64,000 bases of DNA, taken from assembly GCA_030066685.1 (NCBI GenBank), contig JASJBF010000055.1:1-64000 (forward strand), given 5' to 3'. The DNA is from Kiloniellales bacterium (lineage in GTDB: Bacteria; Pseudomonadota; Alphaproteobacteria; Kiloniellales; JAKSBE01). The position numbers and the translations under genes are program-made. The notes below the pieces were generated by a model. It saw only the letters and a list, made by a program, of their open reading frames with translations. It ran no database searches and was not told where the DNA came from. Every line of letters starts with the position of its first letter. Positions within the stretch are counted from its first letter, which is position 1. This document shows positions 1-64,000 of this stretch, one piece after another.

Positions 1-1810
1 TCGCCTGCGGGCCGATCTCGAAGGCGACGCCGTAGTTGGCCAGGGTGAAGCCGTGGGTCAGGTCGTCGACGTCGTCGATGTTGGTGATGACGATCGTGAC
101 CTCGTCGCCCTGCTTGACCGTGAACTTCTCCAGGCTAAAGTTCGGCGCGACGGAGTGCATGTAGACCCGGACCTTGTCCTCCGCCTTGCGCACCACGTCA
201 GCGGCGTCCTCCAGCTCGATGCCGTCCTCCTGGGCCCAGTTGCGCGCCTCCTCCCACATCGGGTCGTTGCGCTCCCAGACCGGCAGGGGATTGACGACAT
301 CGGCACGCACGATAATGCAGTCGTGCGGCTCGGCGAAGGTCGGCCCGTCGTGGACCACCTTCATCTCGTCGCCCGAGATGTCGATCAGCTGCTCGTTCTC
401 GGGCTTCAACGGACCGACGTTGAGGAAGCGGTCCTTGGAGAACTTGTTCAGCGACACCAGCCACTTGCCGTCGGACTCCTTGGTCTCGCCCATGGAGCTG
501 TGGTTGTGGCCGGGCTGGTACTGGACGTCGACCTTCTGGAGGATCGGGTCGACCGATTCGCCGTTGAAGGCCTGAATCGCCTTCTCCATGCTCCACTTGG
601 CCACCTGGCTGTCCAGAAACAGGGTGGTGTAGCAGTTGCCCTTGTCGTCGAAGGCGGTGTGCAGCGGGCCGAGGCCTAGTTCCGGCTCGGCGACGATGCA
701 GCCGCGCGGCTCGATCTTGTCGTCGAAGACATCGGGCAGCTTGGTCACGTCGATGACCGAGACCGTCGGCGAGAGCTTGCCGTTGATCACGACGTGCCGG
801 CCGTCCGGGGCGGTGTTGCAGCCGTGCGGGCTGTTGGAGATCGGGATGTAGCGGGTGAAGGCCGAGCCCTTGCGGCCGTCGAGGACCGGCACGCCACTGA
901 TCTCCTCGGCCTCGCCATTGGCGACCGCGGCCTCGATGCGCTTGATGTCGAAGACCACCGCCCAGTCCTGCTCGTTGGCGGTCATCTCGGCCAGGGTGAC
1001 GCCTTCCTCGCTGTTGTAGCAGGTCGAGAAGGCATAGAGGCCCTGGTAGTCGGCGTCGCAGTTGTCGAGGTTGCCGTCGACGATGACCTGCCAGGCGACC
1101 TCCATGCTGTCGCCGTCGAGCGCGGTGAAGACCGAGGCGTACTTCTCCGGGTCGTCGAGGATCTGCCCGTCGTTGGGAATCGGGATCCGATGCTCGCCGT
1201 TCGCGAAGATGTAGCCCGTGCGCGGGAACTTCTGCGGCCGCATGCCGTGGATGTCGGCGGCGTTGGGGATCTCGACGATCTTGTCGCACTTCATCACGTC
1301 GCAACGGATCCGGGCGACCCGGGTGTTGGCCTTGTCGTTGATGAAGAGATAGCGCCCGTCGTAGGTCCCGTCGGTGAAGGACATGTGCGGATGGTGGGCG
1401 TCGCCGTTGTGCCAGACCCCGCCGTGCGCGGCCAGGTATTCCCTGGTCTCGGGCAGCAGACCCTCGGTCAGGACCTTCAGGCTCTCGTTGGTCTGGCCCC
1501 AGCCTGTTGCCGAGCAGCGGTTGAAGACCGGGATCCGCATCAGCTCGCGCATCGAGGGGATCCCCAGGATGCGCACCTCGCCGGTCTGGCCGCTGCTCCA
1601 GAAGCCGTAGTACTCGTCCAGGTCGCCGGGTCCGACATGGGCCTCGGCCGCCTTCGCGGCTTTGGGCGCAAAGGCGCCGCCGCCCACGAGACCGCCGACA
1701 CCGGCCGCCGCCGCCGCACCGCCCAGGCCGGCGAGGGTGGCGGCCTTCGCGGTTCCGCCGAGCAGGCCCCGTCGTGAGACCCCTTGCGCTTCCTTTTTCT
1801 GCTCCGTCAT
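1..1810 (-). CDS. nosZ: Nitrous oxide reductase NosZ, C-terminal end cut by window edge
   Basis: Periplasmic multicopper enzyme that reduces N2O to N2, the last step of denitrification. The visible 603 residues begin with a Tat signal (SRRGLLGG at about 12-19, then an Ala/Gly-rich stretch), which marks the Tat-exported clade I type. The seven-bladed propeller region carries the CuZ histidine cluster DAHHPHMS at about residues 135-142. The frame is still open at base 1, inside the cupredoxin domain ([10 protein letters not shown] visible), so the CuA cysteines and the stop lie outside the window. The ATG at 1810 has an AGGAG-type ribosome site just upstream and lies 49 bp after nosR, so the two are probably co-transcribed. 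Accessory genes (nosDFYLX) would be expected beyond the left edge. Identity is certain; only completeness is unknown. Confidence 0.96.
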
Positions 1811-1859
1811 CTCTCTGCTCCTCTTCTTCGGCTTCCGCCGCTCAGATGGTTTCGGTCGT

Positions 1860-4127
1860 TCAACCCGGCATGAAGTCCGCCAGGGTCTTCGACGCTTCGG
1901 CCGCCACGGGCTTTGGCGTCGACAGGCTCTTCGAGGCCAAGGCCTCGCGGCGCTCGCGCTTGAGCCGCCGCTGGATCATCACCGGACAACGCTGGTCGTC
2001 CTGGTAGAGGGTCTGGCAGTGCAGGCAGTAGAGGCATTCGTTGGGATTGATCTGTCCCTCCGGGTGGATCGCCTGCACCATGCAGTCGTTGGCGCAACGC
2101 TGGCAGGGCGCGCCGCACTCGCGGTAGCGCTTCAGCCACTCGAACATCCGGATCCGGCCCGGGATGGCGAGGGCCGCGCCCAGCGGGCAAAGGTAGCGGC
2201 AGTAGAAACGCTCGATGAAAAGGCCGACGACCAGCAGGGCGACGGCGAAAAGGACGTAGGGCCAGCCGCGCTGGAACTTGAGCACGATCGCGGTCTTGAA
2301 GGGCTCGACCTCGGCCAGTTGCTCGGCCCAGGCCAGGGAGTGGAAGGAGACCCCGAAGAGCGCCAGGAAGATCATGTACTTGAGCGGCCAGAGGCGCTCG
2401 TGCAGCCACCACGGCACGCTGACCTGCGGAATCCGGACCAGCTTGGCGGCACGGTTCAGCAGTTCCTGCAAGGCGCCGAAAGGGCAGAACCAGCCGCAGA
2501 AGGGACCGCGCCCCCAGAACAGCAGCCCCATCGCAACCGCGCACCAGAGGATGAAGATCAGGGGCTCCATCAGGAAATAGTCCCAGCTGAAGTCCGTAAT
2601 CAGCGCGTTGGAGAAGGTCATGACGTTGACGACGGAAAGCTGGGCGTTGGCGTAGAAGCCGAGACCGAAGAGCGTGAACACCAGGGTTCCGATCCGCAGG
2701 CCTTCGGTGAGCCGCGGCCGTCTCGCCACCCAGTTCTGCCAGAAGAACAGGACGGTCACGGCCGTCAACGCGACCGTCAGCACGACGATCTCGACGATCT
2801 TCTGGCGCCAGAGCCGCTGCCAGAGGGGACCCCCGGCCAGCCCCGGCGTCGCGGCTTCAGGCCCCTCTTCCGAAGTCTCCGCCGCGCCGGCGGGCTCCGC
2901 CTTGAAATACTTGTCGGGCGGGGTGTAGCTGAGGTCGAAGGTCAGGAAGGCCTTCTTCGTCGGTCCCGTGGCGCGCTGCACCAGAAGCTCGAGCCGCCAG
3001 GGCGCGGCCGGGTCGAAATTCATGTCCGCCGGAATCCGGAAGAGGTCGACCTCCTTGAGCTTCGGCGCGCCGGCCGCGGCGACTCTGCGCAGCCGCTTGT
3101 GCGTGCGGTCGCGGAAGCGGATCGAGCGGTCGCCCTGAATCACCTGGAAGCGGTCGAAGATCCCGCCGCGCACGTAGCCGGAGCCCTTGAAGGAATAGAG
3201 CCCCTGGGCGGCCAGCAGAATCGCCTGCTCGCCCGGCTTCAGGCGTTTCTGAAGGTTGGCGTACTCGGCCGCGCCGAGCAGGCTGCGGCCGATGCTCGGG
3301 ATCGAGACCAGGGCGGCGAAGAGCTCGATGTAGGTCGCCTCGGGCCGGCCGTCTTCCGGGCGCTGCGCGGCCGCCAGGTCGCCCGACTGCTCGAAGGCCT
3401 GGTTGACGTCGCCGACCGTGAGCAGCAGGCGCCGCACGGAACCGTCGCCGGTCAGGCCGGTCCAGTCCTCGGCCCCGGTCACGCTCTCGTCGATGACCCG
3501 GCGCGGTCCCTCTGCGGTTTCGGCCAGCGGCTTCAAGCCACCCAAGCCATGGCGGCGCGACACCTTGATCGCGGCACGCAGGATGCTGTCGTCGATCACC
3601 ATCACGGTGACGGTGGCGCCGCTCACGATATCGACCCGGTGATCGGAGGCCCCACGGACGAATGCGCCGACATCGAGGCCGACATAGCCCTCGATCACCG
3701 CCGTGATCTTCCGCTCCGGAATGCCGATCAGGACGATCGGCTCGCTGTGCTCGACCAGCCGCGCCGCGCGGATCACGCCTTTTTGGTCGAGTGCCACCGC
3801 GACGTGGATCGGCTTGCCGGAGTAGCCGACCGCACCCACGAAATCCGAATTGAGAAACACATAGCCGAGGAGTTCGTCGCCCTTGTAGGCACGCAGGACC
3901 GGCGGAGTCTCTTCAGAGGGCTCGAAGCGATCCGCCGTGGGCAGGAGCGCCTTCAGGTCGGGTTGCTTGACCAGACGGCCGAGGTTTTCGGCCGCGAGCG
4001 CGCCAGGCGACAGGCAGAGCTGGACGACGAGCAACAGAACCAGCAGGCCCCAAAGGCAGGCAAACTGCGCCGGCGCTCTCCGGCTCTCGCGGTCCAGGTC
4101 TCCAGATTGCCGCTCGTCGCGCACCAC
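1860..4127 (-). CDS. nosR: NosR, FMN/iron-sulfur electron-transfer protein for N2O reduction
   Basis: Membrane flavoprotein needed for nosZ expression and for electron supply to NosZ. At 755 aa it has the usual family length. Order of parts: signal-type hydrophobic segment (about 24-45), periplasmic FMN-binding domain with the flavin-attachment motif SGAT at 169-172, several membrane helices, then a NapH-like polyferredoxin end with CGWFCPFG (about 540), CRYLCPLG (about 640) and two 4Fe-4S cysteine clusters ([12 protein letters not shown] and CLYCLHC...CP, about 675-710). The chosen start is GTG at 4127, just before the hydrophobic signal; a second GTG follows directly, so the start could be one codon later. 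An FNR/DNR-type box lies about 80 bp upstream, which fits oxygen- or NO-controlled expression. Confidence 0.95.
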
Positions 4128-4201
4128 CGTGCCCGTTCACTTGCTTGCCACATGAGGTCATCATCGGTGGCGTAAGGTCGCTCACGCGGCACCTGCCTGC
4201 C

Positions 4202-4215
4202 TTGACCAAGATCAA
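4202..4215. promoter_or_regulatory. FNR/DNR (NNR)-type box between nosR and the ferritin-like gene
   Basis: TTGACCAAGATCAA matches the TTGAT-N4-ATCAA consensus of FNR/DNR/NnrR regulators at 9 of 10 positions. Its centre lies about 81 bp from the nosR start and 67 bp from the start of the divergent gene at 4276, so it could serve either or both. No convincing -10 element stands out on either side. The assignment rests on the motif plus the position next to nosR. Confidence 0.72.
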
Positions 4216-4275
4216 TTTTGGCGGTCCCGGCGACGTGGTACGAAGACTGCCACTCTGGAAGAGGGGCGATCCTCC

Positions 4276-5202
4276 GTGCGCGGTCGTGGCGAAAGGTTTC
4301 TGGCCGAGCTGCCCGAGCCCCGCACGGCCGGGGAGGTGGCTGCGCTCGCCCGCGCCCTGGAGCGCGAGGCCGCACGGCGCTACCTGGCCTTCGCCGAAGA
4401 CGCCCGCGGAATCGCCTCGCCCGAAGTCCCTTCCCTGCTCGGCCGGATTGCCGAGGACCATGCCGAAAGGGCCGGCCGGCTCAGCGGCGAGGAAACCGCT
4501 GCCGTGCGGTTACCCGAGGATTCCTGGCCGCAGCTCTTTGCAGAGGAGGAAACGGCCGTTTGCAATCGAGCGGGCCTGACACCTTACAAGGTGCTCGCCT
4601 TTGCCGTGGCCCTCGCCCAACGCTGCTTCGCGCTCTACAGCTACCTGGCGGCGGCGGCGCAAGATCCGGCCGCGCGCGCCGCTGCCGAGAGGCGTGCGGA
4701 GGAGGAGCTCCTGCGGGCCGCCGGTCTGCGCAGGGAACGCCGGCGTGCCTACCGGGTCGAGCGCCGAAGCCCGGCGGCCGAGCCCTATCCTCCGCCGGCT
4801 CTGGTCGAAACCCTGGCCGACCTGATCGCGGCGGCGCTGGTCGTCGAGGAAGCGCTCGCCCGTCACCTGGCCGAAGCGATGAAGGCGGACCCCCTCTTGT
4901 CTGCCAGTCTCGAGGCGACGCGACGGCAGGTCGAAACGCTGCAACGCGCGCGCGGCGGGGCCGGCGAGCCCGGCGGGGCACTGGCCGAGGCGCTGGCACG
5001 CCTCGCACAAGCCGGTCAGAAAGGCGACACCCCGGCCAAGGACAGAGCCGGCCTGCGACGCCACTTGCTCGCGGCGTGCGAAAGCGCCTTCACATTCTAC
5101 GACGCCGTGGCCAGCGCCGCCGCCTCCGAGGCGGTTCTGCTGAAAGCCCAAGAGCTCTCGCAGGCCGCGCTCGAGCGCGTGAAGCGGCTGGCTACGGCCT
5201 AG
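4276..5202 (+). CDS. Ferritin-like (rubrerythrin-type) helical protein divergent from nosR
   Basis: 308 aa, soluble, no signal peptide, almost entirely alpha-helical and rich in Ala, Glu and Arg. The N-terminal half resembles a rubrerythrin-type four-helix bundle: helix A REAARRYLAF, helix B IAEDHAERAGR (an ExxH-like ligand pair), helix C ALAQRCFALYSYL where the usual Glu is Gln, and helix D AERRAEEELLRAA which lacks the ligand His. The C-terminal half (about 170-308) looks like a second bundle without obvious metal ligands. I cannot name it further; a redox, iron or chaperone role tied to denitrification is inference from its place opposite nosR. The start is GTG at 4276 with GGAAGAGG about 10 nt upstream. 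It is followed by a convergent membrane-protein gene 20 bp away. Confidence 0.6.
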   Translation: MRGRGERFLAELPEPRTAGEVAALARALEREAARRYLAFAEDARGIASPEVPSLLGRIAEDHAERAGRLSGEETAAVRLPEDSWPQLFAEEETAVCNRAGLTPYKVLAFAVALAQRCFALYSYLAAAAQDPAARAAAERRAEEELLRAAGLRRERRRAYRVERRSPAAEPYPPPALVETLADLIAAALVVEEALARHLAEAMKADPLLSASLEATRRQVETLQRARGGAGEPGGALAEALARLAQAGQKGDTPAKDRAGLRRHLLAACESAFTFYDAVASAAASEAVLLKAQELSQAALERVKRLATA

Positions 5203-5222
5203 AGCGAATTTTGTTGCCGGGG

Positions 5223-5729
5223 TCAGGCCGCGCCGGGGATCGGGAGGTAGCAGTTGCGGGCCAGGGTGCGAAGCAGGACGCCGTAGCCGAGGCCAACCAG
5301 CGCCATGACGCCCAGGGCCGGCAGGAAGCCGACCGAGGCCGAGGTCAGGCCGACCAGGCCGCCGGCGATCAGGGAGATCACAAGGGAGACCGGCAGGAAG
5401 ACGTAGGTGCCGGGCAGGGCCTCGCCCTCGAAGGGCAGGGCACGCATGGAGTCGTCGACCGCCTGGTCGAAGTCCTTGCCGGAGAAGGCCTGGAACATGG
5501 CCTCGGCGAGGCCGTTCCAGACGTGGGTCGAGGCCGCGGCGTACCAGCTCGACATCCCGACGGCGAGGCAGAGCGGCAGCATCACCAGGCCGACGAGCTG
5601 CGCGAAGGCCGAGCCGGGAGCCAGGATCTTGGCCAGGACCACGCCCACGCCCATGCCGCCGAGCAGCAGGATTCCCAGAAGCAGCCAGAGCCCGACCGGC
5701 CCCAGTCTGCTGCCCTTGTTGTGCGGCAT
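5223..5729 (-). CDS. Small integral membrane protein, unknown function
   Basis: 168 aa with about four hydrophobic segments (roughly residues 12-34, 40-60, 108-130 and 135-155). The central, less hydrophobic stretch includes WYAAASTHVWNGLAEAM and an acidic patch FDQAVDDSMRALPFEGEALPG. I recognise no family. The ATG at 5729 is preceded by GGGGGAG, a good ribosome site. It converges with the ferritin-like gene and is separated from the next minus-strand operon by a repeat-filled 390 bp gap, so it is probably its own unit. Confidence 0.6.
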   Translation of the reverse strand: MPHNKGSRLGPVGLWLLLGILLLGGMGVGVVLAKILAPGSAFAQLVGLVMLPLCLAVGMSSWYAAASTHVWNGLAEAMFQAFSGKDFDQAVDDSMRALPFEGEALPGTYVFLPVSLVISLIAGGLVGLTSASVGFLPALGVMALVGLGYGVLLRTLARNCYLPIPGAA

Positions 5730-5892
5730 GAGTGCGCTCCCCCGCGTCCCTCGAAAACCAGGGGAGGATTAGGGCACCGAATCTGCAAATATATCGCTAA
5801 TGGCCCAAGGCGGCGGCCCGGCTCGATCGCCGGGGCCCGAGCGCAGGGCAAGCTGAGCGCACGTCCCGACCGGATGCCTTTGCGTCTGGCTA

Positions 5893-5940
5893 GCGCACTT
5901 CCCGATCAGACGCGTTCGCGTCTGGCCGGGAGTAGTGCGC
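5893..5940. repeat. Long imperfect palindrome with perfect core
   Basis: The outer arms are GCGCACT (5893-5899) and AGTGCGC (5934-5940). The core is CAGACGCG-TT-CGCGTCTG (5907-5924), perfect over 8 bp, and the flanking CCCG/CGGG also pair. A diverged half-unit of the same sequence lies directly upstream (about 5858-5890), so the motif is partly tandem. It resembles a REP/BIME-type element. It belongs to the 393 bp gene-free stretch 5730-6122. Confidence 0.6.
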
Positions 5941-5956
5941 CAATACCTTGAAGTTC

Positions 5957-6014
5957 GGGCATTACATCCGACCAGATGGATCGCAGAGCGATTCCATCTG
6001 ATCGGATAATGCCC
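5957..6014. repeat. Hairpin repeat, copy 1 (GGGCATTA...TAATGCCC)
   Basis: Nearly the whole 58 bp folds on itself. The left arm runs from GGGCATTA through CCAGATGGATCGC and the right arm from GCGATTCCATCTG to TAATGCCC, around an AGA loop, with only single-base bulges. It is preceded by AGTGCGC and a CCTTGAAGTT-like segment that recurs before copy 2. It looks like a small dispersed palindromic (MITE-like) element. Confidence 0.65.
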
Positions 6015-6044
6015 TAGGTGTAGTGCGCTAACACTTTGAGATCA

Positions 6045-6123
6045 GGGCGTTGCACCAAGGAGCCTTGATACTGACCCATTTAATGGCGCGCGAAGCAATT
6101 CCGTCTGATCGGATACAACGCCC
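6045..6123. repeat. Hairpin repeat, diverged copy 2, overlapping the ABC ATPase stop codon
   Basis: Terminal arms GGGCGTTG (6045-6052) and CAACGCCC (6116-6123) are perfect. The right arm TTCCGTCTGATCGGAT matches copy 1 except for one base, but the left inner arm has been replaced by unrelated sequence, so only the ends pair. The first base of the ATPase stop anticodon triplet (6123-6125) lies in the arm. It may act as the 3' end of the long minus-strand operon. Confidence 0.55.
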
Positions 6124-7217
6124 TAGAAGTAGGCCTGGCCGTCCTCGCGCGAGAAGGTGTGCCAGCGGCGGGTATCGAAGGTCAGGAAGCAGCGCTCGCC
6201 GATGGCCCCCTGGAAGTCCGGGGTGGTCTTGACCTGGACCCGGGTGTCGCCGAGCTCGACCTCGACCAGCATGTCGCTGCCCAGGAGCTCGGTCACGAAG
6301 ATGCTGGCCTCGACGGCGCCCTCGGCCGCCGGGTTCATGGAGATTCCGACATCGTCCGGGCGGATTCCCATCCGCAGACCGGCGGAGTCCGCTGCGCCGC
6401 CCAGAAGGCGCCCCTGCTCGGCGGTGAGCGGCAGCGCGAAGCCGTTGTGGCGCAGCGCCAAGCGGTCGGCGGAACGCTCCAGCACGCAGTCCAGGAAGTT
6501 CATCGGCGGCTCGCCGACGAAGCTGGCGACCCATTCGTTGATCGGATGGTTGTAGATCTCCGAAGGCGTGCCGAGCTGCTGCAAGACGCCTTCGTGCATG
6601 ACCGCGATGCGGTCGCCCATTGAGAGGGCTTCCAGCTGGTCGTGGGTGACGTAGATCGTCGTGGTGCCCAGGCTGCGCTGCATGTGCTTCAGCTCGCCGC
6701 GCATGTGGGCGCGCAGCTTGGCATCCAGATGGGCGATGGGCTCGTCGAAGAGGAAGAGCGCCGGCTCGCGGACGATGGCCCGGCCGATCGCGACCCGCTG
6801 CTTCTGCCCGCCGCTGAGCTGGGCCGGCTTGCGGTCCAGCAGGTGGTCGATCTCCAGCATGGCGGCGGCGCGGGTCACCTTGTCCTTGGTGGTTGTCGCG
6901 TCGACCCGGCGCAGGCGCAGCGGGTTGGCGATGTTGTCGAAGACGGTCTTGTGGGGGTAGAGCGCGTAGTTCTCGAAGACCATCGCGATGTCGCGGTCCT
7001 TGGGCGCCAGCTCGTTGACCCGCTGTTCGCCGAAGCGGATCTCGCCCGCGGTGATGTGCTCCAGGCCCGCCAGCATGCGCAGGGTAGAGGACTTGCCGCA
7101 GCCCGAGGGGCCGAGGACGCAAAGAAACTCGTTGTCCGGGCACTCCAGGCTCAGGTCGCGCACGGCGACGGTCCTGCCGTAGTACTTCCAGACGTTGCTG
7201 ATGCTTACCGATGCCAA
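6123..7217 (-). CDS. ABC transporter ATP-binding protein, MalK/UgpC type
   Basis: 364 aa cytoplasmic ATPase that powers the importer encoded by the next three genes. Walker A GPSGCGKS is at 36-43, the signature LSGGQKQR and Walker B LFLFDEP follow, then a long C-terminal regulatory (TOBE/OB) domain typical of sugar and polyol importers. In the Walker B region the usual SNLDA is IAHLDA, a mild variant. The start is TTG at 7217 with GGGAGG upstream, 28 bp after the permease gene. It is the last gene of the acetoin dehydrogenase/ABC operon. The family is certain; the substrate is not. Confidence 0.9.
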   Translation of the reverse strand: MASVSISNVWKYYGRTVAVRDLSLECPDNEFLCVLGPSGCGKSSTLRMLAGLEHITAGEIRFGEQRVNELAPKDRDIAMVFENYALYPHKTVFDNIANPLRLRRVDATTTKDKVTRAAAMLEIDHLLDRKPAQLSGGQKQRVAIGRAIVREPALFLFDEPIAHLDAKLRAHMRGELKHMQRSLGTTTIYVTHDQLEALSMGDRIAVMHEGVLQQLGTPSEIYNHPINEWVASFVGEPPMNFLDCVLERSADRLALRHNGFALPLTAEQGRLLGGAADSAGLRMGIRPDDVGISMNPAAEGAVEASIFVTELLGSDMLVEVELGDTRVQVKTTPDFQGAIGERCFLTFDTRRWHTFSREDGQAYF

Positions 7218-7245
7218 GGTTTCTCGTCCTCCCTCTTGCCGCCGG

Positions 7246-8124
7246 CTACTCCCGGACCGCGCCCATGGTCAGACCGGTCACCAGGTAGCGGCGGATCAGC
7301 AGGCCCAGGAACATCATCGGCAGGGTGGTCACCACCCCGGCCGCCATGATGCTGCCCCACTGGATGTTCTGCGGCTGCACCAGCTCGCGGGTCGCCACCG
7401 GCAGGGTCTTGGCGCCGCCGCTGCCGATGATCGAGGCGAAGAGGAAGTCGTTCCAGGCGAAGAGCACGCAGAGCACGACGAAAGCCCCGATGCCGGGCGC
7501 GACCAGCGGCAGGATCTCGCGAAAGGCCTGCAAACGGTTGCAGCCGTCGCAGAGCGCCGCCTCCTCGATGGCGTAGGGCACGTTGTCGAAGAAGCCCTTC
7601 AGAATCCAGATTGCGAAGGGCAGGTTGAAGGTCGTATAGGCCAGGATCAGGCCGGGCAGGGTGCCGACCAGGTCGACCGTCCGGAAGATCGCGTAGAGCG
7701 GCACCATCACGGCCACCACCGGCGCCATGCGGGTCGAGATGATCCAGAAGAAGAAGTCCTTCTTCCCCTTGAACTCGATCCTGGAAAGGCTGTAGGCGCA
7801 CATCGAGCCGAAGACCACCGAGACCACGGCGGACCCCAGCGAGGCCACTAGGCTGTGTACCAGGTAGGTGCCGAAGTTCAGCTGCACGAAGAGGTTCAGG
7901 TAGTGCTTGAGGGTCGGCTCGAAGTCGAAGAACAGGGCGAGGCCCGACCAGTCCCCCGGCGGTGGAACCTGGAAGGCGGCCAGCAGGTCCTTGAAGGAGG
8001 ACACGAACATCACGATCAGCGGCAGCACGGTCCAGACCAGGTAGGCCACGAGAAAGGCCACCGAGAGCAAGTGCAGCAGGCGCTTGGCCGGCGTGTGGTA
8101 CTGGACGACGTCGCGTGAAGCCAT
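7246..8124 (-). CDS. ABC transporter permease, MalG-like (CUT1 type)
   Basis: Inner-membrane permease with about six helices, 292 aa from the ATG at 8124. The EAA loop that contacts the ATPase is visible as EEAALCDGCNRLQAFREILP. I prefer ATG 8124, preceded by GAGGGGC and 10 bp beyond the previous stop, over an in-frame GTG at 8148 that would overlap the upstream gene. It pairs with the permease encoded just upstream, and the order binding protein, MalF-like, MalG-like, ATPase is the standard one. Confidence 0.88.
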   Translation of the reverse strand: MASRDVVQYHTPAKRLLHLLSVAFLVAYLVWTVLPLIVMFVSSFKDLLAAFQVPPPGDWSGLALFFDFEPTLKHYLNLFVQLNFGTYLVHSLVASLGSAVVSVVFGSMCAYSLSRIEFKGKKDFFFWIISTRMAPVVAVMVPLYAIFRTVDLVGTLPGLILAYTTFNLPFAIWILKGFFDNVPYAIEEAALCDGCNRLQAFREILPLVAPGIGAFVVLCVLFAWNDFLFASIIGSGGAKTLPVATRELVQPQNIQWGSIMAAGVVTTLPMMFLGLLIRRYLVTGLTMGAVRE

Positions 8125-8134
8125 GGCCCGCCCC

Positions 8135-9127
8135 TCAGCCTCCTTCACTCTTCCTGTCGGCCAGCTTCTGCGAAGGGTCCTGGAAGACCTTCACCAGGAT
8201 TAGGCCGAGGAGGATGGTGACGACCAGCAGGGTGAAGGCGATGGCGGCGCCGCGGCCCAGCTTGAAGAACTGGAAGGAGACGTCGAAGAGGTAGGTCGGC
8301 AGGATCTTGGTCGCATTGGCTGGCCCGCCGCCGGTCAAGACGAGGACAGCATCGATGAAGCGGAAGTTGTCCATGAAGCGCAGCAGGATCGCGATCAGCA
8401 GGAAGGGATAGAGGTTGGGCAGCGTGATCGAGATGAAGTTGCGCAGCGCCCCGGCGCCGTCGACCATGTTGGCCTCCAGCTGGTCCTGGGGCACGCGTTT
8501 CAAGCCGGCCAGGGTGATCAGGGTGATCAGCGGCGTCCACTGCCAGACGTCGACCACCACGATGCCGATCATCGCGGTGTCCGGACTACCCAGGATCGAA
8601 GTCTCGCCCAGCAGGCCGACCGATTGGAAGAGCCAGTGGTACCAGCCGAAGGTGCCGTTGTAGAGGTAGTACCAGACCAGCCCGGCGATCACCGGCGCCA
8701 TCATCATCGGCATCAGGAAGATCGTGACCAGGACCTTCTCGTAGCGCGCGTTGTTGAGGAGCACCGCCAACAGGACCCCGAGGCCGACCTCGAGCGCCAG
8801 GCACATGAAGCTGTACTTGGCCAGCAGGACCCAGCCCATCAGGTACTTCGAATCCCGGGTCAGGCGGATGTAGTTCTTGAAGTCGTTCCAGCGGTCGGCC
8901 TCGGCCCCCAGGCCGACCTTGTGCAGGCTCATGTAGATCAGCCAAAGAAAGGGATAGATCGTGATGCAGGCGAGGATCACGACCGCCGGGGCCATGAGAT
9001 AGAAGTAGTAGCGCCGCGAGGGCGGCGGGTTGAGGGCCGGCGGATCGTAGTCGACCCGCCGCACCTGGAAGCTTTCCCCCTGGATGACCGCCGTCCCCGT
9101 GGCGGCCGCTGTATCCGGCCCTGGCAT
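8135..9127 (-). CDS. ABC transporter permease, MalF-like (CUT1 type)
   Basis: 330 aa inner-membrane permease with a cytoplasmic N-terminal tail of about 40 residues, six predicted helices, and an EAA-type loop (LEANMVDGAGALRNFISITLP). The start is ATG at 9127 with GGGGGAGGG immediately upstream. The frame stays open far upstream, but that part lies antisense/out of frame over the binding-protein gene and is not coding. It forms the heterodimeric channel with the next permease. Confidence 0.88.
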   Translation of the reverse strand: MPGPDTAAATGTAVIQGESFQVRRVDYDPPALNPPPSRRYYFYLMAPAVVILACITIYPFLWLIYMSLHKVGLGAEADRWNDFKNYIRLTRDSKYLMGWVLLAKYSFMCLALEVGLGVLLAVLLNNARYEKVLVTIFLMPMMMAPVIAGLVWYYLYNGTFGWYHWLFQSVGLLGETSILGSPDTAMIGIVVVDVWQWTPLITLITLAGLKRVPQDQLEANMVDGAGALRNFISITLPNLYPFLLIAILLRFMDNFRFIDAVLVLTGGGPANATKILPTYLFDVSFQFFKLGRGAAIAFTLLVVTILLGLILVKVFQDPSQKLADRKSEGG

Positions 9128-9179
9128 CGCCCTCCCCCAAGCTCGCAGCTCCTGCGCGCGGCTCCGGCCGCAACGCGAC

Positions 9180-9203
9180 GGCCCGGGACCGAGGCCCCGG
9201 GCC
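9180..9203 (-). other. GC stem-loop after the binding-protein gene
   Basis: GGCCCGGG (9180-9187) and CCCGGGCC (9196-9203) form a perfect 8 bp stem in the transcript, starting 7 nt after the stop of the solute-binding gene. No T-run follows, so it is not a simple terminator. Similar stem-loops after malE-type genes stabilise the upstream mRNA and raise binding protein over permease levels; that role is inferred. Confidence 0.55.
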
Positions 9204-9210
9204 CTTCTCC

Positions 9211-10737
9211 TCAGATGTCGTGAAGGTCGTCGAGCTGCTGCTTGATGGCCTCGCAGGCCTCCTTCGCGCCGGTTTGGCCGGAAACGCAGCGCTGGGTCTC
9301 GGTCGCGATGATGTTGTGGTACTCGTTGGCCTCCGGGATCTTGGGACCCAGCACGAAGTGCGGATCCTTGATCCCGTAATCGTAGACCGCATCGAAGGTC
9401 AGCGCGTTGGGCATGGCCGTCGGCCGCTGGCGGGCCTTCGCCACCTCGGGGATCTCCATCACCGACTTGCGGGTCGGCGTCCCGCCGACGCCCTTCAAGA
9501 CCTCGAACTGGGTGTTCTTCGAGGTCGCCCAGATCGCGAAGATGTAGGCGGCCCGCTGCAAATCCTCGGAAGCGTTGCCATTGATGCCGATGCCGCCGAT
9601 GCCGCAGTTGCAGCCGTTGACCGCTTGGCCGTCGCCGGCGATCCACTCCGGCTCGCCGGCCGGGCAGGGTCCATAGGCCGTCTTGCCGCCCGCCGCGACC
9701 GACGTCGAATCGTCCTCGACCGAGGCCGCGAACTCGTGGTACTGCACCTGCATCGCGATCTGCCCGGCCTGGTAGACGGTGTTCAGTTCCAGGGTGCCGT
9801 TGGCGAGGTTGTCCGGATGGCAGACCTCGGCCTGCTCGCGGAACTTCTCCATGACCAGGATCGATTGCTGGTCGCCCCAATTGGCCGGTCCCGGCTCCTT
9901 GCTGCCCAGCTTGTCGTCGACCTCGAAGTCGATCCAGCGGCCGTGCGAGAACAGCATGCGCTGAATGTCGAGTTGGGTCGTCCAGGCGAAGGAGCCGTGG
10001 TGCTGGGCATAGCCGTAGGGGACGTCCGCCCCGCCGTCGCGCAGCTTCTTGAAGAACTCCGCGAAGTCGCGGACGTTCTTCCAGGTGGTGCCGCTGGTGA
10101 ACTCCAGCCGGTAGCCGTAGTCCGCCTCAAAGTCCTTGCTGTGCTTCTCGTAGAGGTCCTGCCGGTAGAAGGTGCAGGCCACCGCGCAGTCATAGGGAAA
10201 GGCGACCAGGCGGTCGCGCGTGTAGTAGACGCCGCAGGCGTCGCGGTAGTTCTCGAACCAGACGTCCTCGCCGTAGCCCTCCGGATCCTGCGGCAGGGTC
10301 TCGTCGCCCAGCATCGGGGTCAGGTCGGCGTAGAAGTCGGCAAAGGGCGAGCCGATCGGCTTGTCCTGCACGTAGTTCAGGTGGAAATCGGCCTGGCCGC
10401 CGCGCAGGTCGATGCCGACTTTCTGCTGCACCACCGGCAGGTCGTCGGTCAGGATCTCGACCTCGATCCCGGTCAGGTTGACGAACTCCTCTAGATTGTC
10501 GCGGATGGCGAAGGAGGGCGGCGTGTTCTCGGACATGAAGACCAGCTTGGAGCCCGCGTACTGCTTCCACTTGGCGTCGTCGGAGGACGCCGCGTAGACC
10601 GGCGTCCGCGAGATCACCGAGTTGAGGCCGACGGCGATGGAGCCGGCGCCGAGCGCCGTCGCCACCCCCCCACCGAGCTCGAGAAACTTCCGCCGGCTGA
10701 CTCGCTTGTAGATCGCGTTCCTGGGCACAAAAAACAT
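9211..10737 (-). CDS. ABC transporter solute-binding protein, Tat-exported, family 1-like
   Basis: 508 aa periplasmic binding protein. The N-terminus carries a twin-arginine signal (SRRKFLELGG, about 15-24) followed by a hydrophobic Ala/Gly stretch, so it is probably exported folded. The body has the two-lobed pattern of extracellular solute-binding proteins (LVFMSENTPPSF near the start, GTTWKNVRDFAEFFKKL, then a cysteine-bearing GQAVNGCNCGIGGIGIN segment, which is unusual). The ATG at 10737 is preceded by GGGGAGGAATT. It lies between the E2 gene and the two permeases, so the ligand may feed the acetoin-type dehydrogenase, but this is context only. Confidence 0.88.
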   Translation of the reverse strand: MFFVPRNAIYKRVSRRKFLELGGGVATALGAGSIAVGLNSVISRTPVYAASSDDAKWKQYAGSKLVFMSENTPPSFAIRDNLEEFVNLTGIEVEILTDDLPVVQQKVGIDLRGGQADFHLNYVQDKPIGSPFADFYADLTPMLGDETLPQDPEGYGEDVWFENYRDACGVYYTRDRLVAFPYDCAVACTFYRQDLYEKHSKDFEADYGYRLEFTSGTTWKNVRDFAEFFKKLRDGGADVPYGYAQHHGSFAWTTQLDIQRMLFSHGRWIDFEVDDKLGSKEPGPANWGDQQSILVMEKFREQAEVCHPDNLANGTLELNTVYQAGQIAMQVQYHEFAASVEDDSTSVAAGGKTAYGPCPAGEPEWIAGDGQAVNGCNCGIGGIGINGNASEDLQRAAYIFAIWATSKNTQFEVLKGVGGTPTRKSVMEIPEVAKARQRPTAMPNALTFDAVYDYGIKDPHFVLGPKIPEANEYHNIIATETQRCVSGQTGAKEACEAIKQQLDDLHDI

Positions 10738-10808
10738 GGACGAATTCCTCCCCGTTTGTGGTCCTCCGGAGGGCTGAGATCCGTCCGGTAGGACGCAAGC
10801 TTCCGACG

Positions 10809-10824
10809 CCGCCGTTTTCGGCGG
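10809..10824 (-). other. Small hairpin between E2 gene and binding-protein gene
   Basis: CCGCCG-TTTT-CGGCGG is a perfect 6 bp stem in the 117 bp gap between the E2 stop and the binding-protein start. There is no T-tract on the minus strand. It could attenuate or protect the downstream mRNA. Confidence 0.35.
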
Positions 10825-10854
10825 TCGTTTTGTCCGTTGTTTGCTCTTGTTCCC

Positions 10855-11976
10855 CTAAGCCGACAGAAACTCCCCGATCAGGCGGTTGACCTCGCCGGCC
10901 GCCTCCATCTGGGGCATGTGGCCGACCCCCTCGAGCAGGTGCACCCGGACCTTGTCCGGCAGGTCGGCGGCGTGGGAGGCCGGGACGATCCGGTCCTCGG
11001 CCCCCCAAATCACCTGCAGAGGCACCGCGAGCTCGGCCAGCCGCGGGCTGAGCACGCCGGCCTGACGGCCCTCCGGAAAGACCGCATCGGCGATCGCCCG
11101 CAGGGCCGTGGTGACGCCGTCCAGGCGCTTGTACTTCAAGAGGTCGTTGACCATGTCGCGGCTGACCAGCTCCGGATCGGCGAAGAGCATCCCCAGCAGG
11201 CTCTTCATCTCCTTGCGCCGCTCGGCCGCGATGAAGCCCTCGACGTAGTCGGCGTTGACTTCCGGGCCGAAGCCGGCCGGCGCGATCAGGGTCAGGCTGG
11301 CGACCAGGGCCGGACGGGCCAGCGCGAGCTGCAGGGCGATGGCCCCGCCCAGGGAATGGCCGACCAGGTGGGCGTCCTCGATCCCGGCGGCGGCCATGAA
11401 GCCGGCCAGCGTCTCGGCTAGAGCCTCCAGGCTGGCCTTGTCGGCATCCTTGCCCGACTTGCCGTGGCCGGGCAGGTCGAGGGCGTAGACGCCGTGGCTC
11501 TCGGCCAGGCTCGGCATGTTGAAGAGCCAGTTGTTGATGTCGCCGCCGAAGCCGTGGACCAGGACCAGGGGTGTGCCCTCGGCCTCGCCCAGCCGCAGGT
11601 AGGCCAGCGGTTGGCCGGCGACCTCGATCACCTGGGTCTCCGGCGCCGCCGCCGCGGCCTCCTTGGCCTGGACCTCGAAGCTCTCCTCGAAGCGGGCGAC
11701 GAAGGCGTCGATCGCGCCGTCCTCGACCGCGGAATCGGCGACCACGCCCAGGAGGGCGCCGACCGGCACGGTCTCGCCCGCGGCGACGATCTGCCGCCGC
11801 AGGAGCCCGCCCACCGGCGCCTCGAAGACGTTGGTGATCTTGGTCGTCTCGATGTCGAGCAGGTCGTCGCCCGCGGCGACCTCGCTGCCCGGCTCGACAT
11901 GCCAGGCGACCACCATGCCCTCCTCCATCGCGAGGCCCCACTTGGGCATGGTGATGGCCTGGATGTCCCCGCTCAT
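10855..11976 (-). CDS. acoC: Acetoin dehydrogenase E2: lipoyl domain fused to alpha/beta-hydrolase
   Basis: 373 aa. Residues 1-80 are a biotinyl/lipoyl domain with the lipoylated lysine in IETTKIT (K46). After a short Ala-rich linker comes an alpha/beta-hydrolase fold: oxyanion loop HGFGG (141-145), nucleophile elbow GHSLGG (Ser208), an acid in WGAEDRIVP and a final His in GVGHMPQ. Classic E2 proteins end in a CAT-like acyltransferase; this hydrolase swap is characteristic of AcoC of acetoin dehydrogenase complexes. The start overlaps the E1 beta stop by 4 nt (ATGA), implying translational coupling. It would accept the acetyl group after C-C cleavage of acetoin. Confidence 0.88.
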   Translation of the reverse strand: MSGDIQAITMPKWGLAMEEGMVVAWHVEPGSEVAAGDDLLDIETTKITNVFEAPVGGLLRRQIVAAGETVPVGALLGVVADSAVEDGAIDAFVARFEESFEVQAKEAAAAAPETQVIEVAGQPLAYLRLGEAEGTPLVLVHGFGGDINNWLFNMPSLAESHGVYALDLPGHGKSGKDADKASLEALAETLAGFMAAAGIEDAHLVGHSLGGAIALQLALARPALVASLTLIAPAGFGPEVNADYVEGFIAAERRKEMKSLLGMLFADPELVSRDMVNDLLKYKRLDGVTTALRAIADAVFPEGRQAGVLSPRLAELAVPLQVIWGAEDRIVPASHAADLPDKVRVHLLEGVGHMPQMEAAGEVNRLIGEFLSA

Positions 11977-12986
11977 GCCTGATGGCCCGCGACGTCGCGC
12001 ACCGCCGCTTCGATCTTTTCCGGCGTCGGGATGTAGAGGTCCTCGAGCTCAGGCGCGAAGGGCACCGGGGTGTGCGGCGGCGTGACCTTGCGGATCGGCG
12101 CCTTGAGGGCGTCGAAGACGTTCTCCGCCGCGAGCGCGGCGATGTCGGTCGCCAGGTTGCAGCGCGGGTTGGACTCGTCGACCACCACCAGGCGGCCGGT
12201 CTCCTCGACGCTCTCGAGGATCGAGTCCTCGTCCAGCGGCGAGGTGGTCCGCGGATCGATCACCGTGCAGCCGATGCCCTCGCCCTCGAGCTTGTCGGCG
12301 ACACCATTGGCGAAGCCGACCATGCGGCCAATCGCCACGATGGTGACGTCGTCGCCCTCGCGGGTGATGTTGGCCTCGCCGAAGGGGATGGTGTAGGGCT
12401 CGTCCGGCACCTCCTCCTCGTCGTCGTACATGACCTTGTGCTCGAAGAAGACCACCGGGTCGTCGTCGCGGATCGACTGGATCATCAGGCCCTTGGCCTC
12501 GTAGGGCGACGACGGGATCACCACCTTGAGGCCCGGTGTGTGGGTGAAGATCGGATAGAGGCACTGGCTGTGCTGGCTGGCCGCGCGGAAGCCGGCGCCG
12601 AACATGGTGCGCACCACCATCGGGGTCACCGCCTTGCCGCCGAACATGTAGCGGAACTTGCCGGCCTGGTTGAAGATCTGGTCGAAGCAGACCCCCATGA
12701 AGTCCACGAACATCAGCTCCGCGACCGGCCGCAGGCCGGTGGCCGCCGCGCCGGCGGCGGCGCCGATGAAGGCGCTCTCGCTGATCGGCGTGTCGAGCAC
12801 GCGCTCGCGCCCGAACTCGGGCATCAGGCCCTTGGTCACGCCGAGCACGCCGCCCCAGGCGTCGTCCTCGCCCGGCGCGCCCATGCCGCCGGCGTTGTCC
12901 TCGCCCATCACCACCACGGTGGGATCGCGGCGCATCTCCTGTGCCAGGGCCTCGTTGATCGCCTGACGGAATGATTTCTTGGCCAT
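11973..12986 (-). CDS. acoB: Acetoin dehydrogenase E1 component, beta subunit
   Basis: 337 aa transketolase-type subunit that, with the alpha subunit, forms the thiamine-diphosphate E1 enzyme. Features: MGEDNAGGMGAPGEDDAWGG near the N-terminus, the ISESAFIGAAAGAAATGLRP segment bearing the TPP-contacting Glu, and a C-terminal transketolase_C domain (VIDPRTTSPLDEDSILESV). It starts 18 bp after the alpha-subunit stop and overlaps acoC by 4 nt. Pyruvate dehydrogenase E1 beta is the alternative; the partner E2 favours acetoin. Confidence 0.88.
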   Translation of the reverse strand: MAKKSFRQAINEALAQEMRRDPTVVVMGEDNAGGMGAPGEDDAWGGVLGVTKGLMPEFGRERVLDTPISESAFIGAAAGAAATGLRPVAELMFVDFMGVCFDQIFNQAGKFRYMFGGKAVTPMVVRTMFGAGFRAASQHSQCLYPIFTHTPGLKVVIPSSPYEAKGLMIQSIRDDDPVVFFEHKVMYDDEEEVPDEPYTIPFGEANITREGDDVTIVAIGRMVGFANGVADKLEGEGIGCTVIDPRTTSPLDEDSILESVEETGRLVVVDESNPRCNLATDIAALAAENVFDALKAPIRKVTPPHTPVPFAPELEDLYIPTPEKIEAAVRDVAGHQA

Positions 12987-13004
12987 CTCGTTTCCCTCCC
13001 GCGC

Positions 13005-13973
13005 TCAGTATTTCACGTAGACGTCGGTCAGCAGGTCGGCTTCGGTCGGTGCCGGGGCCGCCACGGAGTCCGCGACCGCCTTGTCGATCAGCGCCTTGGC
13101 CTCGGCCTCGATCTCGTCGAGCTGGGCCGGCTCCAGGAGGCCGGTCTCGGTCACCCGCTGCCGGAAGGCCTTGAGGCAGTCGATGCTGTCGCGCAGCTTC
13201 TCGACCTCGCCCTCGCCGCGGTAGGTCTGGGCGTCGCCTTCGAAGTGGCCGTAGTAGCGGTTCAGCTCCACGTGGATCAGGCTCGGCCCGCCGCCGTCGC
13301 GCGCCCGCGAGATCGCCTCGCCCGCCGCCTCGTAGACCGCGAAAAAGTCGTGGCCGTCGACCTGGACCCCCGGCATGCCGAAGGCCTCGGCGCGCTGCAC
13401 CTGGCTGCCGCCGACCGACCAGACCGCGGCGGTGGATTCGGCATAGCCGTTGTCCTCGACCACGAAGACCGCCGGCAGGTTCCAGACCTTCGCCAGGTTG
13501 TAGGACTCCAGGGTGGTGCCCTGGTTGGAGCCGCCGTCGCCGACGAAGCAGACCGCGACGCCGCCGGTCTTGAGCGTCTTGGCGGTCAGCGCAGCGCCGC
13601 AGATCAGGGGCGGGCCGCCGCCGACGATGCCGTTGGCGCCCATCATGCCCTTGGAGAGGTCGGCGATGTGCATGGAGCCGCCCTTGCCGCCGCAGAGGCC
13701 GTCCTTGCGCCCGTAGATCTCCTTCATCATCGCGATGGGGTCGCAGCCCTTGGCGATGCAGTGGCCGTGGCCGCGGTGGGTGGATCCGATGCAGTCCTTG
13801 TCGTCCAGGTGCATGCAGACCCCGACGCCGGAGGCCTCTTCCCCGGCATAGAGGTGAACGAACCCGGGAATGCCGCCGCCGGCAAACTCGGTGTGCACGC
13901 GTTCCTCGAACTCCCGGATCGTGCACATCTGGGTATAGGCTTTGACGAGGTCGTCCCTGCTTATCTGCAGCAT
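13005..13973 (-). CDS. acoA: Acetoin dehydrogenase E1 component, alpha subunit
   Basis: 322 aa. The thiamine-diphosphate motif GDGGSNQG (145-152) ending in the metal-ligand Asn (VEDNGYAES, N175) is intact, and the HRGHGH segment (66-71) is in the expected place. It is the first gene of the minus-strand operon acoA-acoB-acoC-binding protein-permease-permease-ATPase. The start at 13973 has GGGAGG a few bases upstream. No E3 (dihydrolipoamide dehydrogenase) follows, so the complex probably borrows one encoded elsewhere. No AcoR-type activator is present in the window. Confidence 0.88.
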   Translation of the reverse strand: MLQISRDDLVKAYTQMCTIREFEERVHTEFAGGGIPGFVHLYAGEEASGVGVCMHLDDKDCIGSTHRGHGHCIAKGCDPIAMMKEIYGRKDGLCGGKGGSMHIADLSKGMMGANGIVGGGPPLICGAALTAKTLKTGGVAVCFVGDGGSNQGTTLESYNLAKVWNLPAVFVVEDNGYAESTAAVWSVGGSQVQRAEAFGMPGVQVDGHDFFAVYEAAGEAISRARDGGGPSLIHVELNRYYGHFEGDAQTYRGEGEVEKLRDSIDCLKAFRQRVTETGLLEPAQLDEIEAEAKALIDKAVADSVAAPAPTEADLLTDVYVKY

Positions 13974-14324
13974 GGTGTGATTGCCTCCCTTCGGCTCTGT
14001 ATCGGCCCTGCCTGGGCACCCCTAGTCTCGCCGGCAGCCGCGCCTGCGCAGAGGCTGCCGCACTTCGCCGCCGCCGCGAGATGCGGCCAGCGGCGAGATC
14101 CGCACCTTCGAAACGGGCGCGGTGTCGACTTTTCCCGAGCCTTCGGGCCGATCCGGCCGGCACCAGCCGGTCCGTCGTCACCCTGTTAGGAGGCGATCAT
14201 TCTGCGACTCGTCGCTGCAAACCGCAAGGGAACCGAGGTGAGTATTCCGTGACCCCGCAGCGGCCGGCCGCGCCGGCCCTGCGCCCCGGCAGCCGCGCCA
14301 TCCCTGCGGGGCCGGCAAGGGGCT

Positions 14325-14352
14325 TTTCAACGGCGCGGAGGTTGCTTATATA
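14325..14352 (+). promoter_or_regulatory. Candidate sigma-70 promoter of the Gld-type ABC operon
   Basis: TTTCAA (14325-14330) and TATATA (14347-14352) are separated by 16 bp, the only A/T-rich pair in the 481 bp gap 13974-14454, about 100 bp before the first gene. The rest of the gap shows no gene; it must also hold the divergent acoA promoter, which I could not pick out. Confidence 0.4.
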
Positions 14353-14363
14353 GCCCCGCGCAG

Positions 14364-14382
14364 CGGCTTCCCCGCGAAGCCG
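14364..14382 (+). other. Leader hairpin upstream of the Gld-type ABC operon
   Basis: CGGCTTC-CCCGC-GAAGCCG is a perfect 7 bp stem beginning near the expected transcription start and about 72 nt before the first start codon. It may stabilise the 5' end or regulate translation. No T-run follows. Confidence 0.4.
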
Positions 14383-14454
14383 GGAGCTCGAATCCTCGCA
14401 ACCAGGCAACGCCGTCACGATCGTTTTTCAGAGAACGCTTGAGACAGCGACGCG

Positions 14455-15405
14455 ATGAACAAAGACCAGCTGCTCGAACTCCGGAACCTGACCAAGCGCT
14501 TCGGCCGCCTGACCGCGGTCGACGACATGACCTTTGCCGTCACGCGCGGCGAGGTGCTCGGCTTCCTCGGGCCGAACGGCTCCGGCAAGACCACGACCAT
14601 GCGGATGGTCACCGGCTTCCTGCCGCCGACCTCGGGCAGCGCCGTGGTCTGCGGTCACGAGGTGACCCGCGAAGCGATCGAGGTGAAGCGCCGGGTCGGC
14701 TACCTGCCCGAGGGCGCGCCGCTCTACGGCGACATGACCCCGATGGAACTGCTCGACTTCGTGGCCCGGATCCGCGGCTTCGCCGGTCCGGAGAAGGCCC
14801 GACGGATCGACAAGGCGGTCGCCAGCCTGATGCTGGAAGAGGTCGCGCACCGGCCGATCGACACCCTGTCCAAGGGCTTCAAGCGTCGGGTCGGCATCGC
14901 CCAGGCGATCCTCCACGACCCGGAGGTCCTGATCCTCGACGAGCCGACCGACGGCCTGGACCCGAACCAGAAGCACGAGGTGCGCAGCCTGCTGAATGAG
15001 CTGGCCGGCGACAAGGCGATCGTGATCTCGACCCACATCCTGGAGGAGATCGAGGCGCTCTGCACACGGGCCATCGTCATCGCCCGGGGCCGCCTGGTCG
15101 CCGACGAGACGCCGGAGGCCCTGCTCGCCCGCTCGGCCTACAACGGCGCGGTGCGGGTCCGGATCGGCGCCGAGCAGATGGCCGACACCGTCTCGGTGCT
15201 GAGCAGCGCAAAGCTGCGCTTCATCGACAGGAGCGCGCTCAACGGCCGGGCCAACCTGGTGGTTCAGTTCGAGGACGTCGACGCGCGCGACCTGGAGGCG
15301 GTGGTGACCAACGCCCTGGCCGACGGCAACATCGGCGCCGCCGAGATCCAGCGCGAGCGCGGCCGGCTCGACGACGTCTTCCGCAGCCTGACCGCGGAGC
15401 GCTGA
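14455..15405 (+). CDS. ABC transporter ATP-binding protein, GldA/CcmA type
   Basis: 316 aa ATPase with Walker A GPNGSGKT (39-46), a variant signature LSKGFKRR, Walker B LILDEPTDGLDP and the H-loop STHILEE. A C-terminal extension of about 90 residues is typical of export-type DrrA/GldA ATPases. Three bases separate it from the permease gene. With the next three genes it forms the widespread four-gene set ATPase, ABC-2 permease, GldG-like, DUF4340, whose transported molecule is unknown outside gliding bacteria. Confidence 0.9.
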   Translation: MNKDQLLELRNLTKRFGRLTAVDDMTFAVTRGEVLGFLGPNGSGKTTTMRMVTGFLPPTSGSAVVCGHEVTREAIEVKRRVGYLPEGAPLYGDMTPMELLDFVARIRGFAGPEKARRIDKAVASLMLEEVAHRPIDTLSKGFKRRVGIAQAILHDPEVLILDEPTDGLDPNQKHEVRSLLNELAGDKAIVISTHILEEIEALCTRAIVIARGRLVADETPEALLARSAYNGAVRVRIGAEQMADTVSVLSSAKLRFIDRSALNGRANLVVQFEDVDARDLEAVVTNALADGNIGAAEIQRERGRLDDVFRSLTAER

Positions 15406-15408
15406 GCC

Positions 15409-16143
15409 ATGGCCGGCACACTGGCGATCCTGAGGCGCGAGCTGGCCGGCTACTTCACCAGCCCGCTGGCCTATGTCTTCATCACCATCTTCCTGATGCT
15501 GTCCGGCGCGCTGACCTTCTACCTCGGCGGCTTCTTTCAGCGCGGCCAGGCCGACCTCCAGGCCTTCTTCCTGTTCCACCCCTGGCTTTACCTCTTCCTG
15601 ATCCCGGCGGTGGCGATGCGGCTCTGGGCCGAGGAGCGCAAGACCGGGACCATCGAGTTCCTGATGACCCTGCCGGTCTCCACCGCCCAGGCCGTGGCCG
15701 GCAAGTTCCTCGCCGCCTGGGCCTTCGCCGGCATCGCCCTCTCGCTGACCTTCCCGATCTGGATCACGGTCAACGTCCTGGGCAGCCCGGACAACGGGGT
15801 GATCCTGGCGACCTACCTGGGCAGCTGGCTGATGGCCGGGTCTTACCTGGCGATCGGCGCCTGCCTCTCGGCGGTGACCCGCAACCAGGTCATCGCCTTC
15901 GTGCTCGCCGCCGCGGTCTGCTTCGTCTTCAACCTGGCCGGGATCGAGCTGGTGCAGAACTTCCTGCGCGCCTGGACCCCCGGCTTCTTCGCCGACGCCG
16001 TCGGGTCCTTCTCCTTCCTGTCGAACTACCAGGCGATCTCACAGGGCGTGATCGACCTGCGCCACCTGCTGTTCTTCGGCTCGCTGATCGGCATCGCGCT
16101 GCTGATCAACGCCCTGGTGGTCGACCTGCGCAAGGGGGTCTGA
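15409..16143 (+). CDS. ABC-2 type permease, GldF-like
   Basis: 244 aa with six predicted helices; the first is preceded by the short N-terminal cytoplasmic stretch LAILRRELAGYFTSPLAYVF, typical of the ABC-2 family. LWAEERKTGTIEFLMTLPVS is the conserved segment that contacts the ATPase. The start lies 3 bp after the ATPase stop and the gene ends 7 bp before the GldG-like gene, so the operon is tight. Confidence 0.88.
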   Translation: MAGTLAILRRELAGYFTSPLAYVFITIFLMLSGALTFYLGGFFQRGQADLQAFFLFHPWLYLFLIPAVAMRLWAEERKTGTIEFLMTLPVSTAQAVAGKFLAAWAFAGIALSLTFPIWITVNVLGSPDNGVILATYLGSWLMAGSYLAIGACLSAVTRNQVIAFVLAAAVCFVFNLAGIELVQNFLRAWTPGFFADAVGSFSFLSNYQAISQGVIDLRHLLFFGSLIGIALLINALVVDLRKGV

Positions 16144-16150
16144 GGCGACC

Positions 16151-18088
16151 ATGAGCAAAGGCCTGACCTCGGCGACCCGTAACCGCCTGGCCCTCGCCGC
16201 CATCCTGCTGGCGATGGTGCTCTTCGTCGCCTTCAACATCCTGACCAAGACGACCCTGACCCAGACCCGGCTCGACCTGACCGAGCAGCGCCTCTTCACC
16301 CTGTCGGAGGGCACCCGCAAGGTCCTGGCCGAGATCGACGAGCCCCTGACCCTGCGCTTCTACCTCTCCAAGGCGCTGGTCGAGACCAACCCCTACTACG
16401 GCAACCACGCCCGTCGGGTCGAGGAGCTGCTGCGCGAGTACGAGCGCCTGGCCGGCGGCGGCATCCGCCTGCAGGTCTTCGACCCGGAGCCCTTTTCGCC
16501 CGAGGAGGACCAGGCGGTCGCCGAGGGCCTGCAGGGCGCCGCCCTGGCCGCAGGGGGCAGCGTCGTCTACTTCGGCCTGACCGGCTTCAACGCGACCGAC
16601 GACAGCGACGCGATCCCCTTCTTCCAGCCGGAGCGCGCCGCCTTTCTGGAGTACGACCTGACCCGCCTGGTCCACAACCTGGCCAATCCGGACAAGCCCA
16701 GGGTCGCCGTGCTCGGCGCCCTGCCGCTGCGCGGCAACCCCCTGACCGGCTTCCGGCCCTGGCTGGCGACCTCCTCCCTGGAGCAGTTCTTCGAGCTCTC
16801 CTTCCTCGAGGCGTCGGGCGAGGCCCTGGAGATCGACGACGAGGTCGAGGTCCTGCTCCTCGCCCAGCCCGAGGGGCTGCCGCAGGGCGCGCTCTACGCC
16901 ATCGACCAGTTCGTCCTCAGGGGCGGCCGGGTCCTGGCGCTGATCGACCCCTGGTCCGAGGCCCTGGCGGAGATCAACCAGCGCAGCGGCGGCTACGTCA
17001 GCACCGGCGCGGCCGAGATGGCGCCCCTGCTGGCCGCCTGGGGCCTGGAGATCGATCCCGAGACCATCGTCGGCGACCGGCTCTCGGCCCGTAAGGTGGC
17101 GGCGCGGGTGCGCGGCCGCCAGGTGGTGACCGAGTACGTGCCTTGGCTGTCGCTCGGCGCCGAGCGCCTGGCGGGCGCGGACACGGTCACCGCCGAGCTC
17201 CAGGTGGTCAACCTCAACGCCGCCGGCGCGATCGCCGCCCGCGAGGGCGCCACCACGACCCTGGAGCCGCTGATCACCTCGAGCGAGCAGAGCCTGCCGA
17301 TCGAGGTCTCCGAGATTCAGGTCGCCCCCGATCCGGTCGCCCTGCTGGCCAAGTTCCTGGGCCCGGGCGAGCCCAAGGTGCTGGCGGCCCGGGTCACCGG
17401 CGCGGTCGAGACCGCCTTCCCCGACGGCCCGCCCGAGGCCCTGCTGGAGACGGCCGAGGACGCCGAGGCGCTCAAGCAGGCGCACCTTTCCGAGTCCGAG
17501 GGCGCGGCGAACCTCATCGTGATCGCCGATTCCGACCTGCTGGTCGACAGCGTCTGGTCGCGGGCCGACAACCTCTTCGGCCAGCAGCTGGCCCTGCCGA
17601 TCGCCAACAACGTCGACCTGGTGGTCAACGCGCTCGACAACCTCAGCGGCAGCGAAGGGCTGATCAGCCTGCGCGGCCGGGCCCTGGTCGACCGGCCGCT
17701 GACCCTGATCCAGGACATCCAGCGCGACGCCGAGCTGGAGTACCGCCAGCAGGAGCAGGCCATCGTCGAACGCATCGAGAAGGCCGAGGAGGAGATCGCC
17801 CGCCTGCAGCAGGAAGAGCAGGCGACCGGGATCCTGCAGAGCGCCGAGGCCGACCAGGCCCTGGCCAAGCTGCGCAGCGACCTGATCCAGGCCCGGCGCG
17901 AGCTGCGCGACGTCCAGCGCGCCCTGCGCCGGGACATCGGCGAGGTCGAGGCCTGGGTCAAGGGCGTCAACATCTGGGGCATGCCGCTGGTGACCGTGGT
18001 CATCGCCGCCGGCGTGCTCTGGCTGCGCCGCCGCCGGGCGGCGCGCTCGGCCCGGAGCGGCGCAGCACGAGCGGAGGCGACCGCATGA
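16151..18088 (+). CDS. GldG family protein of an ABC-type system
   Basis: 645 aa, anchored at both ends: an N-terminal helix (about 13-35) and a C-terminal helix (about 610-630, GMPLVTVVIAAGVLWL) followed by an Arg-rich tail. Between them lies a large periplasmic region whose first part (TEQRLFTLSEGTRKVLAEI, then LRFYLSKA) matches the GldG/ABC auxiliary family, plus a coiled-coil of about 90 residues (EQAIVERIEKAEEEIARLQQ) before the last helix. Its stop overlaps the next start by 4 nt. The exact task in the complex is not known. Confidence 0.85.
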   Translation: MSKGLTSATRNRLALAAILLAMVLFVAFNILTKTTLTQTRLDLTEQRLFTLSEGTRKVLAEIDEPLTLRFYLSKALVETNPYYGNHARRVEELLREYERLAGGGIRLQVFDPEPFSPEEDQAVAEGLQGAALAAGGSVVYFGLTGFNATDDSDAIPFFQPERAAFLEYDLTRLVHNLANPDKPRVAVLGALPLRGNPLTGFRPWLATSSLEQFFELSFLEASGEALEIDDEVEVLLLAQPEGLPQGALYAIDQFVLRGGRVLALIDPWSEALAEINQRSGGYVSTGAAEMAPLLAAWGLEIDPETIVGDRLSARKVAARVRGRQVVTEYVPWLSLGAERLAGADTVTAELQVVNLNAAGAIAAREGATTTLEPLITSSEQSLPIEVSEIQVAPDPVALLAKFLGPGEPKVLAARVTGAVETAFPDGPPEALLETAEDAEALKQAHLSESEGAANLIVIADSDLLVDSVWSRADNLFGQQLALPIANNVDLVVNALDNLSGSEGLISLRGRALVDRPLTLIQDIQRDAELEYRQQEQAIVERIEKAEEEIARLQQEEQATGILQSAEADQALAKLRSDLIQARRELRDVQRALRRDIGEVEAWVKGVNIWGMPLVTVVIAAGVLWLRRRRAARSARSGAARAEATA

Positions 18089-19146
18089 GCCCGCGGAACT
18101 TCGTCATCCTGGCGGTCGTCACCCTGGCCACCGTGGCTGGCGCGGTCTACGCCCTGCGTGAGCAGCCGGTCACGCGCCAGGCCCTGCAGCCGGAGGAGCC
18201 GGTTTTCCCGCTGCTGCAGGAGCGGCTCAACGACGCCGCCAAGCTTGAGGTGATCACGGCCGAGGGCCCGGTGGTCCTGGCCCGCGAGGGCGAGGGACCC
18301 TGGACCCTGCCGAGCAAGCAGGGCTATCCGGCGCGCGAGGAGGGCGTGCGCGAGGTCATCCTGGCCCTGCGGGCGCTGAAGGTCGCCGAGCCCAAGACCC
18401 GCAAGCCCGAGGGTTTCGTTCGGCTCCAGGTCGAGGACGTCGAGGGCGAGGGCGCCAAGTCGCGCCTAGTCCGGGTCAGCGCCGCCGACGGCGCGGTCCT
18501 GGCCGAGGCCCTGCTCGGCAAGCAGCGCCCGGGCGCCCTGGGCGACGCCAGCGGCGGCATCTACTACCGCACGCCCGGTGGCGCGCAGGCCTGGCTGGCC
18601 GCCGGGACGATCGAGCTGCCCGAGGGCGAGCGCGCCTGGCTGCAGACCGACGTGGTCCACATCGCCGCCAACACGGTCGCCGGCATCGAGGTGGCGCACG
18701 CCGACGGTAGCGTCTTCACCGCGACCCGTGCCGCCGAGGACAAGGACTTCGAGCTCGCCGACCTGCCGGAAGGCCGCAAATCGGCGGCCAGCAAGACCGC
18801 GCAGCTCGGTGCCGCCCTGGCCTTCGTCAGCTTCGACGAGGTCGCGCCGGCCGCGGAGATCGACTTCGTCGCCGCGCCCAACCGCAGCACGGTGACCACC
18901 TTCGACGGCGTGACGGTCACGGTCGAGCTGGGCGAGGCCGAGGGCGAGCTCTGGGCCAAGCTCACCGCCGCCCTGGCCGAGGACGCTCCGGCGGAGGAGG
19001 AGGCCCGCGCCGCCGCCGAGGAACGGGTGTCCGAGATCACCGCCCGGACCGAGGGCTGGGCCTACCGCCTGGCCGACCGCGTCGTGAAACGCCTCCTACC
19101 CAAGGTCGAGGAGTACCTCGAGGCCGAGCCCGAGCCCGCGTCCTAA
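18085..19146 (+). CDS. DUF4340 protein, partner of GldG-type ABC system
   Basis: 353 aa. It has one N-terminal helix (about 5-24) and a periplasmic repeat-like beta-rich body (LEVITAEGPVVLAREGEGPW, then a later related block), matching DUF4340. The ATG at 18085 overlaps the GldG stop (ATGA); the frame is open further upstream but only as a shadow of the previous gene. The C-terminus is acidic. It is the last gene of the operon and is followed by a dispersed repeat. Confidence 0.82.
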   Translation: MSPRNFVILAVVTLATVAGAVYALREQPVTRQALQPEEPVFPLLQERLNDAAKLEVITAEGPVVLAREGEGPWTLPSKQGYPAREEGVREVILALRALKVAEPKTRKPEGFVRLQVEDVEGEGAKSRLVRVSAADGAVLAEALLGKQRPGALGDASGGIYYRTPGGAQAWLAAGTIELPEGERAWLQTDVVHIAANTVAGIEVAHADGSVFTATRAAEDKDFELADLPEGRKSAASKTAQLGAALAFVSFDEVAPAAEIDFVAAPNRSTVTTFDGVTVTVELGEAEGELWAKLTAALAEDAPAEEEARAAAEERVSEITARTEGWAYRLADRVVKRLLPKVEEYLEAEPEPAS

Positions 19147-19153
19147 GGGAAGA

Positions 19154-19264
19154 CCCCTCACCCTCCCAGCGCTTTGCGCCGGGCCTCTCCCTCTCCCCCG
19201 GGGAGAGGGTTGTGGAGGCTTGGCGAAGCCGCAAGCCGAGCCTTAGCCGGAGCTGGGTGAGGGG
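19154..19264. repeat. Dispersed intergenic repeat, copy 1 (CCCCTCACC...GGTGAGGGG)
   Basis: A 111 bp element bounded by perfect 9 bp inverted arms, CCCCTCACC and GGTGAGGGG. Inside are a second inverted pair (CTCTCCC/GGGAGAG) and the segment CCGAGCCTTAGCCGGAGCTG, which is identical in copy 2 at 21532. It lies directly after the DUF4340 stop. Confidence 0.85.
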
Positions 19265-19274
19265 AAACGGACCC

Positions 19275-19913
19275 TCAAACGATCTCCGCCGCCGTCACCG
19301 TGACCACGCCCGCCTCAGCCATCTTGGCGCGGGCGGCCGCCAGCGAGCCTTCCAAGTCGATGGCCCGGCAGGCGTCCTCGATCAGCACTGTCTCGAAGCC
19401 GAGGCGCCGGGCGTCCAGGGCCGAGAACTGGACGCAGAAGTCGGTCGCCAGGCCGCAGAGGAAGACCCGGCCCAGCCCGCGCTCCCGCAGGTAGCCGCCC
19501 AGCCCGGTCGGCGTGGTCTGGTCGTTCTCGAAGAAGGCGGAGTAGGAATCGATGGCGGGCCGGAAGCCCTTGCGCAGGACCAGTTCCGCCTGGGGCAGGG
19601 CCAGTTCGGCGTGGAAGGCAGCGCCCGGCGTGCCCTGGACGCAGTGGTCGGGCCAGAGCACCTGGGAGCCGTAATCCAGCTCCGTCGTCTCGAAGGGCTG
19701 GCGGCCGGGGTGGCTGGAGGCAAAGGAGCGGTGCCCGGCCGGGTGCCAGTCCTGGGTCAGGACCACGTGGCCGAAGCGCCCGGCCAGGCCGTTGATCACC
19801 GGCACCACGGCCTCGCCCTCCGGCACCGCCAGGGCGCCGCCGCTACAGAAGTCGTTCTGCACGTCGATCACCAGCAGCAGGTCGTCGTTCTCGGGGCTGA
19901 TGCGCTCGGTCAT
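19275..19913 (-). CDS. pncA: Nicotinamidase (isochorismatase-family amidase)
   Basis: 212 aa cytoplasmic hydrolase converting nicotinamide to nicotinate for NAD salvage. The catalytic triad is visible: Asp17 (VIDVQNDF), Lys115 (LRKGF) and Cys160 (LATDFCVQ). The metal site DWHPAGH (55-61) is also present, which separates PncA from other isochorismatase relatives. The start at 19913 gives the usual length; the frame is open further upstream without coding character. It is divergent from the ECF sigma factor gene, across a 320 bp gap. Confidence 0.92.
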   Translation of the reverse strand: MTERISPENDDLLLVIDVQNDFCSGGALAVPEGEAVVPVINGLAGRFGHVVLTQDWHPAGHRSFASSHPGRQPFETTELDYGSQVLWPDHCVQGTPGAAFHAELALPQAELVLRKGFRPAIDSYSAFFENDQTTPTGLGGYLRERGLGRVFLCGLATDFCVQFSALDARRLGFETVLIEDACRAIDLEGSLAAARAKMAEAGVVTVTAAEIV

Positions 19914-20114
19914 TGTCGGGGTCCTTCTCCCTGCTGCCTCGACCGGGGCCACGAGAGCCGTCCGGCCCCGACAGGCTGCCACAGCCGGCCGCGCGATGCA
20001 GCCCTCGCGCTTCGGATCCCCGAGAAGCGGTTCCTCGCCGGCCTCGGTACGGACGGCCCTCTGAATCTGTTGCATAAATGCCACCCGCCTCGACCTCGGA
20101 GGGGGCGATGGGAT

Positions 20115-20140
20115 GGAACTCCATCCATCCGGTGTTCGTC
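20115..20140 (+). promoter_or_regulatory. Possible ECF-type promoter upstream of the sigma factor gene
   Basis: GGAAC (20115-20119), 17 bp, then CGTC (20137-20140), resembling ECF -35/-10 pairs (GGAAC ... CGTT/CGTC), about 95 bp before the sigma start. It would allow autoregulation. The remainder of the 19914-20233 gap shows no gene. The match is short and could be chance. Confidence 0.3.
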
Positions 20141-20233
20141 GGTCAAGGGTGGTCGAACTCGGGCTGAAGCAAGCCGACCGGACGCACAGATTTAACATTT
20201 GTGATCCTTTTGGCATCCGGGCAGGCTTGGGGA

Positions 20234-20740
20234 ATGGACGATTTGGCAACGATGATCGCAGCCGAGATCCCGGCCCTCCGGCGTTACGCACGCGCCCTGC
20301 TGCGCGATGCCGAACGGGCCGACGATCTGGTTCAGGACTGCCTGCTGCGCGCCTGGTCGCGGCGCCACCTCTGGCGCCAGCCGGGCAACCTCAGGGCCTG
20401 GCTCTTCACCATCCTGCACAACCTCTACGCCAACCAGATGCGCAGCCTGTCGCGCCAGCCGCGCTTCGCGCCCTCGGAGGCGGCCGAGCACCTCGGACAG
20501 AACGCCCGCCAGGGCGACCAGCTGGAGACCTCCGAGGTCCTGGACGCGATGGACAACCTCAACGACGACCAGCGCGAGGCGATCCTGCTGGTCGGGGTCG
20601 AGGGCCTGCGCTACGAGGAGGCCGCCGCCGTCCTGGGCGTGCCGGTCGGGACCGTGATGTCGCGCCTGTCCCGCGGGAGGGAACGCCTGCGCGAGCTGAC
20701 CGACCGGGGCAACGTGCCGCCGATCCGGAGGGTCAAATGA
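20234..20740 (+). CDS. ECF-family RNA polymerase sigma factor
   Basis: 168 aa with only regions 2 and 4. Region 2 runs from IPALRRYARALLRD through ADDLVQDCLLRAW to the -10-binding part, and region 4 has LNDDQREAILLVGVEGLRYEEAAAVLGVPVGTVMSRLSRGRERLR, a clear helix-turn-helix. I chose ATG 20234 (GGGG just upstream); an in-frame GTG at 20201 would add 11 residues. The stop overlaps the anti-sigma start by 4 nt, tying the pair together. Confidence 0.9.
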   Translation: MDDLATMIAAEIPALRRYARALLRDAERADDLVQDCLLRAWSRRHLWRQPGNLRAWLFTILHNLYANQMRSLSRQPRFAPSEAAEHLGQNARQGDQLETSEVLDAMDNLNDDQREAILLVGVEGLRYEEAAAVLGVPVGTVMSRLSRGRERLRELTDRGNVPPIRRVK

Positions 20741-21531
20741 GCACCGACCCGAAGCTGGTGACCCTGGACGACCTGCAGGCCTACGTCGACGAGGAGCTGA
20801 CGCCGGAGCGCCGGGCCGAGGTCGAGACCCATCTGGCCCAGAGCCCCGACGACGCCGAGCGGGTCAGCGCCTATCGCCGGCAGAACCGGGCCCTGCGCGC
20901 GGCCCTGGCCGGGATCGGCAACGAGGCGGTGCCGGCCGCCATGCTCGCGGTCCTGCAGGATCGCCCACCGGCGCGCGAGATCACCTGGCTGCCGCGGGTC
21001 GCTGCGGCCGTCCTCTTCCTGGCGATCGGCGGCGCGATCGGCGGTGCCCTGGGCTGGGGCTACGACAAGCTGCCCTTCCTCGCCGTCGAGGAGAAGCGCT
21101 TCCTGCGCGAGGCCGTGGCCGCGCACCGGGTCTACGCGGTCGACCGGCGCCACGCCGTCGAGGTCGCGGCGATCGAGCGGGACTACCTTCAGAAATGGCT
21201 GACCCAGCGCCTGGGCGTGCCGATCATGGCCCCGGACCTCAGCGATGCCGGGCTGAACCTGCTGGGCGGACGCCTGATCTCGACCGTCAACGGCCCGGCG
21301 GCCCTGCTGGTCTACGAGACCGCCGAGGGCGAGCGGGTGACCTGCTACATCACCGCCGAGGCCAAGCGCCTGGCGCCCGGCAAGGTCTTCCTGGAGGACG
21401 AGGCCACGGTCTCCCTGGCCTGGCCGACCCGCAGCCTGGCCTACGCGGTCAGCGGCGCCGCCAGCCGCGAGCGCCTGGCCGAGATCGCCGGTGTCGTCAA
21501 TCGCGAGCTCAAGCAGCTGGAAGACAGCTGA
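20737..21531 (+). CDS. Anti-sigma factor, membrane-anchored
   Basis: 264 aa. The N-terminal about 60 residues (LDDLQAYVDEELTPERRAEV, then THLAQSP) are the typical anti-sigma domain that holds the ECF factor. The zinc-binding HxxxCxxC motif is missing, so it is not a redox ZAS-type sensor. One membrane helix (about 90-112, VLFLAIGGAIGGALGWG) is followed by a periplasmic domain of about 150 residues that I do not recognise. The signal it senses is unknown. Its start codon is embedded in the sigma stop. Confidence 0.85.
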   Translation: MSTDPKLVTLDDLQAYVDEELTPERRAEVETHLAQSPDDAERVSAYRRQNRALRAALAGIGNEAVPAAMLAVLQDRPPAREITWLPRVAAAVLFLAIGGAIGGALGWGYDKLPFLAVEEKRFLREAVAAHRVYAVDRRHAVEVAAIERDYLQKWLTQRLGVPIMAPDLSDAGLNLLGGRLISTVNGPAALLVYETAEGERVTCYITAEAKRLAPGKVFLEDEATVSLAWPTRSLAYAVSGAASRERLAEIAGVVNRELKQLEDS

Positions 21532-21634
21532 CCCCTCACCCGCTCGCTACGCTCGCCGCCCTCTCCCAGCGGGAGAGGGCTGTGGAGGCTTGGTGAGGCT
21601 TCCAGCCGAGCCTTAGCCGGAGCTGGGTGAGGGG
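21532..21634. repeat. Dispersed intergenic repeat, copy 2
   Basis: A 103 bp copy of the element at 19154-19264, with the same CCCCTCACC and GGTGAGGGG ends and the same internal CCGAGCCTTAGCCGGAGCTG block. It begins at the base after the anti-sigma stop codon. With copy 1 it brackets the pncA/sigma/anti-sigma block in direct orientation. Confidence 0.85.
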
Positions 21635-21654
21635 CTGACCCGGCCGCCCGCCGC

Positions 21655-22524
21655 TCAATCCTGCGCCAGCAGCTGGATCAGGCTGGAGGTGTCCCAGCGC
21701 CGGCCGCCGCGGGCCTGGACCTGGGCGTAGAACTGGTCGACCAGGGCGGTGACCGGCAGGCGGGCGCCGTTGCCCTTGGCCTCGGCCAGGGCGATGCCGA
21801 GGTCCTTGCGCATCCAGTCGACCGCGAAGCCGAAGTCGAACTTGCCGGCGCACATGGTCGCGGCGCGGTTGTCCATCTGCCAGGACTGGGCCGCGCCTTG
21901 GGAGATCACCTCGATGACCTTGTCCATGTCGAGCCCGGCCTTCCGGCCGAAGTTCATGCCCTCCGACAGGCCCTGCAGCAGGCCGGCGATGCAGACCTGG
22001 TTGACCATTTTGGTCAGCTGGCCGGCGCCGGCCGGGCCCATCAGGATGCAGGCCCGGGCAAAGCACTCGATCACCGGCGCGGCCTTGTCGAAGACCGCGG
22101 CCTCGCCGCCGCACATCACGGTCAGCGCGCCGTTCTCGGCCCCGGCCTGGCCGCCGGAGACCGGCGCGTCGATCACCCCGATCCCGCGCTCGGCGCCGAG
22201 CGCGCCCAGCTCCCGCGCGACCTCGGCCGAGGCCGTCGTGTGGTCGACGAAGACCGCGCCCCTCTCCATGCCGGCGAAGGCGCCGTCCTCGCCCAGGACC
22301 ACGGCCCGCAGGTCGTCGTCGTTGCCGACGCAGGTGAAGACGACCTCGGCGCCCTCGGCGGCCTCGCGCGGCGTCGGTGCGAAGCTGCCGCCGTGGTCGA
22401 CCGCCCAACGCTCGGCCTTGGCGGCGGTCCGGTTGTAGACCGTGACCTCGTGCCCGCCCGCCTTCAGGTGCCCGGCCATGGGATAGCCCATGACCCCAAG
22501 GCCGATAAACGCCGTCTTCGCCAT
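21655..22524 (-). CDS. NAD(P)-dependent 3-hydroxyisobutyrate dehydrogenase-family enzyme
   Basis: 289 aa beta-hydroxyacid dehydrogenase. The Rossmann motif GLGVMGYPMA (8-17), the substrate motif DAPVSGGQAGAENG and the catalytic-lysine segment KMVNQ are intact. Related enzymes reduce tartronate semialdehyde or oxidise 3-hydroxyisobutyrate, and I cannot tell these apart here. The ATG at 22524 has GGGAGAG upstream. The start region (first 9 codons plus about 80 bp upstream) is duplicated at 24463-24586, on the far side of the cyclase gene. Confidence 0.88.
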   Translation of the reverse strand: MAKTAFIGLGVMGYPMAGHLKAGGHEVTVYNRTAAKAERWAVDHGGSFAPTPREAAEGAEVVFTCVGNDDDLRAVVLGEDGAFAGMERGAVFVDHTTASAEVARELGALGAERGIGVIDAPVSGGQAGAENGALTVMCGGEAAVFDKAAPVIECFARACILMGPAGAGQLTKMVNQVCIAGLLQGLSEGMNFGRKAGLDMDKVIEVISQGAAQSWQMDNRAATMCAGKFDFGFAVDWMRKDLGIALAEAKGNGARLPVTALVDQFYAQVQARGGRRWDTSSLIQLLAQD

Positions 22525-22682
22525 GCCGTCTCTCCCGCGCTGCCCTAAGATGGTCCCGTTTCGGAGCGGCGCGATCCTAGCCGAGCACCCCCAGGGTCTC
22601 AACGGTGGCACCTCCCGATGCATCTCGACCGCTGCCGCATTCCGGTTCAAACTACTCGCAGACGAGCCCAGAGGGCCCAGAA

Positions 22683-24419
22683 ATGGAGCGTCGTCTCGCC
22701 GCTATTCTCGCCGCCGACATCGCCAGCTACAGCCTGCTGGTCGGTCGAGACGAGGAGGGCACGTTCCGCGCCTACAAGGGTCACCTCAGCGCCCTGGAGC
22801 CGATCATCGGCTTCAACAGTGGGCGCCTCGTCAAGTCGACAGGCGATGGCTTCCTCGTGGAGTTCGCATCGGTCGTCGACGCAGTGGCCTGCGCCGCAGC
22901 CATGCAGCGCTGCATGGCAGAGCGTAACCAAGAACAGCCGAACGACCGACAACTGCAGTTTCGGATTGGCGTGCACACTGGTGACGTCATCGTCGACGGC
23001 GACGATATTCACGGCGACGATGTGAACATTGCCGTCCGGCTGGAGAGTATCGCGGAGCCCGGCGGCGTCGCTGTGTCAGAGCGAGTTTACGATGACGTCT
23101 TCAACAAGCTCGACCTCGAGTTCGAGAGCCTCGGTCCGCGTGAGCTGAAGAACATCGCCTGGCCGGTGCGAGTTTACGCCCTCGCCATCGAAACACCGAG
23201 GGACACGCGCCCCGCCCTCGCCCTCCCGGACAAGCCGTCGGTTGCCGTACTGCCCTTCGAGAATTTTTCAAGCGATGCCGAGCAGGAGTACTTCGCCGAC
23301 GGCATCACCGAAGACATCATCATGGCGCTCTCCCACATCCCGTGGATCTTCGTGATCGCCCGCAACTCTTCGTTCTCTTACAAGGGCCTCGCAGCGGATG
23401 TGCGCAAGATCGGGCGCGAACTCGGTGTGCGCTACGTACTTGAAGGCAGTGTCCGGCGGGCGGGCGACCGCTTGCGGGTGACGGGACAGCTCATCGATGC
23501 CGGGACCGGTGTGCATATCTGGGCAGAGCGCTACGAAGGCCGCTTCGCCGACGTCTTCGATCTGCAGGATCGGGTCACGGAAGCTGTGGTCGGTGCGATC
23601 GCGCCGGAGATCCGTGCGGCGGAGATTGCCAGGGTTGCACGCAAACCCACTCGAAGGCTCGATGCCTACGATCACTATCTGAGAGCGCTGTCGGCGCTCA
23701 ACCGCTCGCAGGTCGAGGAGGCACGACGTAGCCTCGACGCCGCCCTGGAGCATCAGCGCGATTACGCGAAAGCCAAGGCCTTGAGCGCTTGGTGTCTGAC
23801 CACTGCCCCGCACCGTTCTGCGGACTTCGATCCGAAGGAGATCGCAGCGGCATTGCGATTGGCTCGCGAGGCCATCGAAATGGCCGATGAGGAACCTGAG
23901 GCTTGTGCCTACGCGGGCTATACCTTGGCGTTCTTTCGCGCCGACGTATCCGGTGGGCTTGCCATGGTCGAGCGAGCCCTTGATCGCTGCCCCAGCTTTG
24001 CCTGGGCCTGGGTCGCGAGCGCCATTCTGCACCTCTGTCAAGGGCGCTTCGAGACGGCGATCGAGCGCTGCGAGCGCGCTCTGCGCTTGAGCCCGCGAGA
24101 CCCCATGGCATTTCGAGCGCAAATCTCACGCGCGTTCGCCAACCTTGAGTTGGGAAACTTCGGAGCGGCGCTCGATGCGGCGCGCCGAGTCTACGACCTG
24201 AACCAGAAGGCAACTGCGTCCTTGCGGTATCAGGCGGCCTCGCTGGCACATCTGGGCCGCCAGGAAGACGCTGAGCGCGTTGCGCGCCGACTGCTTGAGC
24301 TTTCTCCGGATCTCAGGCTTTCAAAAGTCATTGCAATGTATCGAGTCTACATCGAAGACCCTGAGCAGACGATCAAGAACCAGATCGAGGGACTGAGGAT
24401 GGCCGGTCTGCCGGATTGA
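22683..24419 (+). CDS. Class III adenylate/guanylate cyclase with TolB-like and TPR regions
   Basis: 578 aa. It starts with the family signature MERRLAAILAADIASYS. The cyclase domain (about 1-170) has a metal Asp in ADIASYS, KSTGDGFLVEF and the DDVNIAVRLE block. It is followed by a TolB N-terminal-like domain beginning KPSVAVLPFENFSSD (about 185-300) and TPR-like helical repeats to the end. No membrane helix is apparent between the domains, unlike the cyclase at 62239. Base composition is visibly less GC-biased at third positions than in the neighbours, and the gene sits between two copies of the dehydrogenase start region, so recent arrival is plausible. Likely role: cNMP signalling. Confidence 0.88.
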   Translation: MERRLAAILAADIASYSLLVGRDEEGTFRAYKGHLSALEPIIGFNSGRLVKSTGDGFLVEFASVVDAVACAAAMQRCMAERNQEQPNDRQLQFRIGVHTGDVIVDGDDIHGDDVNIAVRLESIAEPGGVAVSERVYDDVFNKLDLEFESLGPRELKNIAWPVRVYALAIETPRDTRPALALPDKPSVAVLPFENFSSDAEQEYFADGITEDIIMALSHIPWIFVIARNSSFSYKGLAADVRKIGRELGVRYVLEGSVRRAGDRLRVTGQLIDAGTGVHIWAERYEGRFADVFDLQDRVTEAVVGAIAPEIRAAEIARVARKPTRRLDAYDHYLRALSALNRSQVEEARRSLDAALEHQRDYAKAKALSAWCLTTAPHRSADFDPKEIAAALRLAREAIEMADEEPEACAYAGYTLAFFRADVSGGLAMVERALDRCPSFAWAWVASAILHLCQGRFETAIERCERALRLSPRDPMAFRAQISRAFANLELGNFGAALDAARRVYDLNQKATASLRYQAASLAHLGRQEDAERVARRLLELSPDLRLSKVIAMYRVYIEDPEQTIKNQIEGLRMAGLPD

Positions 24420-24425
24420 TCGGCA

Positions 24426-24586
24426 GCTCCTGAGCACTTGTAGGCCAACAGACCCAATCCAAGCCGATGAATGCCGTCTTCGCCATGCCGCCTTTTTCCC
24501 GCGCGTGCGCGGACTTCCCGGATTCGTCGTGGCGCGATCCTCGCCGAGCACCCGGTCGGGCTCGACCGCGTACGCCGGGTCTCAAT
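24426..24586 (-). pseudogene. Relic of a dehydrogenase start region (duplicate of 22501-22600)
   Basis: Reading the minus strand from 24486 gives MAKTAFIGLDW, identical for nine residues to the dehydrogenase at 22524, then drifts out of homology after a small insertion. Upstream, GCGCGATCCTCGCCGAGCAC (24532-24551) matches 22569-22588 with one mismatch, and the distance between the two matching blocks is 41-42 bp in both places. GGGTCTCAA is also shared. So about 100 bp of promoter and start region is duplicated and decayed. Confidence 0.7.
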
Positions 24587-24685
24587 GGGAAGCGCAGCGC
24601 TGCTTCCGTCATCGCGTTGCGTCACCGGCTGCAGGCTTCAAGCCGCCAGCGAAGACGCATAGGATTGTGGATTGAAAGCGACGTC

Positions 24686-25606
24686 ATGGCAGCGACCGGG
24701 CAACGCGCCTACGTGACCGTGTTCGGCGGCTCGGGTTTCCTCGGGCGCGAGATCGTCGCGCGGCTCCAGGCCGAGGGGATCACGGTTCGCGTTGCGGTCC
24801 GGCGTCCCGACCGTGTCGTGGTCGACCGGCAGGGGGATCGCGGCGGCGGCCTGCGGCAGGTCTACGCCGACCTGCGCGACGAGACCTCCGTGGCCCAGGC
24901 CGTCGAGGGATCCCAGGCGGTCGTCAACGCCGTCGGCCTCTACGTCGAGAAGGGCGCCGAGACCTTCGAGGCGGTCCACGAGCGCGGCGCGCTCACCGTA
25001 GCGCATCAGGCCGCAAACCTGGGCATCGAGCGCTTGATCCACGTCTCCGGCATCGGCGCGGACCTGGAGTCCGAATCGCGCTACGTCCGGGCGCGGGCCA
25101 GAGGCGAGCTGCTGGTCACGGAGGCCTTCGCGCGTGCCACGATTCTGCGCCCCAGCGTCCTCTTCGGGCCGGAGGACGGCTTCGTGAACGCCCTGGCAGG
25201 AATCGCCGCCCGCGCGCCGGTCTTGCCGCTCTTCGGGCGCGGCGATACCCGGCTGCAGCCGGTCTACGTCGGCGACGTCGCCGAGGCCGCGCGCCGCGCC
25301 CTGACTCATCCCGAAGCGCTGGGAAAGACCTACGAGCTCGGCGGCCCCGAGGTCTACAGCTACCGCGCACTCATCGAGCTCGTCCTGCGGCACACGGGGC
25401 GGCGGCGGCTTCTGCTGCCCCTTCCATTTCCGCTCTGGCAGGCCCTGGCGGGCCTGGCATCGCTGCTCCCCGCCCCGCCACTGACGCGCGCGCAGGTCGT
25501 CCTGATGAAACACGACAACGTGGTGGCCAAGGACGCCCTGGCGCTCGGAGACCTCGACGTCGAGGCCACCGCCCTCGAAAACGTCCTGCCGGACTATGCG
25601 TTTTGA
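24686..25606 (+). CDS. NAD(P)-binding reductase, NDUFA9-like (atypical SDR)
   Basis: 306 aa. It begins with a dinucleotide motif GGSGFLG and continues with the pattern of complex I NDUFA9-type atypical short-chain dehydrogenases: VRRPDR, IHVSGIGAD, RPSVLFGPEDGFVN and PVYVGDVAEA. The usual YxxxK catalytic pair is not evident, as in other members. In alphaproteobacteria such proteins are linked with quinone metabolism or complex I stability; that is family knowledge, not shown here. ATG 24686 was chosen because the family motif starts nine residues later; the open frame further upstream lies over the duplicated relic. Confidence 0.85.
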   Translation: MAATGQRAYVTVFGGSGFLGREIVARLQAEGITVRVAVRRPDRVVVDRQGDRGGGLRQVYADLRDETSVAQAVEGSQAVVNAVGLYVEKGAETFEAVHERGALTVAHQAANLGIERLIHVSGIGADLESESRYVRARARGELLVTEAFARATILRPSVLFGPEDGFVNALAGIAARAPVLPLFGRGDTRLQPVYVGDVAEAARRALTHPEALGKTYELGGPEVYSYRALIELVLRHTGRRRLLLPLPFPLWQALAGLASLLPAPPLTRAQVVLMKHDNVVAKDALALGDLDVEATALENVLPDYAF

Positions 25607-25669
25607 GACCGGCCCGAAGCCAGGAGGCCTAGCGGCCCGCCGCCCGAAGCGGCATGCAACCGAAGGTCT

Positions 25670-26092
25670 TCAATCCCACCATGCGTAGATGACCTGCATC
25701 CCCTTCGGCACCGGGACGCTCTCGGCCGGTCCGAAGGAGGCGCCGCTCTCGATCTCGTCGGGTGCGTACTCATCGCCAATCCAGGACAAGACCTCGGCTT
25801 CGCTGCAGGAGGTGATGAAGTAGACGGTGTCGGAGAAGGGCCAGTCTTCTTCTCCGCCGTCGAATTGCGTGACGAGGATGCGCACATCGGCGACATCTTG
25901 CCGATCTCTGATCCCTTTCAGAATGCCGTAGACCTTGTCGGGCGTCGGGCCGTTGAGGAAATTGCACCAAATCGATGCGCCGTCATCGTTGCCCACGAAG
26001 AACTCCTCCAAGGTCACCAGAGGCAGGTTCTCGGTCTTTTCGTTCACATCACCGATGCGCGCCAGCAGCGCGTCTCGCCGGACTAAATCCAT
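25670..26092 (-). CDS. Hypothetical acidic protein
   Basis: 140 aa, acidic and soluble, no signal or membrane segment. It is rich in aromatic residues (EVLSWIGDEY, QVIYAWWD at the end). I recognise no family; size and acidity resemble immunity-type or SUKH-like proteins, but this is a weak resemblance and no toxin gene is adjacent. ATG 26092 follows an AGGAGA ribosome site. The composition is less GC-biased than its neighbours. It lies 61 bp downstream of the amphi-Trp gene on the same strand. Confidence 0.6.
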   Translation of the reverse strand: MDLVRRDALLARIGDVNEKTENLPLVTLEEFFVGNDDGASIWCNFLNGPTPDKVYGILKGIRDRQDVADVRILVTQFDGGEEDWPFSDTVYFITSCSEAEVLSWIGDEYAPDEIESGASFGPAESVPVPKGMQVIYAWWD

Positions 26093-26153
26093 AGGTTGGT
26101 CTCCTCAGGCTCGGCTCGGCGAGCGGGAGCTTTCCCGGGCGGCTGCCGAAGCT

Positions 26154-26375
26154 TCAGCTCTGCCACCTGACCTGGAACTCCAGCTCCTCGGCGCCGTCTT
26201 CGCGCTCGTGCTCGATGTTGAAGACGGCGCGGTCGGGGACGTAGATCCGCTCCCCGGCGACCTGGATCTCGAAGTTCTCCGCGGACTCCAGGCAGTCGGC
26301 AGGGCGGCGCAGCTTGGCGACGAAGTCGTCGGTCGGATAGCCCTTCTCGATGTCGCGGTCGGGCTTGGCGCTCAT
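26154..26375 (-). CDS. Small amphi-Trp domain-like protein
   Basis: 73 aa. The pattern DFVAKLRRPADCLESAENFE, then a short beta strand, then acidic beta strands ending EELEFQVRW, fits the amphi-Trp domain (alternating acidic/hydrophobic strands with a late Trp). The function of the family is unknown. The ATG at 26375 has AGGAAGAGGAG upstream. It could be in one transcript with the hypothetical gene that follows. Confidence 0.6.
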   Translation of the reverse strand: MSAKPDRDIEKGYPTDDFVAKLRRPADCLESAENFEIQVAGERIYVPDRAVFNIEHEREDGAEELEFQVRWQS

Positions 26376-26556
26376 GGCAGAGTCTCCTCTTCCTGCATGG
26401 GGACCGACGGGCCGGCCCGGTCGCGCGGACGTTAGCCCGGGAACTTTATGAATTCGTGACCAGAGGGACCGCGCCGGGAAGCACCGTGTTTCGGCCGCGG
26501 AAACTCGCTAGGCTAGGCGTTCCTTGGCTCACACCGCCGGAACGGGGAGAGACGTC

Positions 26557-27936
26557 ATGGCGGAACGTTACGACGCGATCATCGTCGGCACCGGCCAGGC
26601 CGGACCTTCGCTCGCCGCGCGCATGACCCGGGAGGGCATGAAAACGGCGATCATCGAGCGCAAGCTCTTCGGCGGTACCTGCGTCAACGTCGGCTGCATC
26701 CCGACCAAGACCCTGGTCGCGAGCGCCCGGGCCGCCCAGGTGGCGCGGCGCGGCGCCGACTACGGCGTCACCGTCGGGGGGCCGGTCGCCGTCGACATGA
26801 AGCGGGTCAAGGCGCGCAAGGACGCGGTCGTGCGGCAATCCAACGAGGGCGTGACCAAGTGGCTCAAGACCATGGAGAACCTGACCGTCTACGAGGGCCA
26901 CGGCCGCCTGGAGAGTGCCACCTCGGTCCGGGTCAAGGGGGATCTGCTCGAGGCCGACAGGATCGTCCTCAACGTCGGCGGCCGCGCCCGCGTCCCGGAC
27001 CTGCCGGGCCTGGACGAGATCGACTATCTGACCAATTCCTCCATGATGGAGGTGGACTTCCTGCCCGAGCACCTGATCGTCATCGGCGGCAGCTACATCG
27101 GCCTGGAGTTCGCCCAGATGTACCGGCGCTTCGGCAGCCGGGTCACGGTCGTGGAGATGGGCGAGCGGCTGATCGCCCGCGACGACGAGGACGTCTCCGC
27201 CGAGGTCAAGGCGATCCTGGAGGCCGAGGGTGTCGAGGTGCGCCTAAAGGCCGAGTGCGTGGGCTTCGCCCGGCGCGGCGACCGGGTCGCGGTCACCGCC
27301 AGCTGTGAGCCCGGACCCGAAGAGATCCTCGGCAGCCACGTGCTCCTGGCGGTGGGCCGCGTGCCCAACACGGACGACCTGGGCCTGGAGGCGGCCGGCG
27401 TCGAGACCGACCCGCGCGGCTTAATCGTCGTCGACGACGAGTTGCGGACCAACGTGCCGGGCATCTGGGCGATCGGCGACGTCAACGGCCGCGGCGCCTT
27501 CACCCACACATCCTACAACGATTACGAGATCCTCGCGGCCAACCTCTTCGACGACGACCCGCGCCGGGTCACCGACCGCATCCTGACCTACGGGCTCTTC
27601 ATCGATCCGCCCCTGGGCCGGGTCGGCCTGACCGAGCGGGAGGTCCGGGACTCGGGCCGCAAGGCCCTGGTCGGCAAGATGGCAATGAGCCGCGTCGGCC
27701 GCGCGCGCGAGCGCGGCGAGACCCAGGGCTTCATGAAGGTCCTGGTCGACGCCGAGACCGAGCGGATCCTCGGCGCGGCCATCCTCGGGATCGGCGGCGA
27801 CGAGGTGATCCACTCGCTGCTCGACGTGATGTACGCCGACGCGCCCTACAGCGTGATCCGCCGCGCCGTGCATATCCACCCGACCGTCACCGAGCTGATC
27901 CCGACCCTGCTGGGCGACCTGAAACCGCTGGACTAA
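26557..27936 (+). CDS. FAD-dependent pyridine nucleotide-disulfide oxidoreductase, mercuric-reductase-like
   Basis: 459 aa class I flavoenzyme. N-terminal FAD motif GTGQAG, redox-active disulfide GGTCVNVGCIPTK (C42/C47), NAD(P)-binding GGSYIGLEFAQ, second FAD motif AIGDVNGRG, and the C-terminal dimer-interface His/Glu in HIHPTVTE. No N-terminal HMA domain and no C-terminal vicinal cysteines, so it is not a true mercuric reductase. It could act on thiols or as a dihydrolipoamide-dehydrogenase relative; it is too far from acoABC to be assigned as its E3. ATG 26557 follows GGGGAGA. Confidence 0.88.
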   Translation: MAERYDAIIVGTGQAGPSLAARMTREGMKTAIIERKLFGGTCVNVGCIPTKTLVASARAAQVARRGADYGVTVGGPVAVDMKRVKARKDAVVRQSNEGVTKWLKTMENLTVYEGHGRLESATSVRVKGDLLEADRIVLNVGGRARVPDLPGLDEIDYLTNSSMMEVDFLPEHLIVIGGSYIGLEFAQMYRRFGSRVTVVEMGERLIARDDEDVSAEVKAILEAEGVEVRLKAECVGFARRGDRVAVTASCEPGPEEILGSHVLLAVGRVPNTDDLGLEAAGVETDPRGLIVVDDELRTNVPGIWAIGDVNGRGAFTHTSYNDYEILAANLFDDDPRRVTDRILTYGLFIDPPLGRVGLTEREVRDSGRKALVGKMAMSRVGRARERGETQGFMKVLVDAETERILGAAILGIGGDEVIHSLLDVMYADAPYSVIRRAVHIHPTVTELIPTLLGDLKPLD

Positions 27937-27970
27937 AGGACGAGGATCGCTCCGGGTCCCTCGCCGGCAG

Positions 27971-30703
27971 TCAGACCTCGATAACGAGGTTGGACTTGGG
28001 CTTCGAACAGCAGATCAGGACGCTGCCGGGCGGCAGCTCGTCCAGGGGCTCTTCGAGGTACTCGACCTCGCCTTCGACCAGGGTGCAGATGCAGGTCTGG
28101 CAGATGCCCGAGCGGCAGCTGAAATCGGGGCTGAGGCCCTGCCGTTCGGCCAGGTCCAGGATGCTCTCGCAGGCCGAGTCCCAGTCGGCGGTCACGCCCG
28201 AGCGGGCGAAGGTCACCTGCAGGCCGCCGGCGAGCTCGGTCTCGGCGCTCGGTGCCTTGTCCGGGCCGAGCGGCCTGGCCTCTTCCTGCAGCGGCGAAGC
28301 CGGGCCGAAGAACTCGTAGTTTAGGCGGCTCTCCGAGACGTCGAGGGCCCGCAGGCCGCAGTAGAGCGAGCGCATGAAGGGCGTCGGCCCGCAGATGTAG
28401 AAGTCGTAGTCGCCGAAGGGCAGCAGCGTCTTCAGCAGGGCGACGTCGACCCGTCCCCGGCTGTCGTAGTCGCGGCCCTCGACATCCTGCTCCGTCGGCT
28501 GGCTGTAGCGGATGTGGGCCCGCACGTTGGCGTTCTCCGCGGCCAGCCGCCGGACCTGCGCGCCCATGGCATGCTCCCGGCCGTTGCGGGCGCCGTGGAT
28601 GAACCAGACCGGGCGCGGGTTGCCGCTGTCGACGATGCTGTTCAGCATGCTCACCATCGGGGTCAGTCCGACCCCGCCGCTCAGCAGCACGACCGGCCGC
28701 GCGCCCTCCGGATCGAGGTGGAACTTGCCGCGCGGCGCGCCGATGCGAAGCTTGCTGCCGACCTCGACCCGGTCGTGAAAGAAATTGGACGACAGACCGG
28801 GCGGCGAATCGGGTCGACCCTCGGGGGCCGGCTCCCGCTTGATGCTGACGCGGTAGCGGTCCGGATTGGGACTGTCGGAGAGCGAATAGGTGCGAATCAC
28901 CGGCTTGTCCTGCCCCGGGATCGTCAGCTCGAAGGTCAGGAACTGGCCCGGCAGGAAAGGCGGCAGGGGCGCCCCGTCTTCCGGCACGAGGTGGAAGGAG
29001 GTGATGGTCTCGCTCTCCTGGGCCTTGCGCTCGACCACGAAGCTCCGGTAGCCCTCGCGGGCCGCGGGGCAGTCCTCGGCCTTGGCCAGGCGCTCCTCGA
29101 AGGAACCCTTCCAGCCGTGCGACAGTGCCGGCATGGCCAAGGCCTTGCCGGTCGCCTCCAGGTTCTCCTTGTCGAAGTAGAGGAGCTCGTTGACCGCGCG
29201 CACGCTCAGGGATTCCGGGTCCCGCCGGACCAGAACCAGACGGTCGCCGGCGCCGACCTCGCCCTCCTCGAGGACGCGGAAATAGAACCCGATCCGGCCG
29301 CTCGCCAGGAACTGGTTCTGGAAGCCGTCGATGCCCATCTTGATGGCCAGCTTGTAGCAGGGCACGCGCGGCTGGCTGACCTCGACCAGGGCGCCGCCGA
29401 CCCGGAAGACGTCGCCGACGTGGATGTCGTCTTCCAGCAGGCCTTCGACGGTGAAGTTCTCGCCGAACTGGCCGAGCTCGAGATCGTCCCGGCCCAGCTC
29501 CCGGGCCCAGTAGGCGTAGTTCTCGAAGGGATAGGCGTAGACCGCCCGAAAGGTCCCGCCGTGGCCCCAGAGATCCGCCTGTCCGTCGCCGTCCAGATTC
29601 AGGCGCCGCAGCATCACCCGCCCCTCGACCGGTTCCTTGAAGATCCCGGTCGTGATGGCCTTGCCGTCGTGCAGGATCTCCTTGGGCAGGGAGACGTTGA
29701 CCGACTTCAAGGTCACGGTCGGTTGGTCCGCGACCACATCCTCTCCGCTGTCGGAGAACTCTGGCCCGTCCAAGACGGGGGAGTAGTCCTGGAACGTCCA
29801 GGTGAAGGGTACGGCCCCTTCGATCCGCAGCGATTCCCGGACGGTGAAGGCCAGCACCCGCTTGGCGCCCGGGAAGCGCCGGATGTGCGCCGGGTCCCAG
29901 AGGATCTCGGCCTCGCCGGTCAGCTGAAGCGTGTCGCCGCTCTCGAAGTCGATGAACAGCAGGCCGCACTTCGGATCGACCGCGATGTTGCCGAGGGTGT
30001 TGAACATGCAGTTGCCGGAATAGTCCGGCAGCAACAGCAGGGTCTCGTGGGCGACCAGCGCGAAGCCCGGCTTGCCGCCGCGGTGCGACACGTCGACGCC
30101 TTGGCGCCAATCCGCGGCGTCCTCCGAGAAATGGCTGGCGATGAACAGGGTGTCGGCGCGCGCGACGAGGGCGGCCTGGTCCTTGGTCAGGGCCTCTCCG
30201 CGCTGCACCGGCCGATTTTCGCCGATCCGCGAGATCTCACCGGCCAGAGCGGGCCGGCGGGCCTGGATGTACTTCGGGCAGTTGCCGAAGCTCTGCAGGA
30301 CCTCGATCTCGAAGTCCTTCCGGCTTTTCCGGGCCACTCTGCCGTTGAGGCGATTGCGCCGGCGGGTCGGGAACTCGAGCCCCAAGGCGCCGATGTCCGC
30401 CCCCTCAACGAGCGCTTCGCCCAGAGGATCGCCATAGATCGGCCGCGCCGTCACCTGCAGCCTGTGCGCATCGATGGGTCGAAGAAAACCGGCCTCGCCC
30501 GCCAAGACCGAGGCCCAGGGCCGGCCGGCCACATCCCGCGTGCCGACGATCAGGAGGGACAGCTGGGCAAAGAACGCCTGATGCTCGGCCGGCATCTTAC
30601 GGCGAATCATCCGCCGGCCGAGGTCCTCCATCTTGTCCGCCATGCCGATGCGAGCCTGGATTTCCTTCTCGCCCCGGTGAAAGGGTGACTGGTCTGCCGG
30701 CAA
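27971..30703 (-). CDS. Four-part redox fusion: FMN-binding, MOSC, FAD/NAD reductase, 2Fe-2S ferredoxin
   Basis: 910 aa. Order: a pyridoxamine-phosphate-oxidase-like FMN split-barrel (about 20-300), a MOSC domain with the conserved cysteine in RVPCYKLAI (about 430-460) that usually handles sulfur bound to molybdenum cofactor, a ferredoxin-reductase module with RTYSLSDSP (FAD) and LLSGGVGLTPMVSML (NAD), and a C-terminal plant-type 2Fe-2S domain with CRSGICQTC and the last Cys in CCSKP. It can in principle carry electrons from NAD(P)H to the MOSC or FMN part; the substrate is unknown. The start is TTG at 30703, set by GGAGG six nt upstream; the first ATG (30646) has no such site. Confidence 0.85.
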   Translation of the reverse strand: MPADQSPFHRGEKEIQARIGMADKMEDLGRRMIRRKMPAEHQAFFAQLSLLIVGTRDVAGRPWASVLAGEAGFLRPIDAHRLQVTARPIYGDPLGEALVEGADIGALGLEFPTRRRNRLNGRVARKSRKDFEIEVLQSFGNCPKYIQARRPALAGEISRIGENRPVQRGEALTKDQAALVARADTLFIASHFSEDAADWRQGVDVSHRGGKPGFALVAHETLLLLPDYSGNCMFNTLGNIAVDPKCGLLFIDFESGDTLQLTGEAEILWDPAHIRRFPGAKRVLAFTVRESLRIEGAVPFTWTFQDYSPVLDGPEFSDSGEDVVADQPTVTLKSVNVSLPKEILHDGKAITTGIFKEPVEGRVMLRRLNLDGDGQADLWGHGGTFRAVYAYPFENYAYWARELGRDDLELGQFGENFTVEGLLEDDIHVGDVFRVGGALVEVSQPRVPCYKLAIKMGIDGFQNQFLASGRIGFYFRVLEEGEVGAGDRLVLVRRDPESLSVRAVNELLYFDKENLEATGKALAMPALSHGWKGSFEERLAKAEDCPAAREGYRSFVVERKAQESETITSFHLVPEDGAPLPPFLPGQFLTFELTIPGQDKPVIRTYSLSDSPNPDRYRVSIKREPAPEGRPDSPPGLSSNFFHDRVEVGSKLRIGAPRGKFHLDPEGARPVVLLSGGVGLTPMVSMLNSIVDSGNPRPVWFIHGARNGREHAMGAQVRRLAAENANVRAHIRYSQPTEQDVEGRDYDSRGRVDVALLKTLLPFGDYDFYICGPTPFMRSLYCGLRALDVSESRLNYEFFGPASPLQEEARPLGPDKAPSAETELAGGLQVTFARSGVTADWDSACESILDLAERQGLSPDFSCRSGICQTCICTLVEGEVEYLEEPLDELPPGSVLICCSKPKSNLVIEV

Positions 30704-30932
30704 GTCCTACCTCCCCGCGCTTTGGCGTCCTTTATGCGCCCAAGGGTGGAAACCAGATCATACGCCACTCGACGGGAATCGGCTGACCCGAGATATATTA
30801 GACAATTGCAAATGGTTAGCGCATGCCGTCTGCGTTCACCGGCGCGGGCGAAGAACCTTGCAAGACCCCATGAGCTAGGGCGCGCTCTGTGGTCCTCCTT
30901 GACTTTCAAGCACGGCCGGCGCTACACAGTTG

Positions 30933-30957
30933 GCCCCCGGCGATAGGCGCCGGGGGC
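30933..30957. other. Perfect GC hairpin in the gap before rtcB
   Basis: GCCCCCGGCG (30933-30942) and CGCCGGGGGC (30948-30957) form a 10 bp stem with a 5 nt loop. It lies in the 506 bp gene-free stretch 30704-31209. No T-run follows on the plus strand. Confidence 0.5.
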
Positions 30958-31114
30958 GAGCGGAAGCGCTGATATGACCTTAAGATCGTCATCTCATGCG
31001 AGGTATCGCAGCCGGGCCGACGCCGCGCCTTGGCTGCGGCCTTGCCGTGTCCTGCCGGAAGGGAGCTTTCCGCCGCGTCCGTGACGACCCGACATCGTTG
31101 GCGACGCCTTCGAA

Positions 31115-31154
31115 AACCCCTCCCGGGCCGCGGCCAAGGAGGGGTTAAGTTTTT
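31115..31154 (+). terminator. Rho-independent terminator with no visible upstream gene
   Basis: AACCCCTCC (31115-31123) pairs perfectly with GGAGGGGTT (31138-31146), followed by AAGTTTTT. The T-run lies 3' only on the plus strand, so it should end a plus-strand transcript, yet no plus-strand gene lies in 30704-31114. It ends 55 bp before rtcB, so it may also act as an attenuator in the rtcB leader. Confidence 0.6.
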
Positions 31155-31209
31155 CCGGCCTTAATTTTTTCGGGGCAAGGTCAGGCCCCGCCAAGCAGGA
31201 GCGAAGACC

Positions 31210-32427
31210 ATGAGCGGCTTCGAGTTCATCGAGACCCGCGGCAAGCCGATCAAGGCCTGGATCAAGGGCGTCCCGGTCGAGGAGGCCGCGCGCAAGCAGT
31301 TAGAGAACATCGCCGCGCTGCCCTTCATCCACAAGCACGTGGCGGCCATGCCCGACGTGCACCTGGGCCGTGGCGCCACCGTCGGCTCGGTCATCGCGAC
31401 CAAGGGCGCGATCATCCCGGCCGCGGTCGGGGTCGACATCGGCTGCGGCATGATGGCGGTGCAGACCGACCTGACCGCCGAGCGCCTGCCGGACTCGCTC
31501 GCCAAGCTCCGCGCCGAGATCGAGCGCGCGGTGCCGGTCGGCAACGGCAAGGGCGGCGACTGGAAGGACGGCCAAGTCCCGGCCCGAGCCGAGACCGCCT
31601 TCGGCCGCTCCGACCTGGCCGCGCGCCTGCAGGCCGTGGTCGCCAGGCACCCGAAGATCTTCACCCACAAGGCCCTGGCCCAGCTCGGCACCCTGGGCGG
31701 CGGCAACCACTTCGTCGAGGTCTGCCTGGACGAGGCGGGGCTGGTCTGGGTGATGCTGCACTCGGGCTCGCGCGGCACCGGCAACAAGGTCGGGACCTAC
31801 TTTATCGAGCAGGCCCGCCGCGGCATCGAGAAGCGCTTCATCTCGGGCACCCTGCCGGACAAGGACCTGGCCTTCTTCATCGAAGGCGAGGACGCGCTCT
31901 TCGACGACTACACCGAGGCGGTCGGCTGGGCCCAGGACTACGCCCGCGCCAACCGCGAGGTGATGATGGCGCGCACCTTGGAGGCCCTGCGCAAGACCCT
32001 GCCGAAGCTCAAGACCGCCAAGGTCGCGGTCAACTGCCATCACAACTACGTGGAGCGGGAGAGCCACTTCGGCGCGGAGGTCTGGGTGACCCGCAAGGGC
32101 GCGGTGCGGGCCCGCGAAGGCGACCTGGGCATCATCCCGGGCTCGATGGGCGCGCGCTCCTTCATCGTGCGCGGCAAGGGCAACGCCGAGGCCTTCCACT
32201 CCTGCTCCCACGGGGCCGGCCGCGTCATGTCGCGCAGCGAGGCCAAGCGGCGCTTCACCCTGAAGGACCACCGCGCCGCGACCGAGGGCGTCGAGTGCCG
32301 CAAGGACGAGGGCGTGATCGACGAGACCCCGGCGGCCTACAAGGACATCGACGCGGTCATGGCCGCTCAGTCCGACCTGGTCGAGGTCCTCCACACCCTC
32401 AAGCAGGTCGTGTGCGTTAAGGGCTGA
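31210..32427 (+). CDS. rtcB: RtcB-type RNA ligase
   Basis: 405 aa GTP-dependent RNA ligase that joins 2',3'-cyclic-phosphate/3'-phosphate and 5'-OH RNA ends. Conserved motifs are all present: VDIGCGM (metal Asp76/Cys79), GGGNHF (163-168), HSGSRGTGN (184-192) and, near residue 333, CSHGAGR with the histidine that becomes guanylylated. Length fits the shorter RtcB group. No archease or RtcA/RtcR gene is adjacent, so the classical sigma-54 rtc control is absent here. It ends in a perfect palindrome that contains its stop codon. Confidence 0.93.
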
Positions 32428-32558
32428 GCGTGGAGAAGAGTGCCGGTGGCACTCTTCTCCACGCTCAGGAGAAAAAGGCGGAACAGCGCCGGTGGCACTG
32501 TTCACGGGCTCAGAAATCGTGGGGGCACAGTGCCGGTGGCCCTCTCGCCCGCGCTCAG
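32424..32558. repeat. Palindrome array after rtcB: one perfect 21 bp stem and two decayed copies
   Basis: Unit 1 (32424-32468) is a perfect 21 bp stem around a GGT loop, overlapping the rtcB stop codon (32425-32427). Unit 2 holds GAACAGCGCC-GGT-GGCACTGTTC (32481-32503, one G:T pair). Unit 3 keeps GTGCCGGTGGC but its arms no longer pair. Each unit is about 45 bp and ends in GCTCAG. Unit 1 could serve as a strong 3'-end structure for rtcB mRNA. Confidence 0.75.
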
Positions 32559-32568
32559 GGATGACGAC

Positions 32569-32889
32569 ATGAGTAAGCGCGACGCCGCGATCATCCTCGG
32601 TCTGTCCGTGGTCTCCTGGTTTTTCGTCTCCGGGTTCTTCGTGGCACTCGGCGCCCTGGCGACGCCGGGGACGGGCAGCCTGAGCGAAGGAACGGCGCGG
32701 TTCATGATGGTCTTCATGTCGCTGCCCCTGACGGCGGGCGCATCCGTTCTTGCCGGCTGGATCGCCTTCTTCCTCGGCAGGCACAGGCTGGCTGTCGGTC
32801 TCGTGTGTCTGCCTCTGCTGCACGTGGTCTTCATCATCGCCTTCGTCGTCGCGACCTTCACGATCTGCGACATGGAGTTCTGCCTGTAG
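32569..32889 (+). CDS. Small membrane protein, three helices, unknown
   Basis: 106 aa with three hydrophobic helices (about 6-28, 47-70 and 77-99) and a short C-terminal tail containing two cysteines (TICDMEFCL). I recognise no family. The ATG at 32569 with AGGGATG upstream is preferred; the frame is open back into the palindrome array, which is unlikely to be coding. It is the first gene of a cassette with the polytopic protein and the CapA-like protein downstream. Confidence 0.55.
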   Translation: MSKRDAAIILGLSVVSWFFVSGFFVALGALATPGTGSLSEGTARFMMVFMSLPLTAGASVLAGWIAFFLGRHRLAVGLVCLPLLHVVFIIAFVVATFTICDMEFCL

Positions 32890-33041
32890 CCGGTTCCGGC
32901 TGCAGGCTCCCCGATGGGGCGCCGGCTCGTCACCCATCGGTCCTTGGCGCGCGCAGGCCGCTGGCGGAGAACGAAGCGGACTTTACCCTTCTTCAAGAAG
33001 TCCCGGCGACCTTCGGGGCCAGCGACTTCCCCGGAGGCTCC

Positions 33042-34820
33042 ATGCCCGCCCTGCCTGCGCGGCCAGACACCGCACCCCTGCCGCCCTGGCTCGGCCTCCT
33101 GCTCGCGCTGGCCAGTGCCTTGCTGCTGCGGGCCTCTCTCGGTTACCGGCCCTTTCCTTCGATCGACGACTACATCTATATCCCGCTCGCCTGGGCCAGC
33201 GCCGATCCCGGGCTCTATGGCAGCGATCTCTTGCTGCAGGGCCAGCGGCTACACTCGCCGGTCTGGCCCTTCCTGGTCTCCGGCCTGGAGGCGAGCCTGG
33301 GTCTGGCCACCGGGCTCTGGCTGCTGACTCTTCTGCTGTCGCTGGCCACCTTCGGCGCCCTCTGGCAGCTCTGCAGGCGCTTGGGGGGCAGCGGAGTCTT
33401 CCTTCCGCTGACCTGTGTGATCGCGCTGGGCGCCCAGGTGCAGGGCCTGGGCCGTGGCCAGTACGATGGCCTCTTCGGCAACGCCTTCCACATGCAGTGG
33501 CTGGCGCTGGTCCTGGTGCTCTGGGCCTATGAGGCCTGGCTGCGGCCCCGCAGCCTCTTGGCCGGCACGCTGCTCGGCCTCGCCTGCATCGCCCATCCGG
33601 TGGTCGCCCTGCACGGCGGGGCCGTGGTCGCCGCCTCCGCCCTGGCTCTGGGCCGTGCCGGCTTCCGGCCGTTGGCGCTCACCGGCCTTGCGACCGCCTT
33701 GGTCTCGGCGCCGGTGTCGCTGCCCTTGGCGTGGGACTTCCTGCTGTCACCGCGCGGAGACCTGCCGTCGGCCCTGCTCGTCGAGCAGGGTTACCTGTTC
33801 CGCACGCCGCAGGAATTCATCCTGATCGGCGGTGCCGTGGCCATCGTGGTCACGATCGCCGCCCTGGGCCTCGCAGCGACGGCGGCGTTGCTGGAGCGTC
33901 AACCGGGTCCGCAGCCCCGCGCCTTTCTCGGCCTGCTGCTGGGCCAGGCCGCGATCGCAGCGCTGGCCATTGCCTTCCACCTCGGGGAAGAGGGCCAGCC
34001 GCAGAAGCTCTGGCCCTATCTGCTGCATCTCACCCGCACCACCCCGTTGCTGCTCGGCCTCTCGGCCGTCGCCCTGGCAGCCGCGCTGGAGCAGGAGTTC
34101 CTGGGGACGCGGCAGGAACAGGAGCGCAGCCTGCGGCTCGGCTGGATCGTCTTTTGGGTGCTGCTGCTCTCCGGCTTCCTCACGCTGCTGCTGAGCCAGC
34201 CCGACGGGCGGCCGGGGCACTTCCTGCTGATGTTGCTCGGCCTCATCACCGTCCTCGCCGCACGCCGTCTCTGGCTGCGGCCCGTGCTGGCGGCACTTTG
34301 GGGCTTGGCCGGCCTGGGTGCCCTCGGCTTCTTTGTCTGGCAGAGCGAGCTGACGTCCAAGCCCGGCGCGGGCGAGGCCGCGCTCTTCGCCTGGGCGCAG
34401 GCGGAGACCGAGGCCGAGGCCCTTTTCATCCTTCCGCCCGGTTTCGAGAAGTTTCGCTTTCATGCCCGGCGCAGCGGGTTCGTCGATTTCAAAGGCTTTC
34501 CCGCCTCCGAGCCGGCGCTGATCCCAGAGTGGCGCCGGCGCCTGGAGCTGGTCGCCCGCCCCGACGGCCGCGCGCGCCAGGCCAAGGGCTGGAAAGGCAT
34601 AGCAGAATGGGACCGCAGCTATGCCAACTTCAACACCCCGGCGCGGATTGCCGAGCTGCTGCAGGAGACCCGGGCCGACTACTTCGTCTGGGACGCCGAA
34701 GGGCTTCTGATCCCTCCCTTCCTGCCGCACACGGATTCGGGGGACCCGCGGCTTGAGACCGCCTTCCGGAACGGCCGATTCCTCGTCTACCGTCTCAAGG
34801 GGGCGCCCCTTGGCGGCTAA
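33042..34820 (+). CDS. Polytopic membrane protein with C-terminal soluble domain (DUF6798-like)
   Basis: 592 aa. About 11-12 helices cover residues 15-445, with a Trp/Tyr-rich first loop (FPSIDDYIYIPLAWASADPG) like GT-C-fold membrane glycosyltransferases but without a clear catalytic DD/DE pair I would trust. The last about 150 residues are soluble: ALFILPPGFEKFRFHARRS and FVDFKGFPASEP, which resemble DUF6798 as I recall it. The ATG at 33042 follows GGAGG. The end overlaps the CapA-like gene by 11 nt. An envelope-polymer role is inferred. Confidence 0.65.
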   Translation: MPALPARPDTAPLPPWLGLLLALASALLLRASLGYRPFPSIDDYIYIPLAWASADPGLYGSDLLLQGQRLHSPVWPFLVSGLEASLGLATGLWLLTLLLSLATFGALWQLCRRLGGSGVFLPLTCVIALGAQVQGLGRGQYDGLFGNAFHMQWLALVLVLWAYEAWLRPRSLLAGTLLGLACIAHPVVALHGGAVVAASALALGRAGFRPLALTGLATALVSAPVSLPLAWDFLLSPRGDLPSALLVEQGYLFRTPQEFILIGGAVAIVVTIAALGLAATAALLERQPGPQPRAFLGLLLGQAAIAALAIAFHLGEEGQPQKLWPYLLHLTRTTPLLLGLSAVALAAALEQEFLGTRQEQERSLRLGWIVFWVLLLSGFLTLLLSQPDGRPGHFLLMLLGLITVLAARRLWLRPVLAALWGLAGLGALGFFVWQSELTSKPGAGEAALFAWAQAETEAEALFILPPGFEKFRFHARRSGFVDFKGFPASEPALIPEWRRRLELVARPDGRARQAKGWKGIAEWDRSYANFNTPARIAELLQETRADYFVWDAEGLLIPPFLPHTDSGDPRLETAFRNGRFLVYRLKGAPLGG

Positions 34821-36024
34821 AGTCTCGCTCGGCATCGGCCCTTGGCAGCTCGGCGCCGGCCTGCTGCTCGCGCTCGCGCTGATCTGGCTCTGGTACAGCC
34901 TGTCGGTCGAGGCCCGACGGCCGGCCTCGACCGACATCGTCCTAGTCGAGGAAGCGGCCCCGCCCGCCGCCGGCCCGGCGGCCCTGCCCGCCGTCGACGA
35001 CGCCGGCCCCCGGCTGCGCCTGGGCTTCGCCGGCGACATCATGCAACACCGGGCCCAGGCCGACGACGATTTCGCTGCCTCTTACGCCGGGATCGCGCCG
35101 ATCCTCCGGGGCTTCGACCTCGCCTTGGGCAACCTCGAGTTTCCGGTCCACCCGGGGCGTCCCCTCGGGCCACCACCGAACTCCGTCCAGTTCAATGGGT
35201 CGCCGGCGCATCTCGACGCCCTGGCCGGCGCCGGCTTCGACCTGCTCAGCCAGGCCAACAACCATGTCTTCGACCAGGGCCTCGAAGGCGCCCTCCGGAC
35301 GAGGGCCGAACTGGAAGCGCGCGGCTTGATCGGGCTCGGCGTCGGGGCCTCGCCAGCCGAGATCGGCCCTCGAGTCGTCGAGGTGAAGGGCGTCCGCCTG
35401 GCCTTTGTCGCCTATACCTTCCCGCCCAACTACTACGAGGACAAAACCGGGAAGCCGAGCTATTGGGCGCGGGACTGGCCGATCCATGCCCTCAACTTCG
35501 AGGACTGGACCGGTCCCTATCGGGCCCAGGGCCAAAGCCTCTTTGCGGAGCACGTCGCGGCGGCGCAGGCCCAGGGTGCCGAGATGCTGATCGCCCTGGT
35601 GCACTGGGGGCGGGAATGGCACTACCAGCCCAGCGCCGACCAGCGCCGCGCCGCGCATGACATGATCGAGGCCGGCATCGGCCTCGTCGTCGGCAGCCAA
35701 TCCCACGTCCTCGGGCCACCGGAGGTCTACCGCGACGGCCTCATCGCCTACAGCCTTGGCAACCTCAACTCCGACTTCGTGCCGGCCGAGGTGCGCCTGG
35801 GCGCTCTGCTGGAAGTGACCCTCACCAGGCGGCGAGACCGCCTCGCGCTCACCGGCTTCCGCTACCTGCCCGTGGTCTCCGAACGCGAGGGCCACCGCGT
35901 GACGTTGCTGGAGGACGCGGCGGCGCCGGAAGCGGGCGAGCTGCGGCGCCTGGCCGCAAGGATCCTGGGGCCGGCGGCCGGGGTCGGCGGCGAGCAGACC
36001 GCCGCCGCGCCCGGAGCACGATGA
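34810..36024 (+). CDS. CapA-family protein, membrane-anchored
   Basis: 404 aa metallophosphatase-fold protein related to PgsA/CapA. It has an N-terminal anchor (about 10-30) and then the CapA motifs: GDIMQHRA, LGNLEFPV, NNHVFDQG, HWGREWHYQP, and SQSHVLGPPEV with AYSLGN. CapA proteins take part in poly-gamma-glutamate or related capsule production, but no ligase (capB) is adjacent. The start is TTG at 34810: AAGGGGG lies 6-7 nt upstream and the start overlaps the previous gene. The 3' end runs into a hairpin. Confidence 0.82.
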   Translation: MAAKVSLGIGPWQLGAGLLLALALIWLWYSLSVEARRPASTDIVLVEEAAPPAAGPAALPAVDDAGPRLRLGFAGDIMQHRAQADDDFAASYAGIAPILRGFDLALGNLEFPVHPGRPLGPPPNSVQFNGSPAHLDALAGAGFDLLSQANNHVFDQGLEGALRTRAELEARGLIGLGVGASPAEIGPRVVEVKGVRLAFVAYTFPPNYYEDKTGKPSYWARDWPIHALNFEDWTGPYRAQGQSLFAEHVAAAQAQGAEMLIALVHWGREWHYQPSADQRRAAHDMIEAGIGLVVGSQSHVLGPPEVYRDGLIAYSLGNLNSDFVPAEVRLGALLEVTLTRRRDRLALTGFRYLPVVSEREGHRVTLLEDAAAPEAGELRRLAARILGPAAGVGGEQTAAAPGAR

Positions 36025-36062
36025 CATAAGGTCGAATCGGCCTCACGTCCGAATCGTGCTCC
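36013..36062 (+). other. Hairpin at the 3' end of the CapA-like gene
   Basis: GGAGCACGAT (36013-36022) and ATCGTGCTCC (36053-36062) pair perfectly; an inner AGGTCGA/TCGGCCT pair adds to the stem. It begins inside the last codons. No T-run follows, so it is a processing or stability element, or a relative of the palindromes near 5957. It opens the 323 bp gene-free stretch 36025-36347. Confidence 0.5.
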
Positions 36063-36120
36063 TAAATGTTGAAGTGGGGCGGGATCTTGAAAGAGTCCCG
36101 TGCCCTTGCCTTGAGGTCAT

Positions 36121-36165
36121 CCTTCGACAGGGGGTGCTGCCCGGCGCTACGCGCCCCGTCGAAGG
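36121..36165. repeat. Inverted repeat CCTTCGAC...GTCGAAGG
   Basis: CCTTCGAC (36121-36128) and GTCGAAGG (36158-36165), with inner GGGG/CCCC also able to pair. It resembles dispersed intergenic palindromes of high-GC bacteria; only this copy is seen in the window. Confidence 0.4.
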
Positions 36166-36201
36166 GCGAGGGTGGCCGTTCGCAGTTCTTCAACAACCTG
36201 C

Positions 36202-36272
36202 TAGAAGATTGACTGGCCGCCGTTGCCCTGTTGGTAGTCGACGTCGAGCAACGCCACCCGCCCTACCCCGAC
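36202..36272 (-). pseudogene. Fragment of the neighbouring deacetylase gene
   Basis: The minus strand reads VALLDVDYQQGNGGQSIF and then a stop. The intact gene at 37127-38158 reads VALLDVDYHHGNGTQSIF at its active site. The DNA aligns without gaps to 37536-37606, including 19 identical bases in a row. The two catalytic histidines are changed to Gln, so this is a dead 71 bp fragment. It lies on the other side of the lysE gene. Confidence 0.7.
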
Positions 36273-36347
36273 GGCCGGCACAGCGGGAAGACTGCCGGCC
36301 GTAAAGGACATCGAACGATCGCGTTTTAGCTCGAACCGGAGCCCCAG

Positions 36348-36977
36348 ATGCCCACCCTCGACCACCTGATCCCCTTCCTCCTCGCCACCCTGGTCTTCGC
36401 GGTCATGCCGGGGCCCGCGGTCCTCTACACCGCAGCCCAGACCCTGGCGCGCGGGCGGCGGGGCGGCTTCCTGGCGGCGCTGGGCATCCACCTCGGCGGC
36501 TTCGCCCATGTGATCGCCGCCGCGGCCGGGCTCTCGGCGGTCTTCAAGCTGGTGCCGGAGGCCTATGCCGCGGTGAAGCTCGCCGGCGCGCTCTACCTGG
36601 TCTGGCTCGGCATCGGGATCATCCGGGGCGGGCGGGACCGGAGCGATCTGCCACAGGTCCGCGACAAGCGGGCGCGGCGGGCCTTCCTGGAGAGCGTCGT
36701 CGTGGAGGTCTTGAACCCCAAGGCCGCGATCTTCTACATCGCCTTCCTGCCGCAGTTCGTCGACCCGGCCGCGGCGGCGCCGGTCTGGCTGCAGTTCCTG
36801 GTCCTAGGCGTGATCGTCAACCTGGCCTTCAGTGCCATGGATGTGGTCACGGTCCTCTTGACCTCGACCATGCTGCGCCGCGTCCGCGACAGCGGCCTGG
36901 GCGAAAAGATCCTCCGCTGGCTCGGCGGCTCGATCCTGATCGGCCTCGGCGCAAGACTGGCGGTCTCGGAGCGGTGA
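36348..36977 (+). CDS. LysE/RhtB-family amino-acid exporter
   Basis: 209 aa with six predicted helices. The N-terminal signature FAVMPGPAVLYTAAQTLARG and the GALYLVWLGIGIIRGG segment identify the LysE/RhtB family, which exports amino acids and related small molecules. The family does not reveal the substrate. It lies between a dead fragment of the deacetylase gene and the intact gene, and is followed by a dispersed repeat. Confidence 0.88.
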   Translation: MPTLDHLIPFLLATLVFAVMPGPAVLYTAAQTLARGRRGGFLAALGIHLGGFAHVIAAAAGLSAVFKLVPEAYAAVKLAGALYLVWLGIGIIRGGRDRSDLPQVRDKRARRAFLESVVVEVLNPKAAIFYIAFLPQFVDPAAAAPVWLQFLVLGVIVNLAFSAMDVVTVLLTSTMLRRVRDSGLGEKILRWLGGSILIGLGARLAVSER

Positions 36978-37000
36978 GCGACCCAACCGACCCTCCCACA

Positions 37001-37104
37001 TGTCATTGCCGGGGCGCGTACGCGCGGCGCTTCGCGCGACCCGGCAATCCATGGTGCCGCTGCTCGATGAATGCCCGGATCAAGTCCGGGCATGACAGCG
37101 AGAG
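37001..37104. repeat. Dispersed alphaproteobacterial-type repeat, copy 1
   Basis: Two inverted units in series: TGTCATTGCCGG ... CCGGCAATCCA, then ATGCCCGGATCAAGTCCGGG(CAT), ending GACAGCGAGAG. The end and the GCCGGGTCAAGCCCGGC-like core recur at 38291-38329. It fills the gap between the convergent lysE and deacetylase genes. Confidence 0.7.
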
Positions 37105-37126
37105 AGTTACATCGGCAGCCGACCCT

Positions 37127-38158
<1,032 letters not shown>

Positions 38159-38240
38159 GCGGCCTTGTCTCCGCCCTTGGCCCTCGGTTCAGTGCTCATC
38201 CTTCGTCGGTGTCGCTTCAAGACGGCCCCACCCCCGCTTT

Positions 38241-38329
38241 CACCCTCGGGCTTGACCCGAGGGTCCATGGAAGCGGCGGTCCGGGTCCATCATGGATTGC
38301 CGGGTCAAGCCCGGCAATGACAGCGAGAG
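38241..38329. repeat. Dispersed alphaproteobacterial-type repeat, copy 2
   Basis: CCCTCGGGCTTGACCCGAGGG (about 38243-38263) forms one stem; ATTGCCGGGTCAAGCCCGGC (38295-38314) then AATGACAGCGAGAG forms the second and matches the end of copy 1 at 37071-37104. It lies in the 273 bp gap before the binding-protein gene's 3' end. Together the copies bracket the deacetylase gene. Confidence 0.7.
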
Positions 38330-38431
38330 GCGGAGACGTCCGAGCGAATCCCCCACGACGTCCCGACTCGTGCTTGCAAGCGGGCCGTTGCTTTGATGAC
38401 AGGGGCGGCCCGCCTGCCGCCCCCCGCGCCG

Positions 38432-39469
38432 TCACTGCTTCAGCTTGGTCCAGACCCGGTCCTGGAGCTGCAGGGCCTTCTTGGAGCAGGTCTGGCTGAA
38501 CATGGCCTTGATGTCGGCCGGCGGGTTGACCTCGGGCGCGGCCTTGAGCTCCTCGGTCATATACTTGCTGCTGCCGGCGATGCCGTTGGAATAGCCGGCG
38601 AAGTTCGACTGGATGGCGGCGTTCTGCGGCTCCAGCATGAAGGCGACGAACTTCAGCGCGTTGTCCCGGTTCTTGGCGCCGACCGGCACCGCGACGCTGT
38701 CGAACCAGGTGACCACGCCCTCCTTGGGATAGGCGTAGCGCAGCGAGGCCTTCTCCTTGCGCGCCCGCTGGGAATAGCCGTTCCAGTTGGTGTGGATCGC
38801 CGTGTCGCCGGAGACCAGGCGCTCGAGGATGCCGTCGGAGTTGTAGACCTTGACGTGGGGCTTCTGCGCCTGCAGCAGGGCCAAGACCTTCTGCATGTCC
38901 TCGGCGCTCTCACTACAAAACGGGACTCCCAGATAGATCTGCGCCATGGGGAAGAGATCATCCGGGGCATTGAACATGCCGATCCTGCCCTGCAGCTCGG
39001 CCGGCGGCTCGAAGAGCACCTTGTAGCTGTCGACCTCGCCGGTGTAGGCGCTGGTGTCGACGGTAAAGGAGGTCGTGCCCCACTGCCAGGGGATGGTGTA
39101 GGCGCCCTCTGGGTCCCATTCCGGCTTCTGCCAGCGCGCCTCGATGTTGGCGTAGCCGGGCAGCGCCGCGGCGTCGATCTTCTCCAGCAGGCCTTCCGTG
39201 ACGAGGATCTGCACGAAGTTGTGAGTCGGCACGACGATGTCGTAGCCGGTCGCGCCCGACTTCAGCTTGGCCAGCAGGGTCTCGTTGGAATCGTAGGTGT
39301 CGAGGGTGACCTTGACCCCGGTCTCCGTCTCGAACCTCTCGATCAGCTCCGGCGCGGTGTAGTCGGTCCAGTTGTAGATGAAGAGCTCGCCCTCGGCCTT
39401 GGCCGCCGGCGCGGCACCCAAAGCCGCCGCCAGGGTGAGGCCGGCGAGCAGCGCCAATGTCCTGTTCAT
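38432..39469 (-). CDS. Polyamine ABC transporter periplasmic binding protein (PotD/PotF type)
   Basis: 345 aa with a Sec signal (MNRTLALLAGLTLAAALG, ending AAKAEG) and then the family opening LFIYNWTDYTAPELIERFE and the ligand-binding TIPWQWGTTSFTVDTS region. This group binds spermidine or putrescine; I cannot decide which. It is the last gene of a compact importer operon (ATPase, permease, permease, binding protein, all minus strand), 31 bp after the second permease. Confidence 0.9.
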   Translation of the reverse strand: MNRTLALLAGLTLAAALGAAPAAKAEGELFIYNWTDYTAPELIERFETETGVKVTLDTYDSNETLLAKLKSGATGYDIVVPTHNFVQILVTEGLLEKIDAAALPGYANIEARWQKPEWDPEGAYTIPWQWGTTSFTVDTSAYTGEVDSYKVLFEPPAELQGRIGMFNAPDDLFPMAQIYLGVPFCSESAEDMQKVLALLQAQKPHVKVYNSDGILERLVSGDTAIHTNWNGYSQRARKEKASLRYAYPKEGVVTWFDSVAVPVGAKNRDNALKFVAFMLEPQNAAIQSNFAGYSNGIAGSSKYMTEELKAAPEVNPPADIKAMFSQTCSKKALQLQDRVWTKLKQ

Positions 39470-39500
39470 GCCCGTATCCTCCCTGTTTTCTTGTCGTTGC

Positions 39501-40343
39501 TCAGCGCCGCCGCCCGACCAGGTAGGACAGCGAAACGAAAAGCACGGAGACCAGCAGCAGCACCGTCGAGACGGCGTTGACCTCCGGCGTGATCCCCATG
39601 CGCACCATACCGTAGATGTAGAGCGGCAGGGTCGTCGAGCCCGCCTCGGCGACCATCAGGGTGATGATGAAGTCGTCGATCGAGATGATGAAGGCCAGCA
39701 TCGCCCCCGAGAGCACGCCGGGCATCAAGAGCGGCAGGGTGACGTGGCGGAAGGTCTGCCATTCGCTCGCGTAGAGGTCCTGGGCGGCCTGCTCCAGGGT
39801 CGTGTCCATGCCCTGCAGCCGGGCGCGGATCGGCAGGAAGGCGAAGGGGATGCAGAACACGCTGTGGGCGATGATGACGTTGCCCAGCCCCAGCGAAAGG
39901 CCGATGGCGGCGAAGAAGGACAGGGTCGCGACCGCGGTCACGATCTCCGGCACCACCAGCGGCAGGGTCAGCACGGCGTAGGCCGCCGTTCGGCCGCGGA
40001 AGCGCCCGCCGCGGGCCAAGGCCAGGGCGGCGCAGGTCGCCAGCACCGTCGCGATGGCGGTCGCCACGGTGGCGACGGTCAGGCTGTTGAGGGCGGCGCG
40101 CTGGATATCGTCGTTGGCGAAGGCGCGCAGGTACCACTCCAGGCTGAAGCCGGCCCAGATCGTCGCCGAACGCCCGGCGTTGAAGGAGAAGACCACCAGG
40201 ATCGCGATCGGCGCGTAGAGGTAGAGGAAGAAGACCAGGGTCGTCGCGCCGAAGCCGGGAAAGCGCCCGACCGCGAAGCCGCGGCGGGAAGGCGTGACCG
40301 GCGCCGCGGCGGTCTCCCGCGCGCCTTCGGCCAGCGCCGTCAC
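39501..40343 (-). CDS. Polyamine ABC transporter permease (PotC/PotI type)
   Basis: 280 aa with six helices and the EAA loop LEQAAQDLYASEWQTFRHVT. The start is GTG at 40343, which overlaps the stop of the preceding permease by 4 nt (GTGA), so the two are translationally coupled. The frame remains open far upstream over the other permease and ATPase genes but that part is not coding. Confidence 0.88.
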   Translation of the reverse strand: MTALAEGARETAAAPVTPSRRGFAVGRFPGFGATTLVFFLYLYAPIAILVVFSFNAGRSATIWAGFSLEWYLRAFANDDIQRAALNSLTVATVATAIATVLATCAALALARGGRFRGRTAAYAVLTLPLVVPEIVTAVATLSFFAAIGLSLGLGNVIIAHSVFCIPFAFLPIRARLQGMDTTLEQAAQDLYASEWQTFRHVTLPLLMPGVLSGAMLAFIISIDDFIITLMVAEAGSTTLPLYIYGMVRMGITPEVNAVSTVLLLVSVLFVSLSYLVGRRR

Positions 40344-41236
40344 TGTCCCGGCTCCGTCGCCGCGCGCCGCGCCGGCCCCAGCGCGTAGTAGGTCATGGCG
40401 GCGAGCACGGCGGCCATGAGGAAGAGCGCCGCCGCCGATCCGAAGGGCCAGTTGCGCGAGGAGGAGAACTGCATCTGGATCAGGCTGCCGATCATCAGCT
40501 TCTTGCCGCCGCCCAGCAGGTCGGGGGCGATGAAGGCGCCGACGCTGGGGATGAAGACCAGGATCGATCCGGCGACGATTCCCGGCAGGGCCAGGGGCAG
40601 GATGACCCGGCGCAGGACCTGGCGGCGGTTGGCGTAGAGGTCGTGGGCCGCCTCGACCAGGCGCAGGTCCAGCTTCTCGATGCTGGCGTAGATCGGCAGG
40701 ATCATGAAGGGGATGTAGGTGTAGACCAGCCCGAGCAGGATTGCCCCGTTCGTGTAGAGCAGGGTCATCGGCCGGTCGATGATCCCGGCCGCCAGCAGCA
40801 GGTTGTTGACCAAGCCGTGGTCGCGGAGGATCAGGATCCAGCAGAAGGTCCGGATCAGCAGATTGGTCCAGAAGGGAATCGTGACCAAGAAGACCAGCAG
40901 GTTGCGCCGGGCCTCGGGCTGGGTCGCCATGTAGTAGGCGACCGGGAAGCCGATCAGGAGGCTCAGCAGCATCGCCGCCGCCGCCAGCAGGATCGAGCGG
41001 CCGAAGATCACCAGGTAGGCGGGATTGAAGACCAGGCTGTCGTCGAGGTCGCGCTCGAAGAAGAACTGGACGTAGGCCTCGGCCGAGACGCGCGGCTCGA
41101 CCCCGCCGTAGGGATCGGCCTCGAGGACGGAATAGACCGCGATGATGCCGATCGGCAGCAGCATGAAGACGCCGATCATGGCCAGCGCCGGCCCCAGGCC
41201 GAGCACCCGCCGCAGCCCTGATCGGGCCCGTGCCAT
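40340..41236 (-). CDS. Polyamine ABC transporter permease (PotB/PotH type)
   Basis: 298 aa, six helices, EAA loop VEAAHDLYANRRQVLRRVILP and the conserved GKKLMIGSLIQMQF segment of the PotB/PotH group. It starts in a TGATG junction with the ATPase stop and ends in a GTGA junction with the next permease. Part of the four-gene polyamine importer. Confidence 0.88.
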   Translation of the reverse strand: MARARSGLRRVLGLGPALAMIGVFMLLPIGIIAVYSVLEADPYGGVEPRVSAEAYVQFFFERDLDDSLVFNPAYLVIFGRSILLAAAAMLLSLLIGFPVAYYMATQPEARRNLLVFLVTIPFWTNLLIRTFCWILILRDHGLVNNLLLAAGIIDRPMTLLYTNGAILLGLVYTYIPFMILPIYASIEKLDLRLVEAAHDLYANRRQVLRRVILPLALPGIVAGSILVFIPSVGAFIAPDLLGGGKKLMIGSLIQMQFSSSRNWPFGSAAALFLMAAVLAAMTYYALGPARRAATEPGQ

Positions 41237-42333
41237 CAGTCGCGCAGGATCCTGAGCGCGGCGACCGGCAGGGCGACCGCGACCATGTCGCCGCGGGCGA
41301 AGGCCGCCGTGCCGTTCTCGCGGTTGCCGCCGCGCGCGACCAGGCGGCCGCCGCCGGCCAGGGCGATGTGATAGGAGGTCGTGGTGCCCTGGTAGATCTG
41401 CTCGCTGATCGTGCCGACAAAGGCGCCGTTGTCGCGGCCGTCGCGCGCCGCCGGAGTCAGGCCGATCTTCTCCGGCCGCAGGGCCAGGGTCACCTTCTCG
41501 CCCCGGGCGCCTTCGCCCGGGACCCGGAGCTGCTGCCCGCCCTCCAGCGCGCAGAGCAGGCTGCCCGCAGCGGCCTCGACGACCCGTGCCTCGAGGAAGT
41601 TGGACTCGCCGATGAAGTCGGCGACGAAGCGGTTGACCGGCGCCTCGTAGATCTCGTGGGGCGCGCCGACCTGCTGGACCCGGCCCGCCGACATCACGGC
41701 CAGGCGGTCCGACATGGTGATCGCCTCCTCCTGGTCGTGGGTCACGAAGACGAAGGTGATGCCGGTCTCGCGCTGCAGGCGCTTCAGCTCCAGCTGCATC
41801 TCCTTGCGCAGCTTGAAGTCCAGGGCCGAGAGCGGCTCGTCCAGCAGCAGCACCTTGGGATGGTTGGCCAGGGCCCGGGCCAGGGCGACCCTCTGCTGCT
41901 GGCCGCCGGAGAGCTGCGCCGTGCGCCGCCCGGCCAGGCCCTCGAGCTTGACCAGGGCCAGCATCTCGGCCACCGCCGCCTCGATCTCCGCCTTGGGCCG
42001 CTTGCGCATCGCCAGGCCGAAGCCGATGTTCTCGGCGACGCTGAGGTGCGGGAAGAGGGCGTAGTTCTGGAACACCGTGTTGACCGGCCGCTTGAAGGGC
42101 GGCAGCCCGCCGATCGCCTGGCCCTCCAGCAGGATCTCGCCGCGGTCCGGCTGCTCGAAACCGGCGATCAGGCGCAGCAGGGTGGTCTTGCCGCAGCCCG
42201 ACGGCCCCAGAAGGGTGAAAAACTCGTTCTGCCGAATTCCGGCCGAGACCTCTTCGAGCGCAACCACCCGCTCGCCGCCGCTTCCGAAGACCTTGGTCGC
42301 GGCCCGCACCTCTACGGCGATTCCCTGCGCCAC
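41236..42333 (-). CDS. Polyamine ABC transporter ATP-binding protein (PotA/PotG type)
   Basis: 365 aa. Walker A GPSGCGKTT, signature LSGGQQQRVALARAL, Walker B VLLLDEPLSALDFKLR, H-loop FVTHDQEEA, plus a C-terminal TOBE domain (GEKVTLALRPEKIGLTP). I place the start at GTG 42333, which has GGGAGGG 8 nt upstream; a longer frame from 42429 would add an Arg-rich tail with no family support. First gene of the operon; the promoter region is shared with the divergent amidohydrolase gene. Confidence 0.88.
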   Translation of the reverse strand: MAQGIAVEVRAATKVFGSGGERVVALEEVSAGIRQNEFFTLLGPSGCGKTTLLRLIAGFEQPDRGEILLEGQAIGGLPPFKRPVNTVFQNYALFPHLSVAENIGFGLAMRKRPKAEIEAAVAEMLALVKLEGLAGRRTAQLSGGQQQRVALARALANHPKVLLLDEPLSALDFKLRKEMQLELKRLQRETGITFVFVTHDQEEAITMSDRLAVMSAGRVQQVGAPHEIYEAPVNRFVADFIGESNFLEARVVEAAAGSLLCALEGGQQLRVPGEGARGEKVTLALRPEKIGLTPAARDGRDNGAFVGTISEQIYQGTTTSYHIALAGGGRLVARGGNRENGTAAFARGDMVAVALPVAALRILRD

Positions 42334-42503
42334 GCCTGCGACCCTCCCGCTCGCCCGCCCTGGCGCCTTGCCGGGTCGGGGCGACCTCGCCCGCCGAAGG
42401 TTATAGTCTCTTTGCGTCTTGCTCCGCACCGGCGGAGATCGGCATAGTGCCCCGCCCCAAGGTGGGCTGCAAGGAATGGCGAGCGCCGGGACCAGGGAGA
42501 GGG

Positions 42504-43304
42504 ATGACCGAGTTCAAGCTGCTGGATGACGACGAACCGCGACCGGTCACCGTCGAGCGGGAGGGCGGTGCCTCGCCCTTCGTGATCGCCGTCGACCACG
42601 CGAGCAACCGGATCCCGCGCCGCCTGGGAGACCTCGGGCTGTCGGAGGCCGAGCGCCGACGGCACATCGCCTGGGACATCGGTGCCGCCGAGGTCGCGCG
42701 CGGCCTCGCCGAGACGCTGGATGCGGCCTGCGTGCTGCAGAACTACTCGCGGCTGGTGGTCGACTGCAACCGCTCGCCCAACGTGACCGCCTCGGTGCCG
42801 GTGCTCAGCGAGGCGACGCCGATCCCCGGCAACCGGGACCTGACCTCGGCGGAGCTCCTCGCCCGGATCCGCGAGATCCTCGACCCCTACCAGGACCGCA
42901 TCGCCGACCTGCTGGACGCTCGCGATCTCACCAAGCGGCCCAGCGTGCTGGTCGCCCTGCACAGCTTCACGCCCAGCTTTCTGGGCGAGCCCCGGCCCTG
43001 GCACATCGGCATCTTGTACAACCGCGACGCCCGCCTGGCCCACGGCCTGATGGCCCTCCTGGCCGAACAGGGCGACCTTGTGGTCGGCGACAACCAGCCC
43101 TACGCGGTCTCGGACGAGACCGACTACACCATCCCGGTGCATGGCGAGCAGCGCGGCCTGATCCACGTTGAGATCGAGATCCGCCAGGATCTGGTCGCGG
43201 ACCCCGCGGGCCAGGCGGCCTGGGTCGAGCGCCTGGCCGACCTGCTGCCGCGGGCGCTGGACCGGGTGGTCGCGGACTACCGCAGCCCGGACAGAGCCTC
43301 GTGA
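42504..43304 (+). CDS. N-formylglutamate amidohydrolase-family protein
   Basis: 266 aa zinc amidohydrolase-like protein. Motifs: VIAVDHASNRIPRRLG near the N-terminus, NYSRLVVDCNRSP, LVALHSFTP and the late HVEIEIRQDLV. The family hydrolyses N-formylglutamate in histidine breakdown, but no hut genes are adjacent, and members next to transporters can act on other N-acyl substrates. ATG 42504 follows AGGGAGAGGG. It is divergent from the polyamine importer, so a related nitrogen-compound role is possible. Confidence 0.85.
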   Translation: MTEFKLLDDDEPRPVTVEREGGASPFVIAVDHASNRIPRRLGDLGLSEAERRRHIAWDIGAAEVARGLAETLDAACVLQNYSRLVVDCNRSPNVTASVPVLSEATPIPGNRDLTSAELLARIREILDPYQDRIADLLDARDLTKRPSVLVALHSFTPSFLGEPRPWHIGILYNRDARLAHGLMALLAEQGDLVVGDNQPYAVSDETDYTIPVHGEQRGLIHVEIEIRQDLVADPAGQAAWVERLADLLPRALDRVVADYRSPDRAS

Positions 43305-43352
43305 GAGTCGGGATACGGCCGAAGCGCGGCCAGGGTCACACTTTGCTGGAGA

Positions 43353-43901
43353 TCACCGAGCCAGCTCCAGATCGAGACGCATGCCCATCATGTCGAGCTC
43401 CAACTGGCCGATCAGCCAGGATTGCCGATAATCGCGATCGCGCATCTGATCGCTTTTCACCCGCTTCACCCGCTCTTCCGCAACCCTGATGTTCAATTCG
43501 TGCAGCGCCCGCATTTCCTTGTTCATTTCGAGATCGAGCTCCAGCCTTGCCACCTCCAGGCGTCCCTCGGCCTTCTCGACCAGCACGGCCTGAATATCCG
43601 GCTCTGCCTTGCTTTGCTCGGCCAAGAACGTACGCAACACGTTTCTCTTGTTCTCCAGCAGCTTGATCAGGATCGGCGAATAGACCCCGCCGCCGAAGGT
43701 CTTGTTGGCTTTATTGGCAAAGGCGAGCTGGGCCTCCAGCAGGTTCAGCTCGGCTTCCTCATAGCTCGTGTCTCGAAGCGTTTGCTCTTCCGGAGACTGA
43801 TTTTGCGCCAAGGCCCCATGCTGGCTCCAAAGAAGAGCCGAGTTGCCGCAAATCAGCCCAAGGACGAAGACGAGGATATAGGCGACGTGTTTGGCTCTCA
43901 T
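43353..43901 (-). CDS. Secreted or anchored coiled-coil protein, unknown
   Basis: 182 aa. An N-terminal hydrophobic segment (about 6-28, ending ALAQNQ) looks like a signal peptide with an AxA-type cleavage site. The rest is a long charged helix rich in Glu, Leu, Arg and Lys (LEVARLELDLEMNKEMRALH, RVAEERVKRVK), probably coiled-coil. I recognise no family. ATG 43901 follows AAGGGAG. The composition is less GC-biased than the neighbours. It lies alone between the amidohydrolase gene (convergent) and a 638 bp gap. Confidence 0.55.
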   Translation of the reverse strand: MRAKHVAYILVFVLGLICGNSALLWSQHGALAQNQSPEEQTLRDTSYEEAELNLLEAQLAFANKANKTFGGGVYSPILIKLLENKRNVLRTFLAEQSKAEPDIQAVLVEKAEGRLEVARLELDLEMNKEMRALHELNIRVAEERVKRVKSDQMRDRDYRQSWLIGQLELDMMGMRLDLELAR

Positions 43902-44539
43902 GGATCGACTCCCTTGCTCTGACGGGTCATGTTTTTGCGTTCCAAAAGGGGCTCTGCGCGGGCGGCGGCCGGCATCCACCGGTCCTGCAGGCTTCCGGTC
44001 GCGGGCGTGCTTCGCAGTCCGTCGCCCGATGCCCGGGCCGCGGCACCGGGCAGCCATCTATAAAAGAGCCTTGCGCAAGTGAGCCAGCACACCGCTTCCA
44101 TCGCGGCGACAGGTTTTCGTGCGTGATCCATGCCGTGCACCCCCCGCCCTGTTTACGCCGATCCCACTCTAGCGCAGCCATGGCAGGGACGCTTCTAGGT
44201 TTGCGCGGAAACTCTCCGTCGTGCCGATCACCGGCTGTCAGCCGACCTGAAGGGCAGTCTGTCCACAACAACCGCGAGACCGAGCGGCCTAGAACCGGCC
44301 CCGACAGGGAGGGCGAAGGCCCGGCTTGGCCCATCCGCGGCGTTCAGAGCTACAGCGACCAGGCCCGCCGAGGCCTCGGATACCGACCGCGCAGGGCCCC
44401 GCTGGCGATCAAGCACGCCCGGCGAAAGAAGGGCACCTTCGAGGTCGCCCCAATGGTCGGTGGAGCCGGCCTGGGCTTTCCAATGCCGAGGGTTGCCGCG
44501 TGCGTGCCGAAGGGGCGGCCGGTGGAGCCACCTCCCTTG
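43902..44539. other. Gene-free stretch of 638 bp
   Basis: I see no gene with coding character here on either strand; the open frames are short, lack ribosome sites and do not agree in codon bias. TTATAG on the minus strand near 44060 could be the -10 element for the coiled-coil protein. No strong hairpin or repeat stands out. Confidence 0.4.
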
Positions 44540-44953
44540 TTACTGCATGCACTTGCCGAACTGGGACTTCCTCTGCTGGCCGGCGTAGAAGTCGGAGACA
44601 CCGTATTCGAAGACGTCCATGTCGTCCGTGTCGCTGCCGAAGCCGCCATCCCATATGCCGGCCCTGTAGGCGGACTCGGCGGCGAGATAGCAGGATTCGA
44701 TACGGGCCTGACGCTCCACCGAAAAACCCTCCGCATCGGAATGCCAGGCATCGGTCTCCCGGCTGAGGAAGGAACTGTCCAGATTCAAGACCTGACCCGT
44801 CTCGACCGCCGGCTCGGTCTGCAGCGCCGCTTGCTGAGGCGACTGATCTTCGGCCCTGACCGGAGAGGTCGAGGCGATCGCCGCCACGCCCAGAAGTACC
44901 AGGGACAGCCTGGTGATCGCTTGCATCTTGCCGGAAAAATCGAATTGGCTCAT
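44540..44953 (-). CDS. Small secreted protein, unknown
   Basis: 137 aa. A signal peptide (SLVLLGVAAIASTSPVRAED) follows a short N-terminal stretch. The mature part is acidic, with YRAGIWDGGFGSDTDDMDVF and two cysteines (ESCYLAAES and KCMQ at the very end) that could form a disulfide. I recognise no family. ATG 44953 has GGGGGG upstream. It is divergent from the response regulator/phosphatase gene at 45217 and might be controlled with it. Confidence 0.55.
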   Translation of the reverse strand: MSQFDFSGKMQAITRLSLVLLGVAAIASTSPVRAEDQSPQQAALQTEPAVETGQVLNLDSSFLSRETDAWHSDAEGFSVERQARIESCYLAAESAYRAGIWDGGFGSDTDDMDVFEYGVSDFYAGQQRKSQFGKCMQ

Positions 44954-45058
44954 CGCTGCCCCCCAGGTTCCGCGGCGCTCGTGATCTCTGGCTTTCCACG
45001 GGCCGCCCGCACTTTGCTTGCACGATATGAATGTGGCTGAAGGCAGGGGCGGCTTGTA

Positions 45059-45077
45059 GTTTCTAACCGTGAGAAAC
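45059..45077. promoter_or_regulatory. Candidate operator palindrome in a divergent promoter region
   Basis: GTTTCT-AACCGTG-AGAAAC is a perfect 6 bp inverted repeat with a 7 bp spacer, in the 263 bp between the divergent genes at 44953 and 45217. The position suits a regulator site; no regulator is identified. Confidence 0.35.
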
Positions 45078-45216
45078 GTTGCTAATCTGCGTTAGGAACC
45101 GTGCCCGACAGGAAACACCACGACGACGCACAGGTGATCTGACCCAAGCCATGCGGTCGTAACGATTGCAGGCAGGGATTTGCAGGGCCGACAGCGCCCT
45201 GGCGAACGGGGCGACG

Positions 45217-46890
45217 ATGATCGAAGAACCGGGGGGCATCGCCCAAACAGCGTCTGACGTGCGGCCGTCCACCGAGACTGTTGTCGCTGCGCTTCAACGA
45301 GTGCTCGCGAGCCCAGATTTCGCGCGATCGAAGCGAATGAGGCAACTCATTCGCTACCTTGTCGAGGCGTCGCTCAACGGCGAGGTCGAGCGGACCAAGG
45401 AATTCTCGATCGCGGTCGAGGTCTTCGGGCGGGACGAGAGCTTCGACCCCCAGACCAGCTCGCTCGTGCGTGTCGAGGCCGGGCGGCTGCGGCGCACACT
45501 GAAGCAGTACTACCTGACTCACGGAAAGAACGAGCCCCTTAGGATCGAAATCCCAAAGGGGAACTACGTGGCCGAGTTCCGTATGGCCGGCGACAGCGGT
45601 CGGGACCCGGGATTTCCCGTCGCCCGGCCCGCGTCGAGGGAAAAGACGCCACGGGCTCCTGTCGATCCCGGTGACGTCAGCCTGGCCGGGCGGCCGGCCG
45701 CCGCCGCGAGAGCCCGGGAGAGGACCGCGAACGGCACCAGGCCGCCGACCATCCTGGTGGTCGACGACGAGCCGCAGGTTGAGGCTCTGATCTCTCAGAA
45801 GTTCCGTCGGCGCGTTCGCGACGGCAGCATGTCGTTTCTCTTCGCGCACGACGGCGAGGAGGCCCTGGACACCCTCCTCAGGACCTCCGACATCGACATG
45901 ATCCTGACCGACATCAACATGCCGCGCATGGACGGTCTGACCCTTCTGGATCATCTGCCCGAGATCAATCCGATCCTGATGGCGGTCGTGGTCACGGCCT
46001 ATGGCGACATGCCGAACATCCGTACCGCGATGAACCGGGGCGCCTTCGATTTCATCACCAAGCCGATCGACTTCGACGACCTCACCGCGACCATGGAACG
46101 CGCGCTCGCACAGAGCGCCATCCTCCGCGAGGCGGCTGTCGAGCACGACCAGTTGCTCAGCCTGCGCAAGGAACTGACCATCGCCCGGGGCATCCAGAAC
46201 TCCCTTCTGCCGGACCACCTTCCGCAGGAGCAGCGCTTCGCCGTGCATTGCCGGAGCAAGCCCGCCGCCGAGTTCGGCAGCGACTTCTATGACGTCTTCC
46301 CCATCGACGACGACCGCTGGGGAATCCTGATCGGCGAGGCCTCCGGCCGGGGCATCGGCGCCGCGCTCGGCATGGCGGTCTCGCGCACGGCGATCAGGAC
46401 CGCGGCCCTGACCGGGCTCCCGGTGGATGGCAGCGTCACGCGCCTGAACGACCTTCTCTACGATCATTCCGGATCGGAAATCCTGGCGTCGCTCTTCTTC
46501 GGAACCTACGACGCGGCCACAGGGACGCTGGCCTATGTCAGCGCCGGCCATCAGCCATCCTACGCCCTGAGGACGGGGGGACAGCTCGAAATCCTGCCCT
46601 GTGATCCGGGCTCGGCCGCCGGCCTTCAGGCGGAGGCGTCCTACGCGGCGCAGCAGACGACACTGGCCCCGGGCGAGAGCCTGTTCCTCTACACCGACGG
46701 CGTGCCCAGGGCCTTCGACGGCATGCAGCGGCAGTTCTCCATCGGGCGCTTGGAGGAGGTCTTGAGCGTCGGCGCCGATCTCTCGTCGCGGGAACTGTCC
46801 GAGCGGGTGCTGGCGGCGGTCGACACCTTCGTCGGCGCGGCCGAGCAGACGGATGACATCACCTGCATGGCGTTCAAACGGCTCGCCTGA
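45217..46890 (+). CDS. Response regulator with N-terminal wHTH-like domain and PP2C-type (SpoIIE) phosphatase
   Basis: 557 aa cytoplasmic protein in three parts. Residues 20-122 hold a domain (LASPDFARSKRMRQLIRYLV, FDPQTSSLVRVEAGRLRRTL, IEIPKGNYV) usually found before TolB/TPR or cyclase regions, possibly DNA-binding. Residues 178-300 are a receiver with Asp232 in TDINMPRMDG and a conserved late Lys. Residues 330-557 are a SpoIIE/RsbU-type phosphatase: GSDFYDVF, LIGEASGRGIGAAL, LYTDGV, QTDDIT. The normally invariant metal Asp of GDVSG is Glu here. It should relay phosphorylation to an anti-sigma antagonist. ATG 45217 is preferred over TTG 45166. Confidence 0.8.
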   Translation: MIEEPGGIAQTASDVRPSTETVVAALQRVLASPDFARSKRMRQLIRYLVEASLNGEVERTKEFSIAVEVFGRDESFDPQTSSLVRVEAGRLRRTLKQYYLTHGKNEPLRIEIPKGNYVAEFRMAGDSGRDPGFPVARPASREKTPRAPVDPGDVSLAGRPAAAARARERTANGTRPPTILVVDDEPQVEALISQKFRRRVRDGSMSFLFAHDGEEALDTLLRTSDIDMILTDINMPRMDGLTLLDHLPEINPILMAVVVTAYGDMPNIRTAMNRGAFDFITKPIDFDDLTATMERALAQSAILREAAVEHDQLLSLRKELTIARGIQNSLLPDHLPQEQRFAVHCRSKPAAEFGSDFYDVFPIDDDRWGILIGEASGRGIGAALGMAVSRTAIRTAALTGLPVDGSVTRLNDLLYDHSGSEILASLFFGTYDAATGTLAYVSAGHQPSYALRTGGQLEILPCDPGSAAGLQAEASYAAQQTTLAPGESLFLYTDGVPRAFDGMQRQFSIGRLEEVLSVGADLSSRELSERVLAAVDTFVGAAEQTDDITCMAFKRLA

Positions 46891-47000
46891 AGCGGGATGA
46901 TCCGAAGCCGATCCGGCTTCCTGTCCGAATTTCGGTCACTTTCAGAAGTCTATCGCCTTGCACCTGAAGGCGGCGAAGCGTGAGGGTGTTGGCCACGTCC

Positions 47001-47028
47001 CGGCCGTCCGGGAGCGTCGCCACGGCCG
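47001..47028. terminator. Possible shared terminator between convergent signalling genes
   Basis: CGGCCGT (47001-47007) and ACGGCCG (47022-47028), extended by TCC/GGA, form a stem in the 163 bp between the convergent response-regulator and histidine-kinase genes. No T-run on either side, so termination is uncertain. A second small stem, GAAGCCG...CGGCTTC, lies near 46903-46920. Confidence 0.3.
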
Positions 47029-47053
47029 GACAGCCCTGCTATTCGCTCGCCGA

Positions 47054-48832
47054 TCAGGTCAGGGATTCGGAGTGCGGCGCGGGATGGCGGGGGAGAACCA
47101 GGACGAACTCCGTAAAGCGGTCTTCCTCGCTTTCGACCCCGAGACTGCCTCCGTGCTGATGCACGACCGTGTCATAGCTCAAGGACAAGCCGAGACCGGT
47201 TCCCTCGCCCGGGGGCTTGGTGGTGAAGAAGGGATCGAAGATGTTGTTGGCGACGTCCCCGGGAATTCCGGTGCCGTTGTCCCTCACGCGGATCTCAACC
47301 CTGTCACCGCAGTCCCGGGAGCTTACTCGGAGGACGGGCGCGTAGTCGCCCGAGGTCTCGAGGCGTTGTCGCTGGCGCATGGCGTAGATGCCGTTGCCGA
47401 AGAGGTTCAGCAGGACTCGGCTAATGTCCTGGACGGCTATGGTGATCGAGCCGGCCTTGGGGTCGAAATTGCGCTCCAAGGCGACGTTGCCTGATTGATC
47501 CTGAGCGCGCGCGCCGTGGTAGGCGAGTTTCAGGTTCTCTTCCAGGAAGGTGTTGACGTCGATGTCGCGCCGTTCGCTGCCTTCGTCGCGCGCGTGCTGC
47601 AGCATGTTTTTCACGATGCTGTCGGCCCGCCGGCCCTGTTCATCTATTGTAGCCATGTTCGCGGTCAGTGTGGAAACCAGATCGTCCAGATGGTTTCGCT
47701 GCTCTCCACTGAGCGCCTGGCGGGCCGGTTCGACGGCCTGCCTCAGCTCGTCGATCAGCTCGACGGAGACCTCCGCGAAGTTGTTGATGAAATTGAGCGG
47801 GTTCTTGATCTCGTGCGCGACACCGGCCGTCAACTGTCCGAGGGAGGCCATCTTCTCGGATACCACCAACTGCTGCTGGGTCCTGGTCAGTTTCGCCAGG
47901 GCTGTCTCGGCCTGCTCCTTGGCTTGCCGCAGCTCCGCCTCGGCCTGCTTGAGATGGGTGATGTCGTCACCCATCGGCACTATGAGAGTGACCTCGCCGT
48001 GCTCATCTCTGACAGGCGTCGCGCCAAAGTTGATGATGTGCGCGGTGCCGTCGGTCGCGTGGTGGGTCGCCAAGAATCGCACGCTCTCTCCATCGGCGGC
48101 TCGTTTCAGCGCCTGTTTGAGCTGAGCTTGGAGATCCGGATCATGCGTCCACCAGGGGCAGTCCCAGAAGGGGAGTCCCAACACGTCCTCTTCGCTGGCA
48201 CCGATCATCGCTAGGGCGGCCGCGTTGATCTCGATGAGGGTTCCGTCCGGCTTTAGAAGCCCCTGAAGTTGGGAGCCGGTGTTCAACATAGCCTTCGCGC
48301 GCGCCTCGCTTTCGCGCAGCGCCTCTTCGGCCCGCCTGCGTTTGGCGACCTGCCGCCGCAAACGCCGGTTCCAGGCAAGGATGACCAGGATGACCACCGC
48401 AGCGGCGCCGATTCCTCCGGCCCAGCGCAACACCGAAGCGAGACCCTCGTCTTCTTGCGCGCTTAGGGAGACCGGGCGGACCAAGGTTCTCTTCTCTTCC
48501 TCCCGGGACACCGAGGCGAGGGCGCTATCCGGAATCCGCATCGGTTTCGGCATGCCCTGCGGCACGGAATGGGCCGGGTCGAACGCGCTTGGCAGCCGAT
48601 CGGCTCGTCTCGAGGAGGTGGTGCCTTGCTCCGGGATGACGGGCCGATGGCCGACTCCTTCGGCTGCCATTCGATTGAAGCCGGCGGAAATCCCAAGCTG
48701 GGCGTCGTCGCGCGCGCGCGATTCAGACGGTGTCGGTCCGTCTTGGGCGAAGGCGGACCGAGAGGCCAATACCGCAGAGAGCATCGCGACCAGTCCGATG
48801 GCAGCGATCCAGCCCGCACAGAACAACTTCAT
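47054..48832 (-). CDS. Membrane histidine kinase with PAS domain
   Basis: 592 aa. A signal-type segment (1-30) and a second helix (about 138-158, [15 protein letters not shown]) enclose a short periplasmic region of about 105 residues without a known domain. A coiled-coil leads to a PAS domain (about 180-300, [20 protein letters not shown]), then a second coiled-coil, the phosphoacceptor helix [16 protein letters not shown] and an ATPase domain with [21 protein letters not shown] and [11 protein letters not shown]. The start is ATG 48832, preceded by AAGGGA. It is convergent with the response regulator at 45217, its likely partner. Confidence 0.88.
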
Positions 48833-49313
48833 GGAGTGTCCCTTCCGAGGTGTCCGTCGACATGGTCCATACACGGCTGGCTCTGCAGGCCCGAAAACAG
48901 TGTCCACCCTTTCCTGCCGGAACCGCAAAAAAACCAGGTTCGGCACATCTGCGAAGTTCTAGGCCACGACCGCAGCGTTCGGCGAGACCACGGAGACAAA
49001 CATAGCATCGCCGCGCAGGGCAGCCAGGATTTGGGAGCCCGCGTCCTGGCCAGGTCGCGACGACGGTCACCGCGGGACAGGCGCCGGCAGCGTGAGGCCA
49101 CAGTGCCGAGATCCCGGAACGCGGACTACAGAACCCTCGTCTTGGAGTCCGCCCTTCGCCGAACCCTTGACCGTCAACCTACATCCTTCGCCTAGGGCGC
49201 CGCTTGGTGCTAGCATCGTTCGCAACCGGAAAGGGCGAAGGGAACGCTCCCGGGCTTGGCGGCACGGAATGCCCACCCGGCGCTGAAGGTGATGACAGGG
49301 AGGTTGGCGGGCG
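48833..49313. other. Gene-free divergent region (481 bp)
   Basis: It separates the divergent histidine kinase and NhaC genes and must hold both promoters. A weak stem GAACC...GGTTC around seven A residues is seen near 48920-48945. No gene, repeat or clear promoter pair is supported. Confidence 0.4.
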
Positions 49314-50744
49314 ATGCTCATCAGCAAGGAACAGCGCGAGCCCTATTTCTGGGAAGCGATCGTCTCGCTCGTCTCCCTGGTGATCGGCATCATGCTGTCG
49401 ATCGTGGTCTACGGCACCGATCCGCACATCCCCATGCTGCTCGGCGTCCTGGTGGCGGGGCTGATCGGCACCCGGGCCGGCTACGCCTGGGAGGTCATCC
49501 AAGACGGCATGCTGAAAGGCATCGCCAACTCCCTCCAGGCGATCGTCATCCTGCTGATCATTGGCGTCCTGATCGGGGTCTGGATCGTCTCCGGCGTCGT
49601 GCCGTCCCTGCTGTACTACGGCCTGAAGACCCTCTCGCCGGAGATCTTTCTGCCGGCGGCCCTCATCATCTGCGCGGTCACCTCGCTAGCGACTGGGAGC
49701 TCCTGGGGCACGACGGGCACCATCGGCGTCGCCCTGATGGGCATCGGCGCCGGGCTCGGTTTTCCCCTGCCGCTGGTCGCCGGCGCCGTGCTCTCGGGCG
49801 CCTACTTCGGCGACAAGATGTCGCCGCTGTCCGACACGACCAACCTGGCGCCGGCCATGGCGGGGACCGACATCTACACCCACATCCGGCACATGACCTA
49901 CACCTCGGGCACCGCCTTCGGCCTGACCCTGGTCATCGAGATCGTGCTCAGCTTCTTCTACGGCGGCGGCGAGGAGAACCTCGCTTCGGTCCAGGAGATC
50001 ATCGCGACCCTGGAGCGCGACTTCACCGTCGGGCCCTGGCACATCATCCCGGCGCTCTTGGTGATCGTCTGCGCCTACCGCAAGTACCCGGCGATCCCCG
50101 GTCTGGTCGCCGGCGTGCTCTCGGCGGTCATCCTGGGATTCATCTTCGAAGGCGTCACCTATCCGCAGCTGCTGGAGGTGTCCTACGGCGGCTATGCCAG
50201 CAACACCGGCGTCGAGACCGTCGATTCCCTGCTCAGCAAGGGCGGCTTCACCTCGATGCTCTACGCAATCTCGATCGTGATCTGCGCGATGATGTTCGGC
50301 GGCATCATGGAGGAGACCCACCAGCTGAAAGTCATCGTCGACCGGATCCTGCGCCTGGCCACCTCCAGCTCCTCGCTGATCACATCGACCGTGCTGACCT
50401 GCCTGGGCGCCAACCTGGTGCTCTGCGACCAGTACATGGCGATCGTGATGGGCGGCCGGATGTACGCCCAGGCCTATCGCGACCGGGGCCTGCATGCCAA
50501 GAACCTGTCGCGGGCGGTGGAGGACAGCGCCACGGTGACCGCCAACCTGGTGCCCTGGAACTCCGGCGGCGCCTATCAGGCGGCGACCCTCGGCGTCGCT
50601 ACCCTCGCCTACCTGCCCTTCAACTTCTTCTGCTGGCTATCGCCGGTCGTCACCCTGATCTTCGGCTGGATGGGCTGGACGATCGCGCCCGCGGAGGCGC
50701 CGAAGGCGCAGGAGGCGGCCACCAAGCCCGCACCCGCGGAGTAG
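49314..50744 (+). CDS. nhaC: NhaC-family Na+/H+ antiporter
   Basis: 476 aa with about 11 helices. The NhaC signature LTSLATGSSWGT-like segment (here VTSLATGSSWGTTGTIG) and GAYFGDKMSPLSDTTNLAP are present; the latter is the conserved centre of the family. It normally exchanges sodium for protons, and relatives (MleN) exchange malate and lactate with ions. ATG 49314 follows GGGAGG. It ends 4 bp before a solute-binding protein gene, which is not part of any standard NhaC system. Confidence 0.9.
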   Translation: MLISKEQREPYFWEAIVSLVSLVIGIMLSIVVYGTDPHIPMLLGVLVAGLIGTRAGYAWEVIQDGMLKGIANSLQAIVILLIIGVLIGVWIVSGVVPSLLYYGLKTLSPEIFLPAALIICAVTSLATGSSWGTTGTIGVALMGIGAGLGFPLPLVAGAVLSGAYFGDKMSPLSDTTNLAPAMAGTDIYTHIRHMTYTSGTAFGLTLVIEIVLSFFYGGGEENLASVQEIIATLERDFTVGPWHIIPALLVIVCAYRKYPAIPGLVAGVLSAVILGFIFEGVTYPQLLEVSYGGYASNTGVETVDSLLSKGGFTSMLYAISIVICAMMFGGIMEETHQLKVIVDRILRLATSSSSLITSTVLTCLGANLVLCDQYMAIVMGGRMYAQAYRDRGLHAKNLSRAVEDSATVTANLVPWNSGGAYQAATLGVATLAYLPFNFFCWLSPVVTLIFGWMGWTIAPAEAPKAQEAATKPAPAE

Positions 50745-50748
50745 GACG

Positions 50749-51630
50749 ATGCCGAGACGCTTCACGATCGCGTTCGCGGTCCTGCTGCTGGGCCTCGCGC
50801 CGGCCCTATCGCCGCGCGCCCAGGACAAGGCGCTCGATCCCGACTCGACCCTGGCCGGCGTGCTGGACCGCGGGCGGCTCAGGGTCTGCTTCGAGGCCGG
50901 CTACCTGCCCTTCGAGATGATCGGCACCCGCTCGGGCCTGCGCGAGCGCAGCCTGCGCTCGGCCGACGAGCGCAAGGGCGGCCAGACGACCAGGTTCGGC
51001 GGCTTCGACATCGATCTGGCCCGGGAGATGGCGCGCGAGCTGGGCGTCGACTTCGTGCCGGTCAACACCCGCTGGACCAGCATCATCCCCTCGCTGACCC
51101 TGGGCCGCTGCGACATCATAATCAGCGGCATGTCGGTGACCGAGTGGCGCCGCCGCAAGGTCGACTTCTCCGAGCCCTACATGCAGGTCGGGCAGACGGT
51201 CCTCCTGAACGCCGAGCTGGCGGCACAGGTCACCGCCTACGTCGACCTGAACGATCCCCGCTACAAGGTCGCCTCGAAGCCCGGAACCACCGGCGAGGAC
51301 GCGGTCCGGCGCCTGCTGCCCCAGGCCGACTACCGGCCCTTCGAGTCGGAGCTGGAAGCGGCGGAGGCCGTCGCCGAGGGCAAGGTCGACGCCCTGGTCT
51401 ACGACCGGCCCTTCAACGCCACCTTCCTCGCGATGCGGGGCGGCGAGGGCCTGGTCTTTCTCGACGAGCCCTTTACCGAAGAAGCCATCGCCTTCGCGAT
51501 CCGCAAGGAGGACCCGGACTTCCTGGCCTGGCTGAACGGCTTTCTGGAGAAGGTCCGGGCCGACGGCCGCTACGAGCGGCTGCGCCGCAAGTGGTTCGAA
51601 TCGACCGAGTGGTTCGACCTCTACCGCTGA
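50749..51630 (+). CDS. Periplasmic solute-binding protein, family 3
   Basis: 293 aa. A Sec signal (RFTIAFAVLLLGLAPALSP) is followed by the family 3 pattern LRVCFEAGYLPFEMIG, FGGFDIDLAREMARELGV, SLTLGRCDIIISGMSVTEWR and VDFSEPYM. Such proteins bind amino acids or similar small molecules for ABC importers, or act as receptor domains. No permease or ATPase is nearby; the only partner is NhaC, 4 bp upstream. The protein has a short insertion (GLRERSLRSADERKGGQTTR) absent from typical members. Confidence 0.88.
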   Translation: MPRRFTIAFAVLLLGLAPALSPRAQDKALDPDSTLAGVLDRGRLRVCFEAGYLPFEMIGTRSGLRERSLRSADERKGGQTTRFGGFDIDLAREMARELGVDFVPVNTRWTSIIPSLTLGRCDIIISGMSVTEWRRRKVDFSEPYMQVGQTVLLNAELAAQVTAYVDLNDPRYKVASKPGTTGEDAVRRLLPQADYRPFESELEAAEAVAEGKVDALVYDRPFNATFLAMRGGEGLVFLDEPFTEEAIAFAIRKEDPDFLAWLNGFLEKVRADGRYERLRRKWFESTEWFDLYR

Positions 51631-51642
51631 CCCGCTGGAACC

Positions 51643-54600
51643 CTATTCCGCCGCCGCGACCAAGCCCGCCGCTTCGGCCCGGGGCAGCGCCGGCAGAGGC
51701 TCGTGCTCGAGGGTCACGACTTCCTCAGCCGCCGCGCGACGCCGCCTCCAGGCCCGCGCCATCAGGGCGAAGGCCGGAGGCACGAAGTAGAAGGACACCA
51801 CCGAGGACAGCAGGACCCCGCCGGCGATCGCCATGGCGAAAGGCGGCCAGAAGCCGCCTCCGGCCAGGATCAGCGGCAGGAAGCCGCCGAAGGTGGTGAT
51901 CGTGGTCGAGAAGATGTGCCGGCTCTGGGCCCCGACCGCCTCGGCAATCGCCGCCGTCTCGCCGGCCATGGCGGCCGGGTTCTTCTGCAGCGCGGTCAGA
52001 ATGATGATCGCGGCGTTGATCGAGACGCCGATCGAGCCGATCACCCCGATCACCGCCATGATGCCGAAGGGGTACTGGAAGAGCGCCAGGGCCAGCAGGC
52101 TGAGCCCCATGGAGAGCACCGCGACCACGCCGACGATCGCCGAGAGCCCGAAGGAGTTGAAGGTGAGCACGATGGTCGCGACGGTCAGCGCGACGATGAT
52201 GCCCGCCGCGGCCAGCATGTGGGTCAGGGTCTCGCTGCGGGCGTCGGCGTCGCCGCCGACCTCGAAGTGGTAGCCGTGCGGCAGGACGAGGCCGCTTTCG
52301 GCAATCTTTGCCCGCACCGTCTTCAGCGCCTCTTCCGGCAGGACCTGGCGGTGGGTGAAGCCCTGGATGGTGTTCACCCGCTCGCCGTTGCGCCGGAAGA
52401 TCGGGCTCTCGGCCGGGACCAGGCGCAGCGAGCCCAGCGCGGCCAGCGGCACGCCGGGATAGGCGCCGGCCCGCGCCCGTTCCGCGGCGTCCGGGCCCAG
52501 GAGGTCGGTGCGGCGCAGCGCCTCGAAGGACTCGCGGCCAGCGGCGCCGACCCGCACCCGGACCGGCAGCTCCTCGCTGGCCTCCAGCAGCGAGCCGCCG
52601 AGGGCGCCCTCCAGGGTCGCCTCGAGCTGGCCCGCGATCGCTCCCATGTCGAGGCCCGAAAGCCGAGCCTTCTCCTCGTCGAGGTCGAGCGCCAGCTTCG
52701 GCGCGCCGCCGGTCAGCTGCGTCCGGGCCTGGAGGATTTCCGGCACCGAGACCATGACCGCGCGGACCTCCTCGCCGATCTCCCGCAGCACCTCGACGTC
52801 GGGGCCGAAGACCCGGATCTCGACCGGGGCGCTGACCGGCGGGCCCTGGACCAGGCCGCGCACGATGACCCGCGCCTGGGGGATCGCCCGGTCCAGGTCG
52901 CGCTGGAGCTCGGGCAGGATCCGCTCGGTCGCGGCCGGCGAGACGGTCGTGACCAGGGCCTCGGCGAAGCTCGATTCGGCGTCCTGGTCGGTGGTCATGT
53001 TGTAGTAGAAGGCCGGCGCGCTCTCGCCAATCACCCAGTGCAGCCGGCGGATCTCCGGGTAGCCGCGCAGGACCGCCTCGGCCCGGCGGGCGGCCCGCTC
53101 GGTCTCGGCGATCGCGGTCCCGTCCGGCAGCTTGACCTGGACATAGAACTGGTCGCGGTCGACCCCGGGGAAGAACTGCGCCTTCAGGGTCGGAAAGGCG
53201 CCGAAGCCGATGACCGGCAGGATCAGGGCGCCAAGCATGGCCAGCTTGGGGAAGCGCAGGGCGAGCGCCAGCGAGCGGCCGAAGGCGACACTGAGCCGGG
53301 GCAGCTGCAGCCCGCCGGCCAGGAGGCCGCCGCCCTCGCCGGAGGGCTTCAGGAACCAGCCCGAGAGCGCCGGGGTGATGGTCAGCGCCAGCGCCAGCGA
53401 GGCGAAGAGCATGATGATCACCGAGATCGCGATGGCGCCGACGAAGTCGCCCGGCGGCCCCGGCAGCAGCGCCATGGGCATGAAGGCCAGCGCCGTGGTC
53501 ACGGTCGAGGCGAGCAGCGGCACCGCCAGGCGTCGCACCGCACCGCCGACTGCCTGCAGCCGCGCGGCGCCCCGGTCGAGCTTCTTGCGGATCTCGTCGG
53601 ACATGACGATGCCGGCGTCGACCAGCAGGCCGAGGGCGACGATCAGGCCGGTCAGCGACATCTGGTGGACCGGGATTCCGATCGCCTGCAGCCCGGCGAG
53701 CGACATCAGGCTGGCGAGCGGCAGGATCGAGGCCACGATCAGCGCCGCGCGCCAGCCCAGGGTCACCAGCAGGACGGCCAGCACAAGGCCGGCGCCGATC
53801 AGGAGGTTGATGACGACGAAGGCCAGGCGGTCGGCGGTGTAGCCGCTCTGGTCGAAGAGCAGGCGATGCTCGAGGCCGGCCGGCAGCTCGGCCTCGAAGT
53901 CCTCCAGGATCGCGCGGACCCGGCCCATCCAGACGTCGACCTGGAGGTCGGCTTCCATCTTGGACGCGACGAGAATCGCCGGCACGCCGTCGGCGTAGGC
54001 CAGACTGGCCGCCGGCTCGCGGAAGGCCCTGGCCACGGTCGCGACGTCGGAGACCCGCAGGATCCGTCCGGCCGCGCCCTCGCGCAGCGGCACGTCGCGG
54101 ATCCGCGCCAGCGAGGTGATCTCGCCGGTCACCTCGATCAGCAGGTCCTCCGCCGGACCGCGCAGCTGCCCGGCGCGCACCTTGCTGTCGGCCCGGGCGA
54201 TGGCGGCCGACACCTCCGCCACGGTCAATCCGAGCGAGGCCAGCTTGCGCGGATCGATGGTGACCAGGATCTCCTCGTCCCGGGCGCCGTAGAGCTGAAC
54301 CAGCTTGGTCCCCGAGAGCGTCCGCAGCCGGTCCTGGAGGATCTCGGCGTAGCGCCGGAGGATCGCCGGGTTGGCCGTCGTCCCGGGCCGGGCCGAGATC
54401 GCGCTGATCGCCGAGAAGGCGCCGGTGCGGTCGTCGTCGAAGCTCGGCTCGGGCACCCCGGCCGGGAAGTTGGCCGCGGCGTCGGCGATCGCGTCGCGCA
54501 CCTCGGACCAGGTCTGCTCGATCTCGGCCTTCGAGAGGCTCCAGGCGAGCTCGACCCGGACGAAGGAGAGCCCGCTCCGCGAGGTCGACTCGATCTCCTT

Positions 54601-54825
54601 GATCTCGGGGATCTTCTTCAGCTCGTCCTCGACCTTCTCGGTGACCAGGGCCTCGACCCGCGCCGGGTCGGCGCCCGGGTAGGGCGTGACGACGGTCGCG
54701 AAGAGGTTGGAGATGGTCGGGTCCTCCTGGCGCCCGACCGTGAGCAGGGCCGAGGAGCCCGCGGCCAGGATCATCAGGACGGCCAGGGCGACGATCCGCC
54801 GGTTACGGAAGAACAGCGTCTCCAC
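51643..54825 (-). CDS. RND efflux pump, inner-membrane transporter
   Basis: 1060 aa, twelve helices, two large periplasmic loops: the standard layout of RND proton antiporters. It begins TLFFRNRRIVALAVLMILAA, with TVGRQEDPTISNLFA soon after, which marks the HAE-type group that favours hydrophobic drugs. TM4 reads LLVDAGIVMSDEI where AcrB has the VDDAIV pattern. The start is GTG at 54825, 5 bp after the stop of the adaptor gene. The outer-membrane partner is not encoded here. A divergent TetR gene and operator array lie upstream of the pair. Confidence 0.92.
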   Translation of the reverse strand: METLFFRNRRIVALAVLMILAAGSSALLTVGRQEDPTISNLFATVVTPYPGADPARVEALVTEKVEDELKKIPEIKEIESTSRSGLSFVRVELAWSLSKAEIEQTWSEVRDAIADAAANFPAGVPEPSFDDDRTGAFSAISAISARPGTTANPAILRRYAEILQDRLRTLSGTKLVQLYGARDEEILVTIDPRKLASLGLTVAEVSAAIARADSKVRAGQLRGPAEDLLIEVTGEITSLARIRDVPLREGAAGRILRVSDVATVARAFREPAASLAYADGVPAILVASKMEADLQVDVWMGRVRAILEDFEAELPAGLEHRLLFDQSGYTADRLAFVVINLLIGAGLVLAVLLVTLGWRAALIVASILPLASLMSLAGLQAIGIPVHQMSLTGLIVALGLLVDAGIVMSDEIRKKLDRGAARLQAVGGAVRRLAVPLLASTVTTALAFMPMALLPGPPGDFVGAIAISVIIMLFASLALALTITPALSGWFLKPSGEGGGLLAGGLQLPRLSVAFGRSLALALRFPKLAMLGALILPVIGFGAFPTLKAQFFPGVDRDQFYVQVKLPDGTAIAETERAARRAEAVLRGYPEIRRLHWVIGESAPAFYYNMTTDQDAESSFAEALVTTVSPAATERILPELQRDLDRAIPQARVIVRGLVQGPPVSAPVEIRVFGPDVEVLREIGEEVRAVMVSVPEILQARTQLTGGAPKLALDLDEEKARLSGLDMGAIAGQLEATLEGALGGSLLEASEELPVRVRVGAAGRESFEALRRTDLLGPDAAERARAGAYPGVPLAALGSLRLVPAESPIFRRNGERVNTIQGFTHRQVLPEEALKTVRAKIAESGLVLPHGYHFEVGGDADARSETLTHMLAAAGIIVALTVATIVLTFNSFGLSAIVGVVAVLSMGLSLLALALFQYPFGIMAVIGVIGSIGVSINAAIIILTALQKNPAAMAGETAAIAEAVGAQSRHIFSTTITTFGGFLPLILAGGGFWPPFAMAIAGGVLLSSVVSFYFVPPAFALMARAWRRRRAAAEEVVTLEHEPLPALPRAEAAGLVAAAE

Positions 54826-54830
54826 GGCGC

Positions 54831-55985
54831 CTACTCCCCGGCCGCCAGCGCGACCGCCTGGCCCGGGATGATCCGGTTGGTCCCGCCGAGCACGACCAGG
54901 GTGCCCGCGCCGATGGTCCCGCGCACGAAGGCGCGGCCGCCGTCCAGGTGCAGGATCTCCACCGCTTCCCGGGCGACCGTGGGCCTGCCGTCGCGCTCGA
55001 CCACCGTCAGCACCGACCAGAGCCCCTTGCGGCCCTCGCTCAGCGCGGTCAGCGGCAGCCAGGCGCCGGCGCTCGGGACCCGGCGCGCGAGCAGCAGCTC
55101 GACGACCTCGCCGAAGGGCACCGCCTCGCCGCCGATCACCTCGAGCAGGACGGTGACCGTGCGGGTGCCGGTCTGGAGGTCGGGCCGCTTGGCGATCAGG
55201 CGGCCCTCCAGAGCGCGCCCGTCCGCATCCAGGGGGTAGAGCCGGCCGGTCTCAAGTCCCTTCGCCGCCTCGACCGAGACTCCGACCCGCAGCTGCCGGG
55301 CGCCGGCCTCCAGGAGCTCGACCACCGGCGTGCCGGCCGCGACCACCGCGCCCTCGTCGACCGAGCGGGCGGCGATGCGGCCGGCGTAGGGTGCCGTCAG
55401 GACCGACTTGCCGATGTCGACCTCGACCGAGGCGATGGCGGCGTCGATCCGCTCGATCGCCGCGGCGATCTCGGCCAGGCCGAAGCGGGCCTCGTCATGG
55501 CGCTGCTCGGTCTGCCAGCCCTTGGTGGCCAGGGCTTCCTGGCGCTCCAGGGTCGCCTCGGCCAGGGCTTCCTGGGCCTGCAGCTCGCGCCGCTGGGCGC
55601 GCAGCCGGTCCCGTTCGGCCTCGAGCTTGGCCGTGTCCAGGCGGGCGACGACCTCGCCCCGCGCCACCCGGTCGCCTTCCTCGAAGAGCACCGCCAGGAC
55701 CAGGCCGGCGCGTTCGAAGGCGAGCCGGGTCTCCCGGGCCGGCTCCAGGCGGCCGGCGAAGCGCTCGGTGACCCGGTAGCCGTCGTCCAGGCGGATCGGC
55801 CGCGCCTCGACCCTGACCGGGGGGTTGGCCGCCACCGCCGGCTCGGCCGCCGCCCGCAGGTGCAGGGCGGCGATGCCCCCGCCCATGAGGCCGAGGAAGC
55901 CGAGGCCGGTCAGCCCCAGCAGGACCCCCCGCCTGAGCGCCCCTGCGCCTCGCTCCGGTCTTGCGGCGTTTCCCGGCCCGGTCAT
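54831..55985 (-). CDS. RND efflux periplasmic adaptor (membrane-fusion protein)
   Basis: 384 aa. An N-terminal helix (about 19-42) anchors it; the rest is the HlyD/AcrA plan: barrel-lipoyl strands (RFAGRLEPARETRLAFERAG), an alpha-hairpin (LRAQRRELQAQEALAEATLE) and the second lipoyl half (LTAPYAGRIAARSVDEGAVV). It bridges the pump and an outer-membrane channel. ATG 55985 is the first gene of the minus-strand pump operon; upstream lies a three-site operator. Confidence 0.9.
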   Translation of the reverse strand: MTGPGNAARPERGAGALRRGVLLGLTGLGFLGLMGGGIAALHLRAAAEPAVAANPPVRVEARPIRLDDGYRVTERFAGRLEPARETRLAFERAGLVLAVLFEEGDRVARGEVVARLDTAKLEAERDRLRAQRRELQAQEALAEATLERQEALATKGWQTEQRHDEARFGLAEIAAAIERIDAAIASVEVDIGKSVLTAPYAGRIAARSVDEGAVVAAGTPVVELLEAGARQLRVGVSVEAAKGLETGRLYPLDADGRALEGRLIAKRPDLQTGTRTVTVLLEVIGGEAVPFGEVVELLLARRVPSAGAWLPLTALSEGRKGLWSVLTVVERDGRPTVAREAVEILHLDGGRAFVRGTIGAGTLVVLGGTNRIIPGQAVALAAGE

Positions 55986-56017
55986 CTCGCGTATCCTCGT
56001 GAACGGTCTTGAATGAT

Positions 56018-56079
56018 GTTACCTTCGCTAACATATGTTAGTCTCGTTAACTTGGCAAGGGCAAGTTAGCCAAGCTAAC
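56018..56079. promoter_or_regulatory. TetR operator array: three GTTA-N7-TAAC sites
   Basis: Sites at 56018-56032, 56037-56051 and 56065-56079 all fit GTTA-N7-TAAC; the third, GTTAGC-CAA-GCTAAC, is perfectly palindromic. CTAACATATGTTAG (56028-56041) is a second perfect palindrome across the first two sites. Centres are 19 and 28 bp apart. They lie in the 124 bp between the divergent pump and TetR genes, the usual place for self-regulating repression. Confidence 0.75.
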
Positions 56080-56109
56080 ATTCTTTCTACCGGCGAAACG
56101 GGGATTTGG

Positions 56110-56742
56110 ATGAGGGCATCCGGCCAAACCGGAGCGGCGGCGGCACGCCAGAAGGCCAGGTACCACCATGGCGACCTGCGCGAGGCCCTGATCGCCGCGG
56201 CCTACCAGCTGGTCAGCGAGGCCGGTGCGGACGGCTTCTCGCTGGCCGACGCCTGCCGCCGCGCCGGGGTCTCGACCGCGGCGCCCTACCGCCACTTCAA
56301 GGACCGGGAGGAGCTGCTGGCCGAGGTCACGGCGCGCGGCTTCGGCGCTCTGACCGTCGACACCAAGGCCGCCGTCGAGGCCGAGGACGAGGGCAGCCTG
56401 GCCTCCATCGTCGCCATGGGCCGGGCCTACGTCGCCTTCGCGGCGGCGCAGCCCGGCCTGTTCCGTCTGATGTTCGGCCAGCCGCACCTGATGGGCGAGT
56501 TCCCGAAGGTCTCCGAGACCGGCGGCGAATGCTTCGGCTACGTGATCGCGCAGGTCCGGAAATACTGCGTCGCCCACGGGGTCGAGCGGGACGCCAACGA
56601 GATCGCGATCAAGCTCTGGACCTTCGTGCACGGCGCGTCGTCGCTGCTGATCGACGGCAAGTACGAGAAGGTGACGCCCGGGCTCGACGTGACCGAGATG
56701 ATCGTCGGCGCCACCCCTCTGCTGGTCGGCCACCGGGACTGA
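56110..56742 (+). CDS. TetR-family transcriptional repressor of the RND pump
   Basis: 210 aa. The N-terminal DNA-binding part is YHHGDLREALIAAAYQLV, then FSLADACRRAGVSTAAPYRH, a clear TetR helix-turn-helix. The C-terminal ligand domain includes LFRLMFGQPHL and WTFVHGASSLLIDG, seen in the WHG-type subgroup. I chose ATG 56110, just before the Ala-rich lead-in; a frame open from 56035 would run across the operators and is unlikely. It is divergent from the pump genes it probably controls. Confidence 0.88.
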   Translation: MRASGQTGAAAARQKARYHHGDLREALIAAAYQLVSEAGADGFSLADACRRAGVSTAAPYRHFKDREELLAEVTARGFGALTVDTKAAVEAEDEGSLASIVAMGRAYVAFAAAQPGLFRLMFGQPHLMGEFPKVSETGGECFGYVIAQVRKYCVAHGVERDANEIAIKLWTFVHGASSLLIDGKYEKVTPGLDVTEMIVGATPLLVGHRD

Positions 56743-56757
56743 AGCCGGAAACAAGCC

Positions 56758-59700
56758 TCAGCGCGGCGCCGCGTCGCCCCAGGCGTCCCGGCAGGCCTGC
56801 TCGCCGTCGGCCGGGGCGTCCTTCGTGAAGACCCACTCGAAGGGCACGACCACCGGGCTGGTGATCATGCGGAAGACCGTGCCGGCGACGGCCCCGGTCG
56901 AGACCCCGAGCTCGAAGTCCTCGAGGCGGCCCCGGACCCGGATCGGCGTCTGGGCGCTGAACATCTCCGGCCGCTTGGACCGCGGTGCGGCGCGGAAGTC
57001 GATGCTGTTCTTCTTGAAGTCGATGGTCCCGTCGGCGGAGGCCTGGATGCGCGAGGTGTCGACCAGCAGGGCGGTCGGGCGCATGACCCCGTCCTCGAGC
57101 CGGAAGCGGCCGACCAGGCAGTTGACCTTCGAGACCTCGGAGTCCAGCGACGGCAGGACCGAGGTGAAGAGGTTGACCGCCCAGAGGTCGAAGAGCTCGG
57201 CGTTCAGGTCCTTCGGCCAGACCGCGAAGTCGATGTGTCCCTCGGCCCCGCCCATGACCTCGGCCAGCTCCGGCCCTCGGGTTCTGACGTCGACGTCGAG
57301 GTTGAGCAGGCCGCCGGTCGTCGAGTCCGGATCGATGCGACGGGCCAGGACGCCGTAGTCGAAGCCGTCGACCTTGGCCCGCGCCTCCAGGCTGATGTCG
57401 TTTTCGCTCGGCTCCAGGGCGAAGCCGACCTCGATCTTGCCGCCGGGCACCTCCACCGTGATCGGCTCGACGGTCAGCCGGCCGTCCTGCAGGCCGGCCT
57501 CAAGCCGTCCGCTGCCCAGACGGTCCTGGCCGGAGAGCACCTCCTGCACCTCGACCGCGAGCGCCGCGTCGAGGCTGCGCAGGACCTGCGGCGAGAGCAG
57601 CTCCGCGACCTCCGTGTCGGCGGCGGCCTCGGGCACCGCGCTTTCCCCCGGCTCGGCGCCGCCGTCGCCCGGCGACCAGTCGCCGGTCTCGAAGTCGTCG
57701 AGCTGGATCACCGGGGCGGCGAAGGCGAGGTCCAGGCGGGGCCGGCCGCCCGTGGTGTCGAGATCGAGCTTTCCGGTCAGGGTGCTGCCGCCCACCCCGA
57801 GCTCGAGGTCCTCTATGTAGTAGCCGGTCTCCCGGCTGCCGAAGGCGCCGGACAGCCGGTAGGGGCCCCAGGGCGGCAGTGAGACCCGCAGCAGCTCGTC
57901 GAAGTCGCTGGCCCGCGCGCCGGAGAAATCCAGCTCGAAGCGCAGGTTCTGGGCCGCGACCGGCAGCGGCGTGGTGCCGGTGAACCGGAGCTCGGCCTTC
58001 GCCAGCTTGGCCGTCAGGGTCGCGCTCAAGCTCGTCTTGGGGCCGGCGAAGCTGGCCAGGCTGTCGGTCCGGATGCCGATCTTGACCGGCGTTTGGTCGA
58101 TGCGGGCGTCCAGGGCCAGGGTGATCGGCTCGTCGACCCGGGCCTCGATCCGGCCTTCCGGGATCCGAAGCTCGAGCGTGCCCTCGGTGTTGGGGTCGCG
58201 GAGCCGCCAGAGGCCGTTGCTGAGGCCGGCCGAGAACTCCGAGCGTTCCAGGATCCCGCGCAGGGTCGCGCCGCGCAGCGCCAGGCTCAGTTCGAAGAGG
58301 CCGGCAGTCAGCTCCAGCCCCTGCGCGACGTCGAGCTGGGCCAGAACGTCGCCCACGTTGACGTCGCTCGAGCGAAGGTCGAGGCCGAAGGCGGGGACCT
58401 CGCCCCTCAGGTCGGCGGAGAGGCTGCCTTCGACGGCGGCCTCGGCGAAGACCGCCCGCAGCGGCGCCCCGGCCACGTAGCCGTCCCGGATCTGGGAGGA
58501 AAAGGCGATCTCGGTGAGGTCCTGGGGATCCGCCACGACGCGCTCGATCGTCACCTCGATATCGGAATCGGCCAGCTCGATGCCCTGCGGCAGGACCGGC
58601 ACGTCGATGGCGAAGCCTTCCTCTTGATCCTCGGCGCCGGCGGCCTCGGGGTCTTCGGGAAAGAGATCGCCCAGTTCCGCCAAGTCCAGGGTGCCGACGG
58701 CAAGCTCGATGACGGTGATCGGCGTCTCGCCCTCCTGCCGGCTGCCGACGCTGCCTCGGAAGCCGCTGTCGCCGATCCGCCCCTCGTCGATACGGATGCG
58801 CAGATCGGCGTCGGCGCGGGTCACCTTGCCCCTCAGGGCATAGGCGCCCTCGGCCTCGGGCGCCACACCGAGCCAGCGCGACAGCTCGCCGATGCGGTCG
58901 CCGGCGATCGAGAAGTCGACATCGGCGACCGGCTCGTCCCTGAGGCCGCCCAGCGTTCCGCTGAGCCGCAGCTCCGCGCCGGCCCCGGTCGCGGTGAGGT
59001 CGAGGGGCCAGTTGCGCTCGACGAAGTTCTCGACGAAGGTGCCGCCGTCAAGTTCCAGCGAGAAGGGCTCCCTCAAAAGGGAGCCCGCGGCGGTAATCCG
59101 GGACTCCCCTGCAGCGGCGAAGAGGATGTCGAAGCGGTCGAGGGTGAAGTCGACCGGCTGCTCGCCCGCGTCGTGGCCGTAGGACAGCGCCGCCCCGGCG
59201 ATGGCGACGCGCAGTTCCGTGGTCTCGACGAGCGCGCGGATCGTCTCGCCCCGCGCCGAGACCGCCAGCTCGGCGACTTCGAAGGCGCCCTCGATCCCCT
59301 CGGCGCGGGTCAGGAGGGCCAGCAGCCCGCCGATCTCGCTCTCCTGCGCCGCCAGGGACACCTGAACCTTCGGTTCGTCGCCGTCGGGCGCCAGCCGGAT
59401 TTCGCCCTTGAAGGGGACTTCGGCGACGGTCGCGCTCAAGGGCCCGGTCAGCTGACCCTCAGACACCGCGACCCGGAACGACGCTTCGCGCACGCCGATC
59501 TGACTGTTGACCACCTCCCCGACGGTCAGGGTGAAATCCGCATCGACGTTCGCCAGCGGCGCCAGGGTCAGGATTCTGTCGTCGATATCGACCGGCTCGT
59601 CGGTCTCGGCCGCGTCCTCCGCTTCGGACCCCGCCTGCTGCCCCGCCGCGAGGGCGGCGCTCAGGGGCCCGGCGTCGATCCGCGGGATGTCGATCGAACC

Positions 59701-60735
59701 CTGGACCCGGGGCCGCGGTCCCGAGGTGTCGACCTCGAGCGCGCCGGAGAAAGCCGTGCGCACCAGCCGGCCCTCGAGATCCCCAAGCGTGAAAGCGCCG
59801 TCGGACTCGACCAGGCGGCCGCGCAGGTCGAAGCCGCCGATCTCCGGCAGCTCGTTGCCGAGGATCACCTCGAGCTCCTTCATTTCAGGCACGGCCAAGG
59901 CGAAGTCGAGGGCCAGGCCGCGGCCGCGCAGCGGCTCCGCGATCTCGCCGGTGACGGTGAGGTTGGTGCCGACGGCCGCCGCTGAGACATCGAGCTGCCA
60001 GGGCGCCTCGCCGTCGAAGAGCGAGGCGAGGTCGCCCCCCGTGAGGGTCACCGCGTAGGGCACCTTCTGCACCGCACCCTGGACATAGAGCTGCAGCGGC
60101 TGCCCGGTCTCCGCGCTCCCCGAAACCTCGTTGAGCTTGAGCGCGTAGCTCTGCCCGGCCGCGGCGTCGCGGTAGTTCACCGCGATGTCGGTGAGCGAAA
60201 GGTCCTGCAGCTCGATGAACTGCAGGGCCGGCGACGCCCTCTCCGCCGCCGGCTGCGGATCGTCCCCCGACGCCCTCACCGGCCAGTTGGGCGCGCCTTG
60301 GGCGTCGGTCTCGAGGTTCACCGTCAGGCCCTCGACGGCGATCTCCTGGATCCGCACCTCGCCGCGCAGCAGCGGCAGGACGCCGAGCTGCGCGCGGGCG
60401 AGGTCCAGCCGGAGGAAGTCCGCCTCCTGCCAGTCGCCCGGGTTGTCGATGTGGACCCCTTCGACCTGCACGGTCGGCCAGAGCGTCGCCACCAGCGCCA
60501 CCGGGCCGTCGATGGTGACCTTGCGCTCCAGGGTCGCCGAGGTGGCACTCTCGATCCGGCCGCGCAGGGCCGATAGGTCGATCGTAATGCCGAGAACGAT
60601 CAAGATCGCCACGCTGAACAGAAAGGCGGCCAGAGGCACGCCAAGGATCCAGGATGTCCAGCGCAGCGCCCGGCCAAAGGAACGGGCCCGCCGCTCCGTC
60701 GCTTGCCGGCCGGTCTCCGTCTCCTGGCCCGTCAT
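56758..60735 (-). CDS. AsmA-family protein, very large
   Basis: 1325 aa. One N-terminal helix (about 28-52) and then a long periplasmic body of repeated beta strands. The N-terminal part carries the AsmA pattern RKVTIDGPVALVATLWPTVQ and VHIDNPGDW, and the C-terminal part carries AsmA_2-like blocks (GGLLNLDVDVRTRGPELAEV, then GGAEGHIDFAVWPKDLNAEL). Related proteins (AsmA, TamB, YhdP) help move phospholipid to the outer membrane. The C-terminus has DGEQACRDAWGDAA. It is about twice as long as E. coli AsmA. It ends 15 bp from the convergent tetR gene. Confidence 0.87.
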   Translation of the reverse strand: MTGQETETGRQATERRARSFGRALRWTSWILGVPLAAFLFSVAILIVLGITIDLSALRGRIESATSATLERKVTIDGPVALVATLWPTVQVEGVHIDNPGDWQEADFLRLDLARAQLGVLPLLRGEVRIQEIAVEGLTVNLETDAQGAPNWPVRASGDDPQPAAERASPALQFIELQDLSLTDIAVNYRDAAAGQSYALKLNEVSGSAETGQPLQLYVQGAVQKVPYAVTLTGGDLASLFDGEAPWQLDVSAAAVGTNLTVTGEIAEPLRGRGLALDFALAVPEMKELEVILGNELPEIGGFDLRGRLVESDGAFTLGDLEGRLVRTAFSGALEVDTSGPRPRVQGSIDIPRIDAGPLSAALAAGQQAGSEAEDAAETDEPVDIDDRILTLAPLANVDADFTLTVGEVVNSQIGVREASFRVAVSEGQLTGPLSATVAEVPFKGEIRLAPDGDEPKVQVSLAAQESEIGGLLALLTRAEGIEGAFEVAELAVSARGETIRALVETTELRVAIAGAALSYGHDAGEQPVDFTLDRFDILFAAAGESRITAAGSLLREPFSLELDGGTFVENFVERNWPLDLTATGAGAELRLSGTLGGLRDEPVADVDFSIAGDRIGELSRWLGVAPEAEGAYALRGKVTRADADLRIRIDEGRIGDSGFRGSVGSRQEGETPITVIELAVGTLDLAELGDLFPEDPEAAGAEDQEEGFAIDVPVLPQGIELADSDIEVTIERVVADPQDLTEIAFSSQIRDGYVAGAPLRAVFAEAAVEGSLSADLRGEVPAFGLDLRSSDVNVGDVLAQLDVAQGLELTAGLFELSLALRGATLRGILERSEFSAGLSNGLWRLRDPNTEGTLELRIPEGRIEARVDEPITLALDARIDQTPVKIGIRTDSLASFAGPKTSLSATLTAKLAKAELRFTGTTPLPVAAQNLRFELDFSGARASDFDELLRVSLPPWGPYRLSGAFGSRETGYYIEDLELGVGGSTLTGKLDLDTTGGRPRLDLAFAAPVIQLDDFETGDWSPGDGGAEPGESAVPEAAADTEVAELLSPQVLRSLDAALAVEVQEVLSGQDRLGSGRLEAGLQDGRLTVEPITVEVPGGKIEVGFALEPSENDISLEARAKVDGFDYGVLARRIDPDSTTGGLLNLDVDVRTRGPELAEVMGGAEGHIDFAVWPKDLNAELFDLWAVNLFTSVLPSLDSEVSKVNCLVGRFRLEDGVMRPTALLVDTSRIQASADGTIDFKKNSIDFRAAPRSKRPEMFSAQTPIRVRGRLEDFELGVSTGAVAGTVFRMITSPVVVPFEWVFTKDAPADGEQACRDAWGDAAPR

Positions 60736-60900
60736 CGCCCCTCCGCCCGGGTGATCGCCGTGAAGCCCTTTGCGTCCTTCAAGATTGCTACCACGGCCCG
60801 GCCGCGCGGGGTTAGGCTATTCGACCGAGCGCGAAACGGCTGCGCGCGATCCGCGGCCCGACACGAGTTTGAACCGAAAGACAACACGGAGGGACGCGCG

Positions 60901-61701
60901 ATGACGGCCGAAACCGAGACCGACAACAAGGCGCCGGGCTTCGCCAGGCATCCCGGCTACGCGATCCGCTTCGAGCCCTGCGCCAAGCGCCTCAGGGTGG
61001 TCTTCGGCGGCGAGACCGCCGCCGACACCACGGCGGTGCGTCTGCTGCACGAGACCCGGCACCTGCCGGTCTACTACTTCCCGCGCGACGACGTGCGGAT
61101 GGACCTGCTGACCGCCACGGAGCACCGAAGCTACTGCCCCTTCAAGGGCGAGGCCGGCTACTGGACGGTCGCAGCCGGCGGCCGGAGCGCCGAGAACGCG
61201 GTCTGGAGCTATCCCGCGCCCTACGACGAGGTCGCCGGGATCGCGGGCTACCTCGCCTTCTATTGGGACAAGATGGACCACTGGTACGAGGAGGACGAGG
61301 AGGTCTTCGTCCACGCCCGCGACCCCTATGTCCGGGTCGACGTGCTGGACTGCGCCCGGCCGCTGCGGGTGGTGCTGGGCGGCGAGACGGTGGCCGAGAC
61401 CCGCCGCGCCCGGATCCTTTTCGAGACCGGCCTGCCGCCGCGCTACTACATTCCGCGCGAAGACCTCCGTGCCGAGCTGCTGCCCTCCGGGACCGAGACC
61501 GCCTGCCCCTACAAGGGCCGCGCCAGGTACCACGGCGTCAGGGCCGGCGAGGAGGTCTTCGAGGACATCGTCTGGTATTACCCCGACCCGCTGCCCGAGA
61601 GCAGACGCATCAAGGACCGCCTCTGCTTCTTCAACGAGAAGGTCGACGCCATCCTCCTCGACGGCGCCGAGGTCCCGAAACCCAAGACCAAGTGGTCCTG
61701 A
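60901..61701 (+). CDS. Tandem DUF427 protein
   Basis: 266 aa with two copies of the DUF427 domain, about residues 15-130 and 135-255. Each copy has a [K/P]LRVV[F/L]GGET strand, a [H/P]YY-type hinge (LPVYYFPRDDVRMDLL and LPPRYYIPREDLRAELL) and a cysteine-proline pair (CPFKG / CPYKG). The repeats are clearly related. The biochemical role of DUF427 is unknown. ATG 60901 was chosen with GGAGG upstream. It diverges from the AsmA gene. Confidence 0.85.
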   Translation: MTAETETDNKAPGFARHPGYAIRFEPCAKRLRVVFGGETAADTTAVRLLHETRHLPVYYFPRDDVRMDLLTATEHRSYCPFKGEAGYWTVAAGGRSAENAVWSYPAPYDEVAGIAGYLAFYWDKMDHWYEEDEEVFVHARDPYVRVDVLDCARPLRVVLGGETVAETRRARILFETGLPPRYYIPREDLRAELLPSGTETACPYKGRARYHGVRAGEEVFEDIVWYYPDPLPESRRIKDRLCFFNEKVDAILLDGAEVPKPKTKWS

Positions 61702-61749
61702 GCTCCGGTCTCGATGGTGCCGCCTGTACCACCAACCGCTCGCCGATGC

Positions 61750-61986
61750 CTAAGATCGCGGTCGATCTCGACGCGGACGGTGGTCGGCGGGCAGGGGAGG
61801 CTTGCCGACGAACCATTTGAGCTGCTTCTCGACCTTCGCGATCCCTTCCGCGGTCTTCAGGGCTTCCAAGGGCGATCGGCCGTCGAGAAGGCGCGTCGGC
61901 GACTTCAGCCACCGCTCCGCCCGTTCGACATCCCGAAGCGCCCGCACGGCTCTGACGGTCAGCCTGCCGTAGGTCTTGACGTGCAC
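61750..61986 (-). pseudogene. C-terminal piece of an Xre/MbcA/ParS-type antitoxin
   Basis: About 78 residues. AERWLKSPTRLLDGRSPLEA and then LKTAEGIAKVEKQLKWF match the toxin-binding C-terminal domain of Xre/MbcA/ParS antitoxins (DUF2384). The N-terminal DNA-binding part is missing: a TAA stop lies in frame at 62011-62013. The first usable start with a ribosome site (AAGAGAG) is GTG 61986; a TTG at 62004 is the alternative. No RES-type toxin gene is next to it. Truncated remnant, or an orphan short antitoxin. Confidence 0.55.
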
Positions 61987-62238
61987 AGCGTGCTCTCTTT
62001 GCAAAGAAAGTTATGCTAAAGGGGATATGCTTCAGGCGTATGTCGGTTTTGTGATTTGCGGGACCAGGCGCCGAATTTCCTCCCCCTCGCGCCCGGGCAG
62101 ACCCCTTCGAAGGCATGAACGAACACGCGGCCTGCGGCCCGAAGCCTGACCGGTCGACACCGGAATTGCCGAGGACCACCGGCGCGCCTAGACTCTCCCT
62201 CGGTCGTTCTTTCGTCTCCCGGCAAGGGAAACATCGGA

Positions 62239-64000
62239 ATGGAGCGCCGCCTCGCCGCAATCCTCGCCGCCGACGTGGTCGGCTACAGCCGGCTGATGGA
62301 GGCCGACGAGGAGGGGACGGTGCGGGCGCTGAACGCCTGCCGAAAGATCGTTGACGGGCTGGTCCTGGACCATCGCGGCCGGGTCTTCGGCAGCGCCGGC
62401 GACAGCGTGATCGCCGAGTTTCCGAGCCCGGTCGAGGCGGTGTGCTGCGCCGTCGACATCCAAGGCGCGCTCGAAGAGCGCAATGCCGACCTGCCCGAGA
62501 ACCGCTGCCTGCGCCTGCGCATCGGCATCAACCTCGCTGACGTGGTCGTCGAGGGTGACGACCTTCTCGGCGAAGGCGTGAACATCGCGGCGCGGCTCGA
62601 AGCCCTGGCCGACGTCGGCGGCATCTTCATCTCGCGCCCGGTCCTCGACCAGATCAAGACCAAGCCGCTCGATCTGGGATACGAGTATCTGGGCGAACAC
62701 CAGGTCAAGAACATCGCCGAGCCCGTCGCGGTATACCGCGTCCTGACGGCACCGGAGGCGGCCGGCAGGATCACCGGCGAAAAGAGGCCCGCCATACGGG
62801 CCAGGAAATGGGCGGCCGTCGCGGCCGCCTCGGCCGGGCTCCTCGGCCTCGCAGTCACGGTCGCCTGGCTGAAGCTGTGGGACCCGGCGGGCGGACCGGC
62901 CTCGATGGAAAGGATGGCCTTTCCGCTTCCCGACAAGCCCTCCATCGCCGTGCTGCCCTTCGACAATCTGAGCGGCGAGGCCGGCCAGGACCACGTGGCG
63001 GACGGCCTGACGGAAGACATCACCACCGCTCTGTCGCAGGTCTCCAGCCTCTTCGTGATCGCCCGCAATTCGAGCTCGGTCTACCGCGAAGCGCCCGCGC
63101 GGGTGCAGCAGGTGGCCGAGGAACTGGGGGTCCGCTACGTGCTCGAAGGCAGCGTCCGGACCTCGGGCGACCGGATCCGGATCACCGCCCAGCTGATCGA
63201 CGCCTTGAGCGGAAACCACCTCTGGGCGGAACGCTACGACCGTGGCTACGAGAAGATTTTCGAGCTGCAGGACGAGATCACGGACAGGATCGTCGTGGCC
63301 CTGCGCGTAGAGCTCACCGAAGGCGAAGAAGCCCGGGTCCACCGGGTCCACACCCGCAGCATCGAAGCCTGGAACCTGGTGAGCCGGGGGCGGGAGCACC
63401 TCTCTCACGCGAACAAGACCAACAACCTCGCCGCCCGCCGCTTGTTCGAGGCGGCCATCGAGATCGATCGCAGGTACGCTCTGGCCCACGCGCTCCTCGC
63501 CGCGACCCATTGGCTGGATGCCTTCCACGGCTGGAGCGATGACCGGGCCCGCTCGATTCGGCAAGCCTCGCTCCTGGCCGAGCGCGCGCGGAACCTCGAC
63601 GACGCCTTGCCCGACGTCTACGCGGTGCAAGGCGTTATCCACCTGCTCAAGAGGGAGTTCGAAAAGGCCATCGAGGCCGGTGAGAAATCCGTCGCCTACA
63701 ACCCGAACCACGCGACCAACACGGCGCTCCTGGCCATGTGTCTACACTACGCCGGTCGTCCGGAAGAGGCGGTTCGGATGTACAAGACGGCGATGCGGCT
63801 CAGCCCCTACTATCCAGACTGGTTTCTCGAAGAACTGGCCTTCACCTACCTCGACGCGACGCGGCCGGAGGAGGCGTTGCTCGCCTTCGAGAAATACCTG
63901 GAACGGAAGCCTTCTGCGAACCACGCCGCTCATGCCCACATCGGCAGGGCACTCGCCCACCACGCGCTTGGCCAAGACGACGAAGCCCGGGCGGAAATCG
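62239..64000 (+). CDS. Class III cyclase with membrane helix, TolB-like domain and TPR, 3' end cut
   Basis: 587 residues visible; the frame is open at the right edge. Start MERRLAAILAADVVGYSRLM is the same family signature as at 22683. The cyclase domain (about 1-170) is followed by a membrane helix (about 195-213, WAAVAAASAGLLGLAVTVAW), a TolB-like domain from KPSIAVLPFDNLSGE, and TPR repeats (YALAHALLAATHWLD, YAGRPEEAVRMYKTAMRLSP). In the cyclase core KSTGDGFLVEF of the first paralogue is GSAGDSVIAEF here, so the lysine position differs. ATG 62239 has AAGGGAA upstream. Confidence 0.87.
   Translation, partial: MERRLAAILAADVVGYSRLMEADEEGTVRALNACRKIVDGLVLDHRGRVFGSAGDSVIAEFPSPVEAVCCAVDIQGALEERNADLPENRCLRLRIGINLADVVVEGDDLLGEGVNIAARLEALADVGGIFISRPVLDQIKTKPLDLGYEYLGEHQVKNIAEPVAVYRVLTAPEAAGRITGEKRPAIRARKWAAVAAASAGLLGLAVTVAWLKLWDPAGGPASMERMAFPLPDKPSIAVLPFDNLSGEAGQDHVADGLTEDITTALSQVSSLFVIARNSSSVYREAPARVQQVAEELGVRYVLEGSVRTSGDRIRITAQLIDALSGNHLWAERYDRGYEKIFELQDEITDRIVVALRVELTEGEEARVHRVHTRSIEAWNLVSRGREHLSHANKTNNLAARRLFEAAIEIDRRYALAHALLAATHWLDAFHGWSDDRARSIRQASLLAERARNLDDALPDVYAVQGVIHLLKREFEKAIEAGEKSVAYNPNHATNTALLAMCLHYAGRPEEAVRMYKTAMRLSPYYPDWFLEELAFTYLDATRPEEALLAFEKYLERKPSANHAAHAHIGRALAHHALGQDDEARAEI

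Follow-up and report, generated by a model that had tools for sequence, protein, structure and literature searches.

Here we ask why a gene for a transporter of the NhaC family should be followed immediately by a gene for a periplasmic solute-binding protein, and whether the two products act as a single system. The question is raised by a locus of a Kiloniellales bacterium, which lies within a stretch of 64,000 nucleotides that was analysed as a whole and is referred to below as the window. We show that the two genes form a genuine, conserved and specialised pair, and we propose, with slightly better than even confidence, that it represents a binding-protein-assisted exchanger of cationic amino acids and, with it, one more class of secondary transporter linked to a binding protein.

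The first gene, nhaC (positions 49314-50744, forward strand), is complete and encodes a 476-residue NhaC-family secondary transporter of the IT superfamily, proposed here to be a cationic-amino-acid exchanger. The second (50749-51630, forward strand), likewise complete, encodes a 293-residue family-3 periplasmic solute-binding protein (PF00497), the proposed dedicated partner of NhaC. The nhaC stop and the ATG of the binding-protein gene are 4 bp apart, and both this spacing and the outer coordinates of the pair had been given exactly in the original prediction for this locus. A ribosome-binding-like GGAG motif, as read from the sequence, stands at 50738-50741 on the same strand, inside the end of nhaC, a position that suggests translational coupling of the two genes. 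This nhaC is the sole NhaC match of the window genome (G000; 5.96 Mb in 73 contigs) at E <= 1e-3. A kinase-like ORF is located upstream of the pair in divergent orientation. No Rfam match, whether to a lysine or to any other riboswitch, was obtained in 48900-51700 at E <= 1, and no arginine genes stand beside the pair; five arginase-family matches are present elsewhere in the window genome.

The pair is rare but conserved where it is found. A scan of 84,980 species genomes for NhaC yielded 591 confirmed stretches, and among the best 80 of these the binding-protein gene is directly downstream of nhaC in at least seven (L026, L027, L028, L029, L030, L032 and L040), a lower bound since several loci retain little downstream DNA and one, L033, ends with nhaC itself. 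When genes directly 3' of nhaC were assigned to families, in 71 of the 75 ORFs picked from the same best 80 of 591 loci, the family-3 binding domain was the commonest, with six occurrences, one of them inside a kinase; the copies of L027 and L032 were missed by the ORF picker. Altogether, a binding-protein gene is conserved next to this secondary transporter gene in 17 genomes, six alphaproteobacterial and 11 desulfobacterial, with repeat loci of one genome counted once and with G569 and G289 taken to be one genome. NhaC comes first and on the same strand in all 17, with a gap of -29 to 185 bp (a range that rests on a mechanical choice of start codons), and this constancy of order and strand indicates that the pairing is not due to chance. 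The neighbourhood survey that the original prediction had named as its check thus came out in favour of a conserved linkage between NhaC and family-3 proteins.

In the window's class, the binding protein was found at E <= 1e-45 in two of 289 sampled genomes, the window genome and G184, and it adjoins NhaC in both. In the window's order it is present in four of 61 genomes, always next to NhaC, with one of the pairs split across two contig ends. The Desulfobacteria sample (the class of G292) contains 113 homologous places at E <= 1e-45, spread over 102 of 241 genomes, and 11 of these places adjoin NhaC. A close NhaC (61-68% identity) occurs in 12 genomes of this class, 11 of which carry the binding protein directly downstream; a further four complete the 16 genomes with an NhaC match at E <= 1e-110 and have more distant proteins (43-44% identity). 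Across a sample of 398 pseudomonadotal genomes the window's pair was the only one found, and four further binding-protein homologs at E <= 1e-60 are all ABC-linked. The plasmid collection holds 154 NhaC records and two binding-protein records (Vibrio tritonius and Aeromonas), that of V. tritonius not adjoining NhaC according to its annotation. Just upstream of nhaC, a gene of the universal stress protein (Usp) family was seen in nine of the 11 desulfobacterial pairs (L028, L029, L030, L032, L040, L164, L167, L168 and L169), one gene having been checked in Pfam (PF00582) and the others being its tblastn matches; in the remaining two the contig is cut inside nhaC. TeaD, a Usp-type protein, regulates a TRAP transporter.

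The extra insertion that had been noticed in the binding protein, and suggested as a docking part, does exist. It comprises 19 residues (residues 63-81; 50935-50991, forward strand), is 19-20 residues long across copies, and comes after the first strand and ahead of the conserved motif that follows it. All 17 NhaC-linked copies carry it (six alphaproteobacterial and 11 desulfobacterial), and it is absent from all 101 readable copies that do not adjoin NhaC, these being drawn from the Desulfobacteria sample, of which all 113 places were examined. Within this sample, the insert is found in 11 of 11 NhaC-linked places and in none of the 101 readable others; at L267 the copy is cut and its insert state unreadable, hence 101 of the 102 non-NhaC places are counted. 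One of the four pseudomonadotal homologs (L182), the alignment of which is partly visible, is also without the insert. Among readable copies the insert thus tracks NhaC linkage without exception, as a partner-specific part would, and it is a candidate docking element. In the 15 copies for which charge was calculated, the insert has a net charge of +2 to +7, and its region is modelled poorly (pLDDT ~56-69).

In a binding-protein tree built without L117, without the insert columns and without N-terminal columns, the 15 NhaC-linked copies form one side of a branch with 100/100 support. The insert seems to have arisen once, and a single evolutionary event of this kind would point to a dedicated lineage and not to repeated evolution. 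Its presence in all NhaC-linked copies and in none of the readable others suggests that the binding protein was probably recruited from an amino-acid ABC system, apparently in that direction, and then became dedicated to NhaC.

NhaC proteins of this type also occur unaccompanied. In a sister clade of 12 rows, 62-68% identical, no binding-protein copy is adjacent in the available DNA (L033 ends at a contig end), and seven genomes of this clade, searched whole, gave no copy at E <= 1e-30. Genome G356 (L162) has kept Usp, as a partial match, and NhaC, with no binding-protein remnant beside the latter. Nor were significant remnants found beside NhaC in relatives free of the solute-binding protein (SBP), apart from L039. 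There, a 30%-identical binding protein is located 3 kb upstream of NhaC and adjoins an ABC-ATPase-like ORF. In Thioclava (L172 and L175), ~2 kb separate nhaC from the start of an oligopeptide ABC operon that includes a binding-protein gene, and this operon was taken as unrelated. On an NhaC tree of 36 rows, from which L122 (a split gene) was left out, the 14 SBP-linked rows need three changes, and strong branch support makes at least two of these unavoidable. Most simply, the binding protein would have been gained once and lost twice, namely in G356 and in a clade that unites Rhodobacterales with gammaproteobacterial rows. That SBP-free relatives exist, both in the sister clade and in G356, suggests that such an NhaC can probably function unaided, and the earlier statement that NhaC works without a binding protein still holds for relatives as close as the sister clade. 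Strict dependence of NhaC transport on the binding protein is doubtful, and dependence may be partial.

By profile, the window NhaC matches PF03553 at 226.3 bits (cut-off 23) and TIGR00931, named "Na+/H+ antiporter NhaC", at 470.9 bits (cut-off 370), and its 410 bits on the ArcD profile NF052307 are below the cut-off of 650, which places it outside that family. The alignment behind the structure prediction comprised the window and 47 of the 80 loci; the rest were dropped to shorten the list, and L063 and L093 were excluded for a stop within the matched stretch. The resulting AF2 model (pLDDT 87.9) has an INDY/TRAP-like fold and matches the best NaS1, NaDC3 and INDY chains at Z 21-24, ArsB at Z 21, and the membrane subunits of TRAP transporters (SiaQM/IseQM) at Z 16-20 with 10-13% identity. 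At the level of the predicted model, these NaS1, INDY and TRAP matches are those of an elevator-type fold. MetQ is the ABC methionine lipoprotein of Bacillus subtilis. The top fold match of the NhaC model was PDB 9a59 (MleN-MetQ; Foldseek E 2.8e-33, Z 51.4, 38% identity), an integrative model in which cross-linking data place an NhaC-like protein together with a binding protein; unlike this fold search, a search of the PDB chain sequences with an NhaC profile gave no match. The probable source papers of this entry (PMC11383924 and PMC10090944) name neither MleN nor MetQ in their accessible text, and for this reason we take 9a59 as no more than a hint that an NhaC-like protein can be situated near a binding protein.

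The product of the downstream gene is a family-3 solute-binding protein both by profile match (PF00497, 113.1 bits; cut-off 26.4) and by its binding-protein fold. Its hydrophobic N-terminus is a probable Sec signal peptide of about residues 1-24 (50749-50820, forward strand), with a putative cleavage site and no lipobox cysteine, and the model has a pLDDT under 50 at residues 1-25. The nearest solved structure is 3k4u from Wolinella, described as "complexed with lysine" (Z 32.7, rmsd 1.2, 234 residues, 43% identity), and the second-best is AncCDT-1, titled an ancestral amino acid-binding protein. Three residues, all on the forward strand, do not vary in any of the 37 relatives aligned (L117, which has an internal stop, L130 and L139 are left out of the binding-protein alignment A1): Glu49 (50893-50895), proposed to contact the side chain of a cationic amino acid, Arg134 (51148-51150), the proposed alpha-carboxylate contact, and Asp219 (51403-51405), the proposed alpha-amino contact. 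We take these positions to be ligand contacts in the lysine/arginine/ornithine-binding protein.

With moderate confidence, the cargo may be named as a cationic amino acid, arginine first, or else lysine or ornithine, by analogy with the solved structure closest to the binding protein, with one characterised member of the NhaC family and with the gene neighbourhoods of some loci. The family member is ArcD of Halobacterium, an NhaC-type protein and demonstrated arginine/ornithine antiporter according to the accessible parts of PMC5300872 and PMC7193027. It scores 798.8 bits on NF052307 and 365.9 bits on TIGR00931, just under the cut-off of 370, and since it so nearly reaches the latter, the name of TIGR00931 says little about cargo. 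As for neighbourhoods, L027, the NhaC of which is 85% identical to that of the window, has NhaC and the binding protein followed by arginase and a class-III aminotransferase. The order arginase, ornithine cyclodeaminase, nhaC is found in Paracoccus (L034) and on three Thioclava plasmids, and an ornithine cyclodeaminase-family gene is near nhaC in Roseovarius (L039), all of these NhaC proteins being without a binding protein. Queries for arginase, ornithine cyclodeaminase and aminotransferase (tblastn) matched near the pair in one of the 14 pair genomes searched (L027). Among the best 80 of 591 NhaC loci, tblastn found arginase in two (L027 and L034), cyclodeaminase in two (L034 and L039), and aminotransferase relatives in five, four of them at 30-37% identity. 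A mandelate-racemase-family gene lies farther downstream at the L028 pair locus. Organic acids of the MleN type, which had been suggested as cargo at the outset, are not our first choice: arginase and ornithine genes stand beside several relatives, no clear organic-acid pathway was recognised beside the pair loci read, and the evidence points, with moderate strength, to arginine, ornithine or lysine instead.

According to the reading we favour, the two genes would encode one uptake system, in which a binding protein of a kind that ordinarily works with an ATP-driven pump is dedicated to an ion-driven exchanger. The binding protein would capture a cationic amino acid, most likely arginine, or lysine or ornithine, in the periplasm and would hand it over to NhaC, which, with its INDY/TRAP-like fold, would carry it across the membrane. 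Transport might be driven by counter-exchange with a second cationic amino acid, for example ornithine, or by a gradient of H+ or Na+ as the presumptive coupling ion. The binding protein, of amino-acid ABC descent, would have gained a net-positive insert that probably aids recognition of NhaC, perhaps by docking. The binding-protein-assisted exchanger of the original prediction is upheld here in part: the conserved pair, the lack of an orphan importer of the matching family and the linkage-specific insert speak for it, whereas an organic-acid cargo of the MleN type is less likely, and dependence on the binding protein may be partial.

Other readings of the same pair have to be weighed against this. 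NhaC may be a stand-alone exchanger of the arginine/ornithine type, with the co-transcribed binding protein feeding an ABC permease encoded elsewhere, a possibility of real but clearly lesser weight. The nearest relatives of the binding protein are ABC-linked, 97 of the 102 non-NhaC places in the Desulfobacteria sample adjoining a permease of the His/Glu/Gln/Arg type (the other five were given no type); the NhaC proteins of the sister clade do without a partner; and the translations at two desulfobacterial pair loci (L168 and L169) suggest an amino-acid ABC system a few genes farther upstream, with an ATPase-like ORF and two permease-like ones. Against this, the window genome has eight matches to the amino-acid permease family TIGR01726, seven of them above cut-off, and each of the seven has another PF00497 match no more than 3 kb away, which leaves no importer of the expected family without a binding protein of its own. 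An orphan ABC importer elsewhere, named at the outset as what would speak against a joint system, was therefore not found in the window genome for the TIGR01726 family. Contig C55, which at 64,347 bases is hardly longer than the window, holds none of the eight matches, and the earlier statement that no ABC permease lies nearby holds for the relevant kind. The binding-protein gene of the window is thus not linked to a permease gene of the TIGR01726 family, and no permease match was present in the short flanks of 15 NhaC-linked loci, the ABC-like ORFs of L168 and L169 being a few genes away. Both types of binding protein occur, on separate contigs, in nine of the 11 desulfobacterial genomes with the pair (G292, G293, G302, G377, G380, G456, G463, G470 and G472). 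There the second copy adjoins an ABC permease, so the copy linked to NhaC is not just the genome's binding protein for ABC transport. Delivery to an ABC permease is also hard to square with an insert that sets NhaC-linked copies apart from all readable others, and with a gene order that is kept across two phyla.

It is unlikely that the binding protein serves instead as a periplasmic sensor or regulator, gating NhaC or signalling the ligand level to a kinase with no hand-over. Compatible with such a role are a histidine kinase that carries a fused family-3 binding domain and is encoded immediately 3' of nhaC in Maledivibacter (L042), the Usp-family gene preceding nhaC at nine desulfobacterial pair loci, and the divergent kinase-like ORF of the window, but the ORF lists of the remaining pair loci showed no kinase conserved next to the pair, and the candidate ligand-site residues are the same as in ABC-linked relatives. 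Somewhat more improbable still is an ordinary Na+/H+ antiporter followed by a functionally unrelated binding protein, as the TIGR00931 score might suggest at face value; the adjacency is conserved, some relatives have arginine-catabolism neighbours, and a demonstrated arginine/ornithine antiporter comes within a few bits of the same cut-off. The presence of AncCDT-1 and several dehydratases among the nearest solved structures could mean that the binding-protein-like gene encodes an enzyme of the cyclohexadienyl dehydratase type, which we consider very improbable, given that the two best matches are lysine-bound 3k4u and AncCDT-1, that present-day dehydratases are 24-27% identical, and that the candidate amino-acid contacts are conserved.

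Among known systems, TRAP transporters (SiaPQM and IseQM) share with the proposed one ion-driven transport and a periplasmic binding protein, and their membrane part resembles the NhaC model. They differ in that a DctP or TAXI binding protein works with TRAP membrane subunits, whereas the proteins here belong to PF00497 and PF03553, with low identity to the membrane part and no Q-subunit-like ORF seen adjoining the window pair. Halobacterium ArcD (NC_002608), a cationic amino-acid exchanger of the NhaC family, is 37% identical to the window NhaC, but its locus, unlike the window, has no binding-protein gene among 10 features in 12 kb. LysW, a transporter of the NhaC superfamily, is tied to lysine riboswitches, in contrast to the window pair, and the accessible text of its description (PMC5584792) mentions no binding protein for it. 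A full-text literature search, with most subscription journals and all preprints outside its reach, found no description of a pair of NhaC and binding protein. The original view that the arrangement would be new for the family is tempered by the existence of the MleN-MetQ model and, as far as the accessible text of PMC12344293 goes, by the TAXI-GltS system of Bordetella pertussis as a general precedent.

According to the same accessible text, no secondary transporters other than TRAP and TTT were known to use a soluble binding protein before TAXI-GltS, and an elevator mechanism is proposed there as what may permit the use of binding proteins, with further classes wanted as a test. If our reading is true, the NhaC pair would be such a class, of a related INDY/TRAP-like fold by model. 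Close NhaC relatives with and without the partner, the 19-residue part being confined to partnered copies, provide a natural experiment. On the same reading, annotations as "Na+/H+ antiporter NhaC" in pair genomes would conceal amino-acid importers. TAXI-GltS, as it appears in the accessible part of PMC12344293, resembles the present pair in the recruitment of a binding protein to a usually stand-alone secondary amino-acid transporter, in adjacent or overlapping genes, and in an elevator-type fold by model. It joins a TAXI protein to an ESS/GltS transporter for glutamate, whereas here a family-3 protein is joined to NhaC, with a cationic amino acid as the probable cargo. Gene fusions are known for TAXI-GltS from that text, and none were noticed at NhaC pairs, without a systematic search. 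An extra part on the TAXI binding protein is proposed there as a bridge, much like the insert described here.

In the window, the NhaC-binding-protein pair is flanked by genes for which translations alone suggest the following identities: a sensor-kinase-like ORF on the minus strand (47054-48946), lying upstream of nhaC and divergent from it, and ORFs resembling an RND-type efflux pump and a membrane fusion protein (51643-55985, minus strand), convergent to the pair and accompanied by a TetR-like ORF (56035-56742).

A universal-stress-protein-family gene lies immediately 5' of nhaC in ten desulfobacterial loci (L028, L029, L030, L032, L040, L162, L164, L167, L168, and L169), forming a Usp-NhaC-binding-protein cassette of which the L162 version is without the binding protein. 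In L028, a mandelate-racemase/enolase-family gene (4266-5333) is found downstream of the pair. Amino-acid-type ABC transporter ORFs, as read from their translations, occur a few genes away from the NhaC pair in both L169 (2-5280), where they are accompanied by an octopine-dehydrogenase-family gene, and L168 (8571-10985).

In Maledivibacter halophilus (L042), the gene immediately 3' of nhaC (5526-7571) encodes a histidine kinase that also carries a solute-binding domain of family 3 and may act as a sensor of the transported solute.

Further binding-protein-like genes were also observed. A DctP-type TRAP binding-protein-like gene is located 3' of the pair in genome G184, of the same class as the window (L107, 295-1338), and the desulfobacterial genome G456 has another binding-protein-like gene after its NhaC-linked copy (L166, 3508-4614). 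The ABC-linked form of the binding protein, encoded beside an amino-acid ABC permease, is present as two tandem copies in genome G412 (L192 and L128; contig C131, 46251-48223).
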